This document shows positions 1 to 64,000 of a DNA stretch of 64,000 nt, piece after piece. A program made the translations under genes and the position numbers. The DNA is from Nitrobacter vulgaris (GTDB lineage: Bacteria > Pseudomonadota > Alphaproteobacteria > Rhizobiales > Xanthobacteraceae): the NCBI RefSeq assembly GCF_002028545.1, contig NZ_MWPQ01000003.1, positions 62,001-126,000 of the forward strand, read 5' to 3'. Every line of letters starts with the position of its first letter. Positions within the stretch are counted from its first letter, which is position 1. The notes beneath the pieces were generated by a model that worked only from the letters and a program-made list of their open reading frames with translations, was not told where the DNA came from and ran no database searches.

Positions 1-466
1 TCGCTCCCGCGTCAAGGCCCGCTGCACCGTGGCACTGTCCGCAACCGGGCAAGTCGTTCGAGGGATCGCCGGTCGCGGCAATCTTCGCTCCGGCCGCGAT
101 CACGGCTTGATCAGCGGGAGCGGTTTCGGGCTTCGGTGTCGTCATGCCCGCATAGTAGTTGGCCAGCGCCTTTCTTTCGTCGTTGGACAGATCCGATGCG
201 ATCATCAGCATGACACGGTTCTTGCGCGCGCCGTTATTGAAACCATCGAGCTGACGTTCAAGGTATTCCGCATTGAGACCAGCAAGGCGTGGAATGCCCC
301 TTGCCGGCTGGCCCTCTCCATTCCGGCCGTGACACGGTGTGCAGGTTGTCGCTCTGCCCGGCGGCTTGGTGATAACCTCACCGTTGCCCGCGAGCACGGG
401 TAGCGACGACACGCCCAGCAGCAGAAGCGCTCCGCCTATCACCGGTCTCATCCGTTCTGCCCGCAT
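1..466 (-). CDS. Diheme class I cytochrome c, secreted (C-terminal end cut off)
   Basis: This is a periplasmic electron carrier of the c4/c553 kind. The reverse strand reads a signal peptide (MRAERMRPVIGGALLLLGV then a cleavage-like LAG), a first heme site CTPCH at about residues 42-46, and a second heme site CGQCH near the window edge. The two CxxCH sites about 90 residues apart are the usual two-lobe c4 arrangement. The gene runs off the left end, so the C-terminus and the second axial ligand cannot be seen. ATG at 466 is taken; an in-frame ATG at 451 is an alternative that keeps the signal peptide. It follows purH on the same strand but is separated by 140 bases holding large inverted repeats, so it is probably not co-transcribed. 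The respiratory partner is unknown. Confidence 0.85.
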   Translation of the reverse strand, partial: MRAERMRPVIGGALLLLGVSSLPVLAGNGEVITKPPGRATTCTPCHGRNGEGQPARGIPRLAGLNAEYLERQLDGFNNGARKNRVMLMIASDLSNDERKALANYYAGMTTPKPETAPADQAVIAAGAKIAATGDPSNDLPGCGQCHGAAGLDAGA

Positions 467-482
467 CCATCTCAACGTGTAG

Positions 483-608
483 TATCTCGCTTTAAAGCGG
501 GATGAGGAAAAGTGTGAAGCGGTTTTCCGCTCGCATCCCGCTTCTCAGAATACTGGAATCGATCACGTTCATGATTTTGGATCGATTCGATTCAAAATCA
601 TCGTGATC
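483..608. repeat. Two intergenic inverted repeats between purH and the cytochrome gene
   Basis: The gap holds two dyads. The first pairs AAGCGGGAT (about 493-501) with ATCCCGCTT (about 535-543). The second pairs GATCACG/ATGATTTTG (561-579) with CAAAATCAT/CGTGATC (593-608), with a small bulge, and its right arm ends on the purH stop codon. They lack a clear T-run, so they look like members of the dispersed palindromic repeats of this group rather than canonical terminators, though they could still end purH transcripts. Confidence 0.6.
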
Positions 609-2200
609 TAATGATGGAAATGCCTGATGCCGGTGAACACCATGGCGATGCCGTGCTCGTCGGCGGCCTTGATCACCTCTTCGTCGCGCATGGAACCGCC
701 GGGTTGAATGACCGCGGTGGCGCCGGCCTCGACGCAGGCGAGCATTCCGTCGGCGAATGGGAAGAACGCATCCGACGCCACGACCGAGCCTTTGGTCAGC
801 GGCTCGGTGAGGTTCAGCTCGCGCGCCGCATCTTCCGCCTTGCGTGCTGCGATGCGCGCGGAATCGACGCGGCTCATCTGTCCCGCGCCAATGCCAACGG
901 TGGCCAGATCCCTGGCATAGACAATGGTGTTTGACTTGACGTGCTTCGCGACGCGGAAAGCAAAGCGCAGGTCGCGCATCTCAGCCTCGGTCGGCGCGCG
1001 CTTGGTTGCGACCTTGAGCGACATGTCGTCGACAACAGCGTTGTCGCGACCCTGCACTAAAAGTCCGCCAGCGACGGTCTTCGCGGTCAGGCCGCGCGCG
1101 CGCGGATCGGGCAGGCTACCGGCCAGCAGCAACCGCAGGTTTTTGCGCTTACCGATGATCGCAATCGCTTCCTCGGTCGCATCGGGCGCGATGATGACTT
1201 CAGTGAAGATGCCGGCTACCGCATTGGCGGCGTCGGCGTCGATCGTGCGATTGAACGCGATAATGCCGCCAAAGGCCGAAGTCTGGTCGCAAGCGAGCGC
1301 TTTGCGATAGGCCTCGGTGAGGCTTGAGCCTTCAGCGACGCCGCAGGGGTTCGCATGCTTAATGATGACGCAGGCCGCGGTGCGCGCCGCGTCAAATTCG
1401 GCGACGCATTCATAGGCCGCGTCGGTGTCGTTAATGTTGTTGTAGGATAATTCCTTGCCCTGCAATTGCCGCGCGGTGGAGACGCCGGCGCGCCGCTCCG
1501 GCGTGCGGTAGAATGCGGCGGTCTGGTGCGGGTTCTCTCCGTAACGCAACGTCTGCGCGAGACGTCCGCCGACGGCGCGATAGTCGGGGGCATCGGTCTC
1601 AAGCCGCAGCGCGAACCAGTTGGAGATCGCGGCATCATAGGCGGCGGTCCGGGCGTAAGCTTTCGCGGCGAGGCGCTTGCGCAAGCTCAACGTGGTCGCA
1701 CCCGCGTTGGCGTTGAGCTCGTCGAGCACCGCCTGATAATCCTGCGGTTCGACCACGACCGCGACGTCATCATGGTTTTTCGCGGCGGCGCGGATCATCG
1801 CGGGGCCGCCGATGTCGATATTCTCGACGCAGTCCTCGTAAGCAGCGCCTTTGTCGACCGTCGACTCGAACGGATAGAGATTGACGACCAGCAGGTCGAT
1901 CGGAACGATGCCGTGGTCCTTCATGGCTTTTGCATGATCGGCATGGTCGCGGATGGCGAGCAGGCCGCCGTGTACCTTTGGATGCAGCGTCTTGACCCTG
2001 CCGTCCATCATTTCCGGAAAGCCCGTCAGGTCGGAGACGTCGCTGACCTTCAATCCTGCCGCTGCGATCGCCTTGGCGGTGCCGCCGGTCGACACCAGAT
2101 CAATGCCAAGGCTGGCAAGCGCGCGGGCGAACTCGGTCAAGCCGGTCTTGTCGGAAACGGAAAGCAATGCGCGGGTCACGCGGCGCGGTCGGTCGGTCAT
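608..2200 (-). CDS. purH: Bifunctional AICAR formyltransferase / IMP cyclohydrolase PurH
   Basis: It catalyses the last two steps of de novo purine synthesis in the cytoplasm: formylation of AICAR from 10-formyl-THF, then ring closure to IMP. The protein is 530 residues, the normal family length. Residues 1-150 form the MGS-like cyclohydrolase domain ([13 protein letters not shown] at 67-79). The rest is the AICAR transformylase, with RYGENPHQ at 219-226 and the catalytic KHANPCG at 281-287. The ATG at 2200 is preferred over an upstream in-frame start at 2260 because it has an AGGA ribosome site about eight bases upstream and matches the family N-terminus. It lies downstream of rsmB and the heparinase-like gene on the same strand, and a dispersed palindrome lies just upstream of its start. 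Confidence 0.97.
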
Positions 2201-2214
2201 GATTGTCGATCCTG

Positions 2215-2283
2215 GAAGGTCATAGCGTTTTCGAGCGAGGAGGGTATCGGTTCGCGTCAAGAAAACGCGTCAAAACGGAAGCC
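2215..2283 (+). repeat. Dispersed palindromic element (family A, copy 1)
   Basis: The segment contains the pieces TAGCGTTTTCGAGCGA and GGTTCGCGTCAAGAAAACGC, which form arms of an imperfect hairpin. The same pieces recur near 13455-13556 (opposite strand), 35640-35770 and 42405-42470 (opposite strand). It lies in the leader of purH. Confidence 0.65.
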
Positions 2284-2393
2284 CGGTGCCGACTTTGATT
2301 CCATCAAAGCCGACAACTTTAGCGCAGCCGGTTAGCATGAATTTGCCGGTGATGAAACCGGCCTGCTCTGGCAAGGCCGCCGGCACATTTCGT

Positions 2394-4148
2394 CTACAGC
2401 GGCAATTCCGGTTCGCGCCGCGCATTACGGCGGGCGTTGGTGACCGCGGCCGACGTCGTCGAACGCACGAAACCCCAACGCACTCGGGGGACTTCCCGGG
2501 CATTCTGGTGAATCACGATCTGTGCGGACCGTCGCGGACCGTCGTTGCCGGCGAGAAAAACGCTGTCTTCGAGCTCGACCCGGTCGTCGGCCGCTTCGAA
2601 CGTCCAGACCTCGCGGTTTGGCAAAACCAGCATCACGGCATGCGCATCATCGAGGCGGCTGGCCTTGACGGACGGATGCAGGTGAAAACGCAATGCGTAA
2701 CGAATCTGGCCGCCTTTGATGCGGCCGCCCGGGGCAGGCGCTAGCATGTCCTCGCCCTCCAGCCGCGAGCCGTCCGGTGCCATCGTCAGCACACGGCGAT
2801 GGATCAGACCAAACCGGGCGAGATAGCCGTCATGCGAAGCCGTCAGCCGCTCGCCGTCGTCATTGGTTTCGCGAAAAGTTTCGACGTGGGCCGGACCGCT
2901 GACAATCGGCGCCCCCTGGAGCAGCCGCTTCATCGCCGATTGTTCGACGAACTGGCACGAGGATGTTTGATGGCAGACCAGTGTGGAATGCGCTGCTGTC
3001 GAGCGCGCGAAGACGCGCCATGTCTCGCGGCTGGTCGAGGACATTCCGCAATTCGTGACGACCCGGTTCAAGCCGGAAGACAGCTCGAACGACAGGCAGC
3101 CGGCATGCGCTTCCTCGCTGAGGTTCGGTGGTGGCGGCGGACCGGCATCGACGATCAGGATTGTCGCGCCGGCGTCGATCCGCTGGAAGCCCGTGTGCGG
3201 CATGCTGGCCATCGGTATGCCGCGGGTGTCGTCATAGGCCAGGAGCGTCGCCAAAAGGTCGGACGGTGTGCTGCTCATGCCGTTGAACAGCGCAAAGCCG
3301 CCGTCGCCGTGACGGAAGAAGCGCAGCATCGGCATCACGCGGTCGATGGCGTTCAGCAGCGCCGGCGGCGGTGCGATGTTGCGCGCGGCGAAGGTTTGCC
3401 GGAGCGGCAGCAGGTCGATCAGCAGTTCGATTAAAGCTCCCGGATTGCGCGAGACATGTCCGCCGTCGGGCAGGATTTGCCGCCGCAATTCCTCGGAGAG
3501 CTTGCGGGTCGCGTTGCGGATGGTGCGGGCCTGGTTGGCAAGACACAGCGAGGCGTAGCACAGCGCGATCAGAACCTGCAGCCGTGACACGCCGTCAGGC
3601 GCGTCGTGCAGGCCGAAACGTAACAGACGGATGTCGCGGGCAAGCGCGCGCAGATAGCGGCGGTAGAATTTTCCATCCGCATCGCCGAGCACAAGCGGGG
3701 CCTGCGACAGCAGCGAGATCACGCGCCTCGACATGACGTCGGCGCGCCGACCTACGGGCCGCCTGCGCGTGGGATTCGAGATCCAGTCTTCCATCAGCGA
3801 TCGCGCATTGGCGCGCGTAATCGCCGTATCGGCGGCGCGGAGATGCCGCAGCCAGCCGAAGCCGAGCAGGGCGGCTTCCCAATCCTCGGACGGCGGTTCG
3901 AGGTCGAAAATGGAGCGGGAGTGACAGGTGACGATCTTGCCCGCGAATACGAAGCGGCCCGCATAAATTTCGGCGGCGCGGGTGGCGTCGGCCGTACGAA
4001 GGTCGTGTGGTGCGATGGTCAGGCGGTCGGCGCGGCCGGGCCATAGCCGCGAAAGCGCCGCAGGCCCGTCGCTGGCGCGCGCAATCGTCCGACGAGCGAA
4101 ACGGCGGACGATCAGAATTGAAATGCGTCTGCGATGAGCGACCGACAC
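2394..4148 (-). CDS. Heparinase II/III family protein
   Basis: This is a putative polysaccharide lyase or related uronate-glycan-acting protein; the substrate is unknown. The N-terminal half is an alpha/alpha toroid-like helical region (for example LLGFGWLRHLRAADT, and RRQILPDGGHVSRNPG, a signature of the family). The C-terminal half is a beta-rich Heparinase_II_III domain (GHVSRNPG, HAGCLSFELSSG, LVCHQTSSCQ, LRFHLHPSVKAS). GTG at 4148 is chosen because the following MSVAHRRRI resembles the usual start of Rhizobiales homologues; a TTG at 4229 would add 27 residues. It sits between rsmB (upstream) and purH (downstream) on one strand, a common arrangement in this family of bacteria. The enzymatic role is inferred from the family only. 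Confidence 0.85.
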   Translation of the reverse strand: MSVAHRRRISILIVRRFARRTIARASDGPAALSRLWPGRADRLTIAPHDLRTADATRAAEIYAGRFVFAGKIVTCHSRSIFDLEPPSEDWEAALLGFGWLRHLRAADTAITRANARSLMEDWISNPTRRRPVGRRADVMSRRVISLLSQAPLVLGDADGKFYRRYLRALARDIRLLRFGLHDAPDGVSRLQVLIALCYASLCLANQARTIRNATRKLSEELRRQILPDGGHVSRNPGALIELLIDLLPLRQTFAARNIAPPPALLNAIDRVMPMLRFFRHGDGGFALFNGMSSTPSDLLATLLAYDDTRGIPMASMPHTGFQRIDAGATILIVDAGPPPPPNLSEEAHAGCLSFELSSGLNRVVTNCGMSSTSRETWRVFARSTAAHSTLVCHQTSSCQFVEQSAMKRLLQGAPIVSGPAHVETFRETNDDGERLTASHDGYLARFGLIHRRVLTMAPDGSRLEGEDMLAPAPGGRIKGGQIRYALRFHLHPSVKASRLDDAHAVMLVLPNREVWTFEAADDRVELEDSVFLAGNDGPRRSAQIVIHQNAREVPRVRWGFVRSTTSAAVTNARRNARREPELPL

Positions 4149-4275
4149 GCGCGCCTTCGGTGTGAGGATTCTCGCGAATCCCTTTGCAGTGATGAGGACT
4201 GAGTCCTTGTAATCCGGAAAGGCCGGCAACGCACCATCTTGAAATGCCGCGAATCTCTCGCCCTTGCTTTGCGAA

Positions 4276-5628
4276 TCAGGACTTGGTCAATCGTGCCGCA
4301 TAGAAGCCGTCTAGTCCGCCCAGCGTGGGATCATCGTGTGGCAGATGGCAGGGCAGAGTGCGCAGATCCCCCGCGGGCGTCACGATATCAGACAGTCCGG
4401 CCACTTCGGCGTCGCTGACTGGCACGCGCCGGATGCCTGGTTCGGATGCAAGCAGCGTGGCAACGACCTGTTCGCCCTCCTCGGGTTCCAGCGAGCAGGT
4501 GCAATAGACCAGTGTTCCGCCGGGCTTGAGCAGTGTGATCGCCTTTTTCAGCAGCCTTTGTTGCAGGGTGGTCAGCGCCGCGATATCCGATTCTTGCTTG
4601 AGCCAGGCCACGTCCGGATGACGGCGGATGGTGCCGGTTGCGGAGCAGGGCGCATCGACGAGCACGCCGTCGAAGCCGTCGCTGGCGACATCATCGTGCC
4701 AGTCGATGGCATCGGCGACGAGCGACCGTGCGTTCAGCGATAGACGGCCAAGATTCTCGCGTAGCCGCGCTACCCGATTTGGTGATCGGTCGATCGCGGT
4801 TACGTCTGCACCGGCCTGCGCGAGTTGGGCTGTCTTGCCGCCCGGCGCCGCGCAGAGGTCGATGACCCGCCGTCCGGCGACATCGCCGAACAGTCGCGCG
4901 GGCAGCGCGGCGGCGGCGTCCTGTACCCACCATTGCCCCTCGGAGAATCCTGGCAGCATCGTCACCGGACCTTGCAGCGAGGTGCGAACGGTCCCAGTCG
5001 GCAAGGCCTCGCCGTGCAATCGTGTCGCCCAATGTGCCGCGTCGGCTTTGATGGTGAGATCGAGGGCGGGCTCGTGGTTGATCGCGTCGGCAATCGCTTT
5101 CGCGGTGCTTTCACCGTAGTGTCCGCACCAACGCGCCAATAGCCATGGCGGGATATCAAGCGACTCGGAACGGACCTCATCGATCAGGGACTGGCCTTCG
5201 CGCGCGCAGCGGCGGAGCACCGCGTTGACAAGTCCGGCATATTTCGCCGCGCGGCGGTCGGATTGCACCAGCCGTACTGACAGATCGACAGCGGCATGAT
5301 CCGGCACGTCCATCCAGAGAATCTGCGCCGCGCCGATCAAAAGCGCGCTTTGCGCGCGCGGCGCATCGGTCGGAATACCGCGATCGAGCAACCGCGACAG
5401 CAAATGGCCGAGGGTTCCGAGCCGGCGCAGGATCGTCGCCACCAGACGCCGCATCAAGGCACGGTCGCGGTCGGCAAGCGATTTCAGCGCGGGATGCGCG
5501 GTGGGACCCTCGAGCTGTTCATCGAGGGTGCGACGCTTATGAAGGACGCCGTCGAGGATATCCGCTGCGATGCGCCGGGCCGCAAGGCCCGGAGCCTCGG
5601 TCGGCGGTGCGAATCTGGTGGACGGCAT
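4276..5628 (-). CDS. rsmB: 16S rRNA (cytosine-967-C5)-methyltransferase RsmB/Sun family
   Basis: It uses S-adenosylmethionine to methylate C967 of 16S rRNA (family knowledge). The N-terminal 140 residues resemble the NusB-like RNA-binding domain. The C-terminal Rossmann methyltransferase has DLCAAPGGKT (SAM binding), DAPCSATGTIRRHPD (motif IV cysteine) and YCTCSLEPEE (motif VI catalytic cysteine). ATG at 5628 (MPSTRFAPP) gives 450 residues, as expected; upstream in-frame codons to 5751 are not family-like. It is the first gene of the rsmB / heparinase-like / purH strand run and is divergent from the SdhAF4-like gene. Confidence 0.94.
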   Translation of the reverse strand: MPSTRFAPPTEAPGLAARRIAADILDGVLHKRRTLDEQLEGPTAHPALKSLADRDRALMRRLVATILRRLGTLGHLLSRLLDRGIPTDAPRAQSALLIGAAQILWMDVPDHAAVDLSVRLVQSDRRAAKYAGLVNAVLRRCAREGQSLIDEVRSESLDIPPWLLARWCGHYGESTAKAIADAINHEPALDLTIKADAAHWATRLHGEALPTGTVRTSLQGPVTMLPGFSEGQWWVQDAAAALPARLFGDVAGRRVIDLCAAPGGKTAQLAQAGADVTAIDRSPNRVARLRENLGRLSLNARSLVADAIDWHDDVASDGFDGVLVDAPCSATGTIRRHPDVAWLKQESDIAALTTLQQRLLKKAITLLKPGGTLVYCTCSLEPEEGEQVVATLLASEPGIRRVPVSDAEVAGLSDIVTPAGDLRTLPCHLPHDDPTLGGLDGFYAARLTKS

Positions 5629-5818
5629 GAGGCAGGCACATCGCTTAAGGGGATCAGGGGATGGCGGACGCATCTGCTGTGCGTCCGTCGCGGCGGATCC
5701 AGACTTATGACATGCGAATAAGCCAAATATAAGAATCGCCACCATCTTCACGCATTTGCATGATCTGTGGAAACGGTTTCATACGCTTCCGCTTCGTCTC
5801 GCTGACCGGAGAATGTGC

Positions 5819-6034
5819 ATGACCGACGAGCCGTCCGCGTCGCTGCGGAGCGCAGAGATGGACCCGCGCAAGTCGCCGACGCCGGCGGCTCAGCGCGCGC
5901 TTGCCGAGGCCGAGGCTCGCCGCGCCGCGCAGACCGATGCATCTGCATGGGTTAAAGAGGTTTTGGGGCCGAAGGGTCCCGAACCGACGCGGTTCGGCGA
6001 TTGGGAACGCAACGGCATCGCATCGGATTTCTGA
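5819..6034 (+). CDS. DUF1674 / succinate dehydrogenase assembly factor 4 family protein
   Basis: This is a 71-residue protein ending in the conserved DUF1674 signature GPEPTRFGDWERNGIASDF. In mitochondria the family member Sdh8/SDHAF4 binds flavinated SdhA and helps assemble succinate dehydrogenase; in this bacterium the role is inferred. The N-terminal part is rich in Ala, Arg and Glu and probably disordered. ATG at 5819 is chosen; ATG at 5813 is two codons upstream. The gene is divergent from rsmB, a pairing often found in alphaproteobacteria. Confidence 0.85.
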   Translation: MTDEPSASLRSAEMDPRKSPTPAAQRALAEAEARRAAQTDASAWVKEVLGPKGPEPTRFGDWERNGIASDF

Positions 6035-6107
6035 GCGGCGCGCTTTTTCCTCCTGCCACCGCTTGCGTGGGCTTGCCGGGTGACCCGACTCGCTCTATGC
6101 TAGGAAT

Positions 6108-6680
6108 ATGTACCCATACACCAGAATAAATGCATTGCCCGGGCCGCGCTGGCGCCACCGATTGTCGCCGGTTCTGCCCTGGATATTCATTGTGGGCGTG
6201 GTGGCCGGAACCATGCTCCCGATCCGAAGCTGGATTGGCTGGCCGCAGGTCGTTGACTCCCAAACGCCGACGGAGACGCGGGCGATCTGGGCTCGCGCCG
6301 CTGGTTCGGCGGGACGGCACCAGGTCGACGTGATCAGGACGATCGATGGCGATACCTTCGAGGCGCTGGTTCATTTGTGGCCCGGCCTCGATATGACGAC
6401 GCGGGTGCGGCTACGCGGCATCGACACAGCGGAAATGAAGGCCTCATGTTCCGAGGAATTTCGGCTAGCGAAAGCCGCCAGCGCCCGGCTGCGGGATCTG
6501 CTCGGCGAGGGCGGCGTCACGATCGCCAATATCGGCCCCGACAAATATAACGGACGGGTGGTTGCCGATGCCGCGACGGCGCGAACCTCCGACATCGCAG
6601 CGGCGATGGTAGCGAGCGGTCTTGCCCGCGCCTATCATGGCGGTCATCGCGAAAGCTGGTGCAACAGCGTGAGCCGGTAA
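6108..6680 (+). CDS. Membrane-anchored staphylococcal nuclease-like (thermonuclease) protein
   Basis: This is a predicted extracytoplasmic nuclease of 190 residues. Residues 20-42 form one hydrophobic segment that acts as signal anchor or signal peptide. The SNase fold follows, with DVIRTIDGDTFEA, VRLRGIDTAEMKASC (conserved Arg and Glu) and DKYNGRVVA (second conserved Arg), which match the Arg35/Glu43/Arg87 catalytic set of staphylococcal nuclease. Two cysteines (in KASCSEEF and ESWCNS) could form a disulfide outside the cytoplasm. It converges on pyrE with a strong shared terminator between them. Whether it cleaves DNA or RNA in vivo is not shown. Confidence 0.85.
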   Translation: MYPYTRINALPGPRWRHRLSPVLPWIFIVGVVAGTMLPIRSWIGWPQVVDSQTPTETRAIWARAAGSAGRHQVDVIRTIDGDTFEALVHLWPGLDMTTRVRLRGIDTAEMKASCSEEFRLAKAASARLRDLLGEGGVTIANIGPDKYNGRVVADAATARTSDIAAAMVASGLARAYHGGHRESWCNSVSR

Positions 6681-6687
6681 TCACCGC

Positions 6688-6718
6688 AAAAAAAGCCGCG
6701 TGAGCCGCGGCTTTTTTT
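6688..6718. terminator. Bidirectional Rho-independent terminator
   Basis: A perfect 13-base arm (seven A then GCCGCG) at 6688-6700 pairs with CGCGGC plus seven T at 6706-6718 across a five-base loop. The A-tract and T-tract make it work in both directions, between the convergent nuclease gene and pyrE. Confidence 0.92.
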
Positions 6719-6760
6719 GTGTGTAACGATTCGCTGCCGCGTTGTGATCGCCTCAGAAGC

Positions 6761-7363
6761 TTAAGAATCCAGGAATTCGCTCGCGGTGAACAGGGAGTCG
6801 AATTCAATATTTCTCCCTTTATAAACGGCCACGGCCCCCTCGCCTCTGTCGACGATCGATAACACCATCGCGACTTCGGCGCCTGCAGCTTGGGCGGCCG
6901 ACACCGCGATCATGGCTGACTCGCCGCTTGTCGTGACGTCTTCCAGGATGACCACCTTCTTGCCGGAGAGGCCGCCGTTGGGAACCCCTTCGATGAGCTT
7001 TTGGGTTCCGTGTTTTTTGACTTCTTTCCGAACGAAGAAGCCGGGAAGCGGTTCATTCTTGATGTGGCTGAGAAGGCTAACGGTCGAAATCAGCGGGACC
7101 GCTCCCATCTCCAATCCACCGATAAAATCTATGCTCTTGCCGAAAAGGCGAGCGAGAATGAGTTCGGACAGCGCATGGGCTCCTTCGGGAAACAACATCG
7201 TCGGCTTCATATCGAAGTAAAACGTGCTGCTTTTCCCGGAAGACAATTTGATGTCGCCGCGACCGAACGATCGGGCCTTGATAATCTCAAAAGCCCTTTG
7301 GCGGACTTTGCTGTCTTCAGCCATGGCTTCGGGCTCAGTCGATGTGGCGAATTGACGGGCCAT
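6761..7363 (-). CDS. pyrE: Orotate phosphoribosyltransferase
   Basis: It converts orotate and PRPP to orotidine 5'-monophosphate in pyrimidine synthesis. The 200-residue protein carries the type I PRTase PRPP-binding signature VVILEDVTTSGESA, the flexible-loop region RKEVKKHGTQK, and the N-terminal SGKSSTFYFDMK. ATG at 7363 is used; an in-frame ATG at 7324 (MAEDSKVRQ) would remove 13 less conserved residues and is plausible. It stands alone on its strand upstream of the bidirectional terminator. Confidence 0.96.
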   Translation of the reverse strand: MARQFATSTEPEAMAEDSKVRQRAFEIIKARSFGRGDIKLSSGKSSTFYFDMKPTMLFPEGAHALSELILARLFGKSIDFIGGLEMGAVPLISTVSLLSHIKNEPLPGFFVRKEVKKHGTQKLIEGVPNGGLSGKKVVILEDVTTSGESAMIAVSAAQAAGAEVAMVLSIVDRGEGAVAVYKGRNIEFDSLFTASEFLDS

Positions 7364-7476
7364 CGTGTCCTATCAGCGTATGGGAAAGAAGCCGGTCTAT
7401 ACGCTCAACCAGTCGCCGTGACAATGATTCCTCAGATAGTAGACCGATGTCGAGCATATTCGCGACTCGTCGCGAT

Positions 7477-7995
7477 CTATTGTTGCGTTACCACCACGGG
7501 CGTGCCGACTGACACGCGCCGGTAGAGATCGTCAATGTCGTTATTGTACATGCGGATGCAGCCGTATGACACGAAGCGGCCGATCGTCCCCGGCCGGTTG
7601 GTGCCGTGAATGGCGTATTGCCCGCCGCCGGAGAGCGTCATCGCTGCGACGCCCATCGGATTCGCAGGCGAACCGCCAGCGATCACGTCCGCGATTTTCG
7701 GATTGTCGCGTTTTACATCGTCCGGGGGCGCCCATGCCGGGTCGCGATACTTGCCCTCGATGCTCGCGGTGCCTGTCCATTGCTTGCCGGCTTTGCCGAC
7801 GCCAACGGGATATCGCAGCGCGCGATTCGAATCGATGATCAGATACAGCCGGCGCTCGTTGGTTTTCACGACGATGGTACCGGGCGCATAGTCGCCCTGA
7901 TAGCCGACCATATCAGGCCGCGCTTCGGCTGATGGGATGCCGGAAAAGCCCATTGTGATCATGGCGGCAAACACCGCCGCAACCCGCCTCAACAT
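7477..7995 (-). CDS. L,D-transpeptidase (YkuD family), secreted
   Basis: This is a periplasmic enzyme that forms 3-3 peptidoglycan cross-links or attaches proteins to peptidoglycan (family role). It has an N-terminal signal peptide (MLRRVAAVFAAMITMGF...SAEA), then a YkuD domain with the catalytic motif HGTNRPGTIGRFVS followed by YGCIRMYNND, giving the conserved His and Cys. ATG at 7995 is chosen over a TTG at 8007 because GGAGCG lies just upstream. At 172 residues it is a minimal single-domain member with no LysM or other binding module. Confidence 0.93.
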   Translation of the reverse strand: MLRRVAAVFAAMITMGFSGIPSAEARPDMVGYQGDYAPGTIVVKTNERRLYLIIDSNRALRYPVGVGKAGKQWTGTASIEGKYRDPAWAPPDDVKRDNPKIADVIAGGSPANPMGVAAMTLSGGGQYAIHGTNRPGTIGRFVSYGCIRMYNNDIDDLYRRVSVGTPVVVTQQ

Positions 7996-8083
7996 TTTTC
8001 GCTCCAATCCGCTTCAAAACGAGTCCGCTTCAGAAAAAGTCCTGCTTCAAATCTGTTTGCAAATGAGCGGAGGGAGAAAGATG

Positions 8084-9715
8084 CTAACCCGCCCGCGCCA
8101 AGGTGCCGTCTATCATCGCGATGGCATTCTGCGCGCCGTAGACCGCGACGAACGAGCCGAAGCGCGGTCCCTTCTCCTGACCCAGCAACACCTGATAGAG
8201 CATATTGAACCAGTCGAGCGAGACGCCGGGCCGTCCGTCCTTGGCGAGCTTTTTGTGGTTGAGAAAAGGTTCGCGGCGGCCGATCTCGTAGACCGTGTTC
8301 TGGATGTCTTCTGCCGAGACGTCTGCGGGCAGTTGTGACAACGCATCGCGCAGGTCTTGCAAGGCGGCTCGTTCGCTCGCGGTCGGCTCGCGGAACGTTT
8401 TGGTCGGTGCCACGAAATCGCGGTAATAGTTGATGGCATAGCCGACCAATGCATCAAGCTTCGGATGGGTGGTCGGCGTGACGCCCGGCCGATAGCGGCC
8501 GATGAAACCCCACAGGGTTTCGGCATTCTCCGCGTTCGAGGACGAGACCAGCGTCAGCAGCAACTGGAACGTGACCGGCATGTCGGCCGCGGGCGGATGG
8601 CCGGCATGAATATGCCACACCGGATTGACCAGCTGCTGCCTCGCATCCTGACGCGGATAACCTTCGAGGAACTGCTGATAGTCGTCGACGTTGCGTGGGA
8701 TCACGTCGAAATGCAGCCGCTTCGCCGCCTTCGGTTCGCGGTACATGAACAGCGACAGCGATTCCGGCGAGGCGTAGCGCAGCCACTCGTCGATGGTCAG
8801 CCCATTGCCCTTCGACTTGGAAATCTTCTGGCCCTTGTCGTCGAGGAACAGTTCGTAGTTGAAGCCTTCCGGAGGCGTGCCCCCGAGCGCCGAACAGATT
8901 TTGCCCGACAGTTTGACCGAATCGATCAGGTCCTTGCCGGCCATCTCGTAATCGACGCCGAGCGCGGTCCAGCGCATCGCCCAGTCCGGCTTCCATTGCA
9001 ATTTGCAATGCCCGCCGGTGACGGGGACTGTGACCCGCTCTCCGGTTTCGGGGTCGTCGTAGGAAACCGTGCCGGCTGCCGCGTCGTGCGCGACAATCGG
9101 CACCTGCAGCACCGCGCCGGTGCGCGGGCAAATGGGCAGAAACGGCGAATAGCTCGCCGCGCGTTCCTCGCGCAAGGATGGCAGCATGATCGCCATCACC
9201 TTGTCGATGTTTTCAAGCACCTTCAGAAGTGTCGCATCGAAGCGGCCCGACGTGTAGTAGGCGGTCGAACTGGCGAACTCGTAGTCGAAACCAAAGGTGT
9301 CGAGGAAAGCGCGCAGCCGGGCGTTGTTGTGCTCGCCGAAGCTCGGATGAGTGCCGAAGGGATCGCGGACTTTCGTCAGCGGCTTGCCGAGATCCAGCGC
9401 CAGCAGCTCTTTGTTGGGCACATTGTCCGGCACTTTGCGCAAGCCGTCCATGTCGTCGGAAAACGCCAGCAGCCGTGTCTTGATTTTGTCTTCGGTCAGC
9501 ACGCGAAAGGCGTGACGCACCATCGTGGTGCGCGCGACCTCGCCGAAGGTGCCGATATGCGGCAGGCCGGAGGGGCCGTAGCCTGTCTCGAACAGCACCT
9601 CATCCTTCGGCGCCTTCTTCAGGCGAGCGACGATCGCCTTGGCCTGTTCGAACGGCCACGCATTAGATTGATCGGCGAGTTCACGAAGATCGCTCGCTGA
9701 TGGGACGTCAGACAT
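8084..9715 (-). CDS. lysK: Lysyl-tRNA synthetase, class I
   Basis: It charges tRNA-Lys in the cytoplasm. This is the archaeal-type class I enzyme, unrelated to the usual bacterial class II LysRS; many alphaproteobacteria use it. Class I signatures are the HIGH-like GLPHIGTF near residue 50 and KISKSKGNG (KMSKS) in the middle of the protein. The C-terminal half is the helical anticodon-binding domain. ATG at 9715 (MSDVPSAS, 543 residues) has GGAGAG upstream and is preferred to the in-frame start at 9805, which would overlap the neighbouring gene end. Confidence 0.95.
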
Positions 9716-9771
9716 TCTGCTCTCCATGGCGCGGCGTCTTCCGCTGCGCCACATTTTTTCAGGATCGTGCT

Positions 9772-10680
9772 CTAAAACGGACTGACGGAAAAATACCGCA
9801 GCCACAGATCGGTATACCGGCCTTTCTCCCAGATCCGGAATAGCGCCCAGTTCAGTGTCTGGCGCAGCACGTCATTGCCCTTTTTCACAGCAATGCCGAT
9901 GCCCTCGCCGAAATAGCGGCTCTCGATAAAGGGGCCGCCGCTGAATGCGCAGCAGCTTTCCGAATCGGTGCCGTTGATCCAGAACGCCAGTGAGATGGCG
10001 TCACCGAAAATAAAGTCGACTTCGTTCCGGCGCAGCGCCTGCCGCAGCGTCTCGTCGTTCGGATAGCCGTGGAGTTCGGCGTCGGTGAAGAAAACCTTGA
10101 GGTAGGCCTCGTGCGCGGATCCCCCGATGACGCCAACCTTCTTACCCTCGAGATACTCCGGGCGCACCTCGGCCATGACGACGTCGCGCCGTGACACGAA
10201 GCGGGCAGGCGTTCGATAGTAAGGGTCGGTGAAATCCACACGCTTGCGTAATTCCGGAGTGACCGCGAGAGAGGCGATGATGGCATCGCCCCGGTTACTG
10301 GAAAGCGCGTCCACCAGCGTCTCGAATCGCCGCATCTGTACCGTGCAGGTGACCTTGATCTCCTCGCACAGGGTGCGCGCCAGATCGACATTGAAGCCGG
10401 CCGGGTTGCCGTCGGGACCGGTATAGTTGAAGGGCGGATAGTCGGTTTCCGTCAAAAAGCGAATCACGGTGAGGCGGGACAGATCGGGCCGGTCCGGACG
10501 GTGGCGCGGATCCCAGAAGCCCGGCACGGCCTGCGGCGCGACGGTTGCGGTCTGCGCGCGCGCGCAGCCGGTCGCTGCTCCGGCAACCAATATCCAGCCG
10601 GCGGCGAGCAAACAACCCAGCGTGGCCGCGCCGCGGCGGATCAATCTTTCGTTGTCGGAAACTGTAATCTGTGGTTGCAT
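9772..10680 (-). CDS. Periplasmic solute-binding protein (amino-acid ABC transporter type, SBP_bac_3)
   Basis: This is a 302-residue protein with a twin-basic and hydrophobic export signal ([20 protein letters not shown]) and a family 3 solute-binding fold. Visible features are [30 protein letters not shown] near the start of the mature domain, and motifs such as [18 protein letters not shown] and [13 protein letters not shown]. No permease or ATPase gene lies nearby, so it may serve a distant transporter or act in sensing. It is divergent from the glycosyltransferase gene with a 48-base gap. The ligand is probably an amino acid or similar polar solute, by family only. Confidence 0.85.
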
Positions 10681-10728
10681 TGACGGGGGCTTTTCGAACG
10701 GAGGGTTTTATAGACCATCCGGAACGGG

Positions 10729-12794
10729 ATGCGAGTATCGTTTGCGTGGGGACGCGACTTGCCGGGGCGGAATCGTGTAGAGGATGGCGGCCGGGCCGAC
10801 GCGCTCCGCCGTGCTGTGCCTGAGAGTTCGGCGCTTGCTCCCGGCTTCATTTGCATCCCCCGGTCGAGCAACGATAACTGGTTGGGCGACCCCGAGCCCG
10901 GTCCGGCGAGCGAACTGGATTGCCTGCGGCATGTTCTCGCTCCGGCGCTGCTGAGCGCTGCCGAGGCGCGCGGCCGGGAAGTGGGCACCGGCGCGGATCA
11001 AGCGCTGATCCGGTCGGGCGTCATTGATAAAGACGCTTATCTGCAAGCACTTTCCTTTCAAACCGGTCTTGCGATCGAGACGTTCGCCGAGATTTCCCGC
11101 TCCGATTGCCCCTTGCCCGATCGTTACTTATCCCGCGTCGCACAACACGGGCTGCTTCCGCTGCGCCAGCGAGGACAGTTGCTTTGGGTTGTCGCGCCGC
11201 GCGGGTTCACGGTACGGCGACTCTGCCGTCTCGCCGCCGCCTATCCATCTTTACGCGACCGGGTCCTGCTGACATCGAAGCAAAACCTCGATCACTTTCT
11301 GCTGCGGCAGGAGGCGGGCGACGCGCTCGGCCGCTCCGCCGCCAATGCGCTCGGCCGACGATTCCCGGCCCTGTCCGCTGCGCCGGCTGCCGACGACACC
11401 TCCCGCGGACGCCGGCTGCGCACAATGCGACGGCTTGCTCAGACTGTCCTCCTGAGCGTTATGATGACGCTGACGCCGACGGTCGTCCCGGACATCTGGA
11501 GCAGCGCGCTGGCGCTGTGGTTCCTCGCATTTATCGGCTTGCGGCTCGCGGCCAGCTTGACGCCGCGGCGCTCGGTCCGGAGCCCGCCACGCATTCCCGA
11601 TAATTGTTTGCCGGTCTACACGGTGATTGCGGCGCTTTATCGCGAGGCCTCATCGGTCGCGTCGCTCTTACAAGCCATCGGAGCCTTGGACTACCCGCGC
11701 GAAAAGCTCGACGTTATCATCGTGATCGAGCTTGACGATCTCGAAACCCGCGCCGCTCTGGCAAGACTTGGGCCGATGCCGCAAGTCCAGGTCCTGCTCG
11801 CTCCGGCGGAAGGGCCGCGCACCAAACCGAAGGCGTTGAACTGCGCGCTGCCGTTCGCGCGCGGCAGCTTCACCGCCGTATTCGATGCCGAAGATCGTCC
11901 TGATCCCGGCCAGTTACGCGCCGCGCTCGATGCCTTCCGTACTCAAGGCGTCGATGTCGCCTGCGTGCAGGCCAGCCTTTGCATCGAAAACCAGTCGGAC
12001 AGCTGGCTCTCGCGCATGTTTGCCGCCGAATATGCCGACAGTTCGACGTCTTCCTTCCCGGGCTCGCGTCCTTCGGCGTGCCGCTGCCGCTCGGCGGATC
12101 GTCGAACCACTTCCGCACCGCGGTCCTTCGCGAGGTGGGCGCCTGGGATGCTTACAACGTCACCGAGGATGCCGACCTCGGCTTTCGGCTGGCGCGCTTC
12201 GGCTATCGATCGAGCACCTTCGCGTCGACGACTTTCGAGGAGGCGCCGGCGCGTTTCGGCGGATGGTTGCGCCAGCGCTCGCGCTGGATGAAGGGTTGGA
12301 TGCAGACCTGGAGCGTGCATATGCGCCGGCCCCGGCGGTTATGGAAGGACGCGGGCGCAAAGGGGTTTTTCACGCTGAATGCCATCATCGGGGGCAACGT
12401 GCTGACGGCGCTGACCTTTCCGATCCTCGTCGTCGATATGACGTTGCGCTTGCTGGCGGATGCCGGCGCCATCAGCGGCGGATTTGCCACGGGCGCGGTC
12501 ACGCCGCTGCATCTGACCACAATCGCCGCCGGCTTCGTCTCCACGATCGTGGTTGGCCTGATGGGCCTTGCGCGGCGCGGGCAGTTGCATCAGGGCTGGA
12601 TCCTGGCGTTGACGCCGATCTATTGGGCTTGTCTTTCGATTGCGGCGTGGCGCGCGCTGTATCAACTGCTGAGCGAACCATATAAATGGGAAAAGACCGA
12701 GCATGGCCTTTCCCCGCAAATCCGATCAGCCGCCGCCTCGCGGATGCTCGTCCCCCGCGACACGGCTGCGCAACGGTGGCAGCGCTACAGATAA
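10729..12794 (+). pseudogene. Family 2 glycosyltransferase with N-terminal MshEN-like domain, broken by a one-base frameshift
   Basis: Two overlapping frames together encode one membrane glycosyltransferase of about 688 residues. The upstream frame (10729 to about 12039) has an MshEN-like segment (ADQALIRSGVIDKDAYLQAL), two TM helices and GT2 motifs ALYREASS and FDAEDRPDPGQL. The downstream frame (from about 12039 to 12794) continues with GVPLPLGGSSNHFRT, TEDADLGFRL, QRSRWMKGWMQTW and further TM helices. The junction at 12036-12042 reads GACAGTTC where GACCAGTTC would restore Asp-Gln-Phe, so a single C is missing. Motifs on both sides are intact, which suggests a recent mutation or a sequencing error. 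No slippery heptamer is present. The acceptor glycan is unknown. The end overlaps the convergent sco gene by ten bases. Confidence 0.82.
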
Positions 12795-13381
12795 CGCTTG
12801 AGATCGGCGGCGGCCGCTTCAGCCGAACGTTTGAGATCGAACGGCGAGACGAAGCGGCCCTCGCGATCCATCAGATAGATCAGCGCCGTGTGATCCATCG
12901 AATAGGCACCATCCTTCAGCGGGACTTTTTTTGCGTAAACCCGAAAGGCGGCCAGGGCTTTCTGGACAGCCGCCGGATCGCCGGTCAAGCCTTTCAGATG
13001 TGGGTCGAAGCTGGAAAGATAGCTTGCCATCGTTTCCTGCGTATCGCGTTCCGGATCGACCGTGACGAAATAGGCGTTGATGCGGTCGGCGTCCGGCCCC
13101 ATCGCCCGCAACACCTCCGACATCTCGAACAGCGAGGTCGGGCAGACGTCGGGGCAGTGGGTATAGCCGAAGAAAATAATTGTCGGCCTGCCGACCATGC
13201 TCTTTTCGGTGACAGTCTGACCGGTCTGGTCGGTCAGTTTGAATGGGCCGCCGCCGATCGACGTTGCGGTGCGCGTGCCGGCGAACCCGCCGAGCAGCCA
13301 GAGCACCACCGTGAGACCGACGACGAGACTACCGGCGAAGGCCGCAAACAGGATCAGCGGACGGGCGAATCTATTTGACAT
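12785..13381 (-). CDS. SCO1/SenC family copper-binding thioredoxin-fold protein
   Basis: It is a membrane-anchored periplasmic chaperone that delivers copper to the CuA site of cytochrome oxidase or acts as a thiol oxidoreductase (family role). Residues 9-31 form the TM anchor. The copper ligands are visible as CPDVC (Cys76, Cys80) within FFGYTHCPDVCPTSL and His164 in SMDHTALIYL. At 198 residues it has normal length. No oxidase genes lie within the window. An ECF sigma/cupredoxin unit about 2 kb away on the other strand may be functionally related, but that is inference. Confidence 0.93.
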   Translation of the reverse strand: MSNRFARPLILFAAFAGSLVVGLTVVLWLLGGFAGTRTATSIGGGPFKLTDQTGQTVTEKSMVGRPTIIFFGYTHCPDVCPTSLFEMSEVLRAMGPDADRINAYFVTVDPERDTQETMASYLSSFDPHLKGLTGDPAAVQKALAAFRVYAKKVPLKDGAYSMDHTALIYLMDREGRFVSPFDLKRSAEAAAADLKRYL

Positions 13382-13454
13382 CGGGTATCCTTGGTATCGC
13401 GCCTTCCGAAGGCCGCGTCCTCGCTATCAAGCCTTCGTAACTTGCGGAAAAGCC

Positions 13455-13556
13455 TAGAGCATTTTCGCTTCTGACGAATCAGAGGCGAAGCTCTAGATTG
13501 TTGTTTGACGCGTTTTCTTCACGCGAACAGGTCACCACTTCGCTCGAAAACGCTAT
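13455..13556 (-). repeat. Dispersed palindromic element (family A, copy 2)
   Basis: On the reverse strand this reads TAGCGTTTTCGAGCGAAGTG, then TTCGCGTGAAGAAAACGCG, then an inner hairpin TTCGCTTCTGA / TCAGAGGCGAA flanked by AGAGC / GCTCT. It matches the copies at 2215, 35640 and 42405. It occupies much of the 361-base gap 13382-13742. The rest of that gap (13557-13742) shows no gene that I can support. Confidence 0.65.
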
Positions 13557-13742
13557 GGAAGCGGGCGGCGAGGCCGGAAGCGTGCGTCGCGAAGACCCAG
13601 TGGTTCCGTAGCGCGCCCACAGCGCCCTGCCGACACGGCGAGGCTTCAGATAAGGCCAGTCTCGCCCTTAAGGCAAGCGCAACCGGGTGCGATCACGTGG
13701 TGATGAATTGGCCACTTTTGACGATGAATTGGCAATGTCAGA

Positions 13743-14204
13743 TCAGCGCGCCGACGATGCCTGCGCGTCAAGGTAGCATGGACGATACATGTCAGCGAGT
13801 TGGCGGCCACGAAGAAAGATCATGCGCCGCGTCAAACCACCGCGCTCTTTGATCCAGCGCTGGATTGCGGAAGGGTACATCGAATACAGCATAAGGGTCG
13901 CCTCGGAATTGGTGACGGCGCGGCCGTTCGATCCGAGATCCCAAGCGGCATGAAACCCGAGAGCAGCGTGGGACGTCACGCAAATCTTGTCATGCGGGAC
14001 CGTACCGAGAACGATGGTGCAAGCTGATGCACATAGACCGTCGATGATGACGGACTGGCCAGAATTGCGAACGGCCTCATATTTATCAAGATAGGTTCCG
14101 ATCCGGCCGCCCCGATCCTCTCCGATCCGAACCACGGCATGACTTGCAGCAACATGTCCCAGCAGGAATATCACTGCAAGCAATCCCGTCACGACCCTCA
14201 TCAT
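13743..14204 (-). CDS. Secreted ClpP-like periplasmic protein (COG3904-type), function unknown
   Basis: From ATG 14204 the protein has a clear signal peptide (MMRVVTGLLAVIFLLGHVAASHA) and a mature domain of about 130 residues. The stretch SVIIDGLCASACTIVLG places a Ser after a small-residue turn, and SHAALGFHAAWD supplies a His. This is the arrangement of predicted periplasmic ClpP/crotonase-fold proteins common in Bradyrhizobium relatives. Cysteines in LCASACT and KICVT may form a disulfide. An in-frame start at 14342 would add 46 residues with no family look and would hide the signal peptide. Protease activity is untested inference. Confidence 0.7.
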   Translation of the reverse strand: MMRVVTGLLAVIFLLGHVAASHAVVRIGEDRGGRIGTYLDKYEAVRNSGQSVIIDGLCASACTIVLGTVPHDKICVTSHAALGFHAAWDLGSNGRAVTNSEATLMLYSMYPSAIQRWIKERGGLTRRMIFLRGRQLADMYRPCYLDAQASSAR

Positions 14205-14498
14205 CTGCCCCGTGTCGATTTCGAATCGGCGGTGATCTTTGTGCGACTCCAAGTCCGTAGCCTCTGGTGAGATTGGCGTTTTGTCCAGATCGCCTTGATC
14301 ACTCAAATAAGATTCGAATTCAGTGTTGCCGACGCGCTGCACTTACCCGAGCGTGTTCGGCTTAAACCCAGGTCGCGTGAAGAAATGCTTGATCAATTTG
14401 CTCGGATACCGAGGCAAAACCGGTATCTACTTTTTCTCACGCCGCTCGAACGGGACGATTCATCGGGACAGCGGAATTATGGTTAACAAACTAATGCC

Positions 14499-14531
14499 GG
14501 GAACCTGGCCGACTTTGCCGCATCTATTCCT
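14499..14531 (+). promoter_or_regulatory. Putative ECF-type promoter upstream of the sigma factor gene
   Basis: The sequence reads GGGAACCTG, ten bases, CCGCATC, then TATTCCT. The same two blocks with identical spacing occur at 15265-15297 ahead of the DUF4142 gene. GGAAC is a typical ECF -35 core, and the CATC block sits at the correct distance for a -10. This suggests that the sigma factor drives its own gene. The wider gap 14205-14559 contains no other supported gene. Confidence 0.65.
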
Positions 14532-14568
14532 CTAACGGTGGAGTATCCCGAGATCCGGAGTGAGGCGC

Positions 14569-15261
14569 ATGCAACAGGTTCAGTCCCGGCTCGTCGCCGG
14601 CCCGTGCGACGACGATCTAGAACTGGTTCGCCGCGCTCGTGCGCGCGACGAAGGCGCAATCCGTGCCATCATGCAGGCGAATAATCGCAAACTGTACCGG
14701 ATCGCGCGTGGCATCCTGCGCAACGATAGCGAGGCCGAGGACGTCGTGCAGGAAACCTACGTTCGTGCCTTCACGCATCTTGAGAGCTTTCGTGGCGACT
14801 CCCGTCTCGCAACCTGGCTGGCGCGTATCGCCATCAACGAGGCGCTTGGCCGGAGGCGACGCCTGCGCCCCACCGTCGACTGGACCACGCTGGAGCCGGG
14901 TGTGCTGAACGCCCAGATCATCCAGTTTCCCGTGTCCGCCGTTTCCGATGACCCCGAAAAAACCATGGCCCAGCGCGAAATACAGCACATCGTCGAGCAG
15001 GCGGTTGACGAACTGCCCGAGGCATTCCGCATCGTCTTCATCACCCGCGTGATCGAGGGAATGAACGTGGAGGAGACCGCTGAGCTCCTCGATCTCAAGC
15101 CGGAAACCGTGAAGACGCGGCTTCATCGTGCTCGCACGATGCTGCGTGCGAACGTGGAAAAGAAGGTCGGCCCGGTCATGATGGAGGCCTTTCCCTTCGC
15201 CGGCAAACGATGCGCGCGCCTGACCGATGCGGTTCTCGGCCGGCTTGGTCTGACTAGATAA
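14569..15261 (+). CDS. ECF-type RNA polymerase sigma factor
   Basis: This is a 230-residue sigma-70-family factor. Region 2 is visible in AIMQANNRKLYRIARGIL, NDSEAEDVVQETYVRAF and FRGDSRLATWLARIAINEAL. Region 4 is in VDELPEAFRIVFITRVIEG, MNVEETAELLDLKPETVKT and RLHRARTMLR. A C-terminal tail of about 45 residues (EAFPFAGKRCARLTD...) with a single Cys follows region 4. ATG 14569 is used; GTG 14560 is three codons upstream, with CCGGAG before it. No anti-sigma gene is adjacent. The same promoter-like motif lies before this gene and before the downstream DUF4142-cupredoxin pair, so a small autoregulated unit is likely. Confidence 0.93.
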   Translation: MQQVQSRLVAGPCDDDLELVRRARARDEGAIRAIMQANNRKLYRIARGILRNDSEAEDVVQETYVRAFTHLESFRGDSRLATWLARIAINEALGRRRRLRPTVDWTTLEPGVLNAQIIQFPVSAVSDDPEKTMAQREIQHIVEQAVDELPEAFRIVFITRVIEGMNVEETAELLDLKPETVKTRLHRARTMLRANVEKKVGPVMMEAFPFAGKRCARLTDAVLGRLGLTR

Positions 15262-15264
15262 TTC

Positions 15265-15297
15265 GGGAACCTGTTCCGCGGGGCCGCATCCAATCCT
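15265..15297 (+). promoter_or_regulatory. Putative ECF-type promoter upstream of DUF4142-cupredoxin
   Basis: GGGAACCTG, ten bases, CCGCATC, then CAATCCT, with spacing identical to the motif at 14499. It lies 60 bases before the DUF4142 start codon and after the sigma gene stop, so it would transcribe the two downstream genes. Confidence 0.65.
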
Positions 15298-15356
15298 GTG
15301 TATCGCAACAAAACGTCCGGCGATTTTCGAATCGCGGCGTCACAGGAGTATCAAGA

Positions 15357-15878
15357 ATGTTCGTTCGACTGAGCACGGCGATCGCCGCCGCAGCACTGCT
15401 AAGCAGCGGTGCCTTCGCGCAGGGCGCGAAACCCACCGATCCGCAGATCGCGCATATCGCCTACACCGCCGGCGTCATCGATGTCACCGCGGCGAAGCAG
15501 GCGCTGGAGAAATCCACCAACAAGGACGTGAAGGCCTTTGCCGCCGATATGGTGCGGGATCATGAGGCGGTGAACGACAAGGCGCTCGCACTGGTCAAGA
15601 AGCTGAAGGTCACCCCTGAAGACAACGACACCAGCCGCACGCTGTCCAAGAACGCCGCCGCCAAACTCAAGGAGTTGTCGAAACTGAAGGGCGCCGCGTT
15701 CGACAAGGCCTATGTCGACAACGAGGTCGCCTATCACAAGGCGGTCGACAACGCCCTTGAAACCCTGCTCATTCCGTCGGCCAGCAATGACGAGCTGAAG
15801 AGCCTGCTGCAAACGGGGCTGAAGATCTTCCAGGGCCACGAGCAACATGCCGAACAAGTCGCGGCCGAACTGAAGTAG
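15357..15878 (+). CDS. DUF4142 domain protein, secreted
   Basis: It has a signal peptide (MFVRLSTAIAAAALLSSGAFA) and a single helical DUF4142 domain (ferritin-like four-helix type by family). Features include DVTAAKQALEKSTNKDVKAF, MVRDHEAVNDKAL, YVDNEVAYHKAVDNAL and IFQGHEQHAEQVAAEL, in which His and Glu residues are regularly spaced along helices. The family function is not established; members are often stress-induced under ECF sigma factors. The cupredoxin gene starts nine bases after its stop, so the two are almost surely co-transcribed. Confidence 0.9.
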   Translation: MFVRLSTAIAAAALLSSGAFAQGAKPTDPQIAHIAYTAGVIDVTAAKQALEKSTNKDVKAFAADMVRDHEAVNDKALALVKKLKVTPEDNDTSRTLSKNAAAKLKELSKLKGAAFDKAYVDNEVAYHKAVDNALETLLIPSASNDELKSLLQTGLKIFQGHEQHAEQVAAELK

Positions 15879-15886
15879 GGCGCGCC

Positions 15887-16243
15887 ATGAAACCGGACGG
15901 ATATCTCCCGATTGCCGCAGCCTTGGTAATCTCAGCCCTGAGCATCGTGGGCATGGGGGTCGCGACCTTGGGACTATCCGCCGCGGCCCGCGCGGCGACG
16001 GTTCGAGTTTCGATGCAGGACCTCGCTTTCATGCCGGTCGAGACGGAGGCCAAGGTCGGCGACACCATCGAATGGGTCAACGAGGACATCTTCGCACATA
16101 CCGCGACAGCGCGAAACGGCGACTGGGACGTGACGCTGCCGCCGAACAAAACCGTCAGGCTCGTTCTGAAAAAGGCGGGAATGATCGACTACTACTGCCG
16201 CTTCCATCCCAATATGAAAGCCAGGCTGACGATCGCGCCGTAG
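15887..16243 (+). CDS. Cupredoxin (plastocyanin/azurin-like blue copper protein), exported
   Basis: This small periplasmic copper protein has about 118 residues, with an N-terminal export signal (residues 8-36). The type 1 copper ligands can be read directly: His70 in DIFAHTATA, then Cys103, His106 and Met109 in YYCRFHPNM. The sequence VGDTIEWVNED is typical of the amicyanin/plastocyanin-like group. It is coupled to the DUF4142 gene and lies downstream of the ECF sigma gene. A role in electron transfer or copper handling under envelope stress is inferred. The redox partner is unknown. Confidence 0.92.
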   Translation: MKPDGYLPIAAALVISALSIVGMGVATLGLSAAARAATVRVSMQDLAFMPVETEAKVGDTIEWVNEDIFAHTATARNGDWDVTLPPNKTVRLVLKKAGMIDYYCRFHPNMKARLTIAP

Positions 16244-16299
16244 TCCTTGGAAGCCGGAAGCGCACGGTCGAGCGGCAGGAGACCACCGAACGACGTTGG

Positions 16300-16370
16300 A
16301 GCGGGCGAAGGGAATCGAACCCTCGTATGCAGCTTGGGAAGCTGCCGTTCTACCATTGAACTACGCCCGC
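16300..16370 (-). tRNA. tRNA-Gly (anticodon CCC)
   Basis: The reverse strand gives a 7-bp acceptor stem GCGGGCG/CGCCCGC, a D arm with AGTTCAATGGTAGAAC, an anticodon stem-loop GCAGC-TTCCCAA-GCTGC with anticodon CCC, and a T arm GAGGGTTCGATTCCCTT. CCA is not encoded. It lies between the cupredoxin gene and crcB. Confidence 0.96.
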
Positions 16371-16475
16371 TTATCGGCTCTCCATCCCCTGATGTAACCG
16401 ATGGCGCTCAGCCCGCCAAGACGTCAAGCGAGCGAACCGCTCCGCAACAGCGGGGAAAATGTCCGAAGGATCGTT

Positions 16476-16856
16476 CTAAAGCACCCGCACGATCTGTAAG
16501 CCCGCGATCACCGCGCCAACCGATAGCACGACGGAAACGATCATGTAAAAGGCGGCGGCAGCCACTTCGCCCCGCTGGATCAGATAGAATGAATCGAGCG
16601 AGAACGTGGAGAACGTGGTGTAGCCGCCGCAGATTCCGACGATAAGGAAGATGCGTACGGCTTGAGGCAGACTCCATCGGACAGCGAACAGGCCGGCGAA
16701 CAGTCCGATCAGAAGCGACCCCGTGACATTGATGACGAGCGTTCCCCACGGAAACTTCGGGCCCAGCAATTTGCCGAAACCGATGGCGACGAGATAGCGG
16801 GCCACCGATCCCAGCGACCCGCCGGCTGCGACGGCCAGGATATACGTCCACTTCAA
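16476..16856 (-). CDS. crcB: Fluoride ion channel/exporter CrcB (Fluc)
   Basis: It exports toxic fluoride through a dual-topology membrane channel. The 126-residue protein has four hydrophobic segments and the family motifs AAGGSLGSVARY, WGTLVINVTGS and ICGGYTTFSTFSLD. TTG at 16856 (read MKWTYILAVAAGG) is preferred: AAGGAG lies eight bases upstream, the TTGA overlaps the stop of the preceding small gene, and the product starts like other CrcB proteins. ATG at 16880 would add eight residues. It is the second gene behind a fluoride riboswitch, so expression should rise with fluoride. Confidence 0.95.
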   Translation of the reverse strand: MKWTYILAVAAGGSLGSVARYLVAIGFGKLLGPKFPWGTLVINVTGSLLIGLFAGLFAVRWSLPQAVRIFLIVGICGGYTTFSTFSLDSFYLIQRGEVAAAAFYMIVSVVLSVGAVIAGLQIVRVL

Positions 16857-17062
16857 GGCTTTTGCTCCTTCTGCGGCCATTCGGCCATACCGCCCAAGAC
16901 GCCGATGACCACCAGAGGGATCGCCAGAAGAACCGCCAGAGAGATCAATAGGGAAATCACCGGGAGGGTCTCGGAATCCATCAGGTAGCCGATCGCAACG
17001 GCCACCCAGCAAACGCCGACGCCCCACAACGAGACCGATAGCGAACTCGGAAGTCTGTTCAT
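16853..17062 (-). CDS. Small two-helix membrane protein in the fluoride operon, function unknown
   Basis: The 69-residue product has two hydrophobic segments (LWGVGVCWVAVAIGYLM and VISLLISLAVLLAIPLVV, the latter followed by a Gly-rich end) and a charged C-terminus EWPQKEQKP. The start is ATG 17062, with GTG 17065 just before it. Its stop overlaps the crcB TTG start, which indicates translational coupling, and it is the first gene after the fluoride riboswitch. I do not recognise a family. A role in fluoride resistance is suggested only by position. Confidence 0.7.
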   Translation of the reverse strand: MNRLPSSLSVSLWGVGVCWVAVAIGYLMDSETLPVISLLISLAVLLAIPLVVIGVLGGMAEWPQKEQKP

Positions 17063-17100
17063 CACGCGCCCTTTCTCGGGCGCAGCGGGGAAGGAAATAG

Positions 17101-17172
17101 CTCCTACCGACGCAAAGGCGCCCGGTAGGAGTCATCAGCCTGCGGCGGTTGTCGGGGGACTCCATCCCCATC
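17101..17172 (-). promoter_or_regulatory. Fluoride riboswitch (crcB motif) with switching hairpin
   Basis: The reverse strand reads GGGGATGGAGTCCCC (17155-17169), then AACCGCC, then GGCTGATGACTCCTAC (17125-17140). These are the conserved blocks of the fluoride aptamer. The terminal CTCCTACCG of the aptamer can instead pair with CGGTAGGAG at 17101-17109. That competing hairpin overlaps the ligand-binding core and is followed by a weakly T-rich stretch. Fluoride binding would prevent it and turn the downstream membrane-protein/crcB operon on. Confidence 0.93.
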
Positions 17173-17186
17173 GATTTCGGTTATGC

Positions 17187-17237
17187 TAGAGCATGATCCC
17201 GAAAAGGGGAAGCCGGTTTTCGGATAAGATCATGCTC
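17187..17237. repeat. Dispersed palindromic element (family B)
   Basis: AGAGCATGATCCCGAAAAG at the left pairs with TTTTCGGATAAGATCATGCTC at the right to form a long imperfect hairpin. A diverged copy with the same layout occurs at 61995-62045. It lies between the dCTP deaminase gene and the fluoride leader. Confidence 0.7.
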
Positions 17238-17300
17238 AATCAAAGGATGAGGCTAGTGCCTTTCCGCTTCTGATGGACTCAGCAGCAGGCCTTTACGATC

Positions 17301-18407
17301 TTACAGCCGGAAATGCTTTGACAACTTGAGGCCCTGGGCCTGGTAGTTGGAGCCGATGCGCTGGCCGTACATCGCGTCGGGCCGCGACAGCATCTTCTCA
17401 TAGACGAGGCGGCCGACGATCTGGCCGTGCTCGAGAATGAACGGCACCTCGCGCGAGCGCACCTCGAGCACCGCACGTGACCCCTGTCCGCCCGCGCCGG
17501 CATAGCCGAAGCCGGGATCGAAGAAGCCCGCGTAGTGCACCCGGAACTCGCCGACCAGCGGATCGAACGGCACCATTTCCGCGGCGTAGTCCGGCGGCAC
17601 CTGAACAGCTTCCTTCGAGGCGAGAATATAGAACTCGCCAGGATCCAGGATCAGGCTGCCGTCCGGCCGCGCCGCGATCGGCTCCCAGAACTCACCGACC
17701 GCATAGCCGCCGCGGCGATCGATATCGACCACTCCGGTATGGCGCTTGGCGCGATAGCCGACAAAGCCGTTGGCATAGTCGCCCGAAAGATCGACGCTGA
17801 GCGCCACGCCGTTGACGAGATCGGCGTCGTCGACATCGACGAGCCGCTCCCGTTCGTGCAGGGCTTCGAGCTCGTGGGCATCGAGAACGGCCTCTCCGGT
17901 GCGGAAGCGGACCTGCGACAGCCGCGATCCCTCGCGCAGGAGCACTGGAAACGTCTTGGGACTGATCTCCGCATAGAGCGGCCCGTGATAGCCGGCGCCG
18001 ATCATGTCGAAGCGCCGGGTGCCGTCGGCGATCACGCGCGTGAATACGTCGAGGCGGCCGGTCGAGCTTTTTGGATTAGCGGCGGCGATGATTTCGGGCG
18101 GCAGGGCCAGGCTCTCCAGCAGCGGCACGATGTAAACGCAGTTGGTCTCCAGCACCGCGCCGTCGGAAAGATCGACTTCGTGCAGCTTGAGCTCATCAAT
18201 GCGTTCAGCGACGGTTGCGTCAGGCCCCGGCAGAAAGCTGGCGCGCACCCGATAAGCCATGGCGCCGAGCCGCAGATCGAGGCTTGCCGGCTGGATCTGG
18301 CTCTCGACAAACGGATATTCCGGCAGGATCAGGCCTGCGTCGGCCATCGCCGCGATCATGCGGTCGGGCAGAATGCCGTTGGCGTCGGGAGGGAGCGAGA
18401 ATGACAC
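17301..18407 (-). CDS. dcd: 2'-deoxycytidine 5'-triphosphate deaminase, long alphaproteobacterial form
   Basis: It deaminates dCTP to dUTP for thymidylate synthesis. At 368 residues it is about twice the length of E. coli Dcd and looks like two dUTPase/Dcd-type beta domains in tandem. The first has IQPASLDLRLGAMAYRV and the active-site-like NPKSSTGRLDVFTRVIADG. The second has LILDPGEFYILASKEAV, FDPLVGEFRVHYAGFFDPG and a C-terminal GSNYQAQGLKLSKHF. The start is GTG 18407 (read MSFSLPPDANG); no strong ribosome site is seen. It is divergent from the metZ leader. Confidence 0.88.
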   Translation of the reverse strand: MSFSLPPDANGILPDRMIAAMADAGLILPEYPFVESQIQPASLDLRLGAMAYRVRASFLPGPDATVAERIDELKLHEVDLSDGAVLETNCVYIVPLLESLALPPEIIAAANPKSSTGRLDVFTRVIADGTRRFDMIGAGYHGPLYAEISPKTFPVLLREGSRLSQVRFRTGEAVLDAHELEALHERERLVDVDDADLVNGVALSVDLSGDYANGFVGYRAKRHTGVVDIDRRGGYAVGEFWEPIAARPDGSLILDPGEFYILASKEAVQVPPDYAAEMVPFDPLVGEFRVHYAGFFDPGFGYAGAGGQGSRAVLEVRSREVPFILEHGQIVGRLVYEKMLSRPDAMYGQRIGSNYQAQGLKLSKHFRL

Positions 18408-18586
18408 GATGTCGTCTTTACGGCCTGGGCGATATCGACCCGAAACAGGAGCAGGGGCTTTAGTGCTTGTCCGTCGGCGAGAGGCAGGGTTCTGGCGTCT
18501 GAATCCGGATTTGCAGCCAGCCGATTGCGATTGTCAATTGATTGGCTTGACGGACGGGAGAGGCGGGACTAGGCATGACAGCGTTC

Positions 18587-18637
18587 CGTGGTGATTTGAG
18601 CCGGCCGGCTTGCAGCCACGTTAAATAAGTCGCTAAA
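18587..18637 (+). promoter_or_regulatory. SAM-II riboswitch
   Basis: CGTGGTGATTTGAGCCGGCC, then GGCTTGCAGCCACG, then TTAAATAAGTCGCTAAA match the conserved SAM-II aptamer: stem P1 CGTGG/CCACG plus the 3' pseudoknot strand. It lies 92 bases before the metZ start. S-adenosylmethionine binding is expected to reduce translation of metZ. The rest of the gap 18408-18728 contains no gene. Confidence 0.95.
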
Positions 18638-18728
18638 CAGGCCGGGGACAATGTGATCCCGGCTTGTGGAGTTCTTCCAGGCCGGTTTTTTTGTGGCCGC
18701 TGTCCGCGGTGGACACGCAGGAGATCAT

Positions 18729-19922
18729 ATGTCCGAGACCAAGTCCGCACCCCGCTATCACCCTGAAACCCGGCTGGTTCATTCCGGCACGCTGCGTTCG
18801 CAGTTCGCCGAGACCTCGGAAGCCCTGTTCCTGACTCAAGGTTACGTCTACGACACCGCCGAACAGTGTGAGGCGCGATTCAAGGGCGACGATCCCGGCT
18901 TCATCTACTCGCGCTACTCCAACCCGACGGTCGCGATGTTCGAGCAGCGCATGGCTGCGCTCGAAGGCGCGGAGACCGCGCGCGCCCTCGCGACGGGCAT
19001 GGCCGCGGTGACCACCGCGATGCTGGCGCCGCTGAAGGCGGGCGATCATGTGGTGGCGGCAAAGGCCTTGTTCGGCTCCTGCCGCTATGTGGTCGAAGAC
19101 CTGCTGCCCCGCTACGGCATCGAATCCACGCTGGTTGACGGCCTTGATCTCGATCAATGGCGCAAGGCGATGCGGCCGAACACCAAAACCTGCTTCATCG
19201 AAAGCCCGACCAACCCGACGCTCGACGTGCTCGACATCGGTGGCATCGCCGAGATCGCGCATCAGGCTGGCGCTCGGCTGATCGTCGACAATGTGTTCGC
19301 GACGCCGATCTGGCAAAGCCCGCTGGAGCTCGGCGCCGACGTCGTGGTGTATTCGGCCACCAAGCACATCGATGGCCAGGGACGGACGCTCGGCGGCGTC
19401 ATCCTGTCGTCGAACGCTTTCGTCCAGGATCATCTCCAGACCTTTATACGCCAGACCGGACCGTCGATCTCGCCGTTCAACGCCTGGATTCTCCTGAAGG
19501 GATTGGAGACGCTCAGCGTCCGCGTGCGCCAGCAAACCGAGAGCGCCGCGGCGATCGCGGAGGTGCTGGCGTCGCATCCGAAAGTGTCCCGCCTCATCTA
19601 TCCCGGCCGGCCGGACCATCCGCAGGCGGCGCTGGTGAAAAAGCAGATGCGCGCCGGCTCGACGCTGATCGGCTTCGATGTCAAGGGCGGCAAGGCGGCG
19701 GCGTTTCGGTGTCTCAACGCGTTGAAGCTCGCGCGCATCTCGAACAACCTCGGCGACGCCAAGAGTCTCGTCACCCATCCGGCAACCACCACCCACCAGC
19801 GTCTTGCCCCGGAAGTCCGCGCCGGGCTCGGGATCGGCGAAGGCTTCATCCGCTATTCGGCCGGTCTCGAACACAAGGACGACCTGATCGAGGATCTTGT
19901 TGCCGCACTGGAAAAGGTGTGA
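18729..19922 (+). CDS. metZ: O-succinylhomoserine sulfhydrylase
   Basis: This PLP enzyme makes homocysteine directly from O-succinylhomoserine and sulfide in methionine synthesis. The 397-residue protein has the Cys/Met-metabolism fold: SRYSNPTVAMFEQRMAALEG, ESPTNPTLDVLDI, DNVFATPIWQSPLELGADVV, and YSATKHIDGQGRTLGG with the PLP lysine. ATG at 18729 has GGAG just upstream. Control by the SAM-II riboswitch in its leader is consistent with feedback from SAM. Substrate choice between succinyl- and acetylhomoserine is inferred from family and context. Confidence 0.95.
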   Translation: MSETKSAPRYHPETRLVHSGTLRSQFAETSEALFLTQGYVYDTAEQCEARFKGDDPGFIYSRYSNPTVAMFEQRMAALEGAETARALATGMAAVTTAMLAPLKAGDHVVAAKALFGSCRYVVEDLLPRYGIESTLVDGLDLDQWRKAMRPNTKTCFIESPTNPTLDVLDIGGIAEIAHQAGARLIVDNVFATPIWQSPLELGADVVVYSATKHIDGQGRTLGGVILSSNAFVQDHLQTFIRQTGPSISPFNAWILLKGLETLSVRVRQQTESAAAIAEVLASHPKVSRLIYPGRPDHPQAALVKKQMRAGSTLIGFDVKGGKAAAFRCLNALKLARISNNLGDAKSLVTHPATTTHQRLAPEVRAGLGIGEGFIRYSAGLEHKDDLIEDLVAALEKV

Positions 19923-19961
19923 GGCTTTCTTCCCTTTCCAACAAGGAGAGGGGGTAAAGTC

Positions 19962-20930
19962 TCACAAAGGCCGATTGACAGTCGCGGCCGCCGGTAAACT
20001 GGCGCCAGCCTGGACCTGATCCACCGACTTGATGATGTTGTCGCCGAGCAACTGGGCGAAACAGGCATAACCCCAGTCGTTCATGTGAAGGCCGTCCTTG
20101 GTCACGAAGGTGTCGAACGGTAGCGACTGCCGGTCGTGCCAGTCGCGCATGACCTCGAAGCGCGGGAAAATCCCCACATGCCTGTAGTGCGCGACCCGGT
20201 TCAGCAGACCGACCATTCTGCCGGCACTCTCGCCCCTGGCATTGACGGCGGGCGCGTATTGCGGATCGATCAGGACCAGATCGGCGCCGGAGGCCTGAAT
20301 GGTCGCGACGCCGTCTTCGACGGTTTTTGCGGTGCTCGCGGGATCGAGATTGCGTAGCACCGCGTTGGTGCCGACCTGCCAGATCACCATGTCCGGCTTG
20401 GCATCGATCACTTCCGTTCGCAGCCGCTTTATCATCTCGGGCGCGTCCTCGCCGCCCTTGCCGCGATTGAGCACGGTGATGGCGGCGGCCGGATATTTGC
20501 GGTGCAACTGGGCCGCCAGGCGGTTCGGATAATTGAATTCTGGCGACGTCGCGCCGTAACCCTGCGTCGAGGACGAACCGAAGGCGACGATGACAACCGG
20601 TTTGTTGGCTGCAAGCTTGGCCGCCACATGAGGCAGTGATCCCACCGACTGCGAGACACCCTTCGGCGGCAGGCAAGGGACGCGATTGAAGATGTCGCGC
20701 GCGCGGGCAGCAATTGTCGCTACCTTGTCGATCGTCCTTCCGGACAGGCTCTGCGTCGGCGTGCCGGATTGCGCGGTTGCGACCGAAGAAACGGGTGCGG
20801 TGCTGCCTGTCGACAGCGCGGAGGCGTTGGCCGGCGCCGTTTGTGCGAGCGCGGTGGAGGCCGATACTGCCGCCAGTATGACCGCCGCGGCCGGGCCGAG
20901 GGTTCTGCGGAAGCGAAGGATCATCATCAA
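19962..20930 (-). CDS. SGNH/GDSL hydrolase, secreted, catalytic motifs intact
   Basis: This 322-residue exported protein (hydrophobic signal to about residue 30) has an SGNH hydrolase domain after a Ser/Thr/Ala-rich linker. The four blocks are readable: VVIVAFGSSSTQGYGA (nucleophile Ser), NRGKGGEDA (Gly), VIWQVGTNAVLR (Asn) and TKDGLHMNDWGYACFAQLL (Asp-x-x-His). It overlaps the upstream SGNH-like gene by four bases and that gene overlaps the OpgC gene by four, so the three form one coupled operon. A role in esterifying or de-esterifying a periplasmic glycan is inferred from that context. Confidence 0.88.
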   Translation of the reverse strand: MMMILRFRRTLGPAAAVILAAVSASTALAQTAPANASALSTGSTAPVSSVATAQSGTPTQSLSGRTIDKVATIAARARDIFNRVPCLPPKGVSQSVGSLPHVAAKLAANKPVVIVAFGSSSTQGYGATSPEFNYPNRLAAQLHRKYPAAAITVLNRGKGGEDAPEMIKRLRTEVIDAKPDMVIWQVGTNAVLRNLDPASTAKTVEDGVATIQASGADLVLIDPQYAPAVNARGESAGRMVGLLNRVAHYRHVGIFPRFEVMRDWHDRQSLPFDTFVTKDGLHMNDWGYACFAQLLGDNIIKSVDQVQAGASLPAAATVNRPL

Positions 20931-21688
20931 CGCTTGGTCCCGAGTTCGGTGGGGTTGATGCGAGCGGTCTCGATCACGAAGGTCGATAAGGCGCTACCGA
21001 GACAACTGTGAACGCGTTTGGCAAGGCTTACTCCCCGCACTGGGCTGAATAGATCGAATTCACCGCTCTCGTTCCACTTACTCATGATTGTAAAGCGGTC
21101 GAACACTGGTACGTCGCGCTGCTGCGCGACGACGCGCATGTTGTCGATGTAAGATGTCATTGAAACCATGGTTTCCGTGCGCGGGCTGTACTGCATGTTC
21201 ATCAGCACGACATCCGCTCCCGCTTTCTGCAATGAGGTCACGCCTTGGTCGAGGGCCTCGCGAAAGTCGTCGATGTCGACGGACCGGATGGCATCGACAA
21301 TGCCGGTCTGCCACACCACCAGAGTTGATTTTTTCGCCTCCGCGAGCTTGCCGAGGCTGGGCGCGACATCCTCGGCGGTCTTGCGCAGAGCCAGTTCCAC
21401 GGACACGTTCACGAGAATGCCCGGCAATTTCTCGCGAAGTGCAGCCTGCAATTTCGCCGGATAGGCTTCCTCCTCGGCTCCGGATATTGATGAGGAACGG
21501 CTGCCCACCACCAGAATGTTGAGCGGGCCGCCCGCCCTGACCGCCGAGGCGACCCGGGATAGTGTACTATCGCTGGTCAGCAGATAGGCCGGCACGGCGC
21601 AGTTTTTGGTCACATCGTCAGCACACGCGGAGACGCTGGCCGATGAAGCGGCCAGCGCGATCAAGACCGACGCCAAGCCGGTCCTCAT
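20927..21688 (-). CDS. SGNH-like protein, secreted, catalytic motifs lost
   Basis: From ATG 21688 the protein has 253 residues with a signal peptide (MRTGLASVLIALAASSASVSACA). It aligns in layout with the downstream SGNH hydrolase: ILVVGSRSSSISGAEEEAYP in place of the GSSSTQGYG block, LVVWQTGIVDAIRSVD in place of VIWQVGTNAVLRNLD, and GADVVLMNMQYSPRT in place of GADLVLIDPQYAPAV. The Asn of GTN is replaced, and the DGLH block is replaced by SPVRGVSLAKRVHSCLGSAL without the Asp-His pair. It is likely a non-catalytic paralogue, perhaps a partner or binding subunit. Stop and start codons overlap at both ends. Confidence 0.82.
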   Translation of the reverse strand: MRTGLASVLIALAASSASVSACADDVTKNCAVPAYLLTSDSTLSRVASAVRAGGPLNILVVGSRSSSISGAEEEAYPAKLQAALREKLPGILVNVSVELALRKTAEDVAPSLGKLAEAKKSTLVVWQTGIVDAIRSVDIDDFREALDQGVTSLQKAGADVVLMNMQYSPRTETMVSMTSYIDNMRVVAQQRDVPVFDRFTIMSKWNESGEFDLFSPVRGVSLAKRVHSCLGSALSTFVIETARINPTELGTKR

Positions 21689-22932
21689 GCTCCTCCTCCC
21701 GCAAGATCCGAGTCGCCATCGGCAGGTTTGGCGCGGCTTCCGCCCTTGCCCGCAACCCTCTTGTACCACGAAAACACCCATGCGGCGGCGGACATGATCA
21801 GGATTCCGCAAATGCTGATAATGAGGTGAATCGTGGCGCCGCCGGAGCACTCTGCGAGGATGAACTGCCCGGCGAAGGCCAGAAAGACCCCGATACAGAA
21901 GATCTGGAGCGAACTCTGGCCGCACAGGATCAGCGGCTTAAGCCAGGGGGACGCCAATCCCGGCCAGTTCCTGGGCAGGAAGCGGACGGCCAGCGCGGCG
22001 AGCGCCAAAAAGTGGATGATGCGCAGCACGTCGAGATTGGTCTTGTCGATCGGATACATCCACTGTTCGGCGATGTCCGGCATCAAATGATTGAGCTGCG
22101 GCACATGCCAGGTCAGCGTGGTGTAGAAAGCGAACAGCAGATAGGTGACGCAAATCCAAAGTGTTGCCGGCAAAGACAGGATGCGCGAGATGCGCTTGGC
22201 GCCTCCGAGCGCGCACCATGCGCCAAACACGAACAGCAGTTGCCAGGCGAACGGATTGAAGAACCAGACCCCGTTGGGATAGGCGGGGAGTGCCAGTTCG
22301 AACCACCGGGTGAGTGCATAAAAACCGACCGACAGCGCTAGCCCCAGATCAGCCTTGCGCTGCATCACCAGCAACACCGGCGGAAAAAAGAGCATCAGCG
22401 CGACGTAGAGCGGCAGCACGTCCATGTTGACGGGGCGGAATTTCAGAAGCAGCGCCTGCACGATCGTGACGTCGGGCTGCTTGAGAAAATCGAGGATGCC
22501 CATTTCCTCGGTGTAAAGCGGGTTCTCAAAGCTGCTCGCGACGTAGGAAATTTCCGCGAGGAAAATCGTGAATAGAAAGATATGTGCTACGTAGATTTGC
22601 CAGACTCGCCTGAGAATGCGCGCGGCGGCGACGACAAATCCGCGCTCGCGCATAGCGCGTCCGTAAACGAGGGCGGCGGTATAGCCCGAGATGAAGATGA
22701 AAATCTCCGTGGCGTCACTGAAGCCATAGTTGCGGAGAGTGAGCCAGGTCAGGAGGTTCTGCGGCAGATGGTCAATGAAAATCAACCATAGCGCGAGCCC
22801 GCGAAACAGATCGAGCCTCAGCTCGCGCTCGCGCGGCGGGGTCGGAATCAAAACGGCCGGCGCATCGCGCGTGACGCCCGCAGGGGCCGCCCTCGTGCGC
22901 GCTCCGACAATCTGATCGGTAACTGGCGGCAT
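21685..22932 (-). CDS. OpgC-family membrane acyltransferase
   Basis: This 415-residue integral membrane protein has about ten hydrophobic segments. The N-terminal LRLDLFRGLALWLIFIDHLP and the SDATEIFIFISGYTAALVYG segment are OpgC/acyltransferase-3-like signatures. OpgC in E. coli succinylates osmoregulated periplasmic glucans; the substrate here is not known. It heads a three-gene operon with two SGNH-type secreted proteins, a pairing that recalls O-acylation systems in which a membrane acyltransferase works with SGNH domains. A dyad at 22952-22981 lies just upstream of the ATG. Confidence 0.88.
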   Translation of the reverse strand: MPPVTDQIVGARTRAAPAGVTRDAPAVLIPTPPRERELRLDLFRGLALWLIFIDHLPQNLLTWLTLRNYGFSDATEIFIFISGYTAALVYGRAMRERGFVVAAARILRRVWQIYVAHIFLFTIFLAEISYVASSFENPLYTEEMGILDFLKQPDVTIVQALLLKFRPVNMDVLPLYVALMLFFPPVLLVMQRKADLGLALSVGFYALTRWFELALPAYPNGVWFFNPFAWQLLFVFGAWCALGGAKRISRILSLPATLWICVTYLLFAFYTTLTWHVPQLNHLMPDIAEQWMYPIDKTNLDVLRIIHFLALAALAVRFLPRNWPGLASPWLKPLILCGQSSLQIFCIGVFLAFAGQFILAECSGGATIHLIISICGILIMSAAAWVFSWYKRVAGKGGSRAKPADGDSDLAGGGA

Positions 22933-22951
22933 ACGCTCGGCTTCGATAAGG

Positions 22952-22981
22952 CCATCTCAATCGCCTGCGCGATCGAGATGG
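22952..22981. promoter_or_regulatory. Inverted repeat in the leader of the OpgC operon
   Basis: CCATCTCAATCGC (22952-22964) pairs with GCGATCGAGATGG (22969-22981) with one mismatch around a four-base loop. It lies 20 bases upstream of the OpgC start codon and could be an operator or an RNA hairpin near the ribosome site. No regulator is identified. Confidence 0.45.
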
Positions 22982-23136
22982 ATTTACGGGAGGACAGCTT
23001 CACGCTAACGGTGGCAAAAAATCAATATTGCCGCCGGGATCATAGTGTGGAACCAGGCTGACGCACGATCACAACGAAGGGGGCTGGTTCATGCGCCTGT
23101 TTTGGCTATGATCGCTCGAATACTAGAGAGTTTGCG

Positions 23137-23532
23137 ATGTACCGTGCCGTTACCCGCCAGATCGAAGTCACCGTTGAACCGAATTTCATGCCGGAGAGGT
23201 CGTCCGCCGAGCGAGGCCATTTTTTCTGGTCCTATACGGTGGTTATCATAAACGCCGGTCCCGAGACCGTGCAGTTGCGCACCCGGCATTGGATCATCAC
23301 CGATGCCTCGGGAAGGAAGCAGGAAGTCCGCGGCGAGGGCGTCGTGGGCGAGCAGCCGGTGCTTGCGCCCGGCGAGCGCTTCGAATACACGAGCGGGGTT
23401 CCTCTGCCGACCGCCACCGGCTTCATGAGTGGCCGCTACCAGATGATCTCGATCCGAAGCGGCGAACCCTTCGAAATAGACGTTCCGACCTTCTCGCTCG
23501 ACAGCCCCGACAGCAAGCGCGTGCTGAACTAA
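23137..23532 (+). CDS. apaG: ApaG domain protein
   Basis: The 131-residue ApaG protein has a fibronectin III-like beta fold. Recognisable motifs are FFWSYTVVIINAG, RTRHWIITDASGR, GEGVVGEQPVLAPGE and FEYTSGVPLPTATGFMSG. E. coli ApaG affects cobalt resistance and magnesium efflux, but its biochemical role is not settled. It stands alone on the plus strand between the divergent OpgC operon and the convergent hslO. Confidence 0.95.
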   Translation: MYRAVTRQIEVTVEPNFMPERSSAERGHFFWSYTVVIINAGPETVQLRTRHWIITDASGRKQEVRGEGVVGEQPVLAPGERFEYTSGVPLPTATGFMSGRYQMISIRSGEPFEIDVPTFSLDSPDSKRVLN

Positions 23533-23550
23533 GGTCGCGTCCAATCGCGC

Positions 23551-24555
23551 CTACTCCACGCCGGCTTCCTGCGGGGTAAATTCGTACACCGAATTGCAGA
23601 ACTCGCAGGTCACGGCAACCTTGCCATCCTGCACCATGCCCGAGCGGTCCTCCGGCGTGAAGCTTTTCAGCATGGCCGCCACGGCGTCACGCGAGCATGA
23701 ACACCGCGCGTGCAGCGCTTGCGGCGAAAACACCCTGACGCCGCGCTCATGGAACAGGCGGTAAAGCAGACGTTCACCGGACAAGTCGGGATCGATCAGT
23801 TCGAGGTCCTCGACGGTGCCGATCAGCGACTGACCCTCGGCCCAGGCATCATCCTCGCTCACCGTATGCACGGCGCCACCGTCGGGGGCATCGCCGGGAT
23901 GGAGATCGGCCTGGCGCGCGCGCTCCAGCGCCTTGGGCAGGAATTGCAGCAGCATGCCGCCGCCACGCCAGCCGCGCTTCGGTCCATCCCCCTCCCGGCG
24001 CCACTCCTCGCCGACCGCGAGCCGGACCCGCGTCGGAATCTGTTCCGAGCGCAGAAAATACTCATGCGCCGCATCTTCGAGGTTGCCGCCTTCCAGTGCC
24101 ACAAGACCCTGATAGCGGTTCATGTCCGGACCCTGATCGATGGTCATCGCGAGATGGCCGCGGCCCAGCAGCGCGCCCGAGTCGGAAGCATCGCCGAGCC
24201 GGGCCTTGTCGAAACGGGCATAGGCTCGCAGCCCGGCCGGGGCCCGAAAGTCGACAATCAGGAACGACACCGGTCCATCGGTCTGGGTTTGCAGGATGAA
24301 CCGGCCCTCGAACTTGAGCGATGAGCCGAGCAGCGTCGTCAGCACGATCGCCTCGCCGAGCAGCTTGGCGACCGGTGCGGGATAGTCGTGCCGGACCAGC
24401 AACTCGTCGAGCGCCGGCCCTAGCCGGGTCAGTCGTCCACGCAGGTCGAGTGTGCTCACCTCAAACGGAATCACGGCGTCGTCGACCGGAATGGATGAGG
24501 GCGCGCGCACGGGGGTTTCACGCGACGTGGCGGGGTCGGGCATTTGTGAGGTCAT
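23551..24555 (-). CDS. hslO: Redox-regulated chaperone Hsp33
   Basis: This cytoplasmic holdase is activated by oxidation. The 334-residue protein has an N-terminal core domain (for example LLGSSLKFEGRFILQTQTDG and GRGHLAMTIDQG) and the C-terminal zinc/redox switch with CSC in HARCSCSRDAV and CEFC in AVTCEFCNSVYEF. That gives four cysteines in the order CxC...CxxC. An N-terminal extension of about 30 residues precedes the core, as in other Rhizobiales. It ends 18 bases from the apaG stop in convergent orientation. Confidence 0.96.
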   Translation of the reverse strand: MTSQMPDPATSRETPVRAPSSIPVDDAVIPFEVSTLDLRGRLTRLGPALDELLVRHDYPAPVAKLLGEAIVLTTLLGSSLKFEGRFILQTQTDGPVSFLIVDFRAPAGLRAYARFDKARLGDASDSGALLGRGHLAMTIDQGPDMNRYQGLVALEGGNLEDAAHEYFLRSEQIPTRVRLAVGEEWRREGDGPKRGWRGGGMLLQFLPKALERARQADLHPGDAPDGGAVHTVSEDDAWAEGQSLIGTVEDLELIDPDLSGERLLYRLFHERGVRVFSPQALHARCSCSRDAVAAMLKSFTPEDRSGMVQDGKVAVTCEFCNSVYEFTPQEAGVE

Positions 24556-24843
24556 GCCCTCTATCTGGGGTCGACTGGCCGGGATCGAAACCCCATGAGA
24601 GGGAGGAGCGTCATATAAAGCTCCGTTTGAGGATGGGCTGCGGAATATCGGCGCAGCAGCTGAGAAATAAAAGTCACGCGTTTCAAATATTTAGGGGATT
24701 TCCGTCAACGAGAAAACAGATATTCTGGAGATGCCGGCTGCAGCGCATCATTGCTCAAACCGGTGGGTTGAAGCATGGATCCGTCACATGCAGTTCACAA
24801 ACTGCGGTGACAGCGCGCGCGGCCTCCGTTATCCGGATAAGCG
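24556..24843. other. Intergenic region between hslO and glnD
   Basis: This is a 288-base divergent gap that must hold promoters for hslO and glnD. A short dyad GGAGC...GCTCC lies at about 24608-24627 and an A/T-rich patch at 24660-24700. I see no gene and no recognisable sigma-54 (GG-N10-GC) promoter. Confidence 0.5.
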
Positions 24844-27618
24844 ATGGACCTCGCAACGACAAAAGAAGCGGCGGACGGCGCCGGTTTCGATACCGTCCGG
24901 ATCATCGGCGAAATTGATGCGCTGGCCGAAAAGCACGCTGGGCACGGGGACGTTTTCCGTTCTGCCGTGTCCAGGTTGTTGAAGGTCGAACTCGCGAAAG
25001 TGCGCGATGCGGCGCAGGCGAGGCTTCTGCGTGACCGCCACGGGCGGCGCTGCGCCGAATGGCTTTGCTTCGTTCAAGACGAAATCATTCGTCTGGCGTT
25101 TTCGGCCGCGACCCGTCATCTCTATCATTCCCCTATTCCGTCCGATGGCGAGCGCATGGCCGTGGTGGCGACCGGCGGCTACGGGCGCGGTTTGATGGCG
25201 CCGGACTCGGATATCGATCTGCTGTTCATTCTGCCTTACAAACAGACGGCGTGGGGCGAACAGGTCGCCGAGGCTATCCTGTATTGTCTATGGGACATGG
25301 GGTTGAACGTCGGTCACGCGACGCGCTCGGTCAATGAATCGATCCGGCAGGCGCGGGGCGACATGACCGTCCGCACCGGAATTCTGGAAGCCCGCTTCGT
25401 CACCGGCGACCGGGCACTTTACGACGAACTGGTTAGCCGCTTCGACACCGAAGTGGTGCGGGGAACAGCGGCGGAATTCGTCGCTGCCAAACTTGCCGAG
25501 CGCGAGGAGCGCCATCACCGCGCCGGCCAGTCGCGCTATCTGGTCGAGCCTAACGTCAAGGATGGCAAAGGGGGATTACGCGACCTGCATACGTTGTTCT
25601 GGATCGCGAAGTATGTCTATCGGGTGCGTGAAAGCCACGAATTGCTCCAGTGCAATGTGTTCGATGTTCGCGAATACCGGACCTTTAGCCGCTGCGCCGA
25701 TTTTCTATGGTCGGTACGCTGTAACCTGCACTTCGCGACAGGGAGGGCGGAGGAACGGCTGTCGTTCGACTTGCAGCGGGAGATCGCGGTCCGGCTCGGA
25801 TATACGTCTCATCCGGGGATGCAAGATGTCGAACGCTTCATGAAGCACTACTTCCTGACCGCCAAGGATGTCGGCGACCTCACCGCAATTCTATGCGCGA
25901 AGCTCGAGGATCAGCAGGCTAAGCCGGCACCGGTTCTCAGCCGCGTGATGTTGTGGCCGCGGGGCACGGAGGTTCGGCGGGTTCCGGACAACGACGACTT
26001 CATCATCGACAACAACCGCATCAATCTCGCGACGCCCGATCTCTTCAAGCGCGACCCTGTCAATCTGATCCGTTTGTTCCGCCTCGCGCAGAAGAACAAC
26101 CTGGCTTTCCATCCGGACGCCTTGCGGCTGGTGACGCGGTCGCGACGGCTGATCAACGCGGAGCTTCGCGAAAACCCGGAAGCCAACCGGCTGTTCATGG
26201 AGATCCTGACCTCGAATGATGCGGAGACCGTGCTGCGCAGGATGAACGAGACCGGGGTGCTAGGTCAGTTCATCCGCGCCTTTGGCACGATCGTCTCGAT
26301 GATGCAGTTCAATATGTACCATCACTACACGGTGGACGAGCATCTGATTCGCTGCATCGGCATCCTTCAGGATATCGAGCGCGGCGACAATGACGAGGTC
26401 GCGCTCGCCAGCGAGCTGATGCGCAAGATTCTTCCCGAGCACCGGCCTGTCATCTACATCACCACACTGCTTCATGACGTTGCAAAGGGCCGGCCCGAGG
26501 ATCATTCGATCGCAGGCGCCAAGGTAGCGCGCAGATTGTGCCCGCGCCTTGGCTTCAACGCAGCCGACACCGAACTGGTCGCGTGGCTGATCGAACAGCA
26601 TCTGACGATGTCCAAAGTGGCCCAGTCTCGCGACCTATCCGATCGCAAGACCATCGAGAATTTCGCGGCCGTGGTCCAATCGGTCGAGCGGATGAAGCTC
26701 TTGACCATCCTGACGACCGCAGACATTCGCGGCGTCGGCCCCGGCGTCTGGAATGGCTGGAAGGCCCAGCTGCTCCGCACTCTTTATTATGAGACAGAAC
26801 CCGTGCTGACCGGCGGCTTCTCCGAGGTCAATCGCGCGCAGCGCATGGCGGCGGCTGAGGCCGAGTTCCGTGCCGCTTTCACCGAATGGCCCGACCATGA
26901 GCTTGATGCCTACATTGTCCGGCATTATCCGGCCTACTGGCTCAAGGTCGATCTCGAGCACAAGATCAGGCACGCGCGCTTCCTGCGCGCCAGCGAAGGA
27001 AGCGGCAAGAAGCTTAACATCAACGTCGGCTTCGATGAGGGGCGCGGCGTCACCGAGCTGACGATCCTTACCGCCGATCATCCCTGGCTGCTGTCGATCA
27101 TTGCGGGAGCATGCGCGTCGGCCGGGGCCAATATCGTCGATGCCCAGATCTATACGACCATCGACGGGCAGGCGCTCGATACCATCGCGATCTCACGCGA
27201 ATATGAGCGCGACGAGGACGAAGGCCGGCGCGCCGGCCGCATCGCCGAGATCATCGAGCAGGTGCTCGAAGGCCGGTTGCGCCTGCCCGACGTGATACCG
27301 AGCCGCGCCGGGGGAAAGAGGCTGCGGCCGTTTGTGGTCGAACCCAAGGTCACCATCAACAATCAATGGTCGGACCGCCACACCATGATCGAGGTTTCAG
27401 GGCTTGATCGACCTGGGCTTCTGTTTCAGCTCACCACGGCGATCTCGAAGCTCAACCTCAATATCGCCTCGGCCCACGTGGCGACATTCGGCGAGCGCGC
27501 GCGCGACGTGTTCTACGTCACCGACCTGCTCGGCGCCCGGATCACCGCTCCGACACGGCAGACCGCGATCAAGCGCGCGCTGGTCCATCTGCTCGCTAAC
27601 GGCAGCACTGCGAAATAA
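24844..27618 (+). CDS. glnD: [Protein-PII] uridylyltransferase / uridylyl-removing enzyme
   Basis: This is the primary glutamine sensor. It uridylylates PII proteins (GlnB/GlnK) at low nitrogen and removes UMP when glutamine is high. The 924-residue protein shows the nucleotidyltransferase domain (VATGGYGRGLMAPDSDIDLL), a linker with LVEPNVKDGKGGLRDLHTL, an HD hydrolase domain (IYITTLLHDVAKGRPEDHS), and two C-terminal ACT domains (ELTILTADHPWLLSIIAGAC and MIEVSGLDRPGLLFQLTTAI). Length and domain order are normal. No PII gene lies in the window. Confidence 0.97.
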   Translation: MDLATTKEAADGAGFDTVRIIGEIDALAEKHAGHGDVFRSAVSRLLKVELAKVRDAAQARLLRDRHGRRCAEWLCFVQDEIIRLAFSAATRHLYHSPIPSDGERMAVVATGGYGRGLMAPDSDIDLLFILPYKQTAWGEQVAEAILYCLWDMGLNVGHATRSVNESIRQARGDMTVRTGILEARFVTGDRALYDELVSRFDTEVVRGTAAEFVAAKLAEREERHHRAGQSRYLVEPNVKDGKGGLRDLHTLFWIAKYVYRVRESHELLQCNVFDVREYRTFSRCADFLWSVRCNLHFATGRAEERLSFDLQREIAVRLGYTSHPGMQDVERFMKHYFLTAKDVGDLTAILCAKLEDQQAKPAPVLSRVMLWPRGTEVRRVPDNDDFIIDNNRINLATPDLFKRDPVNLIRLFRLAQKNNLAFHPDALRLVTRSRRLINAELRENPEANRLFMEILTSNDAETVLRRMNETGVLGQFIRAFGTIVSMMQFNMYHHYTVDEHLIRCIGILQDIERGDNDEVALASELMRKILPEHRPVIYITTLLHDVAKGRPEDHSIAGAKVARRLCPRLGFNAADTELVAWLIEQHLTMSKVAQSRDLSDRKTIENFAAVVQSVERMKLLTILTTADIRGVGPGVWNGWKAQLLRTLYYETEPVLTGGFSEVNRAQRMAAAEAEFRAAFTEWPDHELDAYIVRHYPAYWLKVDLEHKIRHARFLRASEGSGKKLNINVGFDEGRGVTELTILTADHPWLLSIIAGACASAGANIVDAQIYTTIDGQALDTIAISREYERDEDEGRRAGRIAEIIEQVLEGRLRLPDVIPSRAGGKRLRPFVVEPKVTINNQWSDRHTMIEVSGLDRPGLLFQLTTAISKLNLNIASAHVATFGERARDVFYVTDLLGARITAPTRQTAIKRALVHLLANGSTAK

Positions 27619-27912
27619 TTCGCCGTCGGGAGGCAGCGTCTTGCAAACTCCCCTTGCAATGGGTTTGGCCCTCATTCTGGCCGGACCAGCCGGTCGGGCT
27701 GTGAACGTCGCGCGGATGACAGGACGCGGCTTGTTCGACTTGGGTCGGCGGTTCCAGCCCTAATGTTGCATTAACTTTCAGGTAACCGCGCCTTAAAGCC
27801 CGGCCGCTAGGGTCCGTCTGATTTTGACGTTCGCATCAACGGTTGCTGCAAGAACATGCGAACTTCGAAATCGGCACACTGGCGTGCAGGGTCGGCGTGA
27901 GCGTTGTTGCGT
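27619..27912. other. Intergenic region between glnD and the PBP1 gene
   Basis: This is a 294-base gap on the plus strand. Near 27770-27796 it has TTAACTTTCAGGTAACC followed by GCCTTAAAG, a weak TTAA-rich patch that might carry a promoter. No gene is supported. Confidence 0.4.
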
Positions 27913-30096
27913 ATGGCGTGGGGACAAAAAAAGCGTAGCGGGCGCAAAGAGCCGGTATTCAGTGGGTTCGCAGCTTCGCTTTCGGAGTTGCGCATCAATC
28001 CGCTCGACCGCGTTACGATCGCTGACGACAAGCCGCCGGACAGGCGAGCCCGCCCGCGCAAAGCAGCCGCTCCGAATACTGAAGGCCCGCGCAGGCCTCC
28101 GGGTGAGGGTGGACGGCGAGCGAAGAAGCGTACACGCGCGCGTCTCTCGCGGCTGTTTTATTGGGGCGCCGTCCTCGCATTGTGGGCGGTTATCGCTGTC
28201 GTCGGCCTGCTGATCTATATCGGCGCGCATCTGCCGCCAATCCAGTCGCTCGAAATTCCAAAACGTCCGCCGACCATTCAGGTTGTCGCTGCGGACGGCA
28301 GCGTGCTGGCGACGCGCGGCGAAATGGCCGGAAACAACGTCTTGCTCAAGGACGTGCCGTCCTATTTGCCGAACGCCTTCATCGCGATCGAGGATCGCCG
28401 GTTCTATTCGCATTACGGCGTCGATCCGATCGGCATCCTGCGCGCAGCCGTTGCCAACGTGCTGCACTTCGGCGTATCGCAGGGCGGCTCGACGCTGACC
28501 CAGCAACTTGCCAAGAATCTGTTCCTGACCCAGGAACGTACGCTTGAGCGGAAGCTCCAGGAAGTCGAACTCGCGCTCTGGCTGGAGCGCAAGCACACCA
28601 AAGCGCAGATTCTCGAGCTTTACCTCAACCGCGTTTACTTCGGGTCTGGCGCGTATGGTGTCGAAGCGGCGGCGCAGAAGTATTTCGGAAAGCCCGCGAA
28701 GAACGTCACGCTCGCCGAAGCCGCCATGCTGGCCGGTCTCGTCAAGTCGCCGTCGCGGCTCGCACCGGATCGCAACCCGGAAGGTGCCGAAGCCCGCGCA
28801 AAGATCGTGCTCGCGGCAATGGCGGACGCTCACCTCATCACGGCGCAACAGGCGCACGCCTCGGCCGCCCAACCCTCCTACGCCGTGAAGCCGGCCAGCG
28901 CCGGTACCACCAACTACGTTGCTGACTGGGTCGGCGATGTCCTCGATGATCTGGTGGGCCAGGTCGATCAGAACATTGTCGTCGAAACGACCATCGATCC
29001 GAAATTGCAGAGCGTGGCGGAAGCCGCCTTGATCGACGAACTGGCCGCGAAAAGCGTCAAGTTCAATGTCAGCCAGGGCGCATTGGTGGCGATGACGCCC
29101 GACGGCGCGGTCCGCGCCATGGTCGGCGGCCGCAACTACGCCGACAGCCAGTTCAATCGGGCGACCATGGCAAAGCGTCAGCCCGGCTCCGCGTTCAAAC
29201 CGTTTGTGTATCTGGCCGCGATCGAGGCCGGGCTCACGCCCGAGACGATCCGTCAGGACGCTCCGCTCGACGTCAAAGGCTGGCGGCCGGAGAACTACTC
29301 TCATGAGTATTTCGGCGCGGTGACGCTAACTCAGGCGCTCGCAATGTCTCTCAATACCGTCGCCGTCCGGCTCGGACTGGAAGTCGGTGCTGCAAAAGTG
29401 GTGCGAACCGCGCACCGCCTCGGCATCACATCAAAACTTGAGACGAACGCATCAATCGCGCTTGGCACTTCAGAGGTGTCGCCGCTGGAGCTGGTTGGTG
29501 CCTACGCGCCATTCGCAAACGGCGGATATGCCGCCAGTCCCCATGTCGTCGAGCGCATCCGCACCGTCGACGGCAACAAGCTTCTCTATGCGCGCGGGAA
29601 GGAAGCACCCGACCGGGTGATCGATCCACGGGGGGTCGCCATGATGAACACGATGATGGAGCAGACGCTCATCAGCGGCACCGCGCGCAAGGCCGAGATT
29701 CCCGGATGGACAGCCGCCGGCAAGACCGGAACCAGTCAGGATTTTCGCGATGCATGGTTCATCGGTTATACCGCGCGGCTCGTGACCGGGATTTGGCTCG
29801 GCAACGACGACAATACGCCGACCCGCAAGGCGACCGGCGGCGGTCTGCCGGTGGAGGTCTGGACCCGCTTTATGCGAGCCGCTCACCAGGGCGTGCGGCC
29901 CGAGCCGATTCCCGGCACACAGCGGGGCGGCTTCCTGCCTGAAGTCGCGCAGTTCGGCCAACCCGTCGACGTACCGGTCCCTGCGGCTTCGCCTGCGGTC
30001 GAGCGCCAGCCGCAGCCGGTGCGGACCAATGTGCGGCCGGAAGCTGCTGGCGGTCTGGATGGCTGGCTCGTGGACCGGCTGTTCGGCGGTCACTGA
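27913..30096 (+). CDS. Penicillin-binding protein 1A/1C-type bifunctional peptidoglycan synthase
   Basis: This class A PBP has a cytoplasmic basic N-terminus of about 75 residues and one TM helix (LFYWGAVLALWAVIAVVGLL). The GT51 transglycosylase domain has IAIEDRRFYSHYGVDP, GGSTLTQQLAKNLFL and the family block LELYLNRVYFGSGAYGVEAA. The transpeptidase domain has KRQPGSAFKPFVYL (SxxK), SLN in AMSLNTVAV and KTGTSQDFRD (KTG). ATG 27913 is the first Met; a TTG three codons upstream is less likely. The C-terminal 50 residues are Pro/Val-rich. It builds and cross-links glycan strands in the periplasm. Confidence 0.94.
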   Translation: MAWGQKKRSGRKEPVFSGFAASLSELRINPLDRVTIADDKPPDRRARPRKAAAPNTEGPRRPPGEGGRRAKKRTRARLSRLFYWGAVLALWAVIAVVGLLIYIGAHLPPIQSLEIPKRPPTIQVVAADGSVLATRGEMAGNNVLLKDVPSYLPNAFIAIEDRRFYSHYGVDPIGILRAAVANVLHFGVSQGGSTLTQQLAKNLFLTQERTLERKLQEVELALWLERKHTKAQILELYLNRVYFGSGAYGVEAAAQKYFGKPAKNVTLAEAAMLAGLVKSPSRLAPDRNPEGAEARAKIVLAAMADAHLITAQQAHASAAQPSYAVKPASAGTTNYVADWVGDVLDDLVGQVDQNIVVETTIDPKLQSVAEAALIDELAAKSVKFNVSQGALVAMTPDGAVRAMVGGRNYADSQFNRATMAKRQPGSAFKPFVYLAAIEAGLTPETIRQDAPLDVKGWRPENYSHEYFGAVTLTQALAMSLNTVAVRLGLEVGAAKVVRTAHRLGITSKLETNASIALGTSEVSPLELVGAYAPFANGGYAASPHVVERIRTVDGNKLLYARGKEAPDRVIDPRGVAMMNTMMEQTLISGTARKAEIPGWTAAGKTGTSQDFRDAWFIGYTARLVTGIWLGNDDNTPTRKATGGGLPVEVWTRFMRAAHQGVRPEPIPGTQRGGFLPEVAQFGQPVDVPVPAASPAVERQPQPVRTNVRPEAAGGLDGWLVDRLFGGH

Positions 30097-30128
30097 AGCA
30101 TGACAAAATAAGATGAAAGCACTCAACG

Positions 30129-30264
30129 CGTCATTGCGAGATCGCGACAAAATTGGCTGCCAATTTTGTGCTGAGCGAAGCAATCCAGATAGCAAGAAAG
30201 AGAGTTGGATTGCTTCGTCACCGTCGTTCCTCGAAGACGAGGAACTGTGCTCCTCGCAATGACG
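30129..30264. repeat. Long dispersed palindrome (family C, 'CGTCATTGCGAG' type)
   Basis: CGTCATTGCGAG at 30129-30140 pairs with CTCGCAATGACG at 30253-30264. Nested inside are GAAGCAATCCAGAT and TTGGATTGCTTCGTC, plus ATTGGCTGCCAATTTT and CTCGAAGACGAGG hairpins. It fills most of the gap between the PBP and YgjP-like genes. This repeat type is widespread in Bradyrhizobium relatives. Confidence 0.75.
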
Positions 30265-30332
30265 AAGCGCTTCAGTTCCAACCAAAGCAATCAAGCCCTC
30301 GTACGGCTTCGGCCGCGTCGGCAGTTCCGAGG

Positions 30333-31085
30333 TTAGTCCTGAATACCGTAGCGATGGAGGTCGTTGCCTTCAACGTCGAGCCACTTCTTGGCCCGCTCGA
30401 CATGATTACAGATGCGAGCCACCACCTTCCAAAACCGTGGCGAGTGATTCATTTCAACGAGATGGGCGACCTCGTGCGCGGCGAGATAATCCAGCACGAA
30501 CGGCGGCGCCAGGATGAGCCGCCATGAGAACGAGAGCGATCCGGAGGACGTGCATGATCCCCAGCGGCTCGATTGGTCGCGGATCGAAAGGCGCTTGACC
30601 TTGACGCCAAGCGCGTCGGCATGGCGCTGCGAAGCTTTTTGTAGGTCTCGTCTTGCTTCCCGTTTCAGGAAATCATGGACCCGCCGGTCGAGATATTCGA
30701 GTTCGCCGGCGACACAAAGAATACGCTCGCCGCTATCGCGCGTCTCGGTCCACACGGTACCGCGCTCGCCGGCGCGATGCACGATCCGATGGGCGATGCC
30801 GCGCAGCGGAATGACCGCGCCGTGGTGGAAGGGCGCCGCCTTCGGCAGCCGCCCGAGACGCGCCGCGATCCAGCCGCCGTGACGTTGCGCAAAGTCTTTT
30901 GCTTCCGCGAGCGTTCCTCGCGGCGGCATCGTCAGGATCGCTTCGCGGTCACTCGGATGGATTCGCAAGGTGTAGCGGCGCGCGCGGCGATGCCGGCGCA
31001 AGCGGACTGAATAAACCTGGGATCCATGCTTGATGAGAAGCCGGGATGGTTCGGCGGGACGTCGATAAAGGAGCGCACGGGCCAT
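30333..31085 (-). CDS. YgjP-like (DUF45) zinc metallopeptidase
   Basis: This is a 250-residue protein of the SprT/YgjP type. The gluzincin motif HEVAHLVEMNHSPRFW holds HExxH plus a downstream His. The upstream block RDQSSRWGSCTSSGSLSFSW is the family's second signature. ATG 31085 (MARALLYRR) is chosen; an in-frame start at 31169 lacks conservation. It probably acts in the cytoplasm on an unknown substrate. Convergent with the PBP gene. Confidence 0.9.
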   Translation of the reverse strand: MARALLYRRPAEPSRLLIKHGSQVYSVRLRRHRRARRYTLRIHPSDREAILTMPPRGTLAEAKDFAQRHGGWIAARLGRLPKAAPFHHGAVIPLRGIAHRIVHRAGERGTVWTETRDSGERILCVAGELEYLDRRVHDFLKREARRDLQKASQRHADALGVKVKRLSIRDQSSRWGSCTSSGSLSFSWRLILAPPFVLDYLAAHEVAHLVEMNHSPRFWKVVARICNHVERAKKWLDVEGNDLHRYGIQD

Positions 31086-31422
31086 GTCTGCAAATCCGGG
31101 ACGGGAAATCTCGCCCGGATTCTGCCATATCCGGCGCCACTCAAATCGATCGGCGCAAAAACAAATCATTTGCCCAATATACAGGGGTAACCTATCCCTG
31201 ATTGGCTATATAAGGGGTGCAGGAACAAGAAAATTTGTACTTCATTCGGCTGAGTTGACCCTCGAAGCGATGAAAATGAGTTCATCTCTTGAAAACGAAA
31301 GAAATGAACCGATCATGGGAGGGTTGCCGCAGGATCCCGCGCCCCTGACTGCGGGATCGATCAGGCGATTGTTTCCGTTCGGATTTACGTGCGATCGATG
31401 CAGCGGCCGCAGCGTGCGATGC
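31086..31422. other. Intergenic region between phaZ and the YgjP-like gene
   Basis: This 337-base gap is notably A/T-rich around 31150-31290. A hairpin GATCCCGC/GCGGGATC lies at 31333-31358 downstream of the phaZ stop, but without a T-run. A plus-strand frame starting near 31270 (MKMSSSLENERNEP...) runs into phaZ antisense and is not convincing. I see no supported gene. Confidence 0.45.
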
Positions 31423-32730
31423 TTACGCTGGCTGTCTGGCGTTCGACTGCATGAAGTCATTGATGCGAGGGACGATCTCCGATCTGAACCGCGACCCGTT
31501 AAACACCCCGTAGTGACCAACATCCTTTTGCACGTAATGGGTTCGCCGGTTGTTTGGGATCGATGTGCATAACGCGTGCGCCGCTTCGGTCTGGCCGAGA
31601 CCGGAAATGTCGTCCTTCTCACCTTCGATCGTCATCAACGCGACGCGCGTGATCTTCGAAGGTTCGACCAGCCGGCCGCGATGGGTCATCTCGCCCTCGG
31701 GCAGCGCGTGCTTGACGAACACCAGATCGACCGTTTGCAGATAATACTCGGCGGTCAGATCCATCACAGCGAGATACTCGTCATAGAAATCGCGATGCTT
31801 GTCGACCAGGTCGCCGTCGCCTTTAACGAGATTCTCGAACAGACTCTTGTGCGCCTTCATGTGGCGATCGAAATTCATGCTGATGAAGCCATTGAGCTGC
31901 AAGAAGCCGGGATAGACGTCGCGCATCACCCCAGGGTGCGGAAACGGCACCTTGGTGATGACGTTATTGCGGAACCAATCGGTGCCCCTTTCGGCGGCGA
32001 GATTGTTGACCGCGGTCGGATTCTTGCGGGTATCAATCGGCCCTCCCATTAACGTCATCGACAGCGGAACATACGGATCGCGCTCGGCCTCCATCACCGA
32101 CACGGCGGCCAGCAACGGGACCGACGGTTGGCAGACAGCGATGACGTGGACGTTTCCGCCGAGCACATGCAGCATCTCAATCAGATAGTCGACGAAATCA
32201 TCGAGATCGAAGCGCCCCTCGGCGACCGGTACCATTCGGGCATCGGACCAGTCGGTAATGTAGACGTCATGCGTCGGCATGAACGCTTCGACGGTTCCGC
32301 GCAGCAAGGTCGCGTAGTGACCCGACATCGGAGCCACCAGCAGCAGGCGCTGCTGCGGCACGCGCAGTGGACGTGTGTGCATTCGATCGAAGTGGAGCAG
32401 ACGACAAAAGGGTTTCTCCCAGACCGAGCGGATCTCGATCGGTGTGCGCACACCGTTGACTTCGGTTTCGTGGAGGCCCCATTCCGGCTTCGCGTAACGG
32501 CGGGTGGTGCGTTCGAACAGTTCGCAACCCGCGGCGACGGATTTGCCCAACTCGGTATGCGCCCACGGATTGAGCGGGTTCTGGAACAGCATCCTGGTTG
32601 CATCGGTGATGGCGCGAGCCGGGTTGAGCGACGCCTGAGCCATTTCGTACATCCAGTACATCGGCGCCGTCATCGACGGGCTGACTTCCGCCGGCATCTC
32701 CGGCGGCCGTCCAAATTCACCGATCGGCAT
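31423..32730 (-). CDS. phaZ: Intracellular polyhydroxyalkanoate (PHB) depolymerase
   Basis: It mobilises stored poly-3-hydroxybutyrate granules. The protein is an alpha/beta hydrolase of 435 residues. The N-terminal MYWMYEMAQASLNPARA is typical of the PhaZ family. The nucleophile elbow region reads HVIAVCQPSVPLLAA, with Cys in place of the lipase-box Ser, as in the Cys-type intracellular PhaZ of Ralstonia. EGEKDDISGLGQTEAAH and the final KDVGHYGVFNG supply the other catalytic residues. ATG 32730 with GGGGAAC upstream is used. It is divergent from regB, and no PHA synthase lies in the window. Confidence 0.94.
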   Translation of the reverse strand: MPIGEFGRPPEMPAEVSPSMTAPMYWMYEMAQASLNPARAITDATRMLFQNPLNPWAHTELGKSVAAGCELFERTTRRYAKPEWGLHETEVNGVRTPIEIRSVWEKPFCRLLHFDRMHTRPLRVPQQRLLLVAPMSGHYATLLRGTVEAFMPTHDVYITDWSDARMVPVAEGRFDLDDFVDYLIEMLHVLGGNVHVIAVCQPSVPLLAAVSVMEAERDPYVPLSMTLMGGPIDTRKNPTAVNNLAAERGTDWFRNNVITKVPFPHPGVMRDVYPGFLQLNGFISMNFDRHMKAHKSLFENLVKGDGDLVDKHRDFYDEYLAVMDLTAEYYLQTVDLVFVKHALPEGEMTHRGRLVEPSKITRVALMTIEGEKDDISGLGQTEAAHALCTSIPNNRRTHYVQKDVGHYGVFNGSRFRSEIVPRINDFMQSNARQPA

Positions 32731-32921
32731 TGGCTTGTTCCCCTTTTTGCGTCGCAACATAGTGACCGTTGCGATACAGAGCGTCAATCCACCGCTTGCC
32801 TAGATATAGTAGGTTGATGCTTTTAGAGAAACCTGAGGTGGAAAAAATCTCTTTCCGGCCTCGTTTGAGGCCAGAACGCTGCTATGCCGCGCAAGGTGGC
32901 GCTGTGTTATCAGTCTCGGAA

Positions 32922-32954
32922 ATTTCATGCGGGCTTGGCCCGGTCCCATGAAAT
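32922..32954. promoter_or_regulatory. Inverted repeat between phaZ and regB
   Basis: ATTTCATG (32922-32929) and CATGAAAT (32947-32954) form a perfect dyad around 17 bases in the 307-base divergent promoter region. A second small hairpin GGCCTCGTTTGAGGCC lies at 32857-32872. Either could bind a regulator of phaZ or regBA. There is no gene in this gap. Confidence 0.4.
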
Positions 32955-33037
32955 GAAAGCCGGCTCCGCATTTTATTTTAAGATGTCTTCTCCGAAAGCA
33001 GTTCTCACCTTTCAGAATGATGCTCTAGTCTTCGAGA

Positions 33038-34378
33038 ATGACCGACGTTGCTGCTTCCGTTTCCCGCCACCCCCGCCGCTACGTCCGGCTGGACACTCTT
33101 TTGCGGCTGCGGTGGCTTGCGGTATTGGGGCAGCTCGCGGCGATCTTCGTTGTCGAGCAGGGACTTGAGTTCGATCTGCCAACCGCTCCCTGTTTGACGA
33201 TCGTCGGGTTGTCGTCGCTACTCAATCTCGCTTTGCAAGTCAGCTTCAATCCGATGAAGCGGCTCGAGCCATGGCATGCGGCAACGCTGCTTGCGCTGAA
33301 CATTGCTCAACTAGCCGCCCTGCTGTTCTTCACCGGCGGTTTGCAGAATCCATTCTCCTATCTGTTTCTGGCGCCGGTACTGATCTCGGCCACCGCCTTG
33401 CCGACGCAAATGACCATGGCGCTCGGCGGCTTCGCGGTCGCCTGCGCGACGGTCCTGGGCTTCACGCATTTGCCACTGCCGTGGGATGCGTCCAATCCGC
33501 TCGTCTTGCCGCCGATCTATCTCATAGGAGTCTGGCTATCGATCGTCCTGGCGATCGGTGTCACGAGCCTTTACACATTCCAGGTGACGGAGCAGGCGCG
33601 CAAGCTGTTCGACGCCCTGGCGGCGACCGAACTGGTGCTGACCCGCGAACAGCATCTGACCCAGATCGACGGCCTTGCTGCCGCGGCCGCCCACGAACTC
33701 GGAACACCGCTCTCAACCATCTTTCTGATTTCGCGCGAGCTGGAAAAAGCCTTGCAGGAGAATGGCGCTCAGGATCCACAACGGCTCGCCGGCGATCTCG
33801 GGATCGTACGGGAGCAGGCGCAGCGTTGCCGCGATATTCTCGCCAAGATCGCGCAACTGTCCTCATCTGGCGCGCCCTTCGATCGTATGCCGCTGTCGAC
33901 GCTGATTGAGGAAACCGTTGCCCCGCATCGTGACTTCGGCATCGACATCAAGACCCGGATCGAGGCCGCAGGTGACCACGAACCGGTCGGCATGCGTAAC
34001 CCCGCGATCCTTTACGGCGTCGGCAACATTCTCGAGAACGCCGTCGACTTCGCCCGCAGCGCGGTCGAAGTGAATGCCTGGTGGGACAGAGACAATGTTG
34101 AGATCGTCATTGCGGACGACGGACCGGGCATTGTCCCCGACATTCTGAAGAGGATCGGCGAGCCTTATCTGTCGCGCCGTCGCAACGCCGGCGATGCCCA
34201 GGGCGGACGTACAGGACTGGGTCTTGGAATTTTTATCGCCCGAACCTTGCTGGAGCGAACCGGCGCTAAGGTATCATTCAAGAACCGAAAGTTTCCTGAG
34301 CATGGCGCGGTGGTCAGGATTGTGTGGCCACGTGTCCGTTTTGAAACAGCAAAAACGATTGCGGAGACAATAGGATAG
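33038..34378 (+). CDS. regB: Redox-sensing histidine kinase RegB/PrrB/ActS
   Basis: This 446-residue membrane kinase signals the redox state of the quinone pool. Six TM helices span residues 25-185, with the quinone-binding motif GGLQNPF at 100-106. The H-box is AAAAHELGTPLSTIF with phospho-accepting His219. Cys264 in QRCRDILAK corresponds to the redox-active Cys of Rhodobacter RegB. The C-terminal ATPase has N and G boxes (NILENAVDFA, DDGPGIV, GLGLGIFIARTLL). It lies directly before regA on the same strand. Targets in related bacteria include respiration, carbon fixation and nitrogen fixation. Confidence 0.96.
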   Translation: MTDVAASVSRHPRRYVRLDTLLRLRWLAVLGQLAAIFVVEQGLEFDLPTAPCLTIVGLSSLLNLALQVSFNPMKRLEPWHAATLLALNIAQLAALLFFTGGLQNPFSYLFLAPVLISATALPTQMTMALGGFAVACATVLGFTHLPLPWDASNPLVLPPIYLIGVWLSIVLAIGVTSLYTFQVTEQARKLFDALAATELVLTREQHLTQIDGLAAAAAHELGTPLSTIFLISRELEKALQENGAQDPQRLAGDLGIVREQAQRCRDILAKIAQLSSSGAPFDRMPLSTLIEETVAPHRDFGIDIKTRIEAAGDHEPVGMRNPAILYGVGNILENAVDFARSAVEVNAWWDRDNVEIVIADDGPGIVPDILKRIGEPYLSRRRNAGDAQGGRTGLGLGIFIARTLLERTGAKVSFKNRKFPEHGAVVRIVWPRVRFETAKTIAETIG

Positions 34379-34467
34379 AGATCGCGGCCGTGGATTTGGG
34401 CAACAATTGCTTGCGGTGCGGTGTTCAGCGATCATATGATTTCAGACCAATCACGCGAGGTATCAAT

Positions 34468-35022
34468 GTGAACGCCACCCCCGACGTTATCCCGCAAGCC
34501 GACCGCTCGCTGCTTATCGTTGAGGATGACAAACCGTTTCTGGAGCGGCTGTCGCGCGCCATGGAAACGCGCGGCTTCACTGTGACCTCATGCGGCAGCG
34601 TCTCTGATGGTCTTGCGCATATCGGAAAGTCCGCGCCGGCTTTTGCCGTGGTCGATTTGCGGCTGGGCGACGGCAATGGCCTCGACGTTGTGTCAGCGCT
34701 TAAGCGCGAGCGGCCCGATGCTCGAGCGATCGTGCTAACCGGCTACGGCAACATCGCGACCGCTGTGACGGCGGTGAAGATGGGGGCGATCGATTATCTG
34801 TCCAAGCCTGCCGACGCCGACGACGTGGTCGCAGCGCTGCTTGCCAGCGGTACAGAAAAATCCGAGTTGCCGCCGAATCCAATGTCCGCCGATCGCGTGC
34901 GCTGGGAACACATTCAGCGCATTTACGAGATGTGCAGTCGTAACGTGTCGGAAACGGCGCGGCGGCTCAACATGCACCGCCGCACGCTGCAACGTATTCT
35001 GGCGAAACGCGCGCCTCGCTGA
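34468..35022 (+). CDS. regA: Response regulator RegA/PrrA/ActR
   Basis: GTG 34468 with GAGGT upstream gives a 184-residue protein, the typical RegA length; an ATG at 34390 would add 26 unmatched residues. The receiver domain has LLIVEDD, the phospho-acceptor Asp63 in VVDLRLGDGNG, TGYGNIATAV and SKPADADD. After a proline-containing linker the C-terminal Fis-like helix-turn-helix reads NVSETARRLNMHRRTLQRIL, which is nearly invariant in the family. It is the partner of the adjacent regB. No senC lies between them, unlike Rhodobacter. Confidence 0.97.
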   Translation: MNATPDVIPQADRSLLIVEDDKPFLERLSRAMETRGFTVTSCGSVSDGLAHIGKSAPAFAVVDLRLGDGNGLDVVSALKRERPDARAIVLTGYGNIATAVTAVKMGAIDYLSKPADADDVVAALLASGTEKSELPPNPMSADRVRWEHIQRIYEMCSRNVSETARRLNMHRRTLQRILAKRAPR

Positions 35023-35143
35023 GACTGAATTGTTATCCTCCGTTCAAGGGGCGACAGCCGTTCAGCTTTAAGTCAGACGCAGCGTTTCGAGCGAAGTGGC
35101 TTATCGCCTTGCGCTGGCGCCGCCCTCGAGTCACATTCATGCT

Positions 35144-35635
35144 TTAAAATTCACCGTCGGTGTAGCCCTGCGGATCGGCCAGGCGATTGAGACGTTGCGC
35201 CGCCGCGATCCCGAAGCGCAGCATCATCGCCTTGCGCGTCGGTGCCGACAGGCGGTGCTCGGGCGCCTCGCAATGCAAGTAGGCGCCATAGGCGTCTGCA
35301 ACGATTAGCCCCGTATCGCCGGGGAAAATATCGCACGGCAGATCGCGCGTGAAAGCGAAGAACAGGCGATCACAATGCTCTCGGTAATCCTGCCACTTCC
35401 TGTCCGCACGCAAATCCTCGGCCGATGACTTGATCTCGACGATCCAGATCTCGCCGCGTGCATTCACTGCAACGAGATCGGCACGGCGCCCGGACGGAAG
35501 CGACAATTCGCTGAGACACGCAAATCCAAGCGATCGCAAAAGTCTGCCGGTCCCGCGCGCGATCGCCAGCGCGGTCTCCGACTGGCGGCGATCCGGCAGG
35601 GCCACAAAGGCGATGTGAGCGGTATTCGTTTCCAT
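35144..35635 (-). CDS. mmcB: MmcB family DNA repair protein (PF06319)
   Basis: The 163-residue protein has a PD-(D/E)xK-like nuclease core: LPSGRRADLVAVNARGEIWIVEIKSSAEDL gives Asp and ExK, followed by KWQDYREHCDRLFFAF. Caulobacter MmcB is a DNA-damage-induced repair protein acting with ImuABC-type mutagenesis (family knowledge). It converges with regA. No obvious LexA box was found in its short upstream region, which is filled by a dispersed repeat. Confidence 0.87.
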   Translation of the reverse strand: METNTAHIAFVALPDRRQSETALAIARGTGRLLRSLGFACLSELSLPSGRRADLVAVNARGEIWIVEIKSSAEDLRADRKWQDYREHCDRLFFAFTRDLPCDIFPGDTGLIVADAYGAYLHCEAPEHRLSAPTRKAMMLRFGIAAAQRLNRLADPQGYTDGEF

Positions 35636-35639
35636 GCGA

Positions 35640-35862
35640 CTATAGCGTCTTCGAGCGACGTGGGTGCCGGTTCGCGTGAAGAAAACGAGTCAAATCAAAA
35701 CCATAGAACACTACTTCTGATTCCGTCAGAAGCGGAAGGGCTTAGAGCATTTTCCAGCTAAGTGGAATCCGGTTAGCCGTACGAAAATGCTCTTAATCAA
35801 TAACGTGTGCGTACTCTGACCGCAAAACGGTATCCACCTTTGCGGAGTACGCGCTAGGCTCG
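35640..35862. repeat. Composite of dispersed palindromic elements (family A copy 3 plus others)
   Basis: The element begins TATAGCGTCTTCGAGCGACG, continues with GGTTCGCGTGAAGAAAACG, then CTTCTGATTCCGTCAGAAG. A separate dyad AGAGCATTTTCC...GAAAATGCTCT spans 35755-35793, and GCGTACTCTGACCG...CGGAGTACGC spans 35809-35853. Together they fill the gap between mmcB and the MBL-fold gene. Confidence 0.7.
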
Positions 35863-35925
35863 GTGTGTCGCCGGTGATGACGTTAAATCGCTTGGCGAGG
35901 CCGTAAAAATCGGCATTGTGCGCGT

Positions 35926-36594
35926 ATGAGCCGGGACGACCAAAGCAGCACCAAAGTCGGCGCCACCATCATCCCGGTGACGCCGTTCCGACAGAACTGC
36001 ACCCTGTTGTGGTGCGAAGCCACCAAGGATGGGGTGGTGATCGATCCTGGAGGCGATATTCCGCTTGTCAGGGCCGCCATTAAAAAGGCCGGTGTGAGCG
36101 TCGGACGGATCTGGCTGACGCACGGCCATATTGATCATGTGGGCGGCGCCGCGGAGTTGCGCGACGTGCTGAAGGTCCCCATCGAGGGTCCGCATATCGC
36201 CGACAAGTTCCTGCTCGACCATGTCGTCGAAAGCGGATGCCACTACGGCATGACCGGAATGCGCAATTTTGTCCCGGACCGCTGGCTCGAGGAGGGCGAC
36301 CGGGTCGAGTTCGGCCAACTTGCATTCGATGTGCTTCATTGTCCCGGCCATTCGCCGGGAAGCGTGGTTTTTTTCAGCCCGGAGATGCGCTTTGCGCATG
36401 TCGGCGACGTGTTGTTCAACGGTTCCGTCGGCCGCACCGACTTGCCAGGCGGCAGCCATGCCATGCTGATCAAGTCGATTACCGACAAGCTGTTGCCGCT
36501 TGGGGATGACGTTGCTTTCATCTGCGGACATGGTCCGGGGTCGACCATCGGCTACGAGCGCGCAAGCAATCCGTTCCTGACCGGCAACGTGTGA
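35926..36594 (+). CDS. MBL-fold metallo-hydrolase (glyoxalase II/YcbL-like)
   Basis: This 222-residue protein has the metallo-beta-lactamase fold. Metal ligands are visible as THGHIDHVGG, CPGHSPGS, HVGDVLFNGSVGRTD and a late GHGPGSTIG His. The N-terminal TPFRQNCTLLWCE and the short length place it with YcbL/type II glyoxalase-like proteins. The substrate is uncertain; thioesters such as S-lactoylglutathione are possible. Confidence 0.9.
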   Translation: MSRDDQSSTKVGATIIPVTPFRQNCTLLWCEATKDGVVIDPGGDIPLVRAAIKKAGVSVGRIWLTHGHIDHVGGAAELRDVLKVPIEGPHIADKFLLDHVVESGCHYGMTGMRNFVPDRWLEEGDRVEFGQLAFDVLHCPGHSPGSVVFFSPEMRFAHVGDVLFNGSVGRTDLPGGSHAMLIKSITDKLLPLGDDVAFICGHGPGSTIGYERASNPFLTGNV

Positions 36595-36730
36595 CTCCTC
36601 TCAGGTTCGAGACCAAGAGTGATCGCCTGTCGGTCTCGACACAGAACGGATCACGCCATGCGCAGGACCGCCGCCACTCTCCACGGCGATGGATGATGGA
36701 TGGTGCCGACACACATCTCGCAAGCCGATA

Positions 36731-39550
<2,820 letters not shown>

Positions 39551-39732
39551 TGATGGACAAGTTTTGTTAGGTAGCCCGTCGGGAGGGGTGACCCCAATGA
39601 CGCCGCATACCGGGTCACAATCGGCACAGAACGCGCTGTCCTCCCTTTGGTTCCAATTATTTTTTTGCGGATGTGACGCCGGCGCCCCCGGAGCCGACGT
39701 CGCGCCCCGCTCTCGCGGCGGACGGACAGCCG

Positions 39733-40815
39733 TCAGTTCAGCTTGACCACTTCCACCCGGCGATTCCTGGCTCGGCCGTCGTCGGCGTCATTCGAGGCGG
39801 CGGGCGCCATCATGCCGACGCCGGCTGCGCGCAGCCGCTTCGGATCGATCCCGTGGTTTGCCGCCAACACCTTCACTACCGCCTCGGCCCGGCGCCGCGA
39901 CAGGTCGAGGTTGTGGTCGAACGCGCCCTGATTGTCGGTGTGGCCGACGATCAGCACCGCGAGCTTCGGGTCGTTCTTGAGCAGACCTGCGATCTCGGCC
40001 AGCGTGGGGCCGGACTCGGGTTTGAGCTCGGCTTTGTCGGTGTCGAAGAAGATGCCGTAGAGCGCGACTCGGCCGGTCGTACCGATGCTCCGCGCCATCT
40101 CCTCGGCCTTAACCACGACCATCTTTTGTTCGCGGGGCTTGGGTTCGACAATATGGACCAGCGCCACGGTTCGTTCATTAAATGCCTTGCAGTACAGGTT
40201 GTCCTCGACCTGAAAGGTTTGCACGGTGACATAGGCATCGCCGCCGCCTTGCGGGATCTTCGCAGCGAAGAACCGCTGATCGTCGACATGGGATGTCAGC
40301 GCGCATTTGCCGTTTGAAAAGTCGGCGTCCTTCAGCTGGTTTGCGTAAACGAAATACATCATGAGGCTCATTTCGCCGCCGCCGCCCTCGCTGGAGCGCT
40401 CGGGATCGCCGCCGCATTCTTCCTTCTTGCAAGTGTAGAGGATTTCGCCACCGGCCTCCTTCACGACGTCCTGATAGTTGCGCAACACCTCCAGCGGCGA
40501 GCGTCCGGCCGGTAGCAGATAGGCAATACGAGTGCGCGCGCCCTCGATTTCGATTTCCTTTTTCGGTTTGAACACCTGATTGTTCATCCGATCGCGCTGA
40601 TCGTCGCCCGCCTTCTCAAGCCTTGACAGCGGCACCTTGAAATCGGTGAAGGCGAGGCGCTCATAGCTCACGATGAACGAGCCGTCGTAACGCTTCAGCA
40701 GCGCGTTATCCCTGGCGCCGGCAATATCCTTGGTTGGAATGACAGCGTCGGCGCGAGCCGCGGTCGCACCGAATAAACCGATCGCAACAGTCAGCATGGC
40801 AATCTGCTTGAGCAT
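39733..40815 (-). CDS. OmpA-family outer membrane/periplasmic protein
   Basis: From ATG 40815 the product has 360 residues with a signal peptide (MLKQIAMLTVAIGLFGATAARA). The N-terminal 230 residues form a domain resembling DUF4892 (YLLPAGRSPLEVLRNYQDV, TCKKEECGG with paired cysteines). The C-terminal OmpA domain binds peptidoglycan, with FDTDKAELKPES, VGHTDNQGAFDHNLDLSRRRA and the final GRARNRRVEV. In E. coli YiaD-like proteins this layout links the envelope to the wall; the N-terminal role is unknown. Confidence 0.88.
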   Translation of the reverse strand: MLKQIAMLTVAIGLFGATAARADAVIPTKDIAGARDNALLKRYDGSFIVSYERLAFTDFKVPLSRLEKAGDDQRDRMNNQVFKPKKEIEIEGARTRIAYLLPAGRSPLEVLRNYQDVVKEAGGEILYTCKKEECGGDPERSSEGGGGEMSLMMYFVYANQLKDADFSNGKCALTSHVDDQRFFAAKIPQGGGDAYVTVQTFQVEDNLYCKAFNERTVALVHIVEPKPREQKMVVVKAEEMARSIGTTGRVALYGIFFDTDKAELKPESGPTLAEIAGLLKNDPKLAVLIVGHTDNQGAFDHNLDLSRRRAEAVVKVLAANHGIDPKRLRAAGVGMMAPAASNDADDGRARNRRVEVVKLN

Positions 40816-40984
40816 TCTATGAAATCTCCATGGCAAAGCATCACACCAAGCCGATTGGCTGTTCTCTGACAAGGGACTATCGTGTCGAAGGATCGCTGGG
40901 GAAAAGGAGTCGATGGACGTGCGCCGTCGGACTCGCCCGACCGCGCTGATTACCGTTGCTCAATACTTGACGGACTGCGGCTCC

Positions 40985-41905
40985 TTAACCCCACGGACCC
41001 CGGCGAGGGCCACTGTTCCAGGGGCCGCGGGAGTCAGGCGCCGCGCGGGGGGCAAGACCTTCGCCGGACTGCCCGGCGAGCTTCTGCAATGCGGCGATGC
41101 GGTTTTCGGTCGAGGGATGAGTCGCGAACAGGTTATCCATACCGTGTCCCGACAGTGGGTTGATGATGAACATGTGCGCGGTCGCGGGCACGCGCTCCGC
41201 CTCCATGTTTGGGATCTGATGCGCGGCATTGTCGATCTTGGCCAGTGCCGAAGCGAGCCACATCGGCTGGCCGCAGATGCGCGCGCCCATCTCGTCGGCG
41301 GCGTATTCGCGGGTGCGGCTGATCGCCATTTGCACCAGCATGGCTCCGAGCGGCGCGAGGATCATCATCGCCAGCGAGCCGATGATACCGGGGCCGTTGT
41401 TGTCGCGGTTACCACCGAAGAACATGCCGAACTGCGCCAGCATCGAGATCGCGCCCGCGAAGGTCGCAGTAATGGTCATCAGCAACGTGTCGTGATGTTT
41501 GATATGCGCAAGTTCATGCGCGATCACGCCGGCCAGTTCCTCGCGGCTGAGCGACTGCATCAGTCCCGTCGTCACCGCCACGGCGGCATTCTCCGGATTG
41601 CGGCCGGTGGCAAAAGCGTTGGGCTGCGGTTTGTCCATCACGAACACGCGCGGCATCGGCAGGCTGGCACGCGCAGCAAGCTCGGACACCAGCCGGTGCA
41701 GGTCTGGCGCGGTGCCGGCATCGGCCTCATGTGCGCCGTACATCGACAACACCATGCGGTCGGAGTTCCAATAAGCGAAGATATTGGTCGCGGCGGCGAC
41801 GACGAGCGCTATCGTCGCGCCGCTGGCGCCGCCGATCAAATAGCCCACGCCCATGAACAGGCCGGTGAGCCCCGCCAGCAGGATCGCAGTACGGAAATAG
41901 TTCAT
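40985..41905 (-). CDS. htpX: Membrane zinc metalloprotease HtpX
   Basis: It is an inner-membrane M48 protease for quality control of membrane proteins. ATG 41905 with GAGAGG upstream gives 306 residues. Two N-terminal TM helices ([20 protein letters not shown] and [17 protein letters not shown]) precede the catalytic motif [16 protein letters not shown] (HExxH), then two more TM helices and the third zinc ligand in [12 protein letters not shown]. The C-terminal tail is Gly/Pro/Arg-rich. A longer in-frame start at 42232 is not conserved. Confidence 0.96.
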
Positions 41906-42404
41906 TAAACCTCTCGAAACCCTCACCGGATTTGGTGGCCGGCATCCAGAACATGGGAATTGCGTATCAGGGCGCGCAAGTGCGGCGGCCCGTCGCGGCG
42001 CCAGATAGATCGATTTTTCTTCTATGAAGCGATCAGCTGGCCAAATCTGGTTCAGGATCGGCATAGGCATGGCCTGCGACGCTCCCGCCAATTCCAGGAC
42101 CAGAAACGTCGCCATTCCAGCGCTCCGAAGCTCCGAGTCATCCGGCGAGATCCGGAGCGACAAGCTCGAAGGTCGCGGTCCCGAAACGGACGGCGTGATC
42201 GGACTCGGTAATGGCGAGAAGGTCGGCCCCAAAGGGGCTTGGATCAGGTGATGGGGTTATGGCGCGAGGGCTATTTCCGCTTCCGCCGAATAACGGACTG
42301 CCTTTGGCCGGACCCGTACCGTGCCGCATATTACGATCGTAAGGCCTTGCGCAAGGACAGCGCATCCGCAGAGCTTCGGTCGCGGAGCAAGAGCGCTGCC
42401 TGGC

Positions 42405-42470
42405 TAGAGTCTTTGATTTGACGCGTTTTTTTCACGCGAACCGGATTCCACTTCGCTCGCGACCGGTTCA
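42405..42470 (-). repeat. Dispersed palindromic element (family A, copy 4)
   Basis: CTAGAGTCTTTGATTTGACGCG, a T-run with TTCACGCGAACCGG, and CCACTTCGCTCGCGACCGG are the reverse-strand pieces of the same repeat seen at 2215, 13455 and 35640. Confidence 0.65.
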
Positions 42471-42472
42471 TG

Positions 42473-42507
42473 AAGAAAGCCGCATCGCGATGCGATGCGG
42501 CTTTCTT
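42473..42507. terminator. Terminator-like hairpin after the double-barrel porin gene
   Basis: AAGAAAGCCGCATC (42473-42486) pairs perfectly with GATGCGGCTTTCTT (42494-42507) across a seven-base loop. The flanks are T/A-rich enough to act in either direction. It lies 60 bases beyond the stop of the porin gene. Confidence 0.75.
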
Positions 42508-42567
42508 GCCCACTCCCCCAAGATTTATTCCGTCAGACCAGGACTTTGAAACCCTGGCCTTTTCCGA

Positions 42568-43935
42568 TCAGTAGTTTGCGACCGTCGGCGTATTGAAGTG
42601 ATAGTTCAGGCCGGTGCGGAAGATGTGCTCCTCCGCGCCGGTGCTCATTACGAACGGCCCGCCACCGATATTGAATCGTGAACGGCCGAGATCGACGTAG
42701 AGATATTCCGTCGTTGAGGTCCAGTTCGGCCCGAACAGGGGGCCGCCGAACAGGTTCACGATGGGAAGCGGCGTCTCGATGCCACCGCCCACGGTGTAGC
42801 CGGTGCGGGTGTTGGAGAAGCTAAAATTGTTGAGCGCAGTCTTGACGTTGCCATAGGCGAAACCGCCGGTCGCGTAGAACATCGAGGGTCCGATGGCGTA
42901 GCCGAGGCGGCCGCGCGCGGTGCCAAACCACTGCAGCTTCGAATTGAAATTGACAGAAGCCCCCGGCACGCAGCCGAAGCAGGTCTTGTTGTCCTCCAGG
43001 GTCGAGCCCTGGAAGTCGGTCTCGAGGCCAAAGACGATGTTACCAGCCTGCCAGTTGTAGCCGATCTGGCCGCCGCCGATGAAGCCGCTGGGCGCGAGAT
43101 TGAATCGGGCGAGCGGATTTCCAGCCGCATCGGAGATGGTGTTGCGGTTGCGACCGAGTCCGCCGCCGGCATTGCCGCCGATATACAGGCCGTTCCAGTT
43201 TGCCGTGACTGTCGGTACGTACGGGCTGCCGGGGCCGCCGATGCGATAGTTCACGCCGGCGCGGAAGATATTCTCGTGCAGCTCGGAACGCAGCGCCTGA
43301 CCGGGAAGACCTGCGAAGGCTTGGTTACCCAGATCGAGATAAAGGTACTCGATCTTGCCGGTCCAGTTGCCGCCGAGCGCGGCTTCGACGCCGCTGCCCC
43401 AGGTCCAGCCGCTGCGTCCGCCGCCGAACGCGGACGGCACGCCACCTTGAATGACTGTGGTGCCAACGTTACCGTAGGCCCAACCGCCGGTTAGGTAGGT
43501 CATCATCGGACCGTTAACCAGACCGACGCGGCCGCGCGCCGTGCCGAACCAGTTGAGTCTCTGATTATACTGGAGCGCGCCGACAAAATTGGTCCGGGTG
43601 TCGGTCATGTCGGCGCCTTGGAGGTCAGCTTCGACGCCGAATACGATCGGGCCCAGGAACGAATTGGTCTGCCAATTGTAGCCGATCTGGCCGCCGCCAA
43701 CCGCGCCGAGCGGCTGCAGATGCGTCGAAATTGCCCCGGGGGGACCAAAATTATGCACGGTTTGATTGCGACCAACCCCGAGGCCGGCGTTCACGCCGAA
43801 GTAAAGGCCAGTCCAGTCATAGACCGGAGCCATCGGCGGAGCCTTGGTGTAAGGCCGCGGTGCAAGATCCGCCGCCTGGGCGCTCATCGCGGTGCTGGCC
43901 AGCAGAACGCCGAGCAGAATTTTTTTCATTTTCAT
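42568..43935 (-). CDS. Tandem double Omp25/31-like outer membrane beta-barrel protein
   Basis: From ATG 43935 the product has 455 residues with a signal peptide ending AQA. It contains two copies of an eight-stranded Omp25-type barrel: residues 41-231 (WTGLYFGVNAGLGVGRN, LNWFGTARGRVGLVNGP, GWAYGNV, EYLYLDLG, FRAGVNYRI) and 247-447 (WNGLYIGGNAGGGLGRN, LQWFGTARGRLGYAIGP, GFAYGNV, EYLYVDLG, FRTGLNYHF). Ordinary members contain one barrel of about 220 residues. An insertion with two cysteines (CFGC, 319-322) occurs only in the second copy. It likely has an outer-membrane location with structural or adhesion roles. Confidence 0.9.
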   Translation of the reverse strand: MKMKKILLGVLLASTAMSAQAADLAPRPYTKAPPMAPVYDWTGLYFGVNAGLGVGRNQTVHNFGPPGAISTHLQPLGAVGGGQIGYNWQTNSFLGPIVFGVEADLQGADMTDTRTNFVGALQYNQRLNWFGTARGRVGLVNGPMMTYLTGGWAYGNVGTTVIQGGVPSAFGGGRSGWTWGSGVEAALGGNWTGKIEYLYLDLGNQAFAGLPGQALRSELHENIFRAGVNYRIGGPGSPYVPTVTANWNGLYIGGNAGGGLGRNRNTISDAAGNPLARFNLAPSGFIGGGQIGYNWQAGNIVFGLETDFQGSTLEDNKTCFGCVPGASVNFNSKLQWFGTARGRLGYAIGPSMFYATGGFAYGNVKTALNNFSFSNTRTGYTVGGGIETPLPIVNLFGGPLFGPNWTSTTEYLYVDLGRSRFNIGGGPFVMSTGAEEHIFRTGLNYHFNTPTVANY

Positions 43936-44157
43936 TATGATGGTCCCCGACTGCAAATGACCGCGAGACTGTACGCTTCGGCGGGAAACTTGTCTGTGGT
44001 TCGGTAGCCACACCTGATAGGGAATGATGTGGTGACGGCGAAAACCTTGCAAAATCAGCATCAAAATCAGCATCTGGCATAACAATGCCGGACCCTATCG
44101 CGGCTTGTCCGCGCCTCCCAAGCCGCGCTGAACCCCACTCCGACCGTTTGCGGGGGG

Positions 44158-46746
44158 ATGCTGATTCGCTTTCGATCCCCGCCAACTCGACCGGACGGGC
44201 GGGACGGCCTACCTTCTCGGAGCGTGGGAATCGCTGATCGCGAAAAGCAGCCCTTGCTGCCTGACGGCTTTCTGCGCTGGTTTGCGGCGCGGGGATGGTC
44301 GCCGCGTGCCCACCAGCTGGCGTTGCTGCGAAAGGCCCGTGCCGGCCGTTCGGCGCTGCTGATCGCCCCCACCGGCGCGGGCAAGACGCTGGCCGGATTT
44401 CTGCCCACGCTGGTGGACATCTCTTCTCCCTCTCCCCTTGCGGGAGAGGGAAGGCACCTTCACACCCTCTATATTTCTCCACTGAAAGCGCTGGCGGTCG
44501 ATATCGCCCGCAATCTGGAAACCCCGATCACCGAGATGAATCTGCCGATCCGGGTCGAGACCCGCACCGGCGATACGCCGGTGTCACGCCGGCAGCGGCA
44601 GCGGCGTTATCCGCCGGACATCTTGCTGACTACCCCTGAACAGATCGCGCTTCTGCTGGCGTCGGACGATGCGCCGTTTTTGTTTTCGTCGTTGCGGCGC
44701 GTTGTGCTCGATGAACTGCACGCGCTGGTGACCTCGAAACGAGGCGATCTGTTGTCACTGGCGCTCGCCCGGCTGTGGCTGCTCGCTCCGCGAATGCGTA
44801 CGATCGGCTTGTCGGCGACGGTGGCCGAACCGGAGTCGCTGGCGCGATTCCTGGTGCCGCAGCCCGAAGGCAAGGCCGTTTCGGCTGACATTGTCGAGGC
44901 CGAAGGCGCAGCCGCTCCAATTGTCGAGATGCTGGATACCAGCGAACGGCTGCCGTGGGCGGGACATTCGGCGCGTCATGCGTTGACTGAAATCTACGAT
45001 CTCATCAGGCGCAACAGGACCACGCTGGTGTTCGTCAACACCCGGAGCCAGGCTGAGATGTTGTTTCAGGATCTCTGGCGCATCAACGACGACGGTCTCG
45101 CCATCGCGCTGCATCACGGCTCACTCGACGTCGCGCAGCGCCGCAAGGTGGAGCAGGCGATGACGGATGGCCGGCTGCGCGGGGTGGTCTGCACGTCGTC
45201 CCTGGATCTTGGCGTCGATTGGGGCGACGTCGATCTCGTCATCAATATTGGTGCGCCCAAGGGTGCCTCGCGGCTGATGCAGCGGATCGGCCGCGCCAAT
45301 CACCGTCTTGATGAAGCCTCGCGCGCAGTTTTAGTGCCGGCTAATCGGTTCGAAGTGCTGGAATGCCGCGCCGCCATTGATGCGGTCAACGAAAATGCGC
45401 AGGACACGCCGCCGTTGCGCTCCGGTGCGCTCGATGTGCTCGCGCAGCATGTTCTGGGCTGCGCCTGCGGCGAGCCGTTCCGCGCCGATGAGCTTTATGA
45501 CGAGGTGCGAACCGCCATACCCTATGCGGCGCTGACGCGTGCTGATTTCGACGGCGTGATCGATTTCGTCGCCACCGGCGGCTATGCGCTGAAAAGCTAC
45601 GAACGATTTGCCCGCATCCGGCAGGACAAAGAGGGGCGCTGGCGCGTCGCCAATCCGAAGGTAAAACAAAGCTACCGCCTCAACGTCGGCACCATCGTCG
45701 AGGAGGCGATGCTGAAGGTGAAGCTGGTGCGCTCGCGGCACGGCGGTTCCGGTTCGACCGGCGCGATCGCGCGTGGCGGCCGCATGTTAGGTGAGATCGA
45801 AGAATATTTCATTGAAGGTCTCGTCGTCGGCGACACCTTCGTGTTCGGCGGCGAGATTGTGCGTTACGAGGCGCTGTCCGAGGATCAGGTCTATGTTTCG
45901 CGTGCCAATGACGAGAGCCCGAAGGTGCCGTCCTACATGGGCGGCAAGTTTCCGCTCTCGACCTATCTGGCCGAGCGGGTTCGCAACCTGCTCGACGACA
46001 AGCGCGCATGGCGCGGCCTGCCGGAACAGGTGCGCGAATGGTTGATGCTGCAGTCACATTTTTCGCGTGTGCCGCATGCGCGCGAGATGATCGTTGAAAC
46101 CTTTCCGCGCGCCGACAAGCATTATCTGGTCTGTTATCCGTTCGAAGGCCGGCTTGCGCACCAGACTCTCGGCATGTTGCTGACGCGGCGATTGGAGCGT
46201 GCGCGTGCGCGACCGCTTGGCTTTGTCGCCAACGAGTATGCGCTCGCGATCTGGATGCTGGGGGACGCTTCGTCGATGATCCGGGAGCGCCGGTTCGATC
46301 TCGATGCGTTGTTTGATCCGGACATGCTGGGTGATGATCTCGAGGCATGGCTTGCGGAATCCGCGTTGATGAAGCGCACCTTCCGCAATTGCGCAATCAT
46401 TTCGGGCCTGATCGCCCGCCGTTTCACCGGGGCGGAAAAGAGCCGACGGCAGGTCTTGTTCTCGACCGATCTTGTTTACGATGTGCTGCGCAAGCATCAA
46501 CCCGATCATGTGCTGCTGCGAGCGGCCCGCGCCGACGCTGCGACCGGACTGCTGGATATCCGCCGCTTGAGCGATATGCTGGCGCGGATCAAAGGCCGGA
46601 TTACCCACAAGCCGCTCGATCGCATTTCGCCACTGGCGGTTCCGGTGATGCTGGAAATCGGCCGCGAGGCGGTTTATGGCGAGGCGTCCGACGAGTTGCT
46701 CGCGGAAGCGGCCGACGATCTCGTCAAGGAGGCGATGGAGCGGTGA
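44158..46746 (+). CDS. Ligase-associated DNA damage response DEXH-box helicase (Lhr family)
   Basis: This is an 862-residue superfamily 2 helicase. Motif I is IAPTGAGKTLAGF, motif Ia YISPLKALAVD, motif II VLDELHAL, motif III SATV and motif VI LMQRIGRANHR; the GVVCTSSLDLGVDWG block is typical of Lhr. The C-terminal half holds the winged-helix and DUF4175/Lhr core domain. Between motifs I and Ia sits a stretch SPSPLAGEGR encoded by a palindromic sequence (44424-44452) that looks like an inserted repeat. The pdeM gene follows by 63 bases; the ATP-dependent ligase and exonuclease of the usual four-gene set are absent here. Confidence 0.92.
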   Translation: MLIRFRSPPTRPDGRDGLPSRSVGIADREKQPLLPDGFLRWFAARGWSPRAHQLALLRKARAGRSALLIAPTGAGKTLAGFLPTLVDISSPSPLAGEGRHLHTLYISPLKALAVDIARNLETPITEMNLPIRVETRTGDTPVSRRQRQRRYPPDILLTTPEQIALLLASDDAPFLFSSLRRVVLDELHALVTSKRGDLLSLALARLWLLAPRMRTIGLSATVAEPESLARFLVPQPEGKAVSADIVEAEGAAAPIVEMLDTSERLPWAGHSARHALTEIYDLIRRNRTTLVFVNTRSQAEMLFQDLWRINDDGLAIALHHGSLDVAQRRKVEQAMTDGRLRGVVCTSSLDLGVDWGDVDLVINIGAPKGASRLMQRIGRANHRLDEASRAVLVPANRFEVLECRAAIDAVNENAQDTPPLRSGALDVLAQHVLGCACGEPFRADELYDEVRTAIPYAALTRADFDGVIDFVATGGYALKSYERFARIRQDKEGRWRVANPKVKQSYRLNVGTIVEEAMLKVKLVRSRHGGSGSTGAIARGGRMLGEIEEYFIEGLVVGDTFVFGGEIVRYEALSEDQVYVSRANDESPKVPSYMGGKFPLSTYLAERVRNLLDDKRAWRGLPEQVREWLMLQSHFSRVPHAREMIVETFPRADKHYLVCYPFEGRLAHQTLGMLLTRRLERARARPLGFVANEYALAIWMLGDASSMIRERRFDLDALFDPDMLGDDLEAWLAESALMKRTFRNCAIISGLIARRFTGAEKSRRQVLFSTDLVYDVLRKHQPDHVLLRAARADAATGLLDIRRLSDMLARIKGRITHKPLDRISPLAVPVMLEIGREAVYGEASDELLAEAADDLVKEAMER
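44424..44452. repeat. Palindromic element captured in frame within the helicase gene
   Basis: CCCTCTCCC and GGGAGAGGG form a hairpin around CTTGC, flanked by TCT and AAG. This CCCTCTCCC-type palindrome is a frequent intergenic repeat in related genomes, and a partial relative (CCCTTTCC...AGGAGAGGG) lies at 19931-19955 after metZ. Here it is translated. Confidence 0.6.
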
Positions 46747-46809
46747 TGTCCTCGCGGTCCATATTTGCCGTGTTCCCATGGCCTCCGCTCTTTTCGGAAG
46801 ATCGTTCGC

Positions 46810-47550
46810 ATGATCTATGAAAGCAACGAGCCTCTTTCCGATTCGGATCATCTCTTGAGCGTGCTTGCGATCAACGACGTCCCGTTCCGCGCGACCGTGC
46901 TTGTCGGCGGCGTCGAATTTCTGGCTGATCTTTCGGGCGCGCTGTTCTGGGAACGGGAACGCTTGCTCGTCGTGTCCGACCTGCATCTCGAAAAGGGTTC
47001 GAGTTTTGCCATGTGCGGCGTGCTGCTGCCGCCCTATGATACAGTTGCGACGCTCGGTCGTCTCGCTGCGGTCATCGCACGGTTCGATCCGCGTACGGTG
47101 ATCGCGCTGGGCGACAGCTTTCATGATAGCCAAGCGCATGAACGCCTGTCCGCACTGGACCGCGAGGCGCTTTCGGCTGTGCAGGCGCGCCGCGACTGGA
47201 TCTGGATTTCGGGCAATCACGATCCGGCGTTGCCATCCGATCTCGGGGGCGTTGTCGCCGAAGAAGTTGCGATGGGTGAGATCGTATTTCGCCATGAGCC
47301 GACCGGTGCTTTCGGCGAAATCGCAGGTCATCTGCATCCCAAGGCGCGGGTTTCGACGCGGGGTCGTTCGATAGAGCGGCGTTGTTTCGCCAGCGATGGC
47401 GCGCGCATGGTGATGCCGGCGTTTGGCGCCTATGCGGGAGGCTTGAGCATCCGAGACAGAGCGTTCGCCAAAATCTTCTCGGCCGATTTCACCGCGCACG
47501 TGCTCGGCTATGCCCACATGCATGCGATCGCGGCCTCGCGCTGCTGTTGA
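46810..47550 (+). CDS. pdeM: Ligase-associated DNA damage response phosphoesterase PdeM
   Basis: This is a 246-residue calcineurin-like metallophosphoesterase. Metal-binding motifs are VVSDLHLEKGSS, IALGDSFHD, WISGNHDP, AGHLHPKAR and the late YAHMHA. It belongs to the family that accompanies Lhr-type helicases and ATP-dependent ligases. ATG 46810 follows GGAAG. It is transcribed with the helicase upstream. Confidence 0.93.
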   Translation: MIYESNEPLSDSDHLLSVLAINDVPFRATVLVGGVEFLADLSGALFWERERLLVVSDLHLEKGSSFAMCGVLLPPYDTVATLGRLAAVIARFDPRTVIALGDSFHDSQAHERLSALDREALSAVQARRDWIWISGNHDPALPSDLGGVVAEEVAMGEIVFRHEPTGAFGEIAGHLHPKARVSTRGRSIERRCFASDGARMVMPAFGAYAGGLSIRDRAFAKIFSADFTAHVLGYAHMHAIAASRCC

Positions 47551-47709
47551 AAGCCGCGACGCCGCGGCTCATTTCACTCGGACAATGCCGCGCGGCGCTC
47601 GTTCGCCGTCGGCGGCGTCAGACGGACGGGGAACCGGAACCGGCCGGTCCGTGTTGTCAACGCGGTCGGAGCTAAGACACACATTCAAGAGCGACAACGC
47701 GCGGATAAC

Positions 47710-49014
47710 ATGGAAAGTGGACGCCGGAACGAGCCACCTATGAAAGGTGCGCCTTTACGGCCGTTTCGTGATGTCTTCAAAACGCTCGGGCCGGGCCTTA
47801 TCACCGGGGCCGCGGACGACGATCCCTCCGGCATCGGCACCTACAGCCAGACGGGTGCACAGCTCGGCTACGGAGCAAGCTGGACGATGCTGCTGACGTT
47901 TCCCCTGATGGCAGCGATTCAGGAGATTTCCGCGCGGGTTGGTCGCGTCACCGGACACGGCATTGCTGGCAACGTCTGCCGCCACTATCCCGCAAGCCTG
48001 CTGAACGGCATCGTCTCGCTGCTGTTTATCGCTAACACCATCAACGTCGCCGCCGACCTTGGCGCCATGGCGGATGCGTCCAGGCTGCTGTTCGGCGGTC
48101 CCGCCTTTGCCTACGTGCTGCTGTTCGGCATCACCTCGGTCGTGGCGCAGATCTTTCTTGATTACGCGCGCTATGTCGCTGTTCTGAAGTGGCTGACACT
48201 GAGCCTGTTCGCCTATGTCGCCGCGCTCGCGGTCGCGCATGTCTCCTGGGGTGAGGCGGTTGCGGGATTGCTGATTCCGCGCGTCGAGTTCAGCGCGCCG
48301 TTTCTCACCACCATCGTGGCCATTCTCGGCACGACGATTTCGCCGTATCTGTTCTTCTGGCAGGCCTCGCAGGAAGCGGAAGACCAGCGTGTCGATGCCC
48401 GAAAACGGCCCCTGATCCAAAGGCATCACGGCGCGCAAAAGGAATTCCACCGCATCCGCGCCGATACCATCGTCGGGATGGCCTTCTCCAGCTTGATCGC
48501 GATCGCGATCATTCTCACCGCCGCCGCGACTTTCCATGCCACCGGCAAGACCGACATCCAGACATCGGCCCAGGCCGCAGAAGCCTTGCGGCCGATTGCG
48601 GGCCGGTTCGCGGAAGTGATTTTCGCGCTCGGCATTGTCGGCACCGGGTTGCTGGCGATTCCGGTGCTGGCGGGTTCGGCGGCCTATGCCGTTGGCGAGG
48701 GGCGACGATGGCCGGTCGGGCTGGCGCGCAAGCCAAAGGAGGCTGCTGCGTTCTACGCGGTGCTGGCGTTGTCGGCGGCGATCGGAATTGTCCTCAATTT
48801 CACCCCCATAGACCCCATCCAGGCGCTCTACTGGAGCGCGGTTATCAACGGTGTGCTTGCGGTGCCCGTGATGGTGCTGCTGATGTTGGTGGCGCGGCAC
48901 CACGAGATCATGGGCAATTTTAGGGTAGGGGGGCCGCTGTATTGGCTCGGTTGGCTCGCCACCGCCATAATGGCGTTCGGTGTAGTGGCGATGGCGATCG
49001 CATGGGCGCTATAG
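47710..49014 (+). CDS. NRAMP-family transporter with non-canonical metal site
   Basis: This 434-residue protein has about eleven TM helices in the NRAMP/LeuT fold. The TM1 motif is ITGAADDDPSGIGTYSQTG instead of the canonical DPGN, and the TM6 region reads GTTISPYLFFWQASQE where transition-metal NRAMPs have the metal-binding Met-Pro-His. Loss of Met suggests a substrate other than Mn or Fe, or a proton-coupled cation of a different type. ATG 47710 or 47740 can serve as start. It stands alone between pdeM and the TIGR02186 gene. Confidence 0.85.
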   Translation: MESGRRNEPPMKGAPLRPFRDVFKTLGPGLITGAADDDPSGIGTYSQTGAQLGYGASWTMLLTFPLMAAIQEISARVGRVTGHGIAGNVCRHYPASLLNGIVSLLFIANTINVAADLGAMADASRLLFGGPAFAYVLLFGITSVVAQIFLDYARYVAVLKWLTLSLFAYVAALAVAHVSWGEAVAGLLIPRVEFSAPFLTTIVAILGTTISPYLFFWQASQEAEDQRVDARKRPLIQRHHGAQKEFHRIRADTIVGMAFSSLIAIAIILTAAATFHATGKTDIQTSAQAAEALRPIAGRFAEVIFALGIVGTGLLAIPVLAGSAAYAVGEGRRWPVGLARKPKEAAAFYAVLALSAAIGIVLNFTPIDPIQALYWSAVINGVLAVPVMVLLMLVARHHEIMGNFRVGGPLYWLGWLATAIMAFGVVAMAIAWAL

Positions 49015-49033
49015 GGATATGACTCCAAGACCC

Positions 49034-49822
49034 TCAGTCTCTGCGGAAAACGATCGATGCCATCCAGCCGGCCATCAACGCCATAAGCGCCGTCGCCACG
49101 CCGTAAACCAGGCCGTGTTGTTTGGCGGCGGTGGCCACGAACTGCTCGAAACCGACCTTGACGATTTCGAACGCCGTATCGGTCTTTGCGATCAGCGTGC
49201 CACCGGCAAGCAGCTTGATTCCGATGGTGTAGGTGCCGATCGGCACCTCTGCCGGGAGCGGGATGCCGGTACGAAACAGGGTTGGGGTCAGGAAAGTCAC
49301 GGCCGAGGTGTTCTCGCGGTACAGCCCTTGTTCGCTTCGCAGCCTTATGAAGGCGCGCCGGAACGGATCGCTCGGTAGCACGTCGGCGTAGTCGGGACCG
49401 ACGCGCTGCGTCAGCAGCACGTTGTTTAGTCCGAGTCGCTGCTGGCGCAGGATGTCCGGCGCGGCGATCTTGTCCAGCGGCCGGTCGGCGAAGACCGCAA
49501 GATAGGCCGGAACCTGGAGGAATTGCCGGGAATTGGCGTTCACCCAGATGCCGAACCACCGCTCCTTGCGGCGCGTGATCATGTCCGCGGGAGGGCCGCT
49601 GACAGTTACGACGAGATTGTAGCCGGCGGACGGAAGCGGCGCACCGCCGTCACGCTCGATCGAGCCGAACAGCACCAGTTCCTCGCCGGAATAGTTCGGC
49701 GTGACGGTGACGCGATGGTTCGATACGGAGACGATTAGGTGCTCGGCGCGCGCATCGTCCGCGCCGAGCATGACCCCTAGCAACAGGGCAAGTCCGGCCG
49801 ACCATGTTGCGCGCATCCTCAT
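49034..49822 (-). CDS. TIGR02186 family (Alph_Pro_TM) protein, secreted and membrane-anchored
   Basis: The 262-residue protein has a signal peptide (residues 1-26), a beta-rich extracytoplasmic domain (LIVSVSNHRVTVTPNYSGEELVLFG, RRKERWFGIWVNANSRQF) and a single C-terminal TM helix (GLVYGVATALMALMAGWMAS) followed by RRD. The family is alphaproteobacterial and of unknown function. Its start overlaps the end of the TauE/SafE gene by four bases, so the two are coupled. It may be an accessory subunit of that exporter; this is inferred from gene order. Confidence 0.88.
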   Translation of the reverse strand: MRMRATWSAGLALLLGVMLGADDARAEHLIVSVSNHRVTVTPNYSGEELVLFGSIERDGGAPLPSAGYNLVVTVSGPPADMITRRKERWFGIWVNANSRQFLQVPAYLAVFADRPLDKIAAPDILRQQRLGLNNVLLTQRVGPDYADVLPSDPFRRAFIRLRSEQGLYRENTSAVTFLTPTLFRTGIPLPAEVPIGTYTIGIKLLAGGTLIAKTDTAFEIVKVGFEQFVATAAKQHGLVYGVATALMALMAGWMASIVFRRD

Positions 49823-50745
49823 ATGCCGCCCGTCGCTTCGCGGACGGCGTAGAGATCGGTGGGTCGGATGCCCAGTTCGATCGCGAAGCGAACACCGACC
49901 GCCAGAATTAACAGCCCGAGCAGTAGCCGAAGGTGTTCGCCGCGGATGCGCTGCCCGGCCCGGGCGCCGAATTGTGCGCCGGTCACACCGCCGGTCATCA
50001 GGATCAATGCCAGCACGGCGTCGACGAGATGGTTGGTGGCGGCGTGCAGCACCGTGGCGAACGTCATGGTGATGAGGGTGAGCATCATGGAGGTACCGAT
50101 CACAGTCGACGTCGGTACGCGCAGCAGGTAGATCAGCAGCGGCACCAGAATGAAGCCTCCGCCGATGCCCATGATCGCACCGATGAAGCCGATGAAGAGG
50201 CCGATGACGATCACCGGAATGGCCGAAAGGTAAATCTTGGAGCGCTTGAACCGGATTTTCAGCGGCAGGCCGTGGACCCAGCCATGGCCGCCCGCGCGTC
50301 GCAGCGGAATGGTCCCTCCTTTGCGGGACCGAAGCATGGCGCGCAGCCCCTCCCAGGACATCGCAGCGCCGACGCCGGACAGCAGCACAACGTAGGAGAG
50401 CGCGATCAAAAGATCGAGTTGCCCTAGCGAGCGCAGACGCGTGAAGGTCCAGACCCCGAATATGGTTCCAATAATGCCGCCGCTCAGCAGAACCAGCGCG
50501 AGCATTGGGTCAACTGTCCGCTTGCGCCAGTAGGACAGCGCTCCGGAGAAAGATGAGGCCGCGATGTGGCTAGTGACCGTTGCAACGGCAACCGCCGGGG
50601 CGATGCCGACAAAGATCAGCAGCGGTGTCATCAGGAAGCCTCCCCCGATGCCGAACATCCCCGATACGAACCCCACAGCTGCCCCCATCGCCAGGATGAG
50701 GAACACGTTGACCGGAATATCGGCGATCGGGAGATAAAGCTGCAC
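49819..50745 (-). CDS. TauE/SafE family sulfite/sulfonate exporter-like permease
   Basis: The 308-residue protein has about eight TM helices in two repeats. Each repeat has the family Gly-rich motif: GFVSGMFGIGGGFLMTPLLI near residue 30 and GFIGAIMGIGGGFILVPLLIYLL near residue 185. The start is GTG 50745 (read MQLYLPIADIPVN), as in homologues. A basic cytoplasmic loop (about 130-165) lies between the halves. It probably exports sulfite or another organic/inorganic sulfur anion; the substrate is inferred from the family. Confidence 0.9.
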   Translation of the reverse strand: MQLYLPIADIPVNVFLILAMGAAVGFVSGMFGIGGGFLMTPLLIFVGIAPAVAVATVTSHIAASSFSGALSYWRKRTVDPMLALVLLSGGIIGTIFGVWTFTRLRSLGQLDLLIALSYVVLLSGVGAAMSWEGLRAMLRSRKGGTIPLRRAGGHGWVHGLPLKIRFKRSKIYLSAIPVIVIGLFIGFIGAIMGIGGGFILVPLLIYLLRVPTSTVIGTSMMLTLITMTFATVLHAATNHLVDAVLALILMTGGVTGAQFGARAGQRIRGEHLRLLLGLLILAVGVRFAIELGIRPTDLYAVREATGGI

Positions 50746-50926
50746 GCGCGTTGTCTTCGGATTTGGCTGCTGGCTGGCCGGCGCCTTTCGCAGCTTGGAC
50801 CTTCAGTCGCGGCACGGCCGCGAGCCGCACCCCTGCATAACCGAAATCATGGGCGGCCGGGGTTAAAGAATTGAGGACGGCCGGGCCTGCTGCCCCACCG
50901 TCACACCCGAAGTTGGTGAAGCTGGA

Positions 50927-53900
50927 TTAATGCGCGATATGCCGCGCCATCGCCGGGGTCGCCGTCGCGGACTTGCGTGGCGCGGTTTTGGCGTGGGGCT
51001 TCGCGGTCGCGCTGTCCCATCCGCCGGCAGGACTGGGAACGTTGACGGCATCGTCGGGCTGAGGCGTGGGCGCGAACGTTTGAACCGCCAGCTTGGCCGC
51101 AGCGAGCGACTGCGGATCGAGTCGCTTGGCGACTTCGTCGCGCTTGCGCCCTGAATCCACGTCGCCTTGGGCGGCGGCGAGGCTGAACCACTTGTACGAT
51201 TTCGCGAGATTCTGTTCGACGCCAATGCCGCGAGCATAAAGAATACCGAGATTGAATTGGCTGTCGGCTATTCCCCGCTCGGCCGCCTTGTGAAACCATT
51301 GCGCCGCGCTCGTGTAGTCGGCGCCCTTGCCGCCGCCATCGGCATCAAGTACGGCGAGGTTATGCATCGCCTTGGCGTTACCCCGGTCGGCCGCCTGTAT
51401 ATAATAATGCCGCGCCGTATCAACGTCCTTACTCGCGCCGAGTCCCTTTTCGTGCAGGGTGCCAAGTCTGAACATGGCAGGCACGATGCCAGCATGCGCC
51501 GCCCGTTCGTACCACTTCGCGGCTTCGTCGTAATTGACCGTGACGCCTTTGCCTTCGGCATAGCGAACGCCGACTTCGAACGCGGCCGCGGCGTCACCAT
51601 GGAGCGCGGCGGTGCGCAGCGTAGCGCCGCCGATGCTCTCGGGGAGTGATTCGGAAGGCGGAGTTGCAGCCGGTTCGAGCGCGTGTGCGTCCGGGACCGT
51701 ACCGGTGACGTCGGCGGATGTGGTCTCCGGCTGGCTCGCAGGCGTCGCGTCTGATGGGTTTGCGGTCGGCGCCGCACTGTCGCCGGCCGACGGTGCAATC
51801 ATCGAGTGGCGGTCGATCGGTGTGGGCGCGATCATCGACGGCGACGGCGGAGTTTCAGTGCCGGGTCCGGCGTCGGCTGGCGGCTTCGTCACGGGAGCGG
51901 CCGGGCCGCTCTCGCTGAGGGTCTCGCGCGGAGAGCCGTCGAGCAGCGTCATCGCGAACTTGAAACTGCTGAGAACGATGACCACCACGCTCGCTGCAAC
52001 GAGCAGGGAGCGGACCTTGGAGGTGATATTCGATCCGCCTGTGGCGGGACGTGCCGGTTCGATGGCGACCTTGGTTCGTCCGGCCTTGTCGGGGGGTGGC
52101 CCAGCGGCGGCAGCCGCCTTCGCCGCGCGGCGCGCGGCGGCGATGAATGATGAGCCGGACTGTTCGCGTGAGGCTTCGGCGGCGTCGCCGATCGCGCTTT
52201 CGGAGGCCGCGATTCGCTCCGACGGCGATGCTGTGCGTCCTGCCGGACGGGTGCCAGGCTCGAGTGGATGATCGGGCGGCAACTCCGGGCCGACCGCAGG
52301 ATGCGGCGAGGGCGCGGTCGCGGATTGCGCAACCCGATCCGGATCGATGGTGTCTTTGGGGATCAGAACGTCAGCGATGGCGCGCGGGATCGGCGCCGCT
52401 GTTGCGGTGACGGCCGGAGCGGACTGCGTGGCCATCTGCGACAGCACGGGGTTCGGCAATTCCGGCTTGGGCGGCAGACCTGTCGCCTGTTTCGGCATCC
52501 CGTCGCGGGATGGCTCGGCCCGGACGGGCTGGGCGCGAACCGCGCGAAGGTCGCTTTCGATCATCGCCAGCCGGTCAACGACATGCTCGAGCGTGCTGTG
52601 AACGGCCTCAAGCGAGTCCTGGGTATGACGGTCGCTTTCCGATTGGCAGAAGCGCATCTCGGACAGTTCGCGCTTGATCGCCTCGACGACCTCGCTGTCC
52701 ATGGTCGGGCCGGCGCTTCGTGGACTGTTCTCGGCCAGTGCCGCCAGACCGGCCTGCTGCCGTTCCAGATATTGCAGAATGTCCTGCAAACCTTCCTCGA
52801 CGCGACCAAGATTGGGTCCTGAATGTTCGCCGGCGGCCTCCAGGCGTTCGAGCAGCAATGAGACCCGCTGTTCGAGGTGCGCCAGCGCCGAGGACGAGTC
52901 GTGGCCGGCCGGCAGCCGGTCGAGACGCTCGGACAGCGCCCGCACCGCCTCCTCAAGTTGTTCGGAACTGCTGCCCGAGGCCGTGCTTTCGCGGTTTTCG
53001 AGGGTCTCCGTCAGTGCGGCCACGCGCTGTTCGAGCGCGGAGAAAGAATCACCGTGGCTCTCAGGTCGGCCGAGCTGATCAACTTTAGACGACAGCATGT
53101 TGAGTTCGTCGCTGAGCCGCACCAGCGCGTCATTGGAGGCAACGTTGGAGACGATGCCGCGAAGCGCGCCGATCGCGTTCTCGAGCTGCTGCATCGTTCC
53201 GGTATCGCCGCTGCCCCGCACGATCGTATCGATCTTGTTGCCGAGATTGCGAATCGCGTCGTCAAATCCTGCGAGCTGTTCCGCCGGTTTCAGTGATCGC
53301 AGCGCATCGTGGATTTCATTGAGGGAGCGTTCGATATTCGCCAGCGCCTGACCATCGCTGCCGTTCTGGCGGATCTCGTCGATGCGCTGCGAAAGTAAAC
53401 GAATCTCGTTTTCGATCGGCTCGATTGCACGGCGCGGCATAGCTTCGGTAATGACATGGCGGAGACCGGCCAGCTCGATGCGGAATGCGGCGATCGACTG
53501 CTCGATCCCGTCCGGGCGTTGCAACGATTCGATCTGGCTCGTGATTTTGAGCAGTTGCCGTTCGAGGCCGGAGAAATCCGCCGCCGGTCGCGGTGTTCTC
53601 ATCGCTGAGGCTGCAGGTGCTGAGCTGTATGAGGACGACGCGCGTGAAGTCTCATCGAGTTCGTGCTGACGCGCGATGACTTCCGCTATCGCAACTTCGA
53701 GCGTGACAGGCTCCGGTGATGACGATCGATTGTAAACCTCGGTTACGCCTCGATCGGCCCTGTAGGCATGTTGCTGCGTATTCTCTGTGGGTGTCTGGGC
53801 GGCGACCCGGGCGAGCCGGGCATCGAGCCGCGAAATGGCATCGTTGAGCTGGCGCGCGACCGCTGGTTCGCCGTTTGCGGCCGGGGTCGACAACTGATCG

Positions 53901-54118
53901 ATCTGGCGCGTGATGGAATCCAGCCGCTGATGAATGTCCGCCATGTCGCGGTCATCCTGGCTCGAGACTACCGGCTGCGTTGGACCCGGTATGAAACCGC
54001 CAGCGTCGGGGCTGAGCCCGTCGTCGCGGGATACGCCGGCGCGCCGCGCGGCAGCGTCCGCCCCCTCGCGGCCGGATGGTTCGATTCCGTCGTCGCTCGA
54101 CGATCCACGCGAATTCAT
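50927..54118 (-). CDS. PodJ-like polar localisation protein: coiled coil, one TM helix, Sel1 repeats
   Basis: The 1063-residue protein has the layout of Caulobacter PodJ. A cytoplasmic N-terminal two-thirds holds long coiled-coil segments (repeated ...RLDARL..., LEQRVAALTETLEN, LEQRVSLLLERLEAA). An Ala/Pro-rich linker and one TM helix follow (LLVAASVVVIVLSSFKFAM, about 700-725). The periplasmic end carries four Sel1 repeats (about 840-990: AAAAFEVGVRYAEGKGV, AMFRLGTLHEKGLG, AMHNLAVLDADGG, SQFNLGILYARGIG). The N-terminal IEPSGREGADAAARRAG resembles the PodJ start. ATG 54118 is preferred over GTG 54157. It probably organises a cell pole or division site. Confidence 0.82.
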   Translation of the reverse strand: MNSRGSSSDDGIEPSGREGADAAARRAGVSRDDGLSPDAGGFIPGPTQPVVSSQDDRDMADIHQRLDSITRQIDQLSTPAANGEPAVARQLNDAISRLDARLARVAAQTPTENTQQHAYRADRGVTEVYNRSSSPEPVTLEVAIAEVIARQHELDETSRASSSYSSAPAASAMRTPRPAADFSGLERQLLKITSQIESLQRPDGIEQSIAAFRIELAGLRHVITEAMPRRAIEPIENEIRLLSQRIDEIRQNGSDGQALANIERSLNEIHDALRSLKPAEQLAGFDDAIRNLGNKIDTIVRGSGDTGTMQQLENAIGALRGIVSNVASNDALVRLSDELNMLSSKVDQLGRPESHGDSFSALEQRVAALTETLENRESTASGSSSEQLEEAVRALSERLDRLPAGHDSSSALAHLEQRVSLLLERLEAAGEHSGPNLGRVEEGLQDILQYLERQQAGLAALAENSPRSAGPTMDSEVVEAIKRELSEMRFCQSESDRHTQDSLEAVHSTLEHVVDRLAMIESDLRAVRAQPVRAEPSRDGMPKQATGLPPKPELPNPVLSQMATQSAPAVTATAAPIPRAIADVLIPKDTIDPDRVAQSATAPSPHPAVGPELPPDHPLEPGTRPAGRTASPSERIAASESAIGDAAEASREQSGSSFIAAARRAAKAAAAAGPPPDKAGRTKVAIEPARPATGGSNITSKVRSLLVAASVVVIVLSSFKFAMTLLDGSPRETLSESGPAAPVTKPPADAGPGTETPPSPSMIAPTPIDRHSMIAPSAGDSAAPTANPSDATPASQPETTSADVTGTVPDAHALEPAATPPSESLPESIGGATLRTAALHGDAAAAFEVGVRYAEGKGVTVNYDEAAKWYERAAHAGIVPAMFRLGTLHEKGLGASKDVDTARHYYIQAADRGNAKAMHNLAVLDADGGGKGADYTSAAQWFHKAAERGIADSQFNLGILYARGIGVEQNLAKSYKWFSLAAAQGDVDSGRKRDEVAKRLDPQSLAAAKLAVQTFAPTPQPDDAVNVPSPAGGWDSATAKPHAKTAPRKSATATPAMARHIAH

Positions 54119-54763
54119 GCTTTCGTCCAGTGTCGACCGCGCAAGATGCGCCCTCACGTTCCCCGAGCCCGTCTGGAATAAGACAATTCCAAACCGGCGC
54201 GGGTCCCGCCCTCGAGGCTCAACCTTTTCGTGTTACGGTAAACAAGGAGTTAAAGACTGGGGCGCTGCTCGCCAAAAGTGTCATTTTGAGACTGTGACGT
54301 GCAGGATCAACACCTTAAGCGTGTGTAGATTTTCTTTTTGCAACCTAAGATTGTTGGATTTCGGTTCTACCGTGCGACTGGGTTTTCGTGATGGTGCTCT
54401 CATTATTTTCCAATAGTAATGAGCGCCATTCCGGAGCCGTCAGGTCATTTAAGCCGAGCCGATTCGTGCTCGACCTTTTGCACCGCAAACGAATAGTCAG
54501 CGACCACGAACTGGGTCCGTCAGAATTCTGGCGTCGGTCGAGCGGCAAGTCGGCTCCAAACGCTCGGTTGACGCCGCAATGCTTTGCGGGCTGCTTGACC
54601 GGCCCGGTTGTTCCTGCAATGAGGCTCAGGCGCTTGCAGTGAGAGACGGTGCGTCCGCGCGATGATGTCTCTTTCATCTTTCGCGATTGCGGGCCACGGC
54701 TCGATACTCTTCTAAACCGACACCGCGTGCGCTCGATCGCAACGCCCCGCATCGGGATCTTTC
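54119..54763. other. Intergenic region of about 645 bases before gshA
   Basis: I find no convincing gene on either strand. The region is less G/C-rich than its flanks around 54240-54420. It must hold the podJ-like promoter on the minus strand and the gshA promoter near 54700-54760. A TTAA-N7-TTTA element lies at 54239-54253. Confidence 0.45.
54239..54253 (-). promoter_or_regulatory. Possible CtrA-type site upstream of the PodJ-like gene
   Basis: The reverse strand reads TTAACTCCTTGTTTA, one mismatch from the TTAA-N7-TTAA core of CtrA sites, about 120 bases before the chosen start codon. Cell-cycle control of podJ is known in Caulobacter. A single short match has weak weight. Confidence 0.3.
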
Positions 54764-56134
54764 ATGGCGCGTGACCAGATCGATATGACGCCGCTGCAAT
54801 CGCGCGACGAACTCGTGGCTTGGCTGGAGGCAGGCGTGAAGCCTTCGTCCGAATTCCGCATCGGCACCGAGCACGAGAAAACTCCGTTCACGCTTCAGGG
54901 TCACGACCCGGTGCCTTACGAAGGGTCGCGCGGCATCGGCGCCTTGCTCGAGGGTATGCAACTGCTGCTCGGCTGGGAGCCGATCATGGAGCAGGGCAAC
55001 ATCATCGGTCTTTATGACGTCACCGGGGGCGGTGCGATTTCACTGGAGCCGGGAGGACAGTTCGAACTGTCGGGTGCGCCGGTCGAGACAGTGCATCAGA
55101 CCCAATCCGAGCTTGCAGCGCATCTGGCGCAGGTCAAGGAGATCGCGACGCCGCTCGGTATTGGATTTCTCGGCCTCGGCATGACGCCCTCGTGGTCGCT
55201 GGCGCAGATTCCGATGATGCCAAAGGGCCGCTATAGGATCATGCGCGACTACATGCCGAAGGTCGGCCGCTACGGCCTCGACATGATGTTTCGGACCTGC
55301 ACGGTGCAGACCAATCTCGACTTCTCGTCCGAAAGCGACATGGTCAAGAAGCTGCGGGTGTCGGTGGCGTTGCAGCCGGTTGCGACGGCGCTGTTCGCAA
55401 ATTCTCCGTTCACCGAAGGAAAACCGAATGGTTTCCTGTCGTATCGTTCGGAAATCTGGCGCGACACAGACAACGCTCGCGCCGGCATGATCCCCTGGGC
55501 GTTCGAGGACGGCATGGGTTTCGAACGCTGGGTCGACTACGCGCTCGACGTTCCCATGTATTTTGTCAAACGCGGCGAAAATTATATCGACGTATCCGGC
55601 TCATCGTTTCGTGATTTTTTTGACGGCAGGAATAAGGCCATCCCCGGCGAACGGCCGACTCTTTCGGACTGGGCCAATCATCTGTCGACAATTTTCCCGG
55701 AGGTGCGGCTCAAGCGGTATCTGGAAATGCGCGGCGCCGACGGCGTGCCTTGGGCGCGTCTGCCGGCGCTTTCGGCGTTCTGGGTCGGCTTGCTCTATGA
55801 CGACGCCAGTCTCGATGCCGCGTGGGACATCGCGAAGCGCTGGAACGCGCAGGAACGGCAGGCGTGGCGCGATGACGTCTCGCGCTTGGGATTCAAGGCT
55901 CGGATCAAGAATCGCTATCTGTTCGAAATTGCCAAGGAGTGCCTTATGCTGGCGCATGGAGGCCTGCGCCGGCGCGGTCGTATCGACCATTTCGGTCGCG
56001 ATGAGTCGCGGCATCTGGAGCCGCTCGATCAAATTCTGGATTCGGGCCGCTCTCCGGCAGAAGAGATGCTGGAGAAGTTCAACGGCGCGTGGGCTGGGTC
56101 CGTGGAACCCGCCTATAGCGAATACGCTTTTTAG
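54764..56134 (+). CDS. gshA: Glutamate-cysteine ligase (plant/alphaproteobacterial type)
   Basis: It makes gamma-glutamylcysteine, the first step of glutathione synthesis. The 456-residue protein has FRIGTEHEKTPFTLQGHD, GLYDVTGGGAISLEPGGQFELSG, MMFRTCTVQTNLDFSSE and FRDFFDGRNKAIPGERPTLSDW, which are signature blocks of the plant-like GCL group. A pair of cysteines that controls the plant enzyme by disulfide was not evident. It stands alone on the plus strand. Confidence 0.94.
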   Translation: MARDQIDMTPLQSRDELVAWLEAGVKPSSEFRIGTEHEKTPFTLQGHDPVPYEGSRGIGALLEGMQLLLGWEPIMEQGNIIGLYDVTGGGAISLEPGGQFELSGAPVETVHQTQSELAAHLAQVKEIATPLGIGFLGLGMTPSWSLAQIPMMPKGRYRIMRDYMPKVGRYGLDMMFRTCTVQTNLDFSSESDMVKKLRVSVALQPVATALFANSPFTEGKPNGFLSYRSEIWRDTDNARAGMIPWAFEDGMGFERWVDYALDVPMYFVKRGENYIDVSGSSFRDFFDGRNKAIPGERPTLSDWANHLSTIFPEVRLKRYLEMRGADGVPWARLPALSAFWVGLLYDDASLDAAWDIAKRWNAQERQAWRDDVSRLGFKARIKNRYLFEIAKECLMLAHGGLRRRGRIDHFGRDESRHLEPLDQILDSGRSPAEEMLEKFNGAWAGSVEPAYSEYAF

Positions 56135-56305
56135 AGGAGCCTTGGGTCGCGTCGCGAACAGGCGGCGGAACGGGCGACAAATACAAATCCGTTCCGTTTG
56201 CTTTGCGGGTGTGGGAGATTCGATTCTGCCGAATCGAGGGATCATTGGGTCAGCGGGTTGTTTCGCGGCAATTGTTCATCCGACGTACATCGAGGTCGCG
56301 ATTTA

Positions 56306-56926
56306 ATGAAGCCCATCCGCGCACGTCCTTGTTCGGGATACGTCGTTTTGCGGCACGTGATGAAAGCCTATGCACCCAAGGTCGGCCTGACGCTGCTGGC
56401 AGCACTGTTGTCGATCTCCGTTCCGGCGACGCGTCCGGCCTATGCCCAGACGAATTTCGATCGACCGGGCGCTGACTATCTGCGGGCGCCGCTGCGCTCG
56501 GGCGATCCGGCCGATTGCGGCTTGGCATGCGAACGCGACCGCCACTGCCGAGCCTGGAGCTTCAGCTATCCCACCGAACGGTCGGAAACCGCGGTGTGCT
56601 GGCTCAAGAACGCCGTACCGCCGCGGATCGCGAATCGGTGTTGCGTGTCCGGCGTTCGCGGCGCGGGCGTGATCGAGCGACGGATCGGTCCGGTGGAGAC
56701 CTCCACCGATCGCTCGGGCGGCGACTATCGCAATTTCGAAGTCAAGAAAGACGATAGAGCCGACGCGGATCAGATTTGCAGGCATGCCTGCGATACCGAT
56801 AGCAAGTGCCGGGCCTGGACCTATGCGCGGCCGGGATACGCCGGCAAAGCCGCGCGATGCTTCCTGAAAAAGGAAATCAAACCGCCGCATCGTAGACCCG
56901 GATTCACGTCCGGTGTCGTGCGATAG
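56306..56926 (+). CDS. Secreted protein with two PAN/apple-like domains
   Basis: From ATG 56306 the product has 206 residues (ATG 56360 would give 188) with a signal region VGLTLLAALLSISVPATRPAYA. Two PAN-type modules follow: TNFDRPGADYLRAPLRSGDPADCGLACERDRHCRAWSFSYP... and STDRSGGDYRNFEVKKDDRADADQICRHACDTDSKCRAWTYARPG.... Each has the Cys pattern C-x3-C-x5-C-x-AW and a later Cys. PAN domains bind proteins or glycans; the ligand is unknown. Confidence 0.85.
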   Translation: MKPIRARPCSGYVVLRHVMKAYAPKVGLTLLAALLSISVPATRPAYAQTNFDRPGADYLRAPLRSGDPADCGLACERDRHCRAWSFSYPTERSETAVCWLKNAVPPRIANRCCVSGVRGAGVIERRIGPVETSTDRSGGDYRNFEVKKDDRADADQICRHACDTDSKCRAWTYARPGYAGKAARCFLKKEIKPPHRRPGFTSGVVR

Positions 56927-56982
56927 CTCGCGCAATCGCTATCCGTGCTGGGCCGGGACGCGCCTTTTGAGACGCCGCAGAT

Positions 56983-59767
<2,785 letters not shown>

Positions 59768-61918
59768 TCAGTAAGCCTGCAGCGCCAGCACACCGCCATC
59801 GGGCCCGAGCATCAGGCCCCAGGCATCGTCGGCGCCGAGCTCAATCTGGCCCGACTTGGCGGGGTGTCCGGCCACTTTCGTTGTGTACTTGTATTTGGCA
59901 GGCGGCAGATCGAGCGCAGGATGCTGAGATGATTGCGGACCGCCTGCGCCTGCCGCCAGCTTGATGGTCTGCTTGTCGATGGTGATGGTGGCGTCCGATT
60001 GTCCCATGTTGCCCAGCATCAGCCTCGCCTGACCCGGCTTCGGCAGCACTTCTCCCTTGGCGGCGGCGGCCGGAATCTTCTGCGCGAGGTTGACTGTGGT
60101 CTCGGCGTTCTGGCGGCCGAGCTTCAGCATAGCTGGGCCGTCGGGAGAGGTGAATGCCAGTTGGACGCGATCCGGTTGGGTGATCGCGCGATCCGGCAAT
60201 TCCTTCCATCCGCGCTTGCCCAGTTCGTCGCGATAGAAGGCAAGCACGGAAGCCAGATCGGCCGGAATGCTGGCCTCGAGCTCCTGGCGGAACGGTGCAT
60301 CGCTGCCCGGCAGCTTGCCCGTTGAGAGGGAACTCAAGGTATGTTCCTTCGGGACCGGCAACGCGGAATCCGGCTCCGCTTCGAGCGGCTTTGGAGCTGC
60401 TTTCGCAGCCGATTGACCATCCGCGGCAGCGCCGGAGCCGGCATCTGCCATCTCGAGACCCGAACCGTTCGCGCTGACATTGGTTTTAGGACCCATCTGC
60501 ATGACGGTGATCGAAATCTCCTTGCCGCCCTTGGAGAACTGCATCGCGGCCATGTTGGGATTGTTGATGACCGACGGCTGCGCCTTCCAGCCGAGCGGCT
60601 TCAGGGCGCTGCGATAAAAACCTGCAAGCGCTTTCACGCTCGATTGTGATTCGAACTCGAGTTTGCCGTCCGAGCCATCGAACTCGACATTCTCCGCGCC
60701 TTCCGGCAGCGGGATTGGCGTGGCCTTGCCGAACTGCGCATGCAAGGGAGCATCCGACAGCTTCGCGGATTGTTGCGCGCGATGAGCACTGTCGGCTGCG
60801 ATCAGCTCCGTCGCCATCGACATCGCGTCCTTCATGAAATCGTCGTCGGCCTGCTTTTTCGCGCGCGCCCGGGCGGCCAGTGCGGCCGGCGTCACCTGCA
60901 TGACGAAGCTGACGAGGGTCAGATCATGTTTGTGGCCGAGCTTGAGCGTGCCCGTCTCTTCAGGGGAGGTGAAATTGAGCGACACCTCGTCTGGTGTGAT
61001 GATCGCTCCCTTGGCCTCTTCCTTCCAGTTACGCGCGGACAGTTCGCGACGATAGAAGGCGAGCACGGTAGGCATCTCGGCGGTCACCGTGGCGTGCGCC
61101 TCCCGGTGATCCGACGTCGCGTTGCCGGTGGTTCCGGCGTTTATGATATGGTCCGGTCGCGGTAGGCCGTCCATATCGGGACCCGCTTGGAGATCCTGCG
61201 GCAGGGCAAATGGCGCGATCCTGATGTCGACAGCGGCTTTGTCGTCATCGAGTCGCCGTAACGACACCATGATCGGTAACTGCCTGTCACGATCGTCACG
61301 CCTGAAATAGGCGCGCGCACCATTGTCGATCTTGTCGTCGATTGCGGCATTCGGCCAGCGCGTCTTGGCGTCGTCGGCGGATAACGCCGTCCACCCGGTT
61401 GCGGTGAGTTCGCGATTGAAGAAATCAAGATTCGCGTCGGTGTTGCCGGGGGCTGTGCAGCTGAAGTAAGGCCTGCGCTCATCGTAGACGATATCCGTTG
61501 CTCCCGGTGGAAACGGAATGTCGGCGTAGATCCGGTTGGCGCTGTAATGGACCGCGGATCGGTCCGGGCGGCCGAGAGCCTGTGTGAAGGATACCGACAG
61601 GCCATGGACGCCCTTCTTGAACAGCAGACCGGTCGCCGTCTCCTCGAGTGGCCGCACATATTGCATCCAGCCAGTGTCGGTCATCAAAGTCTTCACCGAC
61701 TGAACTGTGGAAGGCACCACGCCCTGCACCGTGTAGACCACGCGGTCGGTTTGCGAGTCCGTGGTTTCCTGCGCGTCCGGAAGGCGCGGCAACTGGTTGA
61801 CCTCGACCATGCCGCTCTCCGCCATCGCTACTGACGCGCCGGCAATCCACGCCAGCCAGAATGCAGCCAGAACGTATCGACGTGCCGGCGCGTGAGGTCG
61901 GCATTTCGGTGCGGGCAT
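59768..61918 (-). CDS. Secreted repeat protein of unknown function between recF and gyrB
   Basis: From ATG 61918 (GGAGAG upstream) the product has 716 residues with a signal peptide (VLAAFWLAWIAGASVAMA). It contains five related modules, each with a helix ending in Gly/Asn-Trp: SVKTLMTDTGW (74-84), DFFNRELTATGW (165-176), AFYRRELSARNW (287-298), GFYRSALKPLGW (433-444) and AFYRDELGKRGW (560-571). Modules 3 and 5 also share VxLxFTSP and LKLG. A distinct C-terminal domain (about 630-716) ends GLMLGPDGGVLALQAY. An Ala/Pro-rich linker covers 490-525. No known family is recognised; the location suggests it rides with replication genes by position only. Confidence 0.8.
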   Translation of the reverse strand: MPAPKCRPHAPARRYVLAAFWLAWIAGASVAMAESGMVEVNQLPRLPDAQETTDSQTDRVVYTVQGVVPSTVQSVKTLMTDTGWMQYVRPLEETATGLLFKKGVHGLSVSFTQALGRPDRSAVHYSANRIYADIPFPPGATDIVYDERRPYFSCTAPGNTDANLDFFNRELTATGWTALSADDAKTRWPNAAIDDKIDNGARAYFRRDDRDRQLPIMVSLRRLDDDKAAVDIRIAPFALPQDLQAGPDMDGLPRPDHIINAGTTGNATSDHREAHATVTAEMPTVLAFYRRELSARNWKEEAKGAIITPDEVSLNFTSPEETGTLKLGHKHDLTLVSFVMQVTPAALAARARAKKQADDDFMKDAMSMATELIAADSAHRAQQSAKLSDAPLHAQFGKATPIPLPEGAENVEFDGSDGKLEFESQSSVKALAGFYRSALKPLGWKAQPSVINNPNMAAMQFSKGGKEISITVMQMGPKTNVSANGSGLEMADAGSGAAADGQSAAKAAPKPLEAEPDSALPVPKEHTLSSLSTGKLPGSDAPFRQELEASIPADLASVLAFYRDELGKRGWKELPDRAITQPDRVQLAFTSPDGPAMLKLGRQNAETTVNLAQKIPAAAAKGEVLPKPGQARLMLGNMGQSDATITIDKQTIKLAAGAGGPQSSQHPALDLPPAKYKYTTKVAGHPAKSGQIELGADDAWGLMLGPDGGVLALQAY

Positions 61919-61989
61919 GATTGATCTCTCCGGAAAACACCAAAAGGGGCGGGCGGCAAGTGCGCCGGTCAGGATGTCGTACAAAGCCT

Positions 61990-62050
61990 GGAGCATGGTC
62001 CCGAAAAATGAGAACCGATTTTCGGATAGGATCATCCCGTTCAAAAGGAC
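61990..62050. repeat. Dispersed palindromic element (family B, second copy)
   Basis: GGAGCATGGTCCCGAAAAA, then GAACCGATTTTCGGATAGG, then ATCATCCCG reproduce the family B layout at 17187-17237 with several changes. It lies between recF and the five-module protein gene. Confidence 0.6.
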
Positions 62051-62112
62051 GAGCATTGAGTCTGATTCAACGCCGTTGAACAAACTCTAGTCGTGCAGGA
62101 TGAACCTTTGGT

Positions 62113-63264
62113 TCAAAGCGATGCCGGTGCCCGGCGGGCGATCCGTCCCGAGTCGACGTCGAAAATCTCGCTGCCGGCGCCGACGTTGGCGAACGCGGCC
62201 GGGTCGGCTCCACTCATCCAGACCTGGGCGCCAAGACCTTTGAGTTCGCCGAACAGCGCGCTGCGGCGGTCAGGATCGAGGTGCGCCACCACCTCGTCGA
62301 GCAGCAGCAGCGGTGTGATCCCCGTCATCTCGGCCACGAGACCCGCATGGGCCAGCACGAGCCCGATCAAAAGCGCTTTCTGCTCGCCGGTGGAGGCGTC
62401 CTTCGCCGGCATGTTCTTGGGCGCATAGATCACTTCGAGGTCGATGAGGTGCGGGCCATCGAGCGTGCGGCCGGCGGCGGCATCGCGGGCACGGCTCGCG
62501 CGCAGGATTTCGCGGTAGCGATCCTCCACCGTCGTTGCGGGTTCGGTGAGCAGCGCGTTTTCCATCCAGCCGCCGATGCCGATTCTTGCCGAAGGGAATG
62601 AGGAGGCTCCGCCGCGCGCCTCCAATGCTGCGGAAAGGCGTGTCACGGTTTGTGCGCGCATCGCTGCCACCGCAACGGCAAGCTCTGCGGTTTCACGTTC
62701 GACGGCGCTGCACCAGAGATCGTCGTAGTTGCGCATCTCGAGCAGGCGGTTGCGCGAGCGTAGACTGCGCTCCAGCGCCGCGACGCGGCCGGAATGATCG
62801 TTGTCGATCGCCAGCACCAGGCGGTCGAGGAAGCGTCGCCGTTCCGATGCCGCACCAGCGAACAAGCCGTCCATCGAAGGCGTCAGCCACACCATGCGCA
62901 GGTGGTCGCCGAAAGCGGCTGCCGATGCGACGGGCTCGCGATCGATCCGGTAGCGCCGGGCGCTTGGTGCGGCTTCATCATTCGGCGCGTCGATGCCGGT
63001 GCCGAGCGTCGCAAGACCGAGCGCGCCCTGCACCTCGGCCGACACCGCCCAGGAGCCGTCGTCCGTGTTGTCAGCGATGTCTTCGCGCGTGGCACGCCGC
63101 AATCCGCGTCCCGGCGACAGGAGCGATACGGCCTCAAGGCAATTGGTCTTGCCGGCGCCGTTTGGCCCGACCAGCACGACCATCTCGCTATGCGTCTCGA
63201 ACGTCGCGGCGCGGTAGTTGCGGAAGCGGGTGAGGCTCAAACGGCGAATGCGGGAGGAGATCAT
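62113..63264 (-). CDS. recF: DNA replication/repair protein RecF
   Basis: This SMC-like ATPase loads RecA at gaps. From ATG 63264 the product has 383 residues with Walker A GPNGAGKTNCLEA, signature-like KDASTGEQKALLIGL, and Walker B PLLLLDEVVAHLD. The first block RIRRLSLTRFRNYRA is the family N-terminus. A TTG two codons upstream is unlikely. It lies between dnaN and the five-module protein gene on the same strand. Confidence 0.96.
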   Translation of the reverse strand: MISSRIRRLSLTRFRNYRAATFETHSEMVVLVGPNGAGKTNCLEAVSLLSPGRGLRRATREDIADNTDDGSWAVSAEVQGALGLATLGTGIDAPNDEAAPSARRYRIDREPVASAAAFGDHLRMVWLTPSMDGLFAGAASERRRFLDRLVLAIDNDHSGRVAALERSLRSRNRLLEMRNYDDLWCSAVERETAELAVAVAAMRAQTVTRLSAALEARGGASSFPSARIGIGGWMENALLTEPATTVEDRYREILRASRARDAAAGRTLDGPHLIDLEVIYAPKNMPAKDASTGEQKALLIGLVLAHAGLVAEMTGITPLLLLDEVVAHLDPDRRSALFGELKGLGAQVWMSGADPAAFANVGAGSEIFDVDSGRIARRAPASL

Positions 63265-63431
63265 GGGCAACGATTATCACATCCCCGGTCATCATCCGCG
63301 AAGGCACGATGATCCGGTCGTCCATAAGGTGCGATGCGGGCAATGGATGTTCCAACGGAATACTGTATGCCCGCCTTCGTGGGCGTGACTTTGATGTTGG
63401 TTCGTTGTCGCCGGGTGCGGCTAAAGGGCCA

Positions 63432-64000
63432 TCACACCCGCATCGGCATCAGCACGTAGAGCGCGCCCTTGGAATCCCTGTCCTGCACCAGCGTTGGTGA
63501 CCCGGGGTCGGCGAGCTTCAGCACCGCAGCTTCGCCTTCGATTTGCGCGGCGATATCCAGGAGATAGCGTGAATTGAATCCGATATCGAGTGCGTCGGAG
63601 GCGTATTCGACCTCGAGTTCCTCGGTGGCGCTGCCGGAATCGGGGTTGGTCACGGACAGAACCAGCTTGCCCGCTGATAACGCCAGCTTCACGGCGCGGC
63701 CGCGCTCACTGGAAATCGTCGAGACGCGATCGACCGCGGCCTCGAAGTCCTTTTTGTCGACGACCAGTTCCTTATCGTTGTTCTGCGGGATCACTCGGCC
63801 GTAGTCCGGGAAGGTGCCGTCGATCAGCTTGGAGGTCAGCACGACGTGGCCGATGGTGAAGCGGATCTTGCCCTGCGACAATTCGATCCCGATCTCGGCC
63901 TCGCTGTCCTCGATCAACCGCTGCACCTCGCCGACAGTCTTGCGCGGGATGATGACGCCGGGCATTCCCTCAGCACCCTTGGGCAGCGCGAGATCGAGTT
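63432..64000 (-). CDS. dnaN: DNA polymerase III beta sliding clamp (N-terminal part beyond the window)
   Basis: The C-terminal 189 residues are visible, ending LYVLMPMRV. The frame stays open to base 64000 (reading LDLALPKGAEG before MPGVIIPRKT), so the ATG at 63965 is internal and not the start. Recognisable clamp blocks are VIIPRKTVGEVQRLI, LTSKLIDGTFPDYGRVIP, DRVSTISSERGRAVKLAL and FNSRYLLDIAAQI. The clamp tethers Pol III to DNA. dnaA is expected just beyond the right edge. Confidence 0.97.
   Translation of the reverse strand, partial: LDLALPKGAEGMPGVIIPRKTVGEVQRLIEDSEAEIGIELSQGKIRFTIGHVVLTSKLIDGTFPDYGRVIPQNNDKELVVDKKDFEAAVDRVSTISSERGRAVKLALSAGKLVLSVTNPDSGSATEELEVEYASDALDIGFNSRYLLDIAAQIEGEAAVLKLADPGSPTLVQDRDSKGALYVLMPMRV

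Follow-up and report, generated by a model that had tools for sequence, protein, structure and literature searches.

OpgC/MdoC proteins, the succinyltransferases of osmoregulated periplasmic glucans, belong to the PF10129 family and carry an R-X10-H motif. Parts of PMC9833829 describe this motif as that of AT3-type acyltransferases, and parts of PMC9558356 describe OpgC/MdoC as stand-alone proteins. In the AT3-SGNH fusions OatA, OafA, and OafB, a membrane acyl carrier is joined to a periplasmic SGNH catalyst. Peptidoglycan O-acetylation by PatA/PatB relies on a membrane carrier of the MBOAT type and one separate SGNH transferase, PatB, placed in the DUF459 family in a portion of PMC9487903. 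The alginate (AlgI-AlgJ-AlgF-AlgX) and Wss cellulose acetylation systems combine an MBOAT membrane protein with two SGNH-like periplasmic proteins. According to PMC10641220, the alginate complex also has a non-catalytic mediator, AlgF. In PMC9487903, AlgF is a beta-sandwich protein and both alginate SGNH proteins are regarded as active. How unfused AT3-type acyltransferases do without the SGNH domain on which the fused ones depend, and whether they have an undiscovered partner, is posed as an open question in PMC7448272, PMC9833829, and PMC9558356, and the review among these leans to AT3 proteins acting alone.

The locus analyzed here lies in a 64,000-nucleotide stretch of the Nitrobacter vulgaris genome (NZ_MWPQ01000003.1, positions 62,001 to 126,000), called the window below. 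Three consecutive minus-strand genes, in the order opgC, P0002, and P0003, form a tight operon with the following features (positions are those of the window; residues other than the R-X10-H motif were placed by alignment):

21685..22932, minus strand: opgC, membrane acyltransferase of PF10129 in the AT3/TmAT clan; 415 aa
22768..22803, minus strand: R44-X10-H55 motif of AT3-type acyltransferases in OpgC, from an alignment of 92 OpgC proteins
20927..21688, minus strand: P0002, secreted, catalytically degenerate SGNH-fold protein of the NonGDSL family; 253 aa from ATG 21688
21497..21499, minus strand: P0002 Arg64, replacing the P0003 block I nucleophile Ser119; Arg at this position in all 80 named relatives
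21296..21298, minus strand: P0002 Val131, replacing block III Asn188
21026..21037, minus strand: P0002 Arg218 to Ser221, replacing block V Asp278-x-x-His281
19962..20927, minus strand: P0003, secreted SGNH protein in which the four blocks are complete; start at ATG 20927 or TTG 20930
20571..20573, minus strand: P0003 Ser119, block I nucleophile
20364..20366, minus strand: P0003 Asn188, block III
20085..20096, minus strand: P0003 Asp278-x-x-His281, block V

The block names given to the P0003 residues are those usual for the SGNH family.

We lean toward reading this operon as a putative three-part, trans-acting O-acylation machine made of OpgC, P0003, and P0002. As its family suggests, OpgC would draw on cytoplasmic acyl-CoA for an acyl group and present this on the periplasmic side. 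Ser119 of P0003 would accept the acyl group and pass it to a glycan, by analogy with the fused SGNH domain of OafA, OafB, and OatA, and P0002 would be a subunit without catalytic activity, docked on OpgC and probably positioning P0003 or the acceptor glycan. Like the fusions, such a machine would pair a membrane acyl carrier with a periplasmic SGNH catalyst. Unlike them, it consists of separate polypeptides (each of the three reading frames ends in its own stop codon, so that AT3 and SGNH are not on one chain), has its membrane protein from the OpgC branch of the AT3/TmAT clan, and includes an extra, dead SGNH protein. Whereas OpgC/MdoC are described as standing alone, two SGNH proteins lie alongside OpgC here, in a genome in which no OpgG/MdoG (PF04349) was found. 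OpgC also takes the place of the MBOAT protein of the alginate, Wss, and PatA/PatB systems, and the non-catalytic part, unlike AlgF, is itself an SGNH paralogue. We found no description of an operon of OpgC and two SGNH proteins among the open-licence PubMed Central papers searched.

Products of the operon

The first gene product was identified as a membrane protein of the OpgC acyltransferase family, as originally predicted, by a match over the whole OpgC_C profile PF10129 (477.1 bits, cut-off 21.4; positions 1 to 358 of 358), and it is the sole OpgC match of the profile search in the window genome. PF01757 also matches it, below the cut-off, and no MBOAT match was listed at E<=1. The arginine of the R-X10-H motif is present in 91 and the histidine in all 92 of the aligned OpgC proteins. 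A simple hydropathy scan yielded six strong peaks; ten transmembrane helices are the family criterion. The four-base overlaps predicted between the genes hold for opgC and P0002. However, P0002 and P0003 overlap by 4 bp solely when P0003 starts at TTG 20930 (322 aa), the overlap being 1 bp from ATG 20927 (321 aa). A start of P0002 at GTG 21925, giving a 332-aa open reading frame, was rejected as over-long.

P0002 and P0003 both match the Pfam family PF25182 (NonGDSL, Non-GDSL lipase-like family) above its curated cut-off of 80 bits, with 282.7 and 176.7 bits, respectively, and they share 30% identity over 239 aligned columns (E 1e-26), in agreement with the proposal that they are diverged paralogues. 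The PF25182 model pools intact and degenerate proteins, and its one-line description mentions neither a role nor OpgC; no paper naming NonGDSL or PF25182 was found among the open-licence PubMed Central papers searched. The secretion signals of both proteins were judged by eye, and P0002 and L064 each show what may, by eye, be a lipobox.

P0003 also matches PF13472 (73.8 bits), and it carries all four SGNH blocks that had been assigned to it (S119, G156/G159 of block II, N188, D278, and H281). Its predicted model aligns with 6hfz_C (Z 22.2, rmsd 2.6, 215 residues aligned). The closest solved folds among the matches listed are mostly esterases, including acetyl-mannan, acetylxylan, and peptidoglycan O-acetylesterases, so a deacylase role fits equally well. 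AlgX, AlgJ, PatB, OatA, and OafB were absent among the 50 matches listed for each of the P0002 and P0003 models (Foldseek, VIA-align). Alternatively, OpgC could acylate the glycan alone, in line with its portrayal as a stand-alone AT3 protein in part of PMC9558356, with P0003 working against it as an esterase, removing or editing the acyl groups, and P0002 as a glycan-binding or regulatory esterase relative. We consider this unlikely, though it is the most serious of the alternatives; the fold cannot separate an esterase from a transferase, and AlgJ and AlgX are acetylesterases in vitro according to a passage of PMC9487903.

P0002 keeps the SGNH fold in its predicted model (pLDDT 88.5), which aligns with 6hh9_D (Z 20.2, rmsd 2.7, 200 residues aligned). 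The block I, Asn, and Asp-His residues said to be missing from it are indeed replaced, R64, V131, R218, and S221 standing at the aligned positions, and L99/R102 occupy the place of G156/G159. A check for a restored catalytic triad gave the same picture: the alignment leaves P0002 without any of the catalytic residues (Ser, Asn, Asp, His), although its predicted fold is SGNH. That P0002 is instead itself catalytic, through an active site that has been rearranged, appears very improbable. Residues W126, Q127, G129, Q166, R198, and M202 and the C30/C229 pair are still conserved, the main degenerate clade includes 3 proteins out of 51 that retain Ser at the nucleophile position, and the SGNH relative PatB1 uses a block II Arg for the block III Asn (in a part of PMC9487903). 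However, no serine column of the main degenerate clade exceeds 86%, and its lone histidine column at 90% sits two residues before Cys229. Moreover, the most conserved P0002 residues are mostly conserved in the intact proteins too, which points to a structural or ligand-binding role and not to a new triad.

Linkage to opgC and origins of the degenerate protein

OpgC was found in 36 of the 37 genomes searched in the window's family, and a degenerate NonGDSL protein lies beside one opgC in all 36 of the OpgC-bearing genomes (hand tally). The trio is held in one order and strand at 78 of 80 named loci, the remaining two ending shortly past the degenerate gene; it is therefore not a chance reading, and the operon, whose absence from relatives had been named as a point against it, is present there and spans several alphaproteobacterial families. 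At all 78 named loci with both genes, the degenerate one is followed by the intact one, and the Ser-Asn-Asp-His set is complete in 76 of these 78 intact proteins, the other 2 being gapped at the Asp/His columns.

Among 145 NonGDSL family members, all 61 degenerate proteins are encoded directly behind opgC (<300 bp downstream, same strand), against 6 of the 84 intact ones. These counts place the L247 protein among the intact ones; an insertion beside block V had misaligned it, and automated scoring gave 62 degenerate and 83 intact proteins. Another 44 intact proteins are encoded downstream of opgC at a distance above 300 bp, and in 43 of these cases the gene lies behind a degenerate one; no OpgC was present in the stretch fetched around 30 of the 84. 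Co-occurrence, a check that had been suggested, was also seen: genomes with NonGDSL carry OpgC in 14 of 15 cases in a class sample (24 of 142 overall; Fisher p 3e-12) and in 29 of 33 cases in a phylum sample (84 of 398 overall; Fisher p 7e-18), both p values treating genomes as independent.

The reverse dependence is looser. Of the 84 genomes with OpgC in the phylum sample, 55 gave no NonGDSL match at E<=1e-20; hence, OpgC in general needs neither protein. At 12 of 20 opgC loci without a NonGDSL partner, none of the 20 flanking open reading frames matched an SGNH family at E<=1e-5. Family 2 glycosyltransferases lie near opgC at three partnerless loci (L153, L156, and L159), and a GH94 protein adjoins opgC at L154. 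No natural fusion of OpgC to an SGNH protein came to notice. In genome G558, a 2440-aa open frame around OpgC was read as an artefact, as it overlaps an opposite-strand 2012-aa reading frame (judged on the positions of the open reading frames). In another Nitrobacter genome (G005, rated 100% complete), the intact gene has been lost except for its last 22 codons, opgC and the degenerate gene being kept, so the trio is probably not obligate in the strict sense. The 55 OpgC genomes and G005 both favor the esterase alternative. However, that alternative leaves unexplained why the dead protein is placed directly behind opgC in every case.

Partial distance correlations over 43 loci, uncorrected for descent, were 0.75 and 0.78 between OpgC and the degenerate protein and 0.13 and 0.33 between OpgC and the intact protein; when the 39 loci of family f1 are taken by themselves, the excess of the OpgC-degenerate correlation has a bootstrap interval of -0.011 to 0.668, which just includes zero. 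The esterase alternative does not account for OpgC distances that follow those of the dead protein either. They would fit a two-part acyltransferase of OpgC and P0002, the latter as a pseudo-SGNH acceptor-binding subunit, with P0003 co-transcribed but serving another pathway. OpgC and the degenerate copy are the more constant pair (all 36 OpgC-bearing family genomes), and the deletion in G005 and the 30 intact proteins lacking a nearby OpgC point the same way. We nevertheless regard this two-part reading as improbable, given the invariable place of the intact gene after the degenerate one at the 78 loci and the presence of an intact family member in 57 of the 60 genomes with a degenerate copy (hand tally). 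At E<=1e-20, no intact member was found in G182, nor in G353, for which 7 of 10 candidates were scored. In addition, the six intact copies directly adjoining opgC have no degenerate partner there, which suggests that an intact SGNH partner is the older state.

A tree of 113 of the 145 NonGDSL proteins contained four changes between the intact and degenerate states. A one-origin topology occurred in 0% of 200 bootstrap trees, and a single origin of degeneration was rejected (AU p 1.3e-4); we read this as about four separate losses of the catalytic residues. Median dN/dS values were 0.166 for OpgC, 0.195 for the degenerate protein, and 0.246 for the intact protein (28 pairs each). Purifying selection thus acts on the degenerate gene, which is old, conserved, and tied to opgC.

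Candidate acceptor glycan

Periplasmic glucans had been suggested as the substrate. In the OpgG/OpgH sense, this is unlikely here: with no OpgG in the window genome, succinylation of osmoregulated periplasmic glucans is not to be assumed. PF04349 matches occur in 19 of the 61 genomes searched and in 11 of the 37 within the window's family. The window genome encodes a 2848-aa GH94 protein, and cyclic beta-1,2-glucan was considered as a general acceptor and rejected, a GH94 match being present in just 6 of the 61 genomes (3 of the 37 in the family); such rarity indicates that GH94 does not follow the operon.

Within the family, the best candidate for the acceptor source is a GH17/GT2 glucan system (L268), which we presume to be NdvC/NdvB-like. 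Its 565-aa protein was matched in 35 of the 37 family genomes and in none of the 24 others, the match in G036 being the GT2-type partner alone and that in G007 a fragment. The operon occurs without the GH17/GT2 pair in two genomes, G020 and G030, and the pair occurs without OpgC in one, G009. The pair tracks the family, and its distribution is confounded by descent.

Implications for unfused AT3-type acyltransferases

More broadly, and with somewhat less assurance than for the three-part machine itself, we propose that OpgC in many Alphaproteobacteria may be the membrane core of a putative trans-acting complex, in which a dead SGNH paralogue would dock and an intact SGNH protein would do the chemistry, the place adjoining opgC repeatedly making pseudoenzymes. 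Here, a conserved operon links the gene of an unfused AT3-clan member with those of SGNH partners. If true, the complex reading would answer the question of SGNH partners of unfused AT3/TmAT proteins for one branch, and since the operon occurs in genera with cultured species, that question is testable by three gene deletions. The recurrent catalytic loss beside opgC would also offer a natural case of repeated pseudoenzyme formation in which intact and dead versions can be compared.

The opgC operon and its two SGNH proteins

Three minus-strand genes are present as originally predicted and form an operon in the order opgC, P0002, P0003:

21685-22932, minus strand: opgC, encoding the membrane acyltransferase OpgC
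20927-21688, minus strand: P0002, a degenerate SGNH-fold protein
19962-20927, minus strand: P0003, an SGNH protein with all four blocks

The first gene was identified as opgC by profile search (PF10129, 477 bits), and its product is the only OpgC match in the genome. P0002 and P0003 are both members of the Pfam family PF25182, "NonGDSL" (282.7 and 176.7 bits, respectively; cut-off, 80), and share 30% identity (E value, 1e-26), which bears out their description as paralogues. P0003 was also matched by Lipase_GDSL_2 at 73.8 bits; P0002 fell below the cut-off of that profile (29.4 versus 32.9 bits). A secretion signal, as judged by eye, is present at the N terminus of each. No glycan gene was found among the four flanking genes scanned, which encode O-succinylhomoserine sulfhydrylase, ApaG, Hsp33, and dCTP deaminase. 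Several family genomes contain additional opgC paralogues lacking NonGDSL neighbours (loci L141 to L150 and L160), some having three more full-length ones, and no common glycan theme was evident among their scanned neighbours.

In an alignment of 145 NonGDSL members, proteins with S, N, D, and H at the positions of P0003 S119, N188, D278, and H281 were classified as intact (84 of 145) and the others as degenerate (61 of 145), with the protein of locus L247 recounted as intact. P0002 does lack the catalytic residues that it was predicted to have lost, having R64, V131, R218, and S221 at these positions. The nucleophile position of the 51 proteins in the main degenerate clade was most often Arg (23), followed by Gly (11), Ala (10), Ser (3), and Thr (2), and no column of this clade contained serine in more than 86% of the proteins. 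Conservation of W126, G129, R198, C30, and C229 of P0002 was 1.00 in the same clade, and these positions are also well conserved among intact proteins.

The AlphaFold2 model of P0002 (mean pLDDT, 88.5; pTM, 0.85) was most similar to the acetyl-mannan esterase 6hh9_D (Z score, 20.2; rmsd, 2.7; 200 residues aligned), and that of P0003 (mean pLDDT, 78.9; pTM, 0.73; low confidence in the N-terminal part) to 6hfz_C, the same enzyme (Z score, 22.2; rmsd, 2.6; 215 residues aligned). Since the P0002 model matches an SGNH esterase and the catalytic residues are gone, P0002 is predicted to have retained the fold and lost the chemistry.

Conservation beside opgC and origins of degeneration

The near sample comprised 61 genomes (the Nitrobacter vulgaris genome and its relatives), 37 of them from the same family. 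OpgC was found in 36 of these 37, and a degenerate NonGDSL protein adjoins one opgC in all 36 (tallied by hand). At a threshold of E<=1e-20, a class-wide sample of 142 genomes contained NonGDSL in 15, OpgC in 24, and both in 14, the genes being neighbours in 13 of the 14 (by hand). A phylum sample of 398 genomes, in which just the best few candidates per genome were scored, contained NonGDSL in 33, all from the class of Nitrobacter vulgaris, OpgC in 84, and both in 29, with neighbouring genes in 24 of the 29 (by hand).

A search for the pattern V[IV]WQTG[TI]xD, which is biased to the degenerate type and excludes the nucleophile position, identified 343 stretches encoding a relative across 84,980 species genomes. 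The best 80 of the 343 are from Nitrobacter, Bradyrhizobium, Rhodopseudomonas, Tardiphaga, and less precisely named metagenome genomes. The three genes are kept in one order and on one strand at 78 of these 80 named loci, so the operon is retained in relatives; at the other two (L197 and L216), the contig runs out no more than about 450 bases from the degenerate gene. Arg occupies the nucleophile position in all 80 degenerate proteins of these loci, and 76 of their 78 intact proteins have the full S-N-D-H set, the remaining two being gapped at the last two columns, probably by truncation at contig ends.

The genes of all 61 degenerate proteins follow opgC on the same strand at a distance of less than 300 bp, as do those of 6 of the 84 intact proteins (L247 included as recounted). 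For another 44 intact proteins, the gene is also downstream on the opgC strand but at a greater distance, and in 43 of these cases it comes after a degenerate gene. The stretch retrieved for 30 others contained no OpgC, and the last 4 are otherwise arranged. A tree was built from 113 of the 145 proteins, excluding the catalytic columns and 32 proteins with at least 75% identity to a kept one. Most degenerate proteins, from several families, fell into one clade (38 rows; support, 100/99), and the rest lay elsewhere. Counted without direction, the catalytic state changed four times, all four changes being forced by well-supported branches (three in a quicker tree). A single origin of degeneration appeared in 0% of 200 bootstrap trees, and the AU test spoke against one clade for all degenerate proteins (p, 1.3e-4). 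Because regain of all four residues is implausible, repeated loss is our reading of these changes. The presence of six intact copies adjacent to opgC suggests that its SGNH partner was at first intact. In family f26 (L127, L129, L130, L252, L254, and L257), the opgC-adjacent copy differs by genome in the catalytic residues kept or lost, and degeneration there was apparently separate and partly incomplete.

Proposed division of labour among the three proteins

We propose that OpgC acts as the carrier, P0003 as the transferase, and P0002 as a docking subunit. Selection was compared in eight of the nine genomes from the genus, Nitrobacter vulgaris included (G005, which has no P0003, was excluded). 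The median dN/dS (28 pairs per gene) was lowest for opgC, at 0.166, followed by 0.195 for the degenerate and 0.246 for the intact SGNH gene. Partial correlations of pairwise distances over 43 loci, in two versions, were 0.75 and 0.78 for OpgC and the degenerate protein and 0.13 and 0.33 for OpgC and the intact one. Within the family (39 loci) they were 0.715 versus 0.329, with a bootstrap interval of -0.011 to 0.668 for the difference. OpgC distances thus track the degenerate protein more than the intact one, which is suggestive but not decisive; the correlations include shared descent.

Several observations keep two other arrangements alive. In G005, opgC and the degenerate gene are kept, and the intact gene is almost wholly lost:

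L065 (G005:C44:138000-146000), around 4220-4290: remnant of the intact SGNH gene, its last 22 codons

No intact family member was found at E<=1e-20 in genome G182 or, less certainly, in G353, and 55 of the 84 OpgC genomes of the phylum sample had no NonGDSL match at that threshold. The nearest structural matches of the models are mostly esterases. Passages of a 2026 paper (PMC13231049) place opgC in one Bradyrhizobium japonicum strain and report its absence from another; therefore, OpgC itself may be dispensable. P0003 could accordingly be an esterase removing the acyl groups added by OpgC, which we consider unlikely, or, with still lower probability, OpgC and P0002 could form a two-part system, with P0003 serving another pathway. 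Four genomes of a different family, f89 (L116, L135, L259, and L260), encode intact NonGDSL proteins and have no OpgC match, so an intact protein can serve something else.

Candidate acceptors and relation to known systems

As to the acceptor in the proposed three-part system, a profile search for OpgG/MdoG found none in the Nitrobacter vulgaris genome, and therefore the textbook role of OpgC is not to be assumed. Of the nine genomes from the genus, only G001 and G006 had an OpgG/MdoG match, so periplasmic glucan systems differ within it. Candidate glucan genes elsewhere in the Nitrobacter vulgaris genome are as follows:

L267:8202-16748 (contig C22): 2848-aa GH94 protein of the cyclic-glucan-synthase kind
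L268:4395-6092 (contig C1): GH17-like 565-aa protein
L268:7017-9683 (contig C1): 888-aa GT2 protein with a weak GH17 match, divergent from the preceding gene

The GH94 protein is rare in the family (matches in 3 of 37 genomes); in G013, a stop codon lies inside the matching region. The best solved relatives of the 565-aa protein are beta-1,3-glucanosyltransferases, and the divergent pair is arranged in a way that resembles NdvC and NdvB in Bradyrhizobium. According to PMC4881576, B. japonicum makes a beta-1,3/1,6-linked glucan and needs ndvC for the 1,6 links. The 565-aa protein was matched in 35 of the 37 family genomes and in none of the 24 others, a pattern confounded by descent and with exceptions both ways; the GH17/GT2 pair is the best candidate acceptor system in the family.

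SGNH transferases paired with a membrane acyl carrier are already known from OatA, OafA/B, PatA/PatB, and AlgI/J/X, AlgF is a known non-catalytic mediator according to sections of PMC10641220, and PF25182 is an existing Pfam family. No description of the opgC/P0002/P0003 operon was found among the open-licence papers searched. The apparently new elements are a putative carrier from the OpgC branch whose SGNH partners are separate proteins, the constant presence next to OpgC, within this bacterial family, of an SGNH paralogue that is dead, and the repeated emergence of such paralogues.
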